Shown: piece by piece, positions 1-36,059 of the stretch
Layout of the letters: each line of letters starts with the position of its first letter
Position numbering within the stretch: the first letter of the stretch is position 1
Source of the DNA: Leptolyngbya sp. FACHB-36
GTDB lineage: Bacteria; Cyanobacteriota; Cyanobacteriia; Leptolyngbyales; Leptolyngbyaceae
Reading direction: 5' to 3'
NCBI RefSeq assembly: GCF_014695955.1
Contig: NZ_JACJPG010000257.1
Coordinates: 1-36,059 of the forward strand
DNA length: 36,059 nucleotides
Notes under the pieces: model-generated
Databases searched by the model: none
Told to the model about the DNA's origin: nothing
The model's input: the letters and a program-made list of their open reading frames with translations, nothing else
Translations under genes and position numbers: made by a program

Positions 1-719
1 ACATACAGCCCGCCAACGCCTTCGGGTCCGCACCACCACTTGTGTCCCGTGAAGGCGTAAAAGTCAGCTTCTAGCTGAGTCAGGTTCAGCGGCAGCACAC
101 CCACAGATTGGGCAGCATCTACCAGTACGCGTACCGGACGAGTGCGGTTGTAGCTGTGGCAGGCAGCGACGATCTCTGCCATTGGCAAGACTTGCCCCGT
201 GTTCCACAAAATGTGGCTAAGCACAACGAGACGAGTACTCGATCGCAGTCCCCGCGCTACCACCTCCACTGGATCGCCCTCATTCAGCGTTGCCTTCAGC
301 GGGCAGGTAGAAACCTCAACGCCAAACCGCCGCTGAATCTCCTGCGCGGCGGCAATGATGCCGGGATGCTCGCAGTCCGACAGCAGCAAATGATCGCCAA
401 ATCGCCAGTCGATGCCCCACAGCGCAATGTTGCAGCCAACGGATACATCTTCAGTCAGGGTGATCGTTGTGGGAGGCGCGCCGAGTTCAGCCGCGATCGC
501 GGCTCGCGTGCGCTCTCCTTCTTCTGTCACCCACGCATTCACCTTGCGAGAGAAGGGACCCGACTGCTGAATCCGCTGAAATGACTGCTGAATCGCGGCG
601 ATCGCGGTGTCGGGCATGGGTCCCTGTCCCCCATAGTTGAAATAAGCTTTGTCCTGTAAGCCCGGAAACTGGTGGCGGTAGGAGTCGAGGGAGGGAGTGG
701 TAGAGGAACCCGTAGTCAT
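1..719 (-). CDS. Class V aminotransferase (cysteine desulfurase/epimerase-like), 3' end cut by window
   Basis: PLP-dependent fold-type I enzyme of the aminotransferase class V family (NifS/CsdA/isopenicillin-N-epimerase-like). The visible 239 residues start at an ATG at 719 (MTTGSSTTP...). They contain an N-terminal segment with NYGGQGPMP, the PLP-phosphate/substrate region, the cofactor-ring aspartate in LVDAAQSVG and the Schiff-base lysine in TGHKWW near the window edge. The substrate cannot be named: the C-terminal part carrying any catalytic cysteine loop of a true desulfurase lies outside the window. It is transcribed away from the 877-1650 gene, with a 157-bp AT-rich divergent spacer between them. 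No clear Shine-Dalgarno is seen. Family call is firm; exact reaction is unknown. Confidence 0.85.
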   Translation of the reverse strand, partial: MTTGSSTTPSLDSYRHQFPGLQDKAYFNYGGQGPMPDTAIAAIQQSFQRIQQSGPFSRKVNAWVTEEGERTRAAIAAELGAPPTTITLTEDVSVGCNIALWGIDWRFGDHLLLSDCEHPGIIAAAQEIQRRFGVEVSTCPLKATLNEGDPVEVVARGLRSSTRLVVLSHILWNTGQVLPMAEIVAACHSYNRTRPVRVLVDAAQSVGVLPLNLTQLEADFYAFTGHKWWCGPEGVGGLY

Positions 720-876
720 GGAAGTCGTAAGGGATAGCAAAGCTTCTGCATTCTACCAGGCGGGTTTTAAGCAATTTAGGTAGTGTTTATCGCAAATTCA
801 TACTTTTAGCGATGCTCATTTAAAAACCTTTGAGTAAAATTTGGGGTGTGTTGCGATTCACCCAGCGAGGATAGGT

Positions 877-1650
877 ATGGAGAAGCGTCGAAAACAACCG
901 CGACCCAGCGTTCGCGAGGCGTCTCCGCAGGAGAATCACCTGCTTCCGGCAGGCAAGACGCAGCAGCTAACGGCGCAGGCGTTGGTTCAAGTGCTAGAGA
1001 AGCGCCCGATGATCTTTTGGGGCGGTTTATGGTCGTCGCTGCTGATGGTGGCAGTGGTTTCGGTTAGTAGTCTGCTGAGTCCGAACTTCTCGAAGGGACG
1101 ATCGGCGTCTGGCTCGGCGCTTGGCTCTCATACGGCGACCGTCACTCGTCCAGCCACGCGCGACACGCACCTGCCCTTGTGGATGTTTGGCGCGATCGCG
1201 CTGAGTTGCACCGCAGGATCAATTCTGATTTCCAAACAGCTAGCCCGACCTCACCAGTCTCGGCTGATGAATCGGACGCATCAAAAAAGCCGATCGCGCC
1301 CGAAGTCGCCGCGCATGGACAGATCTCGTCAGAGATCGAAGCCTTACTCGCCAGCGACTAGCCCTTTCACGGCTGCCCAACCGCTTGTCCCTGTCCGCTA
1401 TCCGGCTCCGACTCAAACACCCGTTACGATGCGTTCTAATCGATCGCAGGCCGTTCGATCACAGGCAATGACGCTGCGAGCCATGCAGCCAGCGCCCCGT
1501 TCCATCACAAAGTCTAAGCTCGCTCAGCCAGCCCCAGTTACTGTGGTTCCCGCTGGGGAGAATCATCCCCTCGATTGGGGAAAAGCAAATTTAACGGACT
1601 CCCTCGACCTTCGCAAGCGTCGATCCCTGTCGTCATGGCTAGGGAATTAG
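877..1650 (+). CDS. Hypothetical basic two-TM protein with conserved-looking C-terminal tail
   Basis: I do not recognise a named function. The ATG at 877 follows GAGG by a few bases and is preferred over an in-frame TTG at 841. The 257-aa product has a charged N-terminus, a hydrophobic segment around residues 45-67, a second around 101-123, then a long low-complexity Arg/Ser/Pro/Gln-rich region. It ends in a compact tail reading HPLDWGKANLTDSL followed by DLRKRRSLSSWL. From memory, similar tails (PLDWG...S.DLRK.RSLSS) end other cyanobacterial hypothetical proteins, which would make the tail the conserved module; that is recollection, not a search. Probably an inner-membrane protein with a disordered cytoplasmic region. 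It converges on the hetF-like gene with only 21 bp between stops. Confidence 0.7.
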   Translation: MEKRRKQPRPSVREASPQENHLLPAGKTQQLTAQALVQVLEKRPMIFWGGLWSSLLMVAVVSVSSLLSPNFSKGRSASGSALGSHTATVTRPATRDTHLPLWMFGAIALSCTAGSILISKQLARPHQSRLMNRTHQKSRSRPKSPRMDRSRQRSKPYSPATSPFTAAQPLVPVRYPAPTQTPVTMRSNRSQAVRSQAMTLRAMQPAPRSITKSKLAQPAPVTVVPAGENHPLDWGKANLTDSLDLRKRRSLSSWLGN

Positions 1651-1671
1651 CCAGCCGCCAATTGCTGATCG

Positions 1672-4560
1672 CTACTTCAAGGCTTGTAGCGATCGCCAGT
1701 CCTTAATTGATTTTTCGCTCCAGAGCCAATTTTGTGACAGTGCGTCGGGCGCAAAGGCAACTGGATCGTCGGTCATCACCTTCTGGCGCAGTCGGGTTGC
1801 CTCGCTCAGCAGCATTGCTCGACGGCTAGGAGTTTGATTCGCGGCAGATTTTGTCATTGTCAGGGCAATGCCTGCATATGCCGTTAGAGCATCGACGGGT
1901 GCGGGCGTTGTGGCACGGCCTGCCCCGTTTGGCGCCGCCCCTTGCTCACCCAGCAGCTGCAGCGCTCGAAACCAAGCGCGACCCGCTCGATCGATCTCGC
2001 CTTCTTCATAGTAGGCAAAGCCCAGCGCGTTTTGAACCAGTGGGTTGGGCTGCCGCTTCGCTGACGTTTCCCAGAATCGTCGGGCGTCTTGAGCCGTGTA
2101 GTCCCGATTACCCGTTTTTGCCGATTGCCACGCCGCTCGCCCCATCCAGAAATTAAGCGTTGGGTCGTCTGGCTGCTTGCCTAGGCTCGGCGTCAGGGCG
2201 GCGATCGCCTGCGTTAGAGCACCCCGCTGTAGCAGCGCCTCTACGGCTGGCCGAGCGGCAGGAATATTGCCTTTGTTGAGCTGCTCAGCCGCTAGGTTTG
2301 CCACAACTCCTGTGCTAACCTGCCGCAGATCGCCTTGGTTGCCTGCGGCATCGGGAGATGGTCCAGAGAACCGGACCTCGATCGCCGGACGAGTTAGCTG
2401 ATTGTAAGCCACCCAGCCACCGAGCAGCAGCAGCGCCGCGCCGATCGTTCCGGCTCCTATCCATCGCAGCGGCAGCTGTCTCAGGCCACGCCAGTGCACC
2501 GATCGGCGCGGCGGTTTTGGTGTCTTAACATCCGCCGCCTGCGCGATTATTGGTGTCGGAGCAATCGTTCCAGTACGGGAGGGTGTACTGTCTCCCTGTT
2601 TGTGCATCGCTCTGCCCAAATTATGATAAGCATCCGTCAAACTGGGATCTAGCTGGATTGCTCGGTTAAAGGCATGAATCGCTGAACTGAGGTTGCCTTG
2701 CTGATAAAGCGCCAGTCCCAGGCTGTTGTGCGCCTCAGCAGCTTGAGGGTCAAGCTGCAAGGCTTGATGGTAGACCTCGATCGCTTCTGACACGTACCCC
2801 TGATCAGCCAGCGCTAGCCCTAGCCGATGGTAGGCAGTGGCATCGTGAGGATTGCGCTGGATTGCCTGATTGCAGACGGCGATCGCCTCAGTCAGTTTGC
2901 CTGCATCTGCCAGCATTTGCTCTAGATCTGAGGACATGCCAGCCCCACCGTTAGCGACGGCGATCGCAGAGGCTTCGGCATTAGAGACAGGACGCGTTGG
3001 GGGAGTTGTGGGTACCAGTGGTGGACTGTAGCGAGGATTCTCCGCCAGGATTGGATAGCTGGGTCGGGCATCGTCCCGATCTGGTAGCAAATCTTCCCCC
3101 GGTGGTGCAGGCAGTGGACGTTCGACAACTGGGGTGGATCGAGTCAGCTGATCGATCATCTGCGCGATCGTGGCGGCATCGGTTTCGTAGTCAGGATCGG
3201 CTTCCGGATCGTCAGCGTCAAACGGCTCGCCGTAATCGTCATCAAGGTAGTCGTCAAAATCTGCCTCAATAAAGGGGTCATCCAGCGCGGCAGACCGTGC
3301 AGACAGTATGGCGTCATCCTCTACCTCATCGATCAGCAGGTTCTCTGGTCGATCGCTCAAGTCCAGATTCAATGACTGCAAGTAGCCGTCGAATTCCGGA
3401 TGTAGATACAGCACGGGTAGCGCCCAATAGAGCTGGCGAGACGTGTAGGACGCGATCAGCCCTTGCCGAGCGCGACTGAGGCTGAGGTCGATTGGATACG
3501 CCTGCTTCAAATTGCGGTAGAACAGGCGGCTGAGGTTAAGCGCAACGTCATCTGGAATCCGCTCCGCCATGGCTAGCACCGCTGGAATGCCCCGCTTTAC
3601 CAGCGCCTCGACTAGATTACTTTGCCCATCAGCGGGATCAGCAGTCGCCGTGTAGCCACCCCGACAGGAATTAAATACGGCGACGCGAATGCCATTGTTG
3701 ACTAACAGTCCAGCCAGATCATCGCCACTAAGCGCTTCGGTCAAGCCCGTTTTGCGGCTGACCAGATACAAGCTGCCGCCGGATGTTCCCAAATCGCTGT
3801 GGCCAGCGTAGTGAAAGACTTGATAATGATTGTGTTCCAGCGCCTGCGCTAGTTGTTCTCGTCCGGGCTGCTCAAGAATCGTCAGTTCCAGGTTGATCAC
3901 TTGCCCGCCACCGCTGCCGCTGCGGCGGAAGGACTGCAATTCGTCTTGCAGGTGCTGGGCTTCCTGCTTTAGCGCCAGTGCCGCTTGGTCAGTGGGAGCC
4001 GCTAACACCATGAGAATGCGAATCGGCTGGTCAGAAGCCTGTGGTGAATTCAGCGCCCCCAGCGAGGACAGCACGGATACGCCGGAGTGGTAGCGAGAGA
4101 ATAAAACATCTGTGCCGGTGGCAATGAGTCGATCGCCCCCGTGGAGTACTTCCCAGGGCAAGCGCGGCAGTCGGGTATCTTTGAGTCCCAAGCGCAACCT
4201 CAGGCGCTCCTGTCGGTTCTGAGCAATGCCCCGTGCCATAATCCAGCTCTCTCGCATGGTTCCCTGGAACAGCGAATTGTAGAGCTGTCGCCCCAGTGCG
4301 CCCAAGCCTGCCGATCGCGGATCGATCGTGCCAGAGGTTCCTGATAAAGCTTCTAATTCTGGTAAAGAATGGAGTGGATCGCCCCGCAGTACGCCCATTA
4401 GCGGATCGTTCATCAGCACGCTTGCCTGCGTCAGCCAGTCGTCGATGGGCCATGTCACCTGCTCTTCTGCCAGCGGCACGCCCGGTGCAACTCGCTCTGT
4501 TCTAACGAGGTACTCATTGCCTCGAATTGGAGTCACCGACACGTGAAATTCCTGGGTCAC
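1672..4560 (-). CDS. hetF: HetF-like CHAT-domain protease with TPRs and a TM segment
   Basis: A 962-aa protein read from a GTG at 4560 with a good GGAGGG Shine-Dalgarno just upstream. A CHAT (caspase/gingipain-like) domain covers about residues 120-395, with the candidate dyad His254 (in HYAGHSD) and Cys299 (in FNSCRGG). Then come an acidic Asp/Glu linker (about 405-465), a Pro-rich stretch, about three TPRs (about 545-655), a hydrophobic membrane segment (about 702-720) and a C-terminal TPR-like helical region. In Nostoc, HetF is a CHAT/CHF-fold protein needed for heterocyst patterning and normal cell division and works with PatA. The hetF call rests on domain order and on the NsiR1-like repeats directly upstream, an arrangement known for hetF. 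The alternative is another cyanobacterial TPR-CHAT protein. Both dyad residues are present, so it is probably active. Confidence 0.8.
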   Translation of the reverse strand: MTQEFHVSVTPIRGNEYLVRTERVAPGVPLAEEQVTWPIDDWLTQASVLMNDPLMGVLRGDPLHSLPELEALSGTSGTIDPRSAGLGALGRQLYNSLFQGTMRESWIMARGIAQNRQERLRLRLGLKDTRLPRLPWEVLHGGDRLIATGTDVLFSRYHSGVSVLSSLGALNSPQASDQPIRILMVLAAPTDQAALALKQEAQHLQDELQSFRRSGSGGGQVINLELTILEQPGREQLAQALEHNHYQVFHYAGHSDLGTSGGSLYLVSRKTGLTEALSGDDLAGLLVNNGIRVAVFNSCRGGYTATADPADGQSNLVEALVKRGIPAVLAMAERIPDDVALNLSRLFYRNLKQAYPIDLSLSRARQGLIASYTSRQLYWALPVLYLHPEFDGYLQSLNLDLSDRPENLLIDEVEDDAILSARSAALDDPFIEADFDDYLDDDYGEPFDADDPEADPDYETDAATIAQMIDQLTRSTPVVERPLPAPPGEDLLPDRDDARPSYPILAENPRYSPPLVPTTPPTRPVSNAEASAIAVANGGAGMSSDLEQMLADAGKLTEAIAVCNQAIQRNPHDATAYHRLGLALADQGYVSEAIEVYHQALQLDPQAAEAHNSLGLALYQQGNLSSAIHAFNRAIQLDPSLTDAYHNLGRAMHKQGDSTPSRTGTIAPTPIIAQAADVKTPKPPRRSVHWRGLRQLPLRWIGAGTIGAALLLLGGWVAYNQLTRPAIEVRFSGPSPDAAGNQGDLRQVSTGVVANLAAEQLNKGNIPAARPAVEALLQRGALTQAIAALTPSLGKQPDDPTLNFWMGRAAWQSAKTGNRDYTAQDARRFWETSAKRQPNPLVQNALGFAYYEEGEIDRAGRAWFRALQLLGEQGAAPNGAGRATTPAPVDALTAYAGIALTMTKSAANQTPSRRAMLLSEATRLRQKVMTDDPVAFAPDALSQNWLWSEKSIKDWRSLQALK

Positions 4561-4917
4561 AGCTACCCTCCAAGACTACCTACACCCTCTGCCCTATGGT
4601 AATTGACCAGGCTTCGCTACGCTTAACATAAACAACGAAGCAGCTTATTCATCCGGCAGAAAATTGACTAGTTCACCACGCACAGCCCGCCTGCCCGTCC
4701 TACTCCTCAGAGCGCCAGCCGCCATCGTTGGATCAAGTCGGGGTCTTTTGCGTTCAGCGTTCAATGTGCAGTTCTCAAAAAGCGTCGGTAGATGCAACGA
4801 GGAAGCGTACCTAACTCTGTCAAGTCTTTATCGATCATGGCACGCGCTACTGGCGTAGACGGCTGAGTGTCCAAAAAGTTACGGAAACTTCAAACAAAAT
4901 GCCCCAAACTTCAGCGA
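4561..4917. other. hetF leader region with possible decayed repeat fragments
   Basis: About 357 bp without a credible gene between the hetF start and the first intact repeat. A 10-base word shared with the repeats, GGTAGATGCA, occurs at 4787-4796, preceded by an A-run as in the intact units. A TTGCGTTCAG word at 4748-4757 resembles the repeat hairpin loop. These are out of phase with the 119-bp period, so they could be deleted remnants of older copies or chance. The region should hold the hetF promoter and 5' UTR on the minus strand, but no confident promoter boxes can be named. Confidence 0.4.
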
Positions 4918-4932
4918 TTTTCCAAGGAGCCG

Positions 4933-4938
4933 TCCGGA
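4933..4938 (+). promoter_or_regulatory. TCCGGA (DIF-class) box of repeat unit 1
   Basis: TCCGGA lies about 33 bases before the inferred small-RNA start, where a -35 element would sit. In Nostoc sp. PCC 7120 the DIF promoter class, active in differentiating cells, is defined by TCCGGA near -35, and NsiR1 is a prototype. That it works the same way here is inference. Confidence 0.6.
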
Positions 4939-4965
4939 TATCCGCCTCTTATTCTAGAAAACGCT

Positions 4966-5027
4966 AAGTGGTAGATGCACCCTAATTGGCTCCCCGACTC
5001 TTGCGTTGAGTTGGGGAGTTTCTTTTT
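4966..5027 (+). ncRNA. nsiR1: NsiR1-like small RNA, copy 1
   Basis: Inferred transcript of about 60 nt. The 5' end is estimated from the TCCGGA box (about 4966 to 4971) and the 3' end from a rho-independent terminator. The hairpin is 4990-5000 paired with 5008-5018 (11 bp with one G-U and a 7-nt loop), followed by a T-rich tract at 5019-5026. The T-tract shows transcription on the plus strand, opposite to hetF, so the RNA would be complementary to any hetF transcript starting upstream of the repeat. Known NsiR1 RNAs are of this size, are encoded in tandem repeats beside hetF and modulate heterocyst differentiation. The exact 5' end is not visible in sequence. Confidence 0.7.
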
Positions 5028-5051
5028 GAGGTGCCCTTTTCCAAAAAGCTG

Positions 5052-5057
5052 TCCGGA
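5052..5057 (+). promoter_or_regulatory. TCCGGA (DIF-class) box of repeat unit 2
   Basis: Second copy of the TCCGGA element, exactly 119 bp after the first. It is retained although six flanking positions differ between the two units, which hints that the hexamer is under constraint. Confidence 0.6.
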
Positions 5058-5084
5058 TATCTGCCTCTTACTCCAGAAAACGCT

Positions 5085-5146
5085 AAGTGGTAGATGCACC
5101 CTAATTGGCTCCCCGACTCTTGCGTTGAGTTGGGGAGTTTCTTTTT
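5085..5146 (+). ncRNA. nsiR1: NsiR1-like small RNA, copy 2
   Basis: Identical in sequence to copy 1 across the predicted RNA. The terminator hairpin is at 5109-5137, followed by a T-rich tract ending near 5145. It stops about 20 bp before the stop codon of the convergent TPR gene (5166), so the terminator may also protect that gene from antisense transcription. The 5' end is estimated from the TCCGGA box and not observed. Confidence 0.7.
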
Positions 5147-5165
5147 GAGGTGCCGCGTAAGAGCA

Positions 5166-5837
5166 TCAGCGACTTGCTTGCAGCACTTGTTTGGCAGTGC
5201 GAATTTGCTCAGAACTAAATCCCGCTTCGTTAAGGTAGTCAAGAAATCCAGCATCTCCGTAGCGACCATCCACGCCCAACGCCTGCTGGTAGGCTTGTTG
5301 CGCGGCAGGACGATCGCCGCGTCCCCAGTGCGCGATTGCTAGCGCCACAAACGGATGAGGATTACTCGGCTCTAGTCTTGCGGCTTCGGTTGCGGTCGCG
5401 ATCGCCCACGCATACTGCTGCAACCGCTCACATGCCAGACTCAAGTTGTAGTGGGCAATTTCGTTATTTGGCTTGAGGTACGCTGCCCAACTATGTGTGG
5501 TAACGGCAGCGATGAGCTGTCCACCGACCAGGTAGACAATCCCTAATGCATTCAAGGTAGGGACATCAAATGGATTCAGGGAGAGCGACTGCTGCAACAC
5601 GTCTGCCGCAGCGGTAGTCTGTCCGGCTCGATGCAGCGTCCAACCCAACAGCACTCGACCCGAAAGGTTGTTCGGTTCTAGGTCTACGGATTGCTTCAGT
5701 GCAGCGATCGCCTCTGGGTAGCGTCCCTGTTCTCGGTAGCTCAGTCCTCGCTGGCGGTAGTCGCTAGCAGATTGAGCAAATGCAGGCGTGGCAAGCAGCA
5801 GGGAGATCGCCAGCGATCTCAGCAACATGAAATTCAT
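5166..5837 (-). CDS. Secreted/periplasmic TPR-repeat protein
   Basis: A 223-aa protein beginning MNFMLLRSLA with a clear Sec signal peptide (hydrophobic core about 9-17, predicted cleavage after Ala21 in AFA|QS). The rest is tetratricopeptide repeats: one around residues 25-58 (YRQRGLSYREQGRYPEAIAA), others around 59-92, about 93-126, 127-160 and 161-195, then a short C-terminal helix. TPRs are protein-binding scaffolds, so a periplasmic assembly role is plausible but no partner is visible. An alternative start at the internal ATG (5828) keeps the signal peptide. It is transcribed toward the NsiR1-like repeats and hetF on the same strand; read-through into hetF would cross the small-RNA repeats in antisense. 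Confidence 0.8.
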   Translation of the reverse strand: MNFMLLRSLAISLLLATPAFAQSASDYRQRGLSYREQGRYPEAIAALKQSVDLEPNNLSGRVLLGWTLHRAGQTTAAADVLQQSLSLNPFDVPTLNALGIVYLVGGQLIAAVTTHSWAAYLKPNNEIAHYNLSLACERLQQYAWAIATATEAARLEPSNPHPFVALAIAHWGRGDRPAAQQAYQQALGVDGRYGDAGFLDYLNEAGFSSEQIRTAKQVLQASR

Positions 5838-6082
5838 GAAGGGGAAGGCGTAGATGAAGAGGATGCAACGTTCGAGCGATAGCGCTGGGTCACAGTACAG
5901 CTCATCGCTAGTTTACGCGATGTGGTATGCATCCTCTTGATCGTGCATCAACCGCAACCCCTGCTTGTTTCAGAAATGGCTAATCTCTCTACAGCATCAA
6001 TTGAGTGCAGATTCGGTGCTGCATCGACCCCATCCGGATCCTAGGTAGTCAAACGTCTGCCCTGCTGCACTCGTGGCAGAAA

Positions 6083-7951
6083 TCAAGGGTCTGCGCGATC
6101 GCTGCGCGACTGGTTTGCCCGTGAAGCTGGCTTCGCGCCTGCATTTCGGACATTGACCACTTTGCCGAGTAAGTCAAACCAGAACGGGGCACCCATCGCG
6201 ATCGCGATACCTGTGACAATCCAGCCCAGCAGCATTCGCATGAGATCAATTGGGTAGCGCAAGCCAATTTCGGCAATTTTCAGCGGAATAAGCGCGGTTT
6301 CAGCCGATGACTGATTAGGTAAACACTGCTTGAACAGTTTCGTCCACTCAGAATCAGTATCGTTAATGGGCGCTGTCGGGCGCTGCGATCGACAGTTGAA
6401 CTGCTGACCAAGATTGACCGCGCTCCAACCAACGGGAACCGCAAGTTTTTTCAAAGCAACATCGGTAGCGTCTTTTAACTGCTCTAATTCTGCACTCGTA
6501 AGCCGTGAAGGATTGCTGCCGTTTGTTTCGACTAAGCGCGTGGCTTGCGCTGTAATAACATCGCGCAAGTTTTCATCGCTGGTTAGGCGATCGGTAACAT
6601 AGAATGAATCCGCATTAGTGAACGAGGCAAGAAAGATTCCAATCGCGATCGCCACCCCTTTCGCATTCCGTTTGTAGACGCCCGAGGAGCGATTCATCGA
6701 GCGATCAAACCAAAGGGCAATTTCATCTCGAAACTGGCTGAGATCGTTGCCAACTCTTTGCGATCGCGTCTCTGCTCGCCGCGCCAAACTGGATAAGCTC
6801 TGTCTTAGCGATTGCGGCATCTTGTCAAGAGCAGTTTGAATGTCTTTGTACGTTTGATAGCGTTCATACAGTGCGCGATCGTCCTCGCTCAACGCTTTTT
6901 CTGCTACCAGTTTACTCAATGCGTCGTTGACAAAAAGCTGCTGATTCTCGTTCGTAAGCTGAGCGAGTGTGACAGGCTTCTCTAGCTCTTGATTATATTT
7001 TTCAAGCTGTAACCCAACTTCATTATTCACTTTCTCCTCAATTGGTTCTGCTCGGGTCGAAATTGCTTGATATGAACTACTAATTTCTCGATAGGTGCAA
7101 CTGGTTTGATTCATAAGCTCAGCAATCTCAGCAATGCTGGGTTGTAGTCCCCCTGCCACGATCGCTCGCTCATTGTTCTCGCCGAATAGTCCCCGCTTAT
7201 ACGATCGCAATCGTCGAACAAAGGCGGGATCTTTATCGTCTTCAGAAGCAGTGATATAGCTATCGAATGCTTCGTTCAGCCGACTAACGCATGTTTCGAG
7301 GGCGGCTTCGCCCGCCTTAAACGTATCAAGAATTTCGTTGTAGCCCTCAATCAGAGTTTGAAAGTCTTTATCATCATTCAGGTTTGGAACATTCAGCTTC
7401 TCTGCAATTACTCGAATTCGACCTTTCTGCCAACCATCTGCACAAGAACTATCAGGAAAATCGATCGCGCCGCTGCGATTGATTGCATAGCTACCCACCA
7501 TACGAAAAATGAATCGTTCTAGTCGAACTTCTGTCAGCTTTTCCGCTAAGTTAGGAATCCCCAATCGTTCGAGTAGCGAGGTTGCAAACGTCTCGGAGGC
7601 AATATAAGAAGGTCCTGTCGCTTGATTCGCTCCAAACGCTCCTTTGCGATTGTCTCGAATTACCCAGCGGGACATTTTTCGTACGGCTCCTGTTACGAGT
7701 CCCTTTGCTTCTTGATTAATATTTCTCAGCAGCGGGTCGTTATACAGCCTGTCGGCTAACTCTTTTGCTCGTTCCTGCTCTGGGGTTGCCGTACCCCCCG
7801 CCAGCAACACTTCGATCGACTCTTTCAAATGTCGCGCTCGCCATTGTAAAAGCGTTGCCAGCAGTTCTTGAAGCTCCGATGCTAATAGACTCAGCGTTAA
7901 ATAAACGAAAATTAACCCAATCGCAATGTTGAGAACAAATGGCAAATTCAT
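6083..7951 (-). CDS. Large membrane protein of unknown function (three TM segments)
   Basis: A 622-aa protein I cannot name. An N-terminal hydrophobic helix (about 4-25) is followed by a long soluble, mainly helical and coiled-coil-prone central region (about 30-425). A motif WFDRSMNRSSGVYKRNAKG (about 414-432) leads into a second TM (about 432-447). A less conserved loop (about 450-565) with Cys520 and Cys543 comes next, then a third TM (about 568-590) ending in GAPFWFDLLGKVVNVRNAG (587-605). The WFD..M.R..G.YKR and GAPFWFDLLGK motifs recur in uncharacterised bacterial membrane proteins as I remember them; function is unknown to me. The C-terminal tail is Arg/Ser-rich. Neighbours (tRNA-Gly, TPR protein) give no functional hint. 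Confidence 0.8.
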   Translation of the reverse strand: MNLPFVLNIAIGLIFVYLTLSLLASELQELLATLLQWRARHLKESIEVLLAGGTATPEQERAKELADRLYNDPLLRNINQEAKGLVTGAVRKMSRWVIRDNRKGAFGANQATGPSYIASETFATSLLERLGIPNLAEKLTEVRLERFIFRMVGSYAINRSGAIDFPDSSCADGWQKGRIRVIAEKLNVPNLNDDKDFQTLIEGYNEILDTFKAGEAALETCVSRLNEAFDSYITASEDDKDPAFVRRLRSYKRGLFGENNERAIVAGGLQPSIAEIAELMNQTSCTYREISSSYQAISTRAEPIEEKVNNEVGLQLEKYNQELEKPVTLAQLTNENQQLFVNDALSKLVAEKALSEDDRALYERYQTYKDIQTALDKMPQSLRQSLSSLARRAETRSQRVGNDLSQFRDEIALWFDRSMNRSSGVYKRNAKGVAIAIGIFLASFTNADSFYVTDRLTSDENLRDVITAQATRLVETNGSNPSRLTSAELEQLKDATDVALKKLAVPVGWSAVNLGQQFNCRSQRPTAPINDTDSEWTKLFKQCLPNQSSAETALIPLKIAEIGLRYPIDLMRMLLGWIVTGIAIAMGAPFWFDLLGKVVNVRNAGAKPASRANQSRSDRADP

Positions 7952-8039
7952 AGCTAGCAGCCTGATGACGAAACGTGCTCAATTCTAATGAGCAGCAGCG
8001 CGATCGCCAGGCTTTATTGCAGTTTTGTTATGAGCGTAA

Positions 8040-8110
8040 GCGGGTAACGCGATTCGAACGCGCGACATTCACCTTGGCAAGGTGACGCTCTACCACTGAG
8101 CTATACCCGC
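8040..8110 (-). tRNA. tRNA-Gly(GCC)
   Basis: Read on the minus strand, a 71-nt cloverleaf: acceptor GCGGGTA paired with TACCCGC, D arm GCTC-AGTGGTA-GAGC, anticodon arm TCACC-TTGCCAA-GGTGA with anticodon GCC, T arm GCGCG-TTCGAAT-CGCGT. CCA is not encoded. The small D loop and seven-base acceptor match tRNA-Gly. Confidence 0.97.
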
Positions 8111-8222
8111 AAAATCTGTGCTTTACTAATGTCGCAGAATCCTAGCGACCTGTCAACTATTTTAGCGAATCTGACTGGAAGTAGGTGGAGCGAAATTAAC
8201 CGCAATCAAGCATGGAGGCAGT

Positions 8223-8585
8223 ATGGATCGGATGGATGTAATTGATCTGAAGGGAATTCGTGGCTACGGCTATGTAGGCGCTTTGCCAGAAGAGCAGGTG
8301 CTGGGACAGTGGTTTGAGGTAGATGTCAGACTGTGGCTGGATTTGTCCGCTGCTGGGCAGAATGATCGCTTAGACAGCACGTTAGACTACCGCGCCACGA
8401 TCGCGACCGTGCAGCAGCTAATTCAGACCTCCAAGGCAGCACTGCTAGAGCGGTTAGCAACAACGATCGTTGAGGCAGTGTTGCAACCGCCTGTGCAGCA
8501 GGTGCGAGTCAGTCTCTCTAAGCTGACTGCTCCAATTCCAGGCTTCGACGGCAGGATCACCATTGAGCTTACGCGATCCCGCTAA
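8223..8585 (+). CDS. folB: Dihydroneopterin aldolase
   Basis: A 120-aa protein of normal FolB length. FolB converts 7,8-dihydroneopterin to 6-hydroxymethyl-dihydropterin and glycolaldehyde in folate synthesis, as a cytoplasmic octamer in known cases. Visible features are GIRGYGYVGALPEEQ with the pterin-binding glutamate, DSTLDY with the conserved tyrosine (Tyr56), and VSLSKLTAPIPG with the catalytic lysine (Lys100). The ATG at 8223 has GGAGG a few bases upstream; a second ATG at 8232 is possible but is closer to the conserved strand. It stands alone on the plus strand, with a hairpin just downstream. Confidence 0.95.
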   Translation: MDRMDVIDLKGIRGYGYVGALPEEQVLGQWFEVDVRLWLDLSAAGQNDRLDSTLDYRATIATVQQLIQTSKAALLERLATTIVEAVLQPPVQQVRVSLSKLTAPIPGFDGRITIELTRSR

Positions 8586-8610
8586 TACGGCTAGTTCATT
8601 GCAGAATGAA

Positions 8611-8648
8611 GCCCCATGCAACTACCAACTTGGTAGAGTCAATGGGGC
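8611..8648. terminator. Nested hairpin between convergent folB and rsgA
   Basis: An outer 7-bp stem (8611-8617 with 8642-8648) encloses a second perfect inverted repeat (8622-8628 with 8630-8636, realistic loop 3 nt). It sits 26 bp after the folB stop. No strong T-run follows on either strand, so it is a weaker candidate for a bidirectional terminator or an mRNA 3'-end stabiliser. Confidence 0.45.
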
Positions 8649-8802
8649 TAGAGACGCAGTTAGGAGGTATCTCGCTATTCAAATTACCTAGAGAAATTCA
8701 ACTTTGCTGTAACTTTAATAAGTTCTTAAACTCTTAGAGCAATTCGGTTTTGACGGCTGACGTCGCCACTACCACAGAAGGGTTAGCCTGCCTCGGAGCC
8801 TG

Positions 8803-9873
8803 CTATTCATCGTCAGCACTGGATTCGTCAAGTTCATGCCGCAAGCCTTGAAGTTCCTGCTGCTGAACACGGCGCGACGTCCGTCGATACTTCTTCGTCT
8901 CTAGCTTTGGTTCGTACTGCTGCCCCTGACGCGTTGTTTTCAGCTTCAGGTTCGCTTCCTCATCACCCAGTTTGTCTAAGGCTTGCTGCCGGGTAATTGC
9001 CTCGCCTAAAAATTCTAGATAGTGGTCGTAGCGCTCCCAGTTGCCTCGTACAGCGCAATTCGGCTCATCTCGGTGCAGACAATCCGCAAACTGACAGGAT
9101 TGAACCGCAAGCCGCTGACGAACTTCTGGAAAAAGACCTGCAAGGTCCTGCGGTGCAGCATCTAGCTCTGGTTGGTTAAAGCCTGGAGTATCTGCCAGTA
9201 GACCGCCTGAGGGCAACTCAAACAGTTCGACGTGCCGTGTGGTGTGGCGACCGCGCGCCAGCTTACCAGACACCGCCGCAACTCGCAAATCCACGTCTGG
9301 AATTAAGTAATTAATCAAGCTGGATTTGCCGACGCCAGATGGACCAGAGACAACGGTTATTTTCTCATGCAAATGCGATGCTAACTCGACCAGTCCTAAG
9401 TGTTTTCGCACGCTTATAAAGGTAGGCACGTAGCCCCACGTCTGCAAGCGATCGTGCCAGTTGTGCTGCTCCTCTTTCGTGGCCATATCGGACTTACTTA
9501 GGCACAAGCGAACGTCCAATTCCGTCGATTCTGCCTTAATTAAAAAGCGGCTCAACTGGTGAGGATCGAGGGTGGGTTCAACGATCGCAAACACCAGCAG
9601 AATTTGGTCAGCATTGGCGACGGGGGGGCGATCGAGTTCAGAGCGGCGGGGAAATACCTGCGAAATCGCACCGCGCCCATCGATCCAGTCTGGCTCCTCA
9701 ACGGCAACTCGGTCCCCGACCATGACGCGCTGCCCAAGCTTTTTCAGGCGCGATCGACGGGTACAAAGCAGCATCCGTGCCTCGGGCGGATTAAGTTGAA
9801 CCTGATAATAATTCGCCTGGATCGCCAGCACGGTTCCCACCAGGGAAAGCGGGTTTGGCGATGCTGTACTCAT
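8803..9873 (-). CDS. rsgA: Ribosome small-subunit GTPase RsgA
   Basis: A 356-aa circularly permuted GTPase that helps late maturation of the 30S subunit. An OB-fold occupies about 1-95. The permuted GTPase motifs appear in the order G4 (LSKSD, 125-129), G1 (GPSGVGKSS, 177-185), G2 region (GRHTTRH, 208-214) and G3 (DTPG, 228-231). A zinc-binding set follows at Cys260, Cys265, His267 and Cys273. The last 60 residues form a charged tail, common in this family. It lies 3 bp downstream of the TusA-like gene, probably in one transcript with dnaJ. Confidence 0.96.
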   Translation of the reverse strand: MSTASPNPLSLVGTVLAIQANYYQVQLNPPEARMLLCTRRSRLKKLGQRVMVGDRVAVEEPDWIDGRGAISQVFPRRSELDRPPVANADQILLVFAIVEPTLDPHQLSRFLIKAESTELDVRLCLSKSDMATKEEQHNWHDRLQTWGYVPTFISVRKHLGLVELASHLHEKITVVSGPSGVGKSSLINYLIPDVDLRVAAVSGKLARGRHTTRHVELFELPSGGLLADTPGFNQPELDAAPQDLAGLFPEVRQRLAVQSCQFADCLHRDEPNCAVRGNWERYDHYLEFLGEAITRQQALDKLGDEEANLKLKTTRQGQQYEPKLETKKYRRTSRRVQQQELQGLRHELDESSADDE

Positions 9874-9876
9874 ACG

Positions 9877-10143
9877 TCAGCAGTCAGCTGTAGAGGTGAG
9901 GGGTCGTCGAACCTGGATAGCAAAAAAGTCAGAGTGGTCCTCGATTTGCTCAATGCCATATCCTTCCATCGTCAGGCTGTCTGGAACTTGCTCGATCGGC
10001 TCACCCGGATCGAGCCAAACTTCCAGCAGCGAACCGGGCGGCAGTTGCTCTAGACGCAGCTTGGTCCGCACGAAGTTAATTGGGCAGGGCGTACCCCGCA
10101 GATCGAGTTGAGCGTCGGGGCGCGCAGTGTCTGACTGGTTCAT
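9877..10143 (-). CDS. TusA/SirA-family small sulfur-carrier-like protein
   Basis: An 88-aa protein with the TusA fold signature: [33 protein letters not shown] is split over beta strand, Cys20 and helix. The Cys-Pro pair is present, but the usual CPxP second proline is replaced (CPIN), so it may not be a classical 2-thiouridine sulfur relay protein. Its start overlaps the dnaJ stop by 4 bp (ATGA) and rsgA follows after 3 bp, indicating translational coupling. From memory, a small SirA-like gene between dnaJ and rsgA is a recurring cyanobacterial arrangement. Partner and sulfur acceptor are unknown. Confidence 0.85.
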
Positions 10144-11273
10144 CCGCCGAACACCTTGCCAAAAAATCCTTCAATCCCGCCCTTTCCCACGCGATCGCCC
10201 CGCAGCTTCGCCAATTTCTCTAGCAGCTCTCGCTCTTCTGGTGAGATTCGGGTAGGAATCTCTACCTGAATCGTAATTAAGTGGTCACCTCGGCTCACCG
10301 GATTGCCCAGTTTGGGAACGCCTTTGCCTTCTAGAGTCAGCACTTTGTCTGGTTGAATTCCAGGCGGGATTAGCAGTTCCTGCGGACCGTCCACCGTGTT
10401 GATCTCGGTTCGACAGCCTAAAATGGCTTGCAAGTAGCTGATTTTCAGCTCCGACAAGATATTAATACCTTCCCGCTGAAATTCAGCGTCCTCGTTGACA
10501 AACAGGTAAACGTATAAGTCTCCTGCAGGACCGCTGCGCTGCCCCGTGTCTCCCTCACCCGAAACGCGTAGTCGTGTACCGTTGTCGACTCCAGCAGGAA
10601 TCGTAATCTTCAGCTTCTTCGTTTCCTGCCGCTGTCCATTACCGCTGCAAACTTCGCACTTATCCTCGATCATCTGACCCGTGCCATTGCAGGTCGGACA
10701 AACCGAAACTTGGGTAAAGCTGCCGAACGGCGTGCGGGTGGCGCGACGGACCTGACCTGCTCCGTTGCAGGTAGTACAGGTGCGAGGGCGAGTTCCTGGC
10801 TTTGCTCCCGAACCGCTACACGTGGTACAGGTTTCCAGATGGCTGATCCGAATTTCTTTTTCGCCGCCAAACACCGCTTCGCGGAAATCCAGTTTTAGAT
10901 CCAGTCGCAGATCATCGCCGCGAACCGGACCGCTACGACGACGAGCAGTTTGCGTACCCATGCCGCCCGAAAAGCCGCTAAAAAAGCTTTCAAAGATATC
11001 GGCGAATCCGCCCATATCACCGAAGTCCTGGAAACCACTTGCTCCAACGCCAGAGCTGACACCTGCCTCACCAAAACGATCGAAGCGTTCGCGAGTCTCC
11101 GGTTCAGACAGCACTTCGTAAGCCCGGTTAATTTCTTTAAACCGATCCTCCGCCCCCGGCTCTTTATTGACATCCGGGTGGTATTTGCGGGCTAAACGCC
11201 GATAGGCACGCTTGATCTCCTCCTTATCGGCGTCACGGGAAACACCAAGAATTTCGTAGTAGTCACGAGCCAT
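10140..11273 (-). CDS. dnaJ: Chaperone DnaJ (type I Hsp40)
   Basis: A 377-aa full-length type I J protein that delivers substrates to DnaK and stimulates its ATPase. The J domain (about 4-68) carries HPD at 32-34. A Gly/Phe-rich region (about 70-105) follows, then four CxxCxGxG zinc repeats (149-156, 166-173, 192-199, 206-213), two beta-barrel C-terminal domains and a Gly-rich end. It lies 112 bp downstream of dnaK on the same strand and overlaps the TusA-like start by 4 bp. Confidence 0.97.
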
Positions 11274-11340
11274 AGAGTGCTGCTTCGAGGGGTAAAGGGA
11301 TGTGTGGGGCTAAATCACTAACAGACTGGGGGTCGGGTTT

Positions 11341-11362
11341 GGGGTGTTGCTCATCACACCCC
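11341..11362. other. Hairpin in the dnaK-dnaJ spacer
   Basis: A 7-bp perfect GC-rich stem (11341-11347 with 11356-11362) with an 8-nt loop lies 23 bp after the dnaK stop. There is no T-run on the minus strand, so it looks more like an mRNA processing or stability element than a terminator. Confidence 0.4.
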
Positions 11363-11385
11363 ATCCCTTCATCCACACTCTATCT

Positions 11386-13335
11386 CTAATCTACCGCTTC
11401 GTAATCGGCGGTAATGGTGGCGTCGTTATCTAAGCTGTCATCATCGTCTAAACCTGAAGGCGTCTGTTGAGGAGCAATTACAGTATCGCTGCCGTAATCG
11501 TCGAGATGCTCAGAGCTGTTCACTTGGCTTTGACGGTAAATGTTTTCTCCAATTGCTAGCAGGGTTTGCCGGAAGACTTCAAGCAGGTGCTCTACGGTGT
11601 CCACCTTAGCCGCCGGATCATTAAACGCGGCTTTGAGTTCTGTGGCCCGATCGTTCGCCTGAGCTTTGAGATCCTCGGCAATCAGTTCACTATTGTCGCG
11701 GAGAGTAACCTCATAGCTGTAGAACAATGCATCTGCCTGATTCTTCTTCTCAATCAGCTTCTGGCGCTTAAGGTCGTCTTCGGCGTAGAGTTCAGCTTCC
11801 TGCCGCATTCGATCGATCTCCGTCGAGCTGAGTCCACCCGTATTAGTGATGGAGACGCTTTGTGCCCGTCCCGTGCCTTTGTCTAGCGCCGAAACTTTCA
11901 AAATTCCGTTCGCGTCGATGTCGTAGGACACTTCGATTTGAGGTACTCCCCGAGGAGCGGGAGGAATGCCATTAAGCTGAAACTTCCCTAAGCTCTTGTT
12001 GTCCTTTGCCATCGCCCGTTCGCCTTGCAGGACGTGGATCTCCACCGAAGTTTGTCCGTCCGTCGCCGTGGAAAACACCTGCGTTTTACTGGTGGGGATC
12101 GTCGTATTGCGCTCAATGATGCGCGTAAAGACTTCGCCTAGAGTTTCAATACCCAACGACAGCGGTGTCACATCTAGCAGCAGCAAATCTTTCACTTCGC
12201 CGCCCAGAACGCCGGCCTGAATTGCCGCTCCTAGCGCCACGGCTTCGTCAGGATTAACAGAGCGATCGGGCGGTTTGCCGTTAAAGTAGCTGCGAATTGC
12301 ATTTTGCACGGCTGGAATTCGCGTTGAGCCACCGACGAGAAGGATTCGATCAATCTCGTCGATTTCTAAGTTCGCATCTTTCAGCGCTTGGGCAGTGGGT
12401 TCAATCGTGCTTTCCACCAGATGATTGACGAGTTCCTCAAACTTAGCGCGAGTTAACTCAGTCTCTAAATGCTTTGGTCCAGTTTCGTCTGCGGTGATGA
12501 ACGGTAAATTGATCGACGTAGTCAGCGTGCCAGACAGCTCAATTTTGGCTTTTTCAGCCGCTTCACGCAGGCGTTGTAGCGCCATTTTGTCGACAGATAG
12601 ATCGATGCCTTCCTGCTGCTTGAAGTCCTCGATCATCCAGCGCACAATGCAGTCATCAAAGTCATCGCCGCCCAAGTGGTTGTTGCCGGACGTTGCCTTT
12701 ACCTCGAAGACGCCATCGCCCATTTGCAGAATGGACACGTCGAAGGTACCGCCTCCCAAGTCAAACACCAGGATGCACTGGTCCTGGTCCTGCTTTTCCA
12801 TGCCGTACGCCAAAGCTGCCGCTGTTGGCTCGTTGATGATGCGCAGCACTTCCAAGCCTGCGATCGTTCCCGCGTCCTTGGTTGCCTGTCGCTGTGCATC
12901 ACTAAAGTAGGCAGGAACAGTAATGACTGCCTGTTGCACAGGCTCTCCCAGGTAGTTCTCGGCGTCCTGCTTCAGTTTCTGCAGTACCATCGCCGAGATT
13001 TCCTGCGGCGTAAAATTACGTCCCCGAATTTGCACATCTACGGTATCGTCTTTTCCCTTGACGCAGGTGTAGGGAACGCGGGAACGCTCTAGCTCTGTAT
13101 CTTCCCAGCGGCGACCGATAAAGCGCTTGATGCTGAAAACCGTATTTTCGGCATTCGTCACAGCTTGCCGCTTCGCCAGTTGACCAACGAGGCGATCGCC
13201 TGACTTACCAAATCCGACAATGCTGGGAGTTGTCCGTCCGCCTTCAGAGTTAGAAATCACGTTGGGTTGATTCAACTCCAACACGGCAACGCAGCTATTT
13301 GTCGTGCCTAGGTCGATCCCGATGACTTTTCCCAT
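11386..13335 (-). CDS. dnaK: Hsp70 chaperone DnaK (DnaK1-like paralogue)
   Basis: A 649-aa Hsp70. The nucleotide-binding domain runs about 1-380 with [10 protein letters not shown] (phosphate 1), [12 protein letters not shown] (phosphate 2) and [12 protein letters not shown] (adenosine). The hydrophobic interdomain linker [14 protein letters not shown] follows, then the beta substrate-binding domain and a helical lid. The acidic tail ends in ADYEAVD, without the DVIDADF-type tail seen in the second dnaK of this window. Linkage to grpE (146 bp upstream) and dnaJ downstream fits the cyanobacterial grpE-dnaK1 arrangement (as in Synechocystis); dnaK1 naming rests on this synteny. Hsp70s fold and refold proteins in an ATP cycle with DnaJ and GrpE. 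Confidence 0.96.
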
Positions 13336-13481
13336 AGCGAGTGGCGATAAAAGGACGCAGCGTGAATGGTGTTCGTTTCGATGACAGGCTTTATGGGACT
13401 ATTCCACAATTGTCGAGCAATTCCGTCAACCTGATCGAGAATATTCCCACGTTGCCGTGGAAGCGATCGTCGGAGATGGAA

Positions 13482-14219
13482 TTAGCCATCTTGCACACCT
13501 TGATCAGACTCATCGGACACTGCCGCTGGCTCTGGAGCCGCTGCAACTTTGACTAATGCATGACGCAGCACCCGCTCGCCTAGCATGTACCCGCGCTGCA
13601 ACTCCTCCAGCACCGTGCCTTCGGGATACTCATCACTTGGCTGCCGCATCACCGCTTCGTGCAGATTGGGATCAAATTCTTTGCCTTCCGATCGCATTGG
13701 AGCGACTCCAATGCGCTTGAGGCAATCCACTAGCTGCTTGTAGACACTCTGATAACTTTTATGAATCGTGGTTTCTTGATCGGTTTGCGGTTTGATGTGC
13801 GATCGAGCACGTTCAAAGTTGTCAACAACCGGCAACAGTTCATTAATTGTGGAGCACTTAACCTGCTGCTCCAAATCTTCCCGCTCTCGCTGCGTGCGTT
13901 TGCGATAGTTATCAAAGTCTGCCGCAATTCGCACACATTGCCCCGTTCGCTCTTCTACCTGCGCTCTAAGTGCTGCAATTTCGTTCTGTAACTCAGCGAT
14001 GACACCAGTCTGTTGATCGGTATCCAAATTACCTACCGATCCTGCCACATCTGCGCCGTTCGCTGAATCGACAACAGTGGCTGCTTCAGTTTGCACATCT
14101 ACTTGAGCATCTGGCGTCGCATCTTCACTCTGTCCTTCAAACGACTCCGCAGTTGCGGCATCCGAGGAACCGACAGTTGAATGTTGTGCACCACCTAGCT
14201 GATTTTCTTCATCAATCAT
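13482..14219 (-). CDS. grpE: Nucleotide exchange factor GrpE
   Basis: A 245-aa protein; GrpE releases ADP from DnaK. An acidic, Gln/Asp/Ala-rich, probably disordered N-terminus (1-70) is longer than in E. coli. The dimerising long helix (about 75-135, with [16 protein letters not shown]) comes next, followed by the beta domain with [19 protein letters not shown] and a [15 protein letters not shown] stretch. It starts at ATG 14219 and is the first gene of the minus-strand chaperone run, so the promoter should lie in 14220-14704. Confidence 0.96.
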
Positions 14220-14704
14220 TACGGCGTAACCCCAATCCTGAAGGCTGTTTACTTGGCTACCAAACTTATCCTATACGCTATAGGGAGAACGCGACCGCAG
14301 GAGTTAAAACCTCCGCAGTTTACTTGTGTCTCGTCTTTAACTGTAGTTCAAATTTTTGATCGCTGCCCAGTGCAATCGAGCCTTATGACTCATCAGCCAG
14401 CTACCCAGTAGCATGAGCATCAACTGAGCGCTACTGCGAAGAGTGACTTCTTGTAGTTATTTGAGTCTAGGTTTTGATTTGGGTGAAAGAGCAGGGGATC
14501 ACAACCGACTGTCGAACGAAGGCAGCTGTAGCGGGTATTATCAAAGGAACCTAGATAGTTGAGCTGTAGATTTGTAACTGTCCATTGCCGCCGGACTGCT
14601 CAATTTAACCATTCAGCTAAAGCAGTCGCTTAGTTAAAGTAGCTGCCTTTGTCGAGCCTCGCTCAAGATCTGGGAATGTTCTAAGGAGTTCTTCTTCACC
14701 CGCC
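14220..14704. promoter_or_regulatory. Divergent grpE / pilB promoter region
   Basis: A 485-bp spacer between divergent grpE and pilB, with no credible ORF or RNA gene. On the grpE side, the minus strand carries an AT-rich TATAGCGTATAGG stretch around 14268-14284 that could hold a -10 box. A short bulged inverted repeat (GCAGG AG.../...CCTCCGC, about 14297-14316) would lie upstream of it. No CIRCE (TTAGCACTC-N9-GAGTGCTAA) was found. Near pilB, AAGGAG at 14682-14687 is 17 bp before the ATG, too far to be a normal ribosome-binding site. Confidence 0.5.
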
Positions 14705-16702
14705 ATGGCTAATTCCTCATCGCCGCGCCGCGCCCTTGTTGTTCAAAATAATTTCTCTCCATTTGGAAATAAACTGGTTCAGTCGGGCTACGTCAACAAC
14801 GACCAGATGCAGCAGGCACTGATCGAGAGCCGTAAGTCGGGAAGACCTCTACTAGATGTTCTAGAAAGCATCACAGGCCAGCAACTTCCGCCAGAGCTGC
14901 TGCGGCAGTACAAAAAGCAACAGCTGTTCGAACTAAAGATTCTCTACGGGGTCGAGTCGCTCGATCCGGAAATCAATCAAATTCCAACCAGTCAAGTCGG
15001 GGAATTGATCGGATCGCTAATTTCGATCGATCTCTGTCGTCGCTACCGCATGGTGCCGCTATCCAAGAGCGAGGGACAGCCGCCGTTTGTTCTAGTAGCA
15101 ATGGTCGCTCCAGACAACCTAGAGGCCCAAGACGTTCTGAACGGAATTCTCCGTCAGCAGGGACTGGCGTTACAGCGATTGGTCATTACGGCTGAAGACT
15201 ACCAACGTCTGATCAACAACTATCTAGACGAGCAAGTCGAGCGACAGAAGCAAATCGAGGCAGAATCCAAGGTTGATGTGCAAGCCGATCTGGAAGGATT
15301 GGGCTACCTAGACCTGCAAGAGGCATCTGATGACGCCGAAGCCAACCTAGATGTCTCCGATGCTGAAGCCGCACCAATCATTGCCTTGGTCAACAAAATT
15401 ATGATCAAAGCGCTACAAGAAGGTGTGTCTGACATCCATATCGAGCCACAAGAAGACAACCTGCGCGTTCGCTTTCGTAAAGATGGCGTGCTGCGAGAGG
15501 CGTTTGATTATTTCCCCAAGAAGATTATTCCTGCCGTAACGGCGCGATTTAAAATCATCGCCCAGCTAGACATTGCGGAGCGTCGCTTACCACAGGATGG
15601 TCGCATTCGCCGCGTCTACGATGGACGTAAAATCGATTTCCGGGTCAGCACGCTGCCTAGCCGTTACGGAGAGAAAGTGGTGCTGCGAATTCTGGACAAT
15701 GAGGCCACGCAGCTAGGACTGGATAAGCTGATTGCCGATCCAACCTCACTGCAAACCGTGCAAGAAATGGTCCGCCGCCCGTTCGGGTTGATCCTAGTGA
15801 CAGGACCAACGGGATCAGGAAAAACGACGACGCTGTATTCGGCACTGGCAGAGCGCAACGAGCCGGGCGTTAATATTAGTACGGTGGAAGACCCGATCGA
15901 GTACTCCTTACCGGGTCTAACGCAGGTGCAGGTGATTCGCGAGAAAGGCATGGACTTTGCCGTGATTCTACGTGCTTTCTTGCGGCAGGACCCAGACGTC
16001 ATTCTGGTGGGTGAGACGCGAGACCGGGAAACCGCTAAGACCGCGATCGAAGCTGCTCTGACCGGACACTTAGTCTTGACTACGCTGCACACCAATGACG
16101 CAGCAGGCGCGATCGCTCGCCTCGACGAAATGGAAGTGGAGCCGTTCATGGTGTCTGGGGCGTTGATTGGAGTGGTGGCTCAGCGTCTGGTGCGCCGGGT
16201 CTGTGACGAGTGCCGCCTTCCCTACACGCCTAATAAAAACGAACTGGCGCGCTTTGGCTTATCGACAGGCCGAGATGGGGAGCTGATGCTGTTCAGAGCA
16301 AACACCCTTCAACCTAATGAAATTCAGGAAGCAAAAACTCGAAACCAGCTTTGTCAGAAGTGCGGTGGCGTTGGCTACAAGGGACGCTGCGGCGTCTACG
16401 AAGTCATGCGCGTTACTGAACGTTTGCAAACCTTAATCACGAGTGGTGCCCCTACAGAAACCCTTAAGGAAGCCGCTGTAGAAGAAGGAATGCAGACCCT
16501 ATTGGCGTACAGCTTAAGCTTAGTTCGTCAGGGCTTAACAACCCTTGACGAAGTTGAGCGGGTAACGTTCACCGATAGCGGTTTAGAGGCAGAGCTAAAA
16601 GCAAAACGCAAGAGTGCTCTTTCCTGCCGGACGTGTAGTGCGGACCTGAAGCAGGAGTGGCTGGATTGCCCCTACTGCATGACGCCTCGCTTCCAGGAGT
16701 AG
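14705..16702 (+). CDS. pilB: Type IV pilus extension ATPase PilB
   Basis: A 665-aa GspE/PulE ATPase that drives pilin assembly at the inner membrane. An N-terminal MshEN-like domain (about 15-170) precedes the ATPase core with Walker A GPTGSGKTT (367-375), Asp box around VEDPIEY, Walker B DVILVGETRD (431-440) and His box HLVLTTLHTNDAA. The family tetracysteine zinc site is C500, C503, C550, C553. Unusually, a short C-terminal extension adds CxxC-x10-CxxC (C641, C644, C655, C658), a second zinc-ribbon-like module. pilT and pilC follow on the same strand. In cyanobacteria PilB1 is needed for thick pili, twitching or hormogonium gliding and DNA uptake. Confidence 0.96.
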   Translation: MANSSSPRRALVVQNNFSPFGNKLVQSGYVNNDQMQQALIESRKSGRPLLDVLESITGQQLPPELLRQYKKQQLFELKILYGVESLDPEINQIPTSQVGELIGSLISIDLCRRYRMVPLSKSEGQPPFVLVAMVAPDNLEAQDVLNGILRQQGLALQRLVITAEDYQRLINNYLDEQVERQKQIEAESKVDVQADLEGLGYLDLQEASDDAEANLDVSDAEAAPIIALVNKIMIKALQEGVSDIHIEPQEDNLRVRFRKDGVLREAFDYFPKKIIPAVTARFKIIAQLDIAERRLPQDGRIRRVYDGRKIDFRVSTLPSRYGEKVVLRILDNEATQLGLDKLIADPTSLQTVQEMVRRPFGLILVTGPTGSGKTTTLYSALAERNEPGVNISTVEDPIEYSLPGLTQVQVIREKGMDFAVILRAFLRQDPDVILVGETRDRETAKTAIEAALTGHLVLTTLHTNDAAGAIARLDEMEVEPFMVSGALIGVVAQRLVRRVCDECRLPYTPNKNELARFGLSTGRDGELMLFRANTLQPNEIQEAKTRNQLCQKCGGVGYKGRCGVYEVMRVTERLQTLITSGAPTETLKEAAVEEGMQTLLAYSLSLVRQGLTTLDEVERVTFTDSGLEAELKAKRKSALSCRTCSADLKQEWLDCPYCMTPRFQE

Positions 16703-16755
16703 TAAATAGCGCCTGAGCAGCTTCTCTAACTGCAAGGAGAATTGCACACGAGTTC

Positions 16756-16771
16756 GCTGTCCCTTGACAGC
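16756..16771. other. Small hairpin in the pilB-pilT spacer
   Basis: A 6-bp perfect stem (16756-16761 with 16766-16771) with a 4-nt loop sits within the 186-bp spacer. No T-run follows. It could be an mRNA processing site; it may also be chance. Confidence 0.3.
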
Positions 16772-16888
16772 CAATTTGGATTTGATGGGTAGACTGATCT
16801 CTAACTTGGTTCATAGGCAGTCAGGCAGCTTGGTTCAGGCAGTGCCAGTCCGTAATCACAAACACCCCTCGTCAAAGGAGCAAGCCCC

Positions 16889-18001
16889 ATGGAGTTGATG
16901 ATTGAAGATTTGATGGAGCAGTTGATTGAAATGGGCGGCTCCGACTTGCACTTAACCGCAGGTCTGCCGCCCTATTTCCGCATCAGCGGTCATCTGCAAC
17001 CGATCGGAGACCAAGCCTTGACGGCTGAAGAGTGCCAGCGGCTCATCTTCAGTATGTTGAACAACACGCAGCGCAAAAACCTAGAGCAGAACTGGGAGCT
17101 AGACTGCTCCTACGGCGTTCGCGGACTAGCACGCTTCCGCGTCAACGTTTACAAAGACCGTGGCACGTATGCTGCCTGTCTGCGAGCGCTTAGCTCCAAA
17201 ATTCCGAACTTTGACAAGCTGGGACTGCCCGATGTCGTGCGGGAAATGTCGGAGAAGCCCAGAGGCTTGATTTTGGTGACAGGACCCACCGGCTCAGGAA
17301 AAACTACAACGCTGGCTGCCATGATCGACTTGATCAATCGCACGCGAGCAGAACACATTCTGACGATCGAAGACCCGATCGAGTTTGTCTACGAACCGCT
17401 CAAGAGCTTGATTCACCAGCGGCAATTAGGGGAAGATACCAAGAGTTTCGCGAACGCGCTAAGAGCCGCGCTGCGGGAAGATCCAGACATTATTCTGGTG
17501 GGCGAGATGCGGGACTTAGAAACAATTTCGCTGGCAATCTCGGCAGCAGAAACGGGTCACTTGGTCTTCGGTACCCTGCACACCAGTTCCGCTGCCCAAA
17601 CCGTGGACCGAATGATCGACGTGTTCCCTTCTGAGCGGCAAACTCAGGTGCGGGTGCAGTTGTCAAACTCCCTCGTAGCGGTGTTCAGCCAAACGCTAGC
17701 ACCCAGAAAAAATCCCAAACCGGGTGAGTATGGTCGGATCATGGCGCAGGAAATCATGATCGTGACGCCCGCAATCGCAAACTTGATTCGGGAAGGTAAA
17801 ACTGCCCAAATTTACTCGGCAATTCAAACCGGGGGTAAGCTGGGAATGCAAACGCTGGAGAAAGTGCTGGCTGACCTGTATCGGGCTGGCAGCATCACGT
17901 TTGAGACCGCGATGTCGAAGACGTCTCGTCCAGACGAACTCCAACGCCTCATTGGAGGAATGCCAGCGGCAGGTGCTCAGACGGGAACTGCACGACGCTA
18001 G
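16889..18001 (+). CDS. pilT: Type IV pilus retraction ATPase PilT
   Basis: A 370-aa PilT-type hexameric ATPase that depolymerises the pilus for twitching. The ATG at 16889 has AAGGAG 7-8 bp upstream. An N-terminal PAS-like domain (about 1-100, GGSDLHLTAGLPPYFRISG) precedes the RecA core with Walker A GPTGSGKTT (132-140), EDPIEFVY (161-168), Walker B DPDIILVGEMRD (198-209) and His box HLVFGTLHTSSA (224-235). Length is normal. It lies between pilB and pilC, the usual cyanobacterial pilB1-pilT1-pilC order, so motor extension, retraction and platform genes may share a transcript. Confidence 0.97.
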   Translation: MELMIEDLMEQLIEMGGSDLHLTAGLPPYFRISGHLQPIGDQALTAEECQRLIFSMLNNTQRKNLEQNWELDCSYGVRGLARFRVNVYKDRGTYAACLRALSSKIPNFDKLGLPDVVREMSEKPRGLILVTGPTGSGKTTTLAAMIDLINRTRAEHILTIEDPIEFVYEPLKSLIHQRQLGEDTKSFANALRAALREDPDIILVGEMRDLETISLAISAAETGHLVFGTLHTSSAAQTVDRMIDVFPSERQTQVRVQLSNSLVAVFSQTLAPRKNPKPGEYGRIMAQEIMIVTPAIANLIREGKTAQIYSAIQTGGKLGMQTLEKVLADLYRAGSITFETAMSKTSRPDELQRLIGGMPAAGAQTGTARR

Positions 18002-18014
18002 CTTTGTGACAATC

Positions 18015-18064
18015 GGGTTCTTGACAGAAGAACACTGGAATGAATTGTTCTTCATCAAGAACCC
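18015..18064 (+). promoter_or_regulatory. Long imperfect hairpin between pilT and pilC
   Basis: Two nested perfect arms: 18015-18024 with 18055-18064 (10 bp) and 18027-18033 with 18047-18053 (7 bp), separated by a small internal loop and closed by a 13-nt loop. It begins 14 bp after the pilT stop and is followed by CAATTTTGCG. That makes it a possible partial terminator or RNase processing/stability element separating pilC expression from pilB-pilT. The pairing is visible; the role is inference. Confidence 0.6.
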
Positions 18065-18126
18065 CAATTTTGCGTATAACTGGATCACTGCTTGATCTCA
18101 CAACGTTTTCCAATCGAGTAATCGCT

Positions 18127-19350
18127 ATGCCTACCTTCGTTGCTCGCGTTCAAGACGGTCAAGGAACCGCCAGACGAGAACGCGTTATTGCTGATTCGCT
18201 TGCGGATGCCCGCACCGTTTTGCGCGATCGCGGTCTATTTGTCCGGGATCTGCGGCAAGACAAAGGACTTACCACCAACATTGACTTCAAACAGCTTCAA
18301 ACGTCGCTGGCAACGGTGACCGTGAAGGACAAGGCGGTCTTTTCACGACAGTTTGCCGCACTGGTAAACGCGGGTGTGGCAATGGTGCGGGGACTGGGTG
18401 TATTGACTGAGCAGTGCCAAAATCCCAAGCTCAAGCGGGCATTGCAGGAGATTAGCTCGGATGTTCAACAGGGAACGAACTTGTCGGATTCCATGCGGAA
18501 GCATCCCCAATGCTTTGATAACCTGTACGTCAGCATGGTTCAGGCAGGCGAGGTCGGCGGCGTGCTCGATGAAGTACTGAATCGTCTGGCAAAGCTGTTG
18601 GAGGATGTGGCGCGGCTCCAGAACCAGATTCGATCGGCGATGGCGTATCCTGTCACCGTCGGAATTATGGCAACTGTTATCTTCATCGGCATGACCGTAT
18701 TCATCCTGCCGACGTTTGCCAAGGTTTTCGAGGACATCGGTGCTGATTTGCCGGAGTTCACGAAGTTTATGCTAGCAATCAGTGAATTTCTGCGTAGCCC
18801 CCGCGTATTAATTCTGGTTATTCTGGTTCCGGTGGTTATTTTTGCCTACAACCAGTACTACAAAACCCGCGTCGGTCGCGAAACGATGGACCGCTTCTTT
18901 CTGCGGATGCCGCTGTTTGGCGATTTGATTCAGAAAACGGCGACGGCTCGATTCTGTCGGACGTTTGGCGCACTGACTCGATCGGGCGTTCCCATCCTAA
19001 CGAGTCTAGAAATCGTGCGGGACACCGCAGGTAACCAGGTGATCGCTAACGCAGTGGATGAGGCGCGGCGAGAAATTCAAACAGGCGGTTTGATTAGTAT
19101 CGCCTTGCAGAAAGAGCAAGTGTTCCCGCTGATGGCCATTCAGATGATCAGCATCGGTGAGGAAACCGGAGAACTCGACAAAATGCTGATGAAAGTGGCA
19201 GACTTTTATGAGGACGAGGTGGAGCAGGCAGTAAAAGCACTCACTAGCATCATGGAACCGATTATGATTTTGTTCCTGGGCGGGATGGTTGGTGCGATTC
19301 TGCTGTCCATGTATCTACCGATGTTCAAGGTGTTTGAAAAGTTGGGTTAA
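18127..19350 (+). CDS. pilC: Type IV pilus inner-membrane platform protein PilC
   Basis: Starting at ATG 18127 (MPTFVARVQDGQG) gives 407 aa, the normal PilC length; an upstream in-frame ATG at 18040 would add 29 unrelated residues and overlap the hairpin. Two T2SSF (GspF) domains lie at about 70-195 and 273-395, each with the typical FSRQFAALVNAGV / FCRTFGALTRSGVPI opening and a G.LS.../GGLIS segment. Membrane helices are around 173-194, 226-242 and 374-396. PilC couples the PilB and PilT motors to the pilus base. Confidence 0.96.
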   Translation: MPTFVARVQDGQGTARRERVIADSLADARTVLRDRGLFVRDLRQDKGLTTNIDFKQLQTSLATVTVKDKAVFSRQFAALVNAGVAMVRGLGVLTEQCQNPKLKRALQEISSDVQQGTNLSDSMRKHPQCFDNLYVSMVQAGEVGGVLDEVLNRLAKLLEDVARLQNQIRSAMAYPVTVGIMATVIFIGMTVFILPTFAKVFEDIGADLPEFTKFMLAISEFLRSPRVLILVILVPVVIFAYNQYYKTRVGRETMDRFFLRMPLFGDLIQKTATARFCRTFGALTRSGVPILTSLEIVRDTAGNQVIANAVDEARREIQTGGLISIALQKEQVFPLMAIQMISIGEETGELDKMLMKVADFYEDEVEQAVKALTSIMEPIMILFLGGMVGAILLSMYLPMFKVFEKLG

Positions 19351-19381
19351 ACCTGGAAGGTTGCTCCTGGTCATTCCTAAG

Positions 19382-19408
19382 ACCCTCTGCTGCTTGCCGG
19401 TGGAGGGT
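19382..19408 (+). terminator. Weak terminator-like hairpin after pilC
   Basis: A 6-bp stem (19382-19387 with 19403-19408) with a 15-nt loop is followed by TATTGTATTT. It is 31 bp after the pilC stop and before the next gene on the same strand. The short stem and long loop make it a weak candidate. Confidence 0.35.
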
Positions 19409-19430
19409 TATTGTATTTAGAACCAAAATT

Positions 19431-20030
19431 ATGGCTGTCACGAAGACTCACTACGAAACGCGACTGGCAGAGTACAGCGATTCCCTTGGCGCGATCGCAC
19501 TGCTGAAGCAGCATCGCCCCTACCTGGAGCTTCTGCCCAGTATGCGGCGTCCAGACGAAAGCGTCATTACCATTCCTCTGCCCGTCGTACAGCTGCGGGG
19601 AATAGTGCCACAAGGACGATCAAGCACCCATACCGCCGAGAGCGAAACGCTGTGCTTACCGTGTGATATTGCTGTTTTAATGTGCGATCCGGAATGGAAG
19701 ATCAAAACTGGCGTTGAGATTTTTGTGTTTATCCATCGTCCCCAGGAAGATTTCTCTGATTTGCTAGGGCGCTGGCGACAGACACAAGTGTGGCTCAGCC
19801 GAGGATATCAATGGGACATGCCGCTGCGCCATAAGCACATTCTGAGTGAGGGGGCCGATAGCCACTATCCACTGTTCGTGGTGTTTGAGGAAACGCCAGA
19901 GCGAATCAAGCGCGGACTCAGGGGCGCGTTCTTGCCCGTTGTGTCTCAACCGATCGAGGTTTCTGATAACAAGCCGAATAGCACCCTTGAGGCACTGTGG
20001 GTAGACGACAAGGAAGATACTCTATCCTGA
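19431..20030 (+). CDS. Hypothetical soluble protein downstream of pilC
   Basis: A 199-aa protein not recognised. There is no signal peptide or TM segment. Alternating hydrophobic strands (VITIPLPVVQLRG, IAVLMCDPEWKI, VEIFVFIHRP, YPLFVVFEETPE) suggest an alpha/beta fold, with an acidic C-terminal tail. The spacing DLLGRWRQTQVWLSRGYQWDMP is distinctive but I can assign no family. It starts at ATG 19431, 80 bp after pilC on the same strand. It ends 4 bp from the stop codon of the convergent kinase gene, so the two mRNAs likely overlap at their 3' ends. A link to pili is only positional. Confidence 0.75.
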   Translation: MAVTKTHYETRLAEYSDSLGAIALLKQHRPYLELLPSMRRPDESVITIPLPVVQLRGIVPQGRSSTHTAESETLCLPCDIAVLMCDPEWKIKTGVEIFVFIHRPQEDFSDLLGRWRQTQVWLSRGYQWDMPLRHKHILSEGADSHYPLFVVFEETPERIKRGLRGAFLPVVSQPIEVSDNKPNSTLEALWVDDKEDTLS

Positions 20031-20034
20031 CACA

Positions 20035-22485
20035 CTAGTTTCGATCGGTTGGCGGCAGCAGGGAGGACTCTTCCACGTTTTGGGACCACACCTTCGTGGC
20101 GTCTGACCCAAACGCAAGGGACTCCTCGTTCGCATCCGAGCCTAGGGCAGACAGCGGCCCACTCGACAGATCGATAACCGCTGGCAGCGGCGAGGTGACT
20201 GCTAGCGCTTTCAAGTCTTGTAGCACATCAGTCGCAGACTGGTAGCGCTCTCGGAAGTCACGACGCACCATTTTGCTCAGCACCGTTGCCAGCGCGTGGC
20301 TAACATGCGGTGCCCAACGCCGCCAGTCTACTTCCCCATTTGTGTCTTTCTTCGGTGAAAAGCCAGTCAGCGACTGAATGCCAATAATCCCCACCGCGTA
20401 GATATCGCTGTTAAATTCTGGTCGTCCAGCGCACTGCTCGTCTGGCATGTAGTCTTTTGTGCCGATCGCCACGGTTAGGGTGGACTGCTCCCCTTCCTCA
20501 ATCAACTTTTGCTTCACAGCACCAAAGTCAATTAAAACGGGCTTACCATCCGACTTACGGCGAATAATATTGCTGGGTTTAATGTCTCGGTGAATCACAT
20601 TCTGGCTGTGAACGAACTCCAGAATGAATAGAAGATTTTGAAGCAAATCCACCACCCAGCGTTCGGGTCGGGCATTTCCCGTTAGACGAAGCTCATCGCT
20701 GAGGGGGCTACCGTCAATAAACTCCTGCACCAGGTAAAACTCTTGCTGTTCTTCAAACTCAAAGTAGGCAAGCAGTTGAGGAATTTGGTCATGTCTACCC
20801 AACTGCTGAAGAATTTTAGCTTCTAGCTCAAACAATCGCTGGGCAAGTTGGAAGTGCTTCGGGTTATTGGTGACAGGACGAAGCTGCTTGACGACACAGA
20901 GCGGAGCACCCGGCAATCGAATATCTTTGGCAATGTAGGTTTCTCCAAATCCTCCAGCTCCTAGGACCTTGGTAATCTCGTAGCGATCGGCGAGTTTGGT
21001 TCCAACAATTTCCTCGTTGCGCTTCTCTAGTAGCAGGTCTTGTAAATCCTCTTGCTCACTGGTGCGGATGATGTCCTGAACGATTGGCGCTGAGGCAAAG
21101 GATTTTAGAATCTGCTTGAAGTTAAGCTTTTGGCGATCCTCGTTGAGTAGCCCCATGACGAGATAGGAGACGCCGCTCAGAGCCATCGCCGTGATCGGCA
21201 GCGCGACTGGCAGAATCAGCCCTGCATAAACGAAGACCGCATAGCTAACTCCGCCCCAGACAAGCACGGTTGCACCCACTAGCGCCAAGCGGTGCAGCAA
21301 ACGCTTTGAACGAGTCTGAACATAAGCGGCGGCAGCGACCAGAATTAGCACAACGGCTCCTTGTCCTGCTGGATTTGGTAGAGCGTTGGCGATCGCTCGA
21401 TTTTGTAGTAGCGTGGCGATCGAGTTCGCGTGAACCTCCACTCCACTCATGCGATTAGGATGCAGCAGTGTGCCAGAGAACGGAGCCGAATGAGAGTCTT
21501 GATAAATTTCTGCCGTCGGTCCAATCAAGACAATCTTGTTTTTGAAGGTGCCGTTCTTAACGTGATAGCTCCAGCTTTCCGGGTCCAACACCTGCCAGAA
21601 CGGTACGTGCTGAAACGTTCCTCGTGGACCGTAGAACGAAATTGTCGAACCTTTGGGTGAGAAATGCTGCTGCTGTGCTGCTTGCAGGCTTGCTTCAGCA
21701 AACGAGGGCGTTAAGGCGCTCTGCTGTAGAAACAGCTGTGCCAGGTCCGGCGAGTAGGTCCGTGCCACCTGCTGAGGGTACTGGCTACCCAACTGGTGCA
21801 GCTTGCCGTTCGGCTCGATTAGAAAATTGATGAAGCCAACGCGCAGCGAAGGTAACTGAAATATCGGATTAGGGGTAAGAAGCTGGGTACGATTGCCTTC
21901 TCGCGTTGTCTGATTATTCGCGTCGTCGTATTGCGCGGCTAGCACGACGCGATCGGCGTGCTTCGTCAACGTCGTTAGCAGACGCTGATCATCCTCGGGA
22001 CCGTGGCTGCTGAGCGCATCAAGCACTATGTCCAGGGAGACTGCCCGTGCTCCAGCACTCGTGAGTCGATCGATCGCCACTGCATAGGCTGCCCGCTTAG
22101 GTGGAGAAGTTTGCAGCGGCTCTAAATAGGCGTAGCGCTGCGGGTCGCTAGAGTAGACCTGCGTGCCTTGCACCTGCGTGTCCTCATCCAGCGCCAGAAT
22201 GACAATATTCTGAGGCGGAGCGATGGGACCGCGTAGCTCAAAAAATAGGGTTTGCGCTTGTCGCTCCCACGATCGAGCAAAATCTGTTTGGGTTGCAGTG
22301 ATAAGCGCGGCTGCAACTGCCCAGATGCCCACCATTACATGGTTGCTTAGCTTCGTTAGGCGGCGGGCTTGAATCTTGGTGAGACTGGGCTTTGTGGTGC
22401 GGTTGCCCGTAGACGATCGACGATTGTTTGTGGACGGCTGGGCAATCAGGGTTTCCGTCTGGGGTAGCGGGGGCTTGCTAGTCAT
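20035..22485 (-). CDS. CHASE2-domain serine/threonine protein kinase
   Basis: Starting at ATG 22485 gives 816 aa; an in-frame GTG at 22521 would add 12 residues. A TM (about 49-67) precedes an extracytoplasmic CHASE2 sensor (about 75-375, typified by LRGPIAPPQNIVILALDEDT and a VLIGPTAEIYQD motif). Three TM helices lie at about 375-445, then a linker and a cytoplasmic Hanks-type kinase domain (about 502-770). Catalytic features are the Gly loop LGAGGFGETY, Lys533 (CVVKQL), HRD 632-634 (VIHRDIKPSN) and DFG 653-655, so the kinase is probably active. The architecture implies sensing an unknown external or periplasmic signal and phosphorylating unknown Ser/Thr targets. Such CHASE2-STK fusions are common in filamentous cyanobacteria. 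Confidence 0.95.
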   Translation of the reverse strand: MTSKPPLPQTETLIAQPSTNNRRSSTGNRTTKPSLTKIQARRLTKLSNHVMVGIWAVAAALITATQTDFARSWERQAQTLFFELRGPIAPPQNIVILALDEDTQVQGTQVYSSDPQRYAYLEPLQTSPPKRAAYAVAIDRLTSAGARAVSLDIVLDALSSHGPEDDQRLLTTLTKHADRVVLAAQYDDANNQTTREGNRTQLLTPNPIFQLPSLRVGFINFLIEPNGKLHQLGSQYPQQVARTYSPDLAQLFLQQSALTPSFAEASLQAAQQQHFSPKGSTISFYGPRGTFQHVPFWQVLDPESWSYHVKNGTFKNKIVLIGPTAEIYQDSHSAPFSGTLLHPNRMSGVEVHANSIATLLQNRAIANALPNPAGQGAVVLILVAAAAYVQTRSKRLLHRLALVGATVLVWGGVSYAVFVYAGLILPVALPITAMALSGVSYLVMGLLNEDRQKLNFKQILKSFASAPIVQDIIRTSEQEDLQDLLLEKRNEEIVGTKLADRYEITKVLGAGGFGETYIAKDIRLPGAPLCVVKQLRPVTNNPKHFQLAQRLFELEAKILQQLGRHDQIPQLLAYFEFEEQQEFYLVQEFIDGSPLSDELRLTGNARPERWVVDLLQNLLFILEFVHSQNVIHRDIKPSNIIRRKSDGKPVLIDFGAVKQKLIEEGEQSTLTVAIGTKDYMPDEQCAGRPEFNSDIYAVGIIGIQSLTGFSPKKDTNGEVDWRRWAPHVSHALATVLSKMVRRDFRERYQSATDVLQDLKALAVTSPLPAVIDLSSGPLSALGSDANEESLAFGSDATKVWSQNVEESSLLPPTDRN

Positions 22486-23102
22486 CTTTTTAATTTTTGT
22501 GAACACTTCCCGACGACGCACCCAAACGCAATTGAAATCTTCAGTCTCAGCACAGACCCATCTTAAGAGATTCTACGGACAATGTTGTCAAGTTCGCGGC
22601 GTTATTCTTCAGAGTCTTACCTGCGCTGTATCGGTTGCACTACCGTTTTGAGTCAAGGGTTAATTTATTCTTTTTCACGGCGCTTATCCTATTTCCGACT
22701 CTGTGAGGGTGAAACAGCGACCTCAGGTTGTGTTCCGGATATAAAGAATGCAATCAAGGCAAATTTCCCTAGCTTCTACCGAATACGATCACCGCCTAGA
22801 CTAGCTCCTGCGATACGAGAGGCTGACGCAGAGGGTAATACCTTCTTAGAAATCCTTCGGCAGAGAGATGTTGATTTGTGCTAGCTAATTAGCATGGTTT
22901 TCAATATGCCTATAGTGAATGCTCCTCATACTTTGGGCTAGCTCTGTGAAGCTGCCCGTTGATAATTTTCATGCGCTGAGATTACAGGGGCAACAAGAAA
23001 GTTTAACCTGATGGATTAATTTCGATTTCGTCACTTAGAATTAATTGTTAAGATTAGTTAATCATTGCTTTATTTACTTCTACTTTTAGGTCTTTAGCTT
23101 CT
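22486..23102. other. Long spacer between the kinase and NYN genes
   Basis: About 617 bp without a convincing gene. The right third is AT-rich (about 23020-23100) and probably holds the promoter of the NYN gene. At 22976-23020 two words resembling the conserved THI-box (CTGAGATTACA and AACCTGATGGATTAAT) appear in the right order, but the rest of a TPP aptamer is not evident (see findings). A 100-codon open frame at 22582-22884 has no recognisable composition or start signal and is not called. Confidence 0.5.
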
Positions 23103-23621
23103 ATGCATTACTCGATGAGCCGTCTGTCGATTTTTGTAGACGGAAACAATATGTTTTACGCTCAACAGAAGAATGGCTGGTTCTTCGACCCTAAGCGGGT
23201 GCTGGAGTACTTCACGAGCGATCCGAATGTCACGCTGATCAATGCATTTTGGTACACGGGACTGAAAGATCCACAGGACCAGCGAGGATTTCGGGATGCC
23301 CTGATTAGCTTGGGATACACGGTCAGAACCAAGCAGCTAAAAGAGTATTACGACGATAGCTCGGGGCGGTACTCGCAGAAAGCTAACCTGGATATTGAAA
23401 TTGTGGTAGATATGTTCAACACGGTTGAACAGTACGATCGCATGGTGCTATTTAGCGGCGACGGCGATTTCGAACGGGCGATCGAGCTGCTGCGGACGCG
23501 AAACACGCACATCATTGTGGTTTCCACAGAAGGCATGATCGCGCGGGAGCTACGCAACGCCACCGATCGCTACATTGACCTTAACGACATTCGCAAACAG
23601 ATCGAGAAAGTTGATTACTGA
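23103..23621 (+). CDS. LabA/DUF88-type NYN-domain protein (putative nuclease)
   Basis: A 172-aa single-domain NYN (PIN-like) protein. Acidic metal-site residues occur in the expected places: Asp in SIFVDGNNM, the ANLDIEIVVDM motif and FSGDGDFERAI, followed by IIVVSTEGMIARELRNATDRYIDL. LabA in Synechococcus elongatus, in the same family, affects circadian output; other NYN proteins are RNases. Whether this one is LabA itself cannot be decided. The second ATG (23115, MSRLSIF) is an equally good start. It is monocistronic by spacing, with leuA following after 139 bp. Confidence 0.9.
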   Translation: MHYSMSRLSIFVDGNNMFYAQQKNGWFFDPKRVLEYFTSDPNVTLINAFWYTGLKDPQDQRGFRDALISLGYTVRTKQLKEYYDDSSGRYSQKANLDIEIVVDMFNTVEQYDRMVLFSGDGDFERAIELLRTRNTHIIVVSTEGMIARELRNATDRYIDLNDIRKQIEKVDY

Positions 23622-23760
23622 CTGAAGCCAGCCTGATAGTTGTGGTCATGTGGTTGGTCGTTAGTGGTCAGTTGTAAGGTTACGAACGACGGACAAGCAG
23701 CGACCTAGCCACAAAAGCGATAGGCTAGTATCACAACATTATCTACTTGCACGTTTCCCT

Positions 23761-25386
23761 ATGAACACTCCGTCTAGTCACGAGCGAATCATCATTTTTG
23801 ACACCACTTTGCGCGATGGCGAACAGTGCCCTGGCGCAACGCTAAACGTGGACGAAAAACTGGCGATCGCACGGCAGCTAGCTCGACTAGGCGTAGATGT
23901 GATCGAAGCCGGATTTGCCTTTGCCAGTCCGGGCGATTTTGAGGCAGTTCAAAAGATTGCTCAGTCGGTCGGCACCGAGGACGGACCTGTGATTTGCAGC
24001 TTGGCACGGGCGATTCGTGCCGACATTGAAGCGGCGGCTGAAGCGCTAAAACCTGCTGCTCATTCCCGGATTCACACCTTTATTTCCACCTCGGATATTC
24101 ACCTGGAATACCAGTTGAAGAAATCGCGCTCCGAGGTGCTGGCGATCGCGGAGGAAATGGTCGCCTACGCCAAGTCCTTTGTGGACGACGTGGAATTTTC
24201 GCCGATGGATGCGGCGAGATCGGACCCTGCGTTCCTCTATCAAGTGCTGGAGCGGGCGATCGCGGCAGGCGCAAAAACTATCAACATCCCCGATACCGTC
24301 GGTTACTTGACTCCCAGCGAGTTTGGGGACATGATTCGCGGCATCCGAGAAAACGTGCCGAACGTCGAACAGGCAATTATCTCTGTTCACGGACACAACG
24401 ATTTGGGATTAGCGGTGGCATGCTTCCTGGAAGCGGTGAAGAACGGCGCACGGCAGCTAGAGTGCACAATCAACGGCATTGGAGAGCGGGCAGGCAACGC
24501 GGCGCTAGAGGAATTGGTGATGGCGCTGCATGTTCGTCGTCAGTACTTTAATCCGTTTTTAGGGCGATCGGTGGACTCTGAGGAGCCGTTGACGAACATC
24601 AACACACAAGAAATCTACAAAACCTCGCGCTTGGTCTCGAACTTAACCGGGATGCTGGTGCAGCCGAACAAGGCGATCGTCGGGTCAAATGCCTTTGCCC
24701 ATGAGTCCGGCATCCATCAGGACGGCATGTTGAAGAACAAGCAAACCTACGAAATTATGGATGCGCAGACGATCGGGCTGACCAGCAATCAGCTCGTGCT
24801 GGGTAAGCATTCGGGTCGAAATGCCTTCCGCACACGTTTGAGGGATTTGGGCTTTGACCTGTCAGAGCAAGAGCTGAATAAAGCCTTTGTCCGCTTTAAG
24901 GAATTGGCAGACAAGAAAAAAGAAGTCACCGATCGCGATTTGGAGGCGATCGTCAACGACGAGATTCAGCAGGCACCAGAACTATTCCGGGTTGAGTTGG
25001 TGCAGGTGTCCTGCGGCAATAACGCCTGTCCCACGGCAACGGTAACCCTACGAACGCCCGACGGACAGGAGTTGACCGACGCGGCTACTGGAACCGGACC
25101 TGTCGATGCGGTCTACAAAGCTATTAATCGCGTCGTCAATGTACCGAACCAACTCATTGAGTTTTCGGTCCAGTCCGTGACGGCAGGGATTGACGCGATC
25201 GGCGAAGTCACGATTCGGCTGCGTGGACGCGATCAGATCTTCTCTGGTCACGCTGCCAACACCGACATTATCGTGGCGTCGGCTCAGGCATACGTCAATG
25301 CGCTGAACCGTCTATTCGCAGCACAGCACGACCCAGAGCGCACGAGCTACAAGCAACAAGCAGAGGTTGCATCAGTTCAGAGCTGA
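23761..25386 (+). CDS. leuA: 2-isopropylmalate synthase
   Basis: A 541-aa full-length LeuA. It condenses acetyl-CoA with 2-ketoisovalerate, the first committed step of leucine synthesis. The TIM-barrel catalytic domain begins with the metal/catalytic motif [13 protein letters not shown] (14-26) and contains HGHND with His210 and His212. [12 protein letters not shown] and GKHSGRNAF follow. The C-terminal LeuA regulatory (dimerisation, leucine feedback) domain, about 395-525, contains [13 protein letters not shown]. No Shine-Dalgarno is seen before ATG 23761. A long palindromic terminator follows the stop. Confidence 0.97.
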
Positions 25387-25390
25387 TCAC

Positions 25391-25440
25391 TGAATCATGT
25401 TGGAAGGGACGGGGCAACCCCTCCCTTCCAACATGATTCA
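25391..25440. terminator. Bidirectional terminator between leuA and the L,D-transpeptidase
   Basis: A 50-bp near-perfect inverted repeat: a 19-bp stem, one bulged C, four more G-C pairs and a CAA loop centred near 25415. It starts 4 bp after the leuA stop and ends 6 bp from the stop of the convergent transpeptidase gene. Flanking T-runs are short, but the stem is extremely stable and can serve both strands. Confidence 0.8.
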
Positions 25441-25446
25441 ATTGGT

Positions 25447-25950
25447 TCAGTCGTGTACAACAACAGGCGTGCCGATCGTGCTCCAGTTGAATAACCACTT
25501 CGCATGGTCCACGGCAACATTGACGCAGCCGTGACTCACGCGCGTCCCGAATCGGCGATGCCAGTAAGCGCCGTGAATTGCGTAGTTGCCGGAGTAGTAC
25601 ATCGTGTACGGCACATCTGGCACGTCGTAGTCATCGCCTTGCATGCGGCTATAGCGGTGGCGGCTCTGAATCCTAAAAACGCCCGTCTGAGTGGCGCTAG
25701 CTGTTTTACCTGTAGAAACCAAAATAGCGTAGACTGGCGTTTTGCCCTGCCATGCAATCAATCGCTGCCGCGATAGATCGACTTCAATCCAGCGCTGCTG
25801 CGATCGCTGAAAGGTTTGCATGGCTTTCCGGTGGCTAGCCGAATACGTTAGCGCTGGAGCCGCACAGCTTGCTACCATTAGCAGCACTAGCGCCCACAGA
25901 CTCACCCACCGTCGTATCGACCGTGGCAACTTCCAGCCGAACTTGTTCAT
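25447..25950 (-). CDS. L,D-transpeptidase (YkuD), probable lipoprotein
   Basis: A 167-aa protein. The N-terminal hydrophobic signal ends in VASC (Cys29), a lipobox-like site, so it may be a lipoprotein or Sec-exported. The YkuD catalytic domain (about 52-166) carries His126 (YAIHGAYW) and the active-site motif SHGCVN with His140 and Cys142. These enzymes make 3-3 peptidoglycan cross-links or attach proteins to peptidoglycan. It is small, with just the catalytic domain and no LysM or PG-binding domain. It starts at ATG 25950, 65 bp after the stop of the KDPG aldolase gene on the same strand, possibly in one transcript. Confidence 0.93.
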   Translation of the reverse strand: MNKFGWKLPRSIRRWVSLWALVLLMVASCAAPALTYSASHRKAMQTFQRSQQRWIEVDLSRQRLIAWQGKTPVYAILVSTGKTASATQTGVFRIQSRHRYSRMQGDDYDVPDVPYTMYYSGNYAIHGAYWHRRFGTRVSHGCVNVAVDHAKWLFNWSTIGTPVVVHD

Positions 25951-26015
25951 CCGTTCCTCCTGCTTTTACGAGGGTAAGCGGGATTTGCTCAGGCGGCTGA
26001 ATCGTTAACCATTCT

Positions 26016-26690
26016 CTACATGAAGTTAGGGGTGGAGCGCGAGAAAGGCTGAAGCGACTGTACAAGCATTCTTGCCCGATCGGAGATTGCCTCCCAGTTG
26101 CTCTGCTCAACGGCGAGTTTGGGAAACAAATCGCCAGACAGCCCAACTGCAACGGCTCCAGCCGACAGAAACGCGGGCGCATTCTCTAACGTGACGCCGC
26201 CTGTGGGAATCAGGGGAATATCGTCCAGGGGTGACCGCAGGCTGCGAATGTAGTCGGCTCCGCCCAGCGCCTGCACTGGAAACACCTTGACGCACGTTGC
26301 GCCTGCTTGCCATGCGTGGACGATCTCGGTTGGCGATAGCGCTCCGGGCACGATCGGCACCGCGTGATCTGCGGCTAATTGAATTAGACTGACATCGACG
26401 TGAGGCGTAAACAGAAATTGGGCACCCGCCGCGATCGCGTCCTTGAGGTGATCGCGGTTCAACAGCGTTCCTGCTCCGATTTGACAGTGGTGTAGGTCAG
26501 CCCGAAGCTGGCTGATTAACTCAGCGGGACGATCGCTGTTCCAGGTAATCTCGATTAATCGCATTCCTCCCGCCGCAACAGCCGTTGCCAGCCGATACCC
26601 TAATTCAAATTGAGGCGCACGCAGCACCGCGATCGATCGTGCAGCTTGTATATCCGCCAACCAAGCATTTGTATTCATCACTAATTTCAT
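26016..26690 (-). CDS. eda: KDPG / 4-hydroxy-2-oxoglutarate aldolase
   Basis: A 224-aa class I aldolase of the Eda family, cleaving 2-keto-3-deoxy-6-phosphogluconate to pyruvate and glyceraldehyde 3-phosphate (Entner-Doudoroff route, present in many cyanobacteria). Visible features are catalytic Glu47 in IEITWN, GAGTLLN (72-78), FTPH (94-97), Schiff-base Lys135 in CVKVFP, and the phosphate site PTGGV followed by GLSGDLF. The start at 26690 could also be the internal ATG at 26678 without loss of domain. The related keto-deoxy-galactonate aldolase activity cannot be excluded. Confidence 0.92.
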   Translation of the reverse strand: MKLVMNTNAWLADIQAARSIAVLRAPQFELGYRLATAVAAGGMRLIEITWNSDRPAELISQLRADLHHCQIGAGTLLNRDHLKDAIAAGAQFLFTPHVDVSLIQLAADHAVPIVPGALSPTEIVHAWQAGATCVKVFPVQALGGADYIRSLRSPLDDIPLIPTGGVTLENAPAFLSAGAVAVGLSGDLFPKLAVEQSNWEAISDRARMLVQSLQPFSRSTPNFM

Positions 26691-27092
26691 CTCAACAAGC
26701 GAAATTCAAAGAAGTTTTATTGTATAGAAATAATTTTTTAATAGGAATGGTACATTCAAGCTCTATCGAAAGTCTTAGTTACTTAGTAATAGAACATTTT
26801 CTGAAGTCTACATTGAAAAACGAGGCGATCGTTAATTGATAATTCTCTAGAGAGATCCTCTGGAAATACCCACATCCTAACCGTTGTAGCAGTCCAAAAT
26901 GTATATTAGTTATACAATTTACTCTACTCTGACTAAGCGTTTGTCCACTAATTTGATCTCCGTTTCTTAACAAGAGGCTTAACAAAGCCTTAATCCACTA
27001 AGTTAATTTTGCAAGTCAGTCATTAGAAAGAGGAAACTGTTGAATTGAATTTCTAAAGTGAAGACGTTAGCTCATATTTGAGGTATTTCAAC
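26691..27092. promoter_or_regulatory. AT-rich upstream region of the PRC-barrel gene
   Basis: About 400 bp of AT-rich sequence with no gene I would call. It contains a short perfect hairpin (26975-26980 with 26985-26990, 4-nt loop) and a CTCTAGAGAG palindrome near 26845. It must hold the promoters of eda (minus) and of the 27093 gene (plus); no boxes are certain. Confidence 0.4.
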
Positions 27093-28058
27093 ATGGCACT
27101 TTATAGAATTAAGGATTTTGATCCAAACTACCGTGATCATTTCGATGGAGACGATGTTAAAGGTCTTGACCTGTACTCTGGCAGTGAGCGGATTGGCTCA
27201 GTTGACGATGTACTGGTTGACGATGACGGACGGTTCCGCTACCTGGTAATCAACACGGGTGCATGGATCTTCGGCAAAAAAGTACTGCTGCCGATCGGTC
27301 GCGCTCGCATCGACTATAGCGCTCGTCGCGTCTACGCAGACAACCTGAGCCGTCAGCAAGCCGAGAACCTACCAGAATTCAGCTCTGACATGGCAACAGC
27401 TGACTACGACTACGAAGAGCGCGTACGCGGCGTCTATCGTCCGGGTGCAACAAGCACCAGCACACTGGGCGGCAATGCTGCGCTAGATGCGACGGCTGGT
27501 CTAGATTCTCCGACTCCGCTGGACGCAACGGCAACCTCTGCAACCTACAACACAGCGGCCCCCACTCCTGTAGATGCAACGATGGCTGACGCTTCCTACA
27601 GCCGCGACACCTATACCTACGATCGCGAGCCTGAGCTGTACAACCTGAACGACCGCGACCACAGCTCGCTGCGTCTGTACGAAGAGCGTCTAATTGCTAA
27701 CAAGCGCCGCGAAAAGACTGGCGAAGTTGCAGTCGGTAAGCGCGTTGAAACCGAGACCGCACGGGTATCAGTGCCGATCGAGAAAGAGCGCGTTGTCATT
27801 GAGCGTACGACTCCTGCAAACGCTGGTACGGCAATCCCGGCAACTGATGCCGCATTCAACAATACTGAAGTGGCTCGCGTAGAAGTCTACGAAGAGACGC
27901 CTGACATCCACAAAGAAGCCTTTGTGCGTGAAGAAGTTCGCGTTAAGAAAGTGGTTGAGCAAGACACGGTGAACGCAGAAGAGCAAATTCGCCGCGAAGA
28001 AATCGACATCCGCACCGAAGGACATCCCGTGGTTGATAGACCTGGCGATATCCGCTAA
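27093..28058 (+). CDS. PRC-barrel and DUF2382 stress protein
   Basis: Using ATG 27093 (MALYRIKDFD) gives 321 aa. A PRC-barrel domain (about 20-95, GLDLYSGSERIGSVDDVLVD then LVINTGAWIFGKKVLLP) is joined by an Ala/Thr-rich linker (about 120-185) to a DUF2382 domain (about 190-310). The latter is built of charged repeats such as LYEERLIANKRREKTGEV and VEVYEETPDIHKEAFVREEV. PRC plus DUF2382 proteins are general-stress proteins in several bacteria; molecular function is not established. It is followed by a second DUF2382 gene with a similar LEERIVADY/RRKIGEV core, so the two are likely paralogues. Confidence 0.92.
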   Translation: MALYRIKDFDPNYRDHFDGDDVKGLDLYSGSERIGSVDDVLVDDDGRFRYLVINTGAWIFGKKVLLPIGRARIDYSARRVYADNLSRQQAENLPEFSSDMATADYDYEERVRGVYRPGATSTSTLGGNAALDATAGLDSPTPLDATATSATYNTAAPTPVDATMADASYSRDTYTYDREPELYNLNDRDHSSLRLYEERLIANKRREKTGEVAVGKRVETETARVSVPIEKERVVIERTTPANAGTAIPATDAAFNNTEVARVEVYEETPDIHKEAFVREEVRVKKVVEQDTVNAEEQIRREEIDIRTEGHPVVDRPGDIR

Positions 28059-28126
28059 TTGGAGCCAGTTGCTGTTAGCTATTCACCGTTAATCTGAGGC
28101 TACTATGATAGTTAACGCTTAGTGAT

Positions 28127-28159
28127 CAGCGCGGGTGGGGTATAGCTCTGCCCGTGCTG
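28127..28159 (+). terminator. Probable terminator after the PRC-barrel gene
   Basis: A 9-bp stem (28127-28135 with 28151-28159, one G-U) with a 15-nt loop, followed by TTTGCC. It is 68 bp after the stop. The T-run is weak, so confidence is moderate. Confidence 0.4.
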
Positions 28160-28209
28160 TTTGCCATATATAGCATTCTCTCCAGTGCGGTGCGTCTAGA
28201 GAACCCACC

Positions 28210-28278
28210 CCCCCTCCCTATAAGGGAAGGGGAAACTCTAGCTCCCCTAGAACGCAGAGGGGTTGAGTGTCCCTCTGC
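28210..28278 (+). other. Two G/C-rich hairpins in the leader of the second DUF2382 gene
   Basis: Hairpin A: 28210-28219 with 28223-28232 (9 of 10 pairs, 3-nt loop). Hairpin B: 28254-28261 with 28271-28278 (8 bp, 9-nt loop). Both lie 48-116 bp before the ATG at 28326. Similar CCCCTCCC...GGGAGGGG elements are common between cyanobacterial genes, so a dispersed repeat is as likely as a regulatory leader. Confidence 0.45.
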
Positions 28279-28325
28279 AGAGCGAGAGCCGACCCGTGGA
28301 TTGTTGTATTAAATCAAGGACAGCT

Positions 28326-28865
28326 ATGAATCATCCATCTGAAACAAACGATTTAAGAGAACCGCATCAGGCATCCTACTCATCAGAGGCAGGATTAACG
28401 GAGAAGCAAATTGCAGTAGATCGATCGCTCTCTCCAGAACATGAAAAAGTTGTTATTCAAACCACAATTCCGTTACTAGAAGAGCGTATTGTTGCCGATT
28501 ATACGCGGCGCAAAATTGGCGAAGTCATTGTTCGTAAAGTCGTTGAAACTCGAATGGTGCAGGTGCCAATTCGCTACGAGAAGCTGATTGTTGAGCAGAT
28601 TAATCCAGAGCATAAGCAGCTAGTAGAACTTGATCTATCCAATAGCGACTCAGACGTTGAGCTAGCTGGAGAAATGAATTCGGCGATCGTGCAAGCCGAG
28701 TTTTCCTCTCCCAGAGTAGCGAGTCAAGTGCTTTATGAGTTGGGTAAAACATTGCAGCATCAGTGTAAGCGAGTGCGGGTCGAAATTGAACTGGAAGATG
28801 CTGATCTTAGCGGTGCCTATCAGGAGTGGATTGAAAAATTCAGTCAGGCAATTGAGCAGAAGTAG
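28326..28865 (+). CDS. DUF2382-domain protein
   Basis: ATG 28326 gives 179 aa; an upstream in-frame start at 28263 would run through hairpin B and is less likely. After a polar N-terminus, the DUF2382 core (about 40-105) reads VVIQTTIPLLEERIVADYTRRKIGEVIVRKVVE, shown here only to mark the shared LEER...RRK.GEV pattern with the upstream gene. The C-terminal half (about 120-175) is a separate small alpha/beta region (VQAEFSSPRVASQVLYELG). No PRC barrel is present. Probably stress-related like its neighbour; biochemical role unknown. Confidence 0.85.
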   Translation: MNHPSETNDLREPHQASYSSEAGLTEKQIAVDRSLSPEHEKVVIQTTIPLLEERIVADYTRRKIGEVIVRKVVETRMVQVPIRYEKLIVEQINPEHKQLVELDLSNSDSDVELAGEMNSAIVQAEFSSPRVASQVLYELGKTLQHQCKRVRVEIELEDADLSGAYQEWIEKFSQAIEQK

Positions 28866-28903
28866 CGCTTAGCTATTAGCTATCCGGGTGCCTAATCCCA
28901 TCA

Positions 28904-28933
28904 AAAAACCACCGTCTTTAAACGGTGGTTTTT
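28904..28933. terminator. Bidirectional rho-independent terminator
   Basis: A perfect 12-bp inverted repeat (28904-28915 with 28922-28933) with a 6-nt loop. It has A5 on the left arm and T5 on the right arm, so it can terminate both the DUF2382 gene (plus) and the HdeD-like gene (minus) that converge here. Confidence 0.92.
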
Positions 28934-28974
28934 AAGTTTTAGATTAAACCTACCTTCAAGCTACCAGGATCGCA

Positions 28975-29550
28975 CTAGACAGAAGGTGCTGGATTGGATG
29001 GATCCGAGGATGCGATCGTCGATCGTCCATTCAAAGACAGCCCCAGACGAGAAATGCCTGAGAACAGAATGCTAACTCCAACCAGCGTTCCAATCAGCCA
29101 CGGCGCATTAAAGGGAAACTGGAACCAGATCATCGCGCCCAGAACTAGCGTGACGATGCCATCGACCAATACCCAGGTCCAGTTCTGCTGTGGACGCAAA
29201 CGGAACGCCAGAATTAGGTTAAATACGCCTTCAGTGAGCAGGAAGCTACCCAGCAGCAGCGTCAGCGTCAGCACACCTGTCAGCGGGTAGAAGAATAGCA
29301 TTGCACCTGTTGCAATGTAGAGGGTACCCAGCAGCAGTTTCCAAATAAAGCCACCTTGATCGCGGGTCTGAAATGCATAAACCAGTTTCGCAACTCCGGA
29401 GGAAGCCAGAATCAGTGCAATCCAGGTTTCTGTTACCAGCGTGGAAACCTGAGGCAAAATCAGCGAGGCAATTCCCAGCACGATCAGCAGAACGCCAATA
29501 ATCAGTGAGTTGTTTCTTTTCTTAGGTTCAGTCGAAATGTTCGTTGTCAT
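28975..29550 (-). CDS. HdeD/DUF308-family membrane protein
   Basis: ATG 29550 (MTTNISTEPKKRNN) gives 191 aa. Longer in-frame starts at 29568 and 29679 exist, but the extra residues look non-coding. Six hydrophobic helices arranged as three pairs follow a short charged N-terminus (starting SLIIGVLLIVLGIASLI), typical of the HdeD family. E. coli HdeD is an acid-stress membrane protein; general function is unknown. The C-terminus is Ser/Pro-rich and probably cytoplasmic. It lies in a run of stress-associated genes. Confidence 0.88.
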   Translation of the reverse strand: MTTNISTEPKKRNNSLIIGVLLIVLGIASLILPQVSTLVTETWIALILASSGVAKLVYAFQTRDQGGFIWKLLLGTLYIATGAMLFFYPLTGVLTLTLLLGSFLLTEGVFNLILAFRLRPQQNWTWVLVDGIVTLVLGAMIWFQFPFNAPWLIGTLVGVSILFSGISRLGLSLNGRSTIASSDPSNPAPSV

Positions 29551-29621
29551 AGAGCGCTTATTCCTCATCGCATAGACTGTTACGATCAGGCTAGAAAATT
29601 TCCTCGCTGCTCGATAGAACC

Positions 29622-30592
29622 TTAGGGTAGACTCTGATTCAAAAACTGCTGTACGGTGTCTCGCCATTGCTTTGGACAATCTGAAGCAAGAGCGCCATGT
29701 CCAACTGATTCTTGGAATAGCGCAAATCGCTTTTGTTCTTGGAGTCGATCGAATATCGCGATCGCTTCTTGCTCTGTCACCCGCTGATCTGCCGCTCCAT
29801 GCATCAGTAATGTTGGAGCTTGCATCACTGCGGCATAATCAATTGGATTGTGGGCAAATCCATCAATCTGCTGCTGAATACCACCCCAAAACACAACTAA
29901 TTCTGCACCTGGAAATGCTGGAATATTCATTGCCTCAAAGCGATGGCGTACTGTGTGCAGCAGACGATCGAACGGACTTTCACAATCACGGCATCTGGTT
30001 TTATGGATTGCTGAGCGATCGCTCTCATGACTGCCGTTGCACCCATTGATGCGCCATATAAAATCAATGGCTGTTTTGCCCAGCGCTGCTTAGCATAGGC
30101 AACCGCAACGGCAACATCTTCTGCCTTGCGGACGCCTAACGTAGTGCTGCCGCTAGAACCACCCACTCCGCGAAAATTGATCAGTAGTAGCTCAAATCCC
30201 AAATCATGCAGAAGCTTTGCTGAGGCTAGTAAAGCATCGTTGGTGCCTGCGTAAGGCGGAAACATAAGGACAATACCACGCGAATGCGATCGCGGCACGT
30301 ACCAAGCTTCTAGCGTTTCCGAATCTGAAATTGCAATTTGAGCCGTTTTGTGATCGAGCGCAATCGCTTGAGGCGTTAAATGATTGGTTGGTCGTGGAAT
30401 TTCTACACCTGTCAGTACGATCCGGAGCTTGTCAATTGCCGACAGCGTTTCAGGCTTCGCGGTCCGCTGTCCCGCTTCTACAAAATGAGTCATGCTGTAA
30501 GCCTGCATCCAAGCGATCGCATTTAGAGCAATCGCGCCTGTTGTCAGTAGCAAACAAGAGACACGCCAACAAGGTCTTACCCGCTTCAGCAT
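29622..30592 (-). pseudogene. Alpha/beta hydrolase split by a single-base frameshift
   Basis: An alpha/beta-hydrolase-fold protein read as two frames. The N-terminal part runs 30592 down to 29927: signal-anchor at about 10-30, strand GIVLMFPPYAG, RGVGGSSGS and the nucleophile elbow YGASMGA. The C-terminal part continues to 29622, carrying the acid GAADQRV and the histidine VGHGAL. Adding one base at about 29981 joins them: after ...DAVIV the frame would read ESPFDRLLHTVRHRFEAMNIP instead of running off-frame. The whole catalytic triad is conserved, so the lesion is recent, a sequencing error or a programmed slip. The rejoined protein would be about 323 aa. It is divergent from hsp20. Confidence 0.85.
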
Positions 30593-30836
30593 TGTCTTTA
30601 GCCCTAGAAAGTATTAGGTAAACCCACCAGAATTGACGGTTTACCCACCTTCAGAGTACCCAGTACAAATTGTTTCAAGCGGAAATCACACCCAGCTCTT
30701 TACGGTTTGCCTCAATGTCTCAAATCCTTGCCTGACCTACAGTAGAAACATCAAGGCAAGCGCAATCAAGACACCTCAATCAAGGCAGTTTTATTGCAAG
30801 CCTGACTGTTATTTTCTAGTAACTCTCTCACCACCC

Positions 30837-31382
30837 ATGTTGACACGCTACAGAATTGCTCCTCGTTACATCCAGCGTCCGATCGCCTCTCCCTGGCAAG
30901 AAATGGCAGCGCTAACTCGTCAGCTTGATCACGTGTTTGCTGATTTAACTCCTGCGACTGAAACCCGCAAACCTTGGGCTCCCGCGATCGAATTGAAGCA
31001 GACCGATAGTGAGGTAGTTCTTCGCGCAGAGCTTCCTGGCATTGATGCGAAAGACCTTGAGGTAAACGTCACCCGCGAAGCCGTCTCGATTTCCGGTGAG
31101 TATCGCTCCGAGAATAAGACCGAAGACCAGCACGTGTTCCGCTCCGAGTTTCGCTACGGCAGCTTCCGTCGCGTCGTTCCTCTCCCTGTAGAAGTGCAGA
31201 ACACCGAAGTCACTGCCGAATTTAAAGACGGTGTGCTGACCCTGACGCTGCCCAAGGCTGACGATCGAGCTGTGAAAGTCAACCTGCCAGGCACCACCGA
31301 TGCTCCTGCAGTGGAGTCCACCGAGACTGCCACAGCAGACGCAACGACCGAGACAACCGAAGACGTTTGGGCACAAGGCTAA
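30837..31382 (+). CDS. Small heat-shock protein Hsp20
   Basis: Starting at ATG 30837 gives 181 aa; the open frame extends far upstream, but those residues are not family-like. An alpha-crystallin domain (about 45-145) includes ELKQTDSEVVLRAELPGI, the beta strands VSISGEYRSE and FRRVVPLP, and the FKDGVLTLTLPK signature. The N-terminal arm is short and the Ala/Thr/Glu-rich C-terminal tail (150-181) is longer than usual; no clear IxI motif is seen. It binds unfolding proteins as an oligomer and passes them to DnaK; dnaK2 follows 285 bp downstream. No Shine-Dalgarno or CIRCE is visible. In Synechocystis, hsp17 has an RNA thermometer; none is obvious here. Confidence 0.95.
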   Translation: MLTRYRIAPRYIQRPIASPWQEMAALTRQLDHVFADLTPATETRKPWAPAIELKQTDSEVVLRAELPGIDAKDLEVNVTREAVSISGEYRSENKTEDQHVFRSEFRYGSFRRVVPLPVEVQNTEVTAEFKDGVLTLTLPKADDRAVKVNLPGTTDAPAVESTETATADATTETTEDVWAQG

Positions 31383-31666
31383 TTGGGAATTGGAAATTCG
31401 GAATTCAAAATCTAATTCTGAATTTCCTCCCAACCGCCCCCACTTGTTCGGTAAACACGCCTTCATCATCTGTGGCGATCGCGATCAGTATAGAGGGGTA
31501 GGAAGGCGTGCTATGCCCATTCTGGTTGCAACCGAGGTCTGGTTTAGTACGGTTAAACGCTGCCTCGTTTGCCTTGTGACGTAATTGTCGATAGCGCCAG
31601 CGCTGACTTGTCAGTTCGCCACCCCCACCCGTATTTTGTTTATTGTTTGATGGAGCCGAAGCACTC

Positions 31667-33589
31667 ATGGCAAAAGTAGTCGGAATTGACTTAGGTACAA
31701 CCAACTCGTGCGTGGCGGTGATGGAGGGTGGAAAGCCCACTGTCATTGCTAACGCTGAAGGTTTTCGGACGACGCCTTCTGTCGTTGCCTTTGCAAAGAA
31801 TGGCGATCGTCTTGTTGGTCAAATTGCCAAGCGGCAAGCCGTGATGAACCCGGAGAACACGTTCTACTCCGTGAAGCGGTTCATCGGTCGTCGGTTTGAC
31901 GAAGTGACCAACGAACTGACCGAAGTGTCATATAAAGTTCTCAACGTCGGCGGCAATGTCAAGGTTGATTGCCCTGCTAAGAAAGAGCAGTATGCACCTG
32001 AGCAGATTTCCGCTGAAGTTCTGCGCAAGCTAAAAGAAGACGCCAGCAAGTATCTGGGCGAAGACGTAACCCAGGCAGTGATCACCGTTCCTGCTTACTT
32101 CAACGACTCGCAGCGTCAAGCGACTAAAGACGCCGGTCGGATTGCAGGTCTGGAAGTACTGCGGATTATCAACGAGCCAACCGCTGCATCGCTGGCATAC
32201 GGCTTAGACAGGAAGAGCAACGAAACCATTCTGGTGTTTGACTTGGGTGGCGGTACGTTCGACGTGTCGATCCTGGAAGTTGGCGACGGCGTGTTTGAAG
32301 TGCTGGCAACGTCCGGCGACACGCACTTGGGCGGTGACGACTTCGATAAGAAGATTGTGGACTACTTGGCAGAAGAGTTCCGTCGCGCTGAAGGCATTGA
32401 TCTCCGTAAGGACAAACAAGCGTTGCAACGTTTGACTGAAGCGGCTGAAAAAGCCAAGATCGAGCTTTCGAGTGTGACGCAGGCAGAAATTAACCTGCCC
32501 TTTATTACAGCAACGCAAGATGGACCGAAACACCTCGACACGACTCTGACGCGCGCTAAGTTTGAGGAACTGTGTGCGGACCTGATCGATCGCTGCCGCA
32601 TTCCTGTAGAGAGCGCTCTGCGCGACTCTAAGGTTGATAAAAGCGCGATCGATGAAGTGGTGCTGGTGGGTGGTTCGACCCGCATTCCCGCTGTACAAGA
32701 CATTGTCAAGCGCGTACTGGGCAAAGATCCGAACCAGACCGTGAACCCGGATGAAGTGGTGGCGATTGGTGCTGCCGTTCAAGCGGGTGTACTGGCAGGT
32801 GAGGTTAAGGACATTCTGCTGCTCGACGTAACGCCGCTGTCTTTGGGTGTCGAAACCTTGGGTGGCGTGATGACCAAGATCATCCCGCGCAACACCACTG
32901 TTCCCACCAAAAAGTCGGAAGTGTTCTCGACGGCTGTGGATGGGCAGAGCAATGTGGAAATCCACATTCTGCAAGGTGAGCGCGAAATGTCGAACGACAA
33001 CAAGAGCTTGGGAACCTTCCGTCTGGATGGCATTCCTCCCGCTCCCCGTGGCGTACCGCAAATTGAAGTTACCTTTGATATCGATGCCAACGGTATCCTG
33101 ACCGTTTACGCCAAGGACAAAGGCACGGGCAAAGAGCAATCCATCAGCATTACGGGTGCTTCCACGCTGCCCAAAGACGATGTGGAACGGATGGTGCGCG
33201 AAGCCGAGCAGAACGCTTCGGCAGACAAGGATCGGCGCGAGAAGATCGATCTGAAGAACCAGGCAGATTCGCTGGCATACCAAGCTGAGAAGCAAATGAG
33301 CGAACTCGGCGACAAGGTGCCTGCAGCGGATAAGGACCGTGTTAATGGCTTGATCAAAGACCTGAAAGACGCGATTGCGCAAGAGGACTTCGATCGCATC
33401 AAGTCTGTGCAGACCGAGTTGCAGCAGTCGCTCTACACGATCGGCAGCAACATCTACCAGCAAGCGGGTGGCGGCGAGGCAGGCGGCGGCGCAGGTCCGA
33501 CTGATCCTGGCGCGGGTGCAGGTCCTTCTTCTGCCTCGACTGGTGGTGATGATGACGTAATCGACGCAGACTTCACTGAATCCAAGTAA
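31667..33589 (+). CDS. dnaK2: Hsp70 chaperone DnaK (DnaK2-like, second paralogue)
   Basis: ATG 31667 ([15 protein letters not shown]) gives 640 aa; an upstream in-frame start at 31643 would add 8 residues. It carries the full Hsp70 pattern: [29 protein letters not shown], linker [11 protein letters not shown], a substrate-binding domain and lid. A Gly/Ala-rich spacer leads to the tail [13 protein letters not shown]. That tail is typical of cyanobacterial DnaK2, the main stress-inducible form, and differs from the ADYEAVD tail of the paralogue at 11386-13335. It stands alone with its own terminator and is not next to a J protein. The paralogue name is inferred from the tail and context. Confidence 0.95.
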
Positions 33590-33637
33590 GGGTGGCGAGC
33601 GTAATACGCTTGAAGCTCGCTCCTTAACTAATGACTA

Positions 33638-33669
33638 GGCTGGTAGGAAGAATCCTATCAGCCTTTTTT
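33638..33669 (+). terminator. Rho-independent terminator of dnaK2
   Basis: An 11-bp stem (33638-33648 with 33653-33663, one G-U) with a 4-nt loop, followed by T6 at 33664-33669. It lies 49 bp after the dnaK2 stop and forms the boundary to AT-rich accessory sequence. Confidence 0.9.
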
Positions 33670-34024
33670 GTTGCTTCTGGAGATTGGGGCGATTACGTGA
33701 GATGAGACAAGATGGAGCAATGGTAAAAATATAGAGAGGAGTTCTGCCTATCCACCCGTTCTGGGTGATATATGAAAGGATTCTATCTATTCATCTAATT
33801 TCCGAGTATAGACAGAAAGATCTAGTAATTAAGTTATGCCGCCGAGTCTTGAGTGGCGGCATAAGCAGAATTCTATTCTCTGTCATCAACAAAATAGTGT
33901 CTTGATTTGAGTGATGAGGTAATCGAGTCGAAACACTTCAATTTAAGCAGTCGATTTAAGTTCCCACACGATAAACTATTTTTAGTGATGATTTTGATCG
34001 CTAATCAGGAGTTTTGTAGTTGAA
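33670..34024. other. AT-rich spacer before the zinc-ribbon gene
   Basis: About 355 bp without a gene. It contains one GC-rich hairpin (33835-33843 with 33855-33863, 9 bp, 11-nt loop) and AGGAG at about 34009-34013, which may serve the ATG at 34025 although the distance (11 bp) is on the long side. The low GC content from here on contrasts with dnaK2. Confidence 0.5.
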
Positions 34025-35185
34025 ATGGTTGACTTGCAACTTGAAAAAATTCAAACTCATTACTGTGAAAGCTGCAATAGCTGGTTAGAATTCTGCTTTG
34101 ACAGATATGCAATGAGGTTTGAGGGGATAAATATATATCTGTCAAACATTCCTCTCTTGCGATGCGATAGTTGTATTAGATACTATTTTCCGGAGAAAAC
34201 AAAAGAAATAATACTAACTGTGAGTGAGCAAGCAAAAGAGCAAGGAAAGCCAGAAGTAAAGTTATCTCCTCGACAAGACTTCAAGAGACAATTTAATTAT
34301 GGGAAGGTCGAATTTTTATATGACCATAGAGATTATGACAACATTCCAGGATTGCAAAGACCTTGGGACGATGGTTTTTTAACTCCAGTCTTCTTTAATC
34401 TTGCAGTTTTAAACAAATATTCCCAGCATCCTGATTATCGACTAGATTTAGTCTCTAGAACTTACGGGAGTATCAGTAGCAATAATGAGTTTGATATTGC
34501 TTTCGGTATTAATAGAAATCGAAAGGTAATCATGTGGTTAGGTGATATTGATGAACTGCCATTGAACGAACAGTATTATCTGAGATCTGAAAATGTAAAG
34601 TCTGATCATGATTTATGCTCAGAGTTTTATGAATCACAAATAGAAGTGCAATTCTCAAATCCTTCTCCTGAAAATGCTTTATTTCATGCTAGAGCAGAAG
34701 CCATCCAAGTTTGTCAAAGAGAACGAGGAGGATATCTTCACACATTTGAAGGAGAAATAAGTAAAGTCATTGAAAATCTTGACCGACCAGTATTTTGGCA
34801 GGAGAAGCATGTTAATCCAATCATAGAGGCGCTTAATCGAGTCATGGTTGAAAGCCTAGATCCGCAGTTCCTTAAAAATGAGCTTGAAAGCGTAGTCAAT
34901 AAAGATGATCTTAAATCTCTTAAGTCTCTAAAGCTCTTTGAGCAATGGCTAGAAAAGGTTCTTCATCTTTCTAATTTTTCAGACATATCTCTCCCATTTT
35001 ATGTTTTGTATGATTTTCGTGTTTTGAGTTCTCATCTAATTTCAGATTCTAAAAAGCAAAAAATTCTTAAGAGCATCAATCAAAGATTAAATTTATCTGA
35101 GAATAACGAAAACTATGAAGTGATTTATGATGCGTTAATCAATAAATTACGAGAGTCATATGAAACTATCCTTGTTCAACTTTAG
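34025..35185 (+). CDS. Unknown zinc-ribbon protein with a HEPN-like R-x4-H motif
   Basis: A 386-aa protein I cannot assign to a family. An N-terminal zinc-ribbon-like set pairs C14-x2-C17 (YCESC) with C47-x2-C50 (LRCDSC). The middle (about 90-180) is aromatic- and Asp-rich (FLYDHRDYDNIPGLQRPW, DIAFGINRNRKVIMWLGD). The C-terminal 140 residues are predicted helical and contain YDFRVLSSHL, where Arg332-x4-His337 matches the R-x4-6-H catalytic motif of HEPN RNases. The gene is clearly richer in A and T, with AT-ending codons, than the chaperone and pilus genes. It sits beside xisH/xisI remnants in an accessory stretch. The HEPN reading is tentative; if right, a defence or stress RNase is plausible. 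No transposase is seen. Confidence 0.8.
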   Translation: MVDLQLEKIQTHYCESCNSWLEFCFDRYAMRFEGINIYLSNIPLLRCDSCIRYYFPEKTKEIILTVSEQAKEQGKPEVKLSPRQDFKRQFNYGKVEFLYDHRDYDNIPGLQRPWDDGFLTPVFFNLAVLNKYSQHPDYRLDLVSRTYGSISSNNEFDIAFGINRNRKVIMWLGDIDELPLNEQYYLRSENVKSDHDLCSEFYESQIEVQFSNPSPENALFHARAEAIQVCQRERGGYLHTFEGEISKVIENLDRPVFWQEKHVNPIIEALNRVMVESLDPQFLKNELESVVNKDDLKSLKSLKLFEQWLEKVLHLSNFSDISLPFYVLYDFRVLSSHLISDSKKQKILKSINQRLNLSENNENYEVIYDALINKLRESYETILVQL

Positions 35186-35377
35186 GAGTAATGGAAGAAA
35201 GAAGTTAGTTGTCGCGGCATAACAATTTGCTTACCCACCAACTGTATGAAGTGGGTTGGTTGAGTCCGAGAGGTTGCTGGCGGCGAGTGAGCGCGAACGT
35301 CAAAACAAAGCTCTAAAGTGTGTAAGGGGTAGACTTATAGAGCCGTATGACTAATGATGTTTTGCTCTGGTACGAAA
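35186..35377. other. Spacer with possible dispersed-repeat sequence
   Basis: No gene. It is locally GC-richer than the gene before it. It contains GTCGCGGCATAACAATTTGC (35211-35230), followed by a hairpin-forming CCACC/GGTGG-like segment (ACCCAC 35233-35238 with GTGGGT 35251-35256). From memory it resembles palindromic intergenic elements beside small cassette and toxin genes in cyanobacteria. It does not fit the attC consensus strictly. Confidence 0.3.
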
Positions 35378-35591
35378 CTGGGTTTGATATCTTAACTATG
35401 TTCAAACGATTGAAGAACAGGAACTTGGTCGCGCCCTCTACCTTGCTGTTCCAGTTGACACTTATAAAGACTTCTTTCAGCTTCCTTTTATCCAAAAATC
35501 GCTTCGCCGCTATGCTGTCCAGTTGGTGATCTATGATCCAGCTAAGGAGGAGATGCAACAATGGACAAAATTCAACACTACCGAAAGCTAA
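35378..35591 (+). pseudogene. 3' remnant of xisH (fdxN-element excision factor)
   Basis: The frame ending at the TAA at 35589-35591 encodes 67 residues from 35388. They read like the end of XisH: YLNYVQTIEEQ, ALYLAVPVDTYKDFF, LVIYDPAKEEMQQW. The bases just before (CTGGGT at 35378-35383, matching the expected ALG of ALGQYLNY) are one base out of frame, and a TGA precedes 35388. The N-terminal nuclease-like part of about 70 residues is missing. It overlaps the xisI start by 31 bp, as in intact xisH-xisI pairs. XisH is one of the accessory factors for fdxN-element excision in Anabaena. Confidence 0.8.
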
Positions 35592-35896
35592 TTCAACAAA
35601 TTCTTCAAAATCACGCTCAGATTAGTTCTAGTCAAAGTGATGTTGAAACGCAAGTCATTCTTGATTCCGAACATGACCATTACCAACTGCTCTATGTGGG
35701 ATGGAATGGCGACCAACGAATTTTCGGACCCGTTATGCATTTTGACATCAAGAACGGCAAAATCTGGATTCAATATAATGGCACTGAGGAACATGTAGGA
35801 GAAGCCTTGATGAAACTGGGAGTGCCTGCTTCTGATATCGTACTTGGCTTTCGTTCAGCATTTAAGCGGCAGTTTACGGGCTATGCAGCTGAATAA
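35561..35896 (+). CDS. xisI: XisI-family protein (fdxN-element excision controlling factor)
   Basis: A 111-aa full-length XisI-like protein, starting at ATG 35561 with AAGGAGGAG upstream. Family features are the N-terminal helix MDKIQHYRKLIQQIL, the central strand pair LLYVGWNGDQRIFGPVMHFDI, IWIQYNGTE and GEALMKLGVPASDIVLGF. XisI and XisH regulate XisF-dependent fdxN-element excision in Anabaena, but homologues are widespread in cyanobacteria without that element, where they behave like mobile accessory pairs. Here its partner xisH is truncated, so xisI is probably orphaned. Confidence 0.93.
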   Translation: MDKIQHYRKLIQQILQNHAQISSSQSDVETQVILDSEHDHYQLLYVGWNGDQRIFGPVMHFDIKNGKIWIQYNGTEEHVGEALMKLGVPASDIVLGFRSAFKRQFTGYAAE

Positions 35897-36059
35897 GGCG
35901 TTATAAAAATTAGCTTCATCTACATCTAGAAGATGTAATGGTCTGCTACAGCCTTTTCCACTCAGGTCAGGTACAGTAACAGCAATGAGTGAACCAACCT
36001 TGCAAATCCTTGAGCGTGACTTGGGCAAACGCTAGCTCAATCGATTTGACTAATTCTGG
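35897..36059. other. Window end, no clear gene
   Basis: Contains a 7-bp perfect hairpin (35921-35927 with 35931-35937) 24 bp after the xisI stop, without a T-run. A 16-codon open frame at 35985 (MSEPTLQILERDLGKR) closes quickly. It might be the decayed start of another gene, but there is too little to say. Confidence 0.35.

Follow-up and report, generated by a model that had tools for sequence, protein, structure and literature searches.

Beside the cell-division gene hetF in Leptolyngbya sp. FACHB-36, on the opposite strand, lies a pair of short direct repeats that an initial annotation described as an NsiR1-like array of small RNAs antisense to the hetF leader. This raises the question of whether the repeats are indeed NsiR1 genes, whether they oppose the hetF leader as in Nostoc, and what such an RNA would be doing in this host. 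We use the term "window" for the whole stretch of DNA that was analysed, with its length of 36,059 nucleotides.

Tandem NsiR1 units and their neighbours

The repeats and the adjoining genes comprise the following features:

4918-5035, + strand: NsiR1 unit 1, consisting of promoter, RNA and terminator (direct repeat, base comparison)
4933-4938, + strand: TCCGGA (DIF1) box of unit 1, intact
4969-5027, + strand: NsiR1 RNA body 1, with the invariant 5' core UGGUAGAUGCACCCU and a terminator hairpin (Rfam, folding)
5037-5154, + strand: NsiR1 unit 2, 95% identical to unit 1 (direct repeat, base comparison)
5052-5057, + strand: TCCGGA (DIF1) box of unit 2, intact
5088-5146, + strand: NsiR1 RNA body 2, with the same sequence as body 1 (Rfam, base comparison)
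1672-4560, - strand: hetF, 962 amino acids with a GTG start (VTQEFHVSVTP), a CHAT protease domain and TPRs (NCBIfam, Pfam CHAT, tree)
5166-5837, - strand: open reading frame of a TPR protein, convergent with NsiR1 and upstream of hetF

Repeat search and base-by-base comparison agree on two direct repeats with a spacing of 119, as had been claimed from inspection. The units differ at six positions (4926, 4927, 4931, 4943, 4952 and 4955), and the flanking base 5036 differs too, while the 80 bases from 4956 to 5035 are without any change between units. All six differences do fall outside the TCCGGA box and the RNA body. In both units the box begins 36 nt ahead of the RNA core, a spacing of the DIF1 type. 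In the predicted fold of each unit (-24.1 kcal/mol), a 5' mini-hairpin precedes a terminator hairpin, after which comes a run of T. The units are read on the + strand, with terminators facing away from hetF as originally described, and their RNAs would start 409 and 528 nt upstream of the GTG of hetF.

A search of the whole window with Rfam's cmscan matched the NsiR1 family (RF02399) at 4969-5025 and 5088-5144, with 45.3 bits each (E 5.9e-6) against a gathering score of 39 bits. Because the window units exactly match UGGUAGAUGCACCCU, the sequence-specific 5' part of the model, these scores are not owed to a generic terminator alone. The element is an additional member of the known family NsiR1, and the resemblance first suggested by eye is thus a matter of family membership.

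The identity of the neighbouring gene also deserved attention. Its product's best NCBIfam match is CellDiv_HetF at 860 bits, which is under the model's cut-off of 1200 bits. Since that cut-off is reached by none of 58 relatives, it looks to have been set for a narrower group. In a tree, the window protein falls within a 12-member HetF clade (support 100/100) that is separate from nine CHAT paralogues and takes in proteins encoded beside the NsiR1 arrays of Nodularia and other Nostocaceae. The gene's initial assignment as hetF therefore stands. A protein-based search for the locus in genome contigs returned solely a TPR match, from a myxobacterium.

Position relative to the hetF leader

The Nostoc NsiR1.1 is an antisense RNA to the 5' UTR of hetF, whose translation it inhibits (PMC9045159), and the hetF transcription start site lies at -256 in Nostoc/Anabaena (PMC8406250). 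By analogy, the hetF-proximal NsiR1 of the window might oppose a long 5' leader of hetF as an antisense RNA and block HetF translation in cis. NsiR1 is close to and divergent from hetF in the 26 genomes that we examined, with its 5' end 182-968 nt upstream (409 in the window). Moreover, a hetF transcript that begins upstream of 5146, or that results from read-through of the TPR gene, would cover both copies.

A motif comparison nevertheless points to a hetF promoter that lies closer to the gene:

4834-4842, - strand: candidate extended -10 of hetF, TGCCATGAT in the hetF sense

This candidate lies between NsiR1 and hetF, at a distance of about 275 nt from the hetF start. Counting the window, about 15 genomes of the family have in this interval an extended -10 that reads, in the hetF sense, TGNCATGAT or nearly so. 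Across the 26 hetF loci compared, the motif suggests a conserved promoter at this place in most members of the family, although some genomes do not show it. From the motif's position, the hetF transcription start is predicted near 4827. The leader would then be about 265 nt long, near the 256 nt of Nostoc, whereas NsiR1 starts 409 nt upstream. The situation in the Nostocaceae is different. At most loci there, 172-198 nt separate the start of the proximal copy, nsiR1.1, from hetF, so that this copy falls inside the hetF leader when set against the Anabaena start site; in most genomes it has a distinct body, CACCTTGATCTTCAA.

Given a candidate hetF promoter between NsiR1 and hetF here and nsiR1.1 within the leader there, the antisense arrangement looks specific to Nostocaceae. 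In the window, NsiR1 is read away from hetF and probably lies beyond the 5' end of the hetF leader, and the initial description of the array as antisense to that leader is probably wrong, in view of the conserved -10. A cis-antisense role would also leave unexplained why copies distant from hetF have the same 5' core. On these grounds, we consider it unlikely that NsiR1 acts on hetF in cis in this lineage.

A dispersed family with an invariant 5' end

The host genome contains three further members of the family, of which the one on contig 458 scores over the cut-off and those on contigs 487 and 389 are weaker. Genomes of the family mostly have one hetF-proximal copy along with copies elsewhere, and we therefore regard the doubling in the window as probably a local, recent duplication. 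The same norm speaks against viewing the locus as a short, two-copy version of the Nostoc array.

Among about 130 copies, nearly all have TCCGGA or a one-base variant starting 34-36 nt before the core. In 30 NsiR1 sequences from many families, 5' positions 2-15 are invariant. The 5' core is UGGUAGAUGCACCCUGAU in most genomes and UGGUAGAUGCACCCUAAU in the window. The terminator stem is variable, with some compensatory changes in which both sides of pairs are altered. This pattern fits a 5' end that would serve as a shared seed. Together with the TCCGGA at about -35 in dispersed copies, the invariant 5' end suggests an RNA that acts in trans and is controlled by HetR/HetZ.

Several copies that are distant from hetF recur in the same place. 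Three genomes of the window's family and one of another family (f1, f18) have NsiR1 convergent with lgt, 50-73 nt after it, and two Nostocaceae (f32) genomes also have it after lgt, outside their hetF array (L032:5688, L085:3499, L088:3768, L090:3429, L148 and L149). The gene names lgt, gatB and argJ, here and below, were read from the sequence by eye, not by family search. Such recurrence argues against a mobile repeat. One might instead take the repeats for terminator-like elements, mobile or in decay, that have no RNA function, as they are short, tandem and multi-copy, and many one-base variants of the box occur. In that case it would be hard to account for a 5' core that is invariant over many families, a box at a fixed spacing, positions shared by distant genomes, and an 80-base 3' part that is identical between units when all changes fall outside it. 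This explanation is therefore highly improbable.

Two additional observations concern individual copies. NsiR1 copies at L091:3443 and L093:3790, in two genera of the window's family, are downstream of a gene for an RfaE-like sugar kinase. In addition, several hetF-proximal copies (L041, L042, L046, L047, L051, L058 and L062) retain CATGCCTAGTG in the terminator loop, which is not present in the copies read from elsewhere.

If NsiR1 acts in trans, its targets are of interest. Nostoc NsiR1 lowers HetF and the HetP-like protein Alr3234 (PMC9045159). The predicted hetF leader in the window contains one relevant stretch:

4787-4796, + strand: third GGTAGATGCA, a 10-nt NsiR1-like stretch

The hetF mRNA could pair in trans with the NsiR1 5' end at this site, in a predicted duplex of -19.9 kcal/mol. 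However, 8.5% of shuffled leaders match that energy, and the stretch is not conserved across genomes; a site like it is absent from the hetF leader of most others. Given this lack of conservation and the weak complementarity, we rejected the hetF leader as a conserved target of NsiR1 in general. A scan of 10 genomes with GGGTGCATCTACC, allowing at most one mismatch, revealed no clear recurrent target. Its matches were NsiR1 copies, a sibling small RNA and scattered chance matches in coding regions.

The sibling RNA starts with AGUAGAUGCACCCUGAUG, a 5' core that it has in common with NsiR1, and has its own terminator. Its promoter is conserved and different (GGGGTGACACCCC ... GGCATACTGTG), without TCCGGA. 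In the host genome (G000), the sibling is located at 1538-1593 of contig 487 (L038, L080), flanked by genes that we read as gatB and argJ; other occurrences are at L048:713 and in L130-L132, L134 and L136-L140. A strict pattern detects it in 61 of 390 cyanobacterial genomes sampled from the class, and all 61 are NsiR1-positive.

Distribution, HetR and the origin of NsiR1

RF02399 scores over its cut-off in 50 of the 58 relatives and in 192 of the 390 genomes of the class, and in none of 14 control genomes. HetR was found in 188 of the 390. Both are present in 186 genomes, NsiR1 only in 6, HetR only in 2 and neither in 196; as these genomes are related and not independent, a Fisher p-value overstates the association and is only indicative. 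Thus, NsiR1 is not a heterocyst speciality and tracks HetR almost one to one. The six NsiR1-positive genomes in which neither the N- nor the C-terminal domain of HetR was found (G040, G054, G239, G329, G366 and G282) imply that HetR is not strictly required.

These six genomes suit an alternative in which NsiR1 is a general nitrogen-stress RNA, some factor distinct from HetR and HetZ recognises its DIF1-like box, and the link to HetR reflects only shared filamentous ancestry. The sibling RNA, with the same 5' core under an unrelated promoter, suits it as well. We consider this alternative rather improbable, since the presence or absence of NsiR1 coincides with that of HetR in 382 of 390 genomes and the spacing of TCCGGA matches that of HetZ-dependent promoters (PMC7377430).

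The heterocystous family f32, which includes Nodularia spumigena CCY9414, has both NsiR1 and nifK in all 31 sampled genomes. For that strain, 12 tandem repeats upstream of hetF have been reported in the literature. Outside f32 there are 161 of the 192 NsiR1-positive genomes, and 94 of these 161 are without nifK; within the window's family, 26 of 38 NsiR1-positive genomes are without it. Inspection of the host genome for hetR and nif genes, as the initial annotation had recommended, detected HetR as a fragment at a contig edge and did not detect nifK, an absence that is weak on its own with a genome 82% complete. The host is probably non-heterocystous.

The conjecture that an RNA-hetF circuit predates or outlives heterocysts is therefore supported as regards the neighbourhood, which exists without heterocysts, but not as regards antisense geometry at hetF. 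As NsiR1 is present in almost every sampled cyanobacterium that has HetR, it is probably older than heterocysts.

Comparison with known systems helps to place these results. NsiR1 of Nostoc (Anabaena) sp. PCC 7120 resembles that of the window in its 5' core, mini-hairpin, terminator, TCCGGA promoter and divergent location upstream of hetF. Nostoc, however, is a heterocyst former in which NsiR1 comes in 12 tandem copies, including one within the hetF leader, whereas the window has two tandem copies, probably outside the leader, with others on further contigs of a probable non-heterocystous host. The 57-nt RNA162 of Limnospira indica PCC 8005 (PMC8400943) is likewise NsiR1-like and comes from a non-heterocystous organism with hetR. 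The available portion of that report describes its expression under radiation, and does not discuss hetF linkage, promoter or distribution. An NsiR1-like RNA outside heterocyst formers is consequently not wholly new. Similarly, patX-hetR in Leptolyngbya sp. BL0902, which is non-heterocystous and nif-less, has a DIF1 promoter of the HetR pathway, but this promoter drives a protein operon, and small RNAs are not mentioned there (PMC11298460). Within the NsiR1 literature, which we covered in part, we found no earlier report of the near one-to-one link to HetR, the non-antisense geometry, the dispersed conserved copies or the sibling RNA.

Our proposal takes as its starting point what is directly observed, namely sequence membership, conservation, promoter spacing, co-distribution with HetR, and geometry. 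We think it reasonably probable that NsiR1 is a dispersed, trans-acting family under DIF1 promoters that is ancestral to HetR-bearing cyanobacteria and has undergone a local tandem duplication here. The two units would be tandem NsiR1 genes that were duplicated locally from one member of the genome's dispersed family. Each would produce an RNA of approximately 59 nt from its own TCCGGA (DIF1) promoter, with the intrinsic terminator presumably forming the 3' end. DIF1 promoters in Anabaena depend on HetZ (PMC7377430), and by analogy with Nostoc the promoters in this host may be switched by the HetR-HetZ pathway. The invariant 5' core would pair in trans with target mRNAs. The units would point away from hetF, on the far side of its conserved promoter, making cis-antisense action on the leader improbable in this lineage. 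Heterocyst formers would have inherited this ancestral system; in them, the hetF-linked copy would have been amplified to long arrays, and one copy would have been relocated to the leader of hetF. For the broader claim, that NsiR1 is an ancestral, near-obligate and trans-acting output of HetR-HetZ, accompanied by a sibling RNA and later co-opted, with cis-antisense at hetF as a later addition in Nostocaceae, we see the balance as even.

The function of hetR in Leptolyngbya BL0902, and in other cyanobacteria in which heterocysts are never formed, has been described as a mystery (PMC11298460). Strains of Leptolyngbya BL0902 deleted for hetR and for patX are available. With its invariant 5' core, its DIF1 promoters and a distribution that is nearly that of HetR, NsiR1 is a concrete candidate for an output of HetR in such organisms, and its targets could be sought in tractable non-heterocystous strains. 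If our proposal is true, NsiR1 would not be a heterocyst-specific RNA but an older regulator at the level of the filament, co-opted by heterocyst formers.
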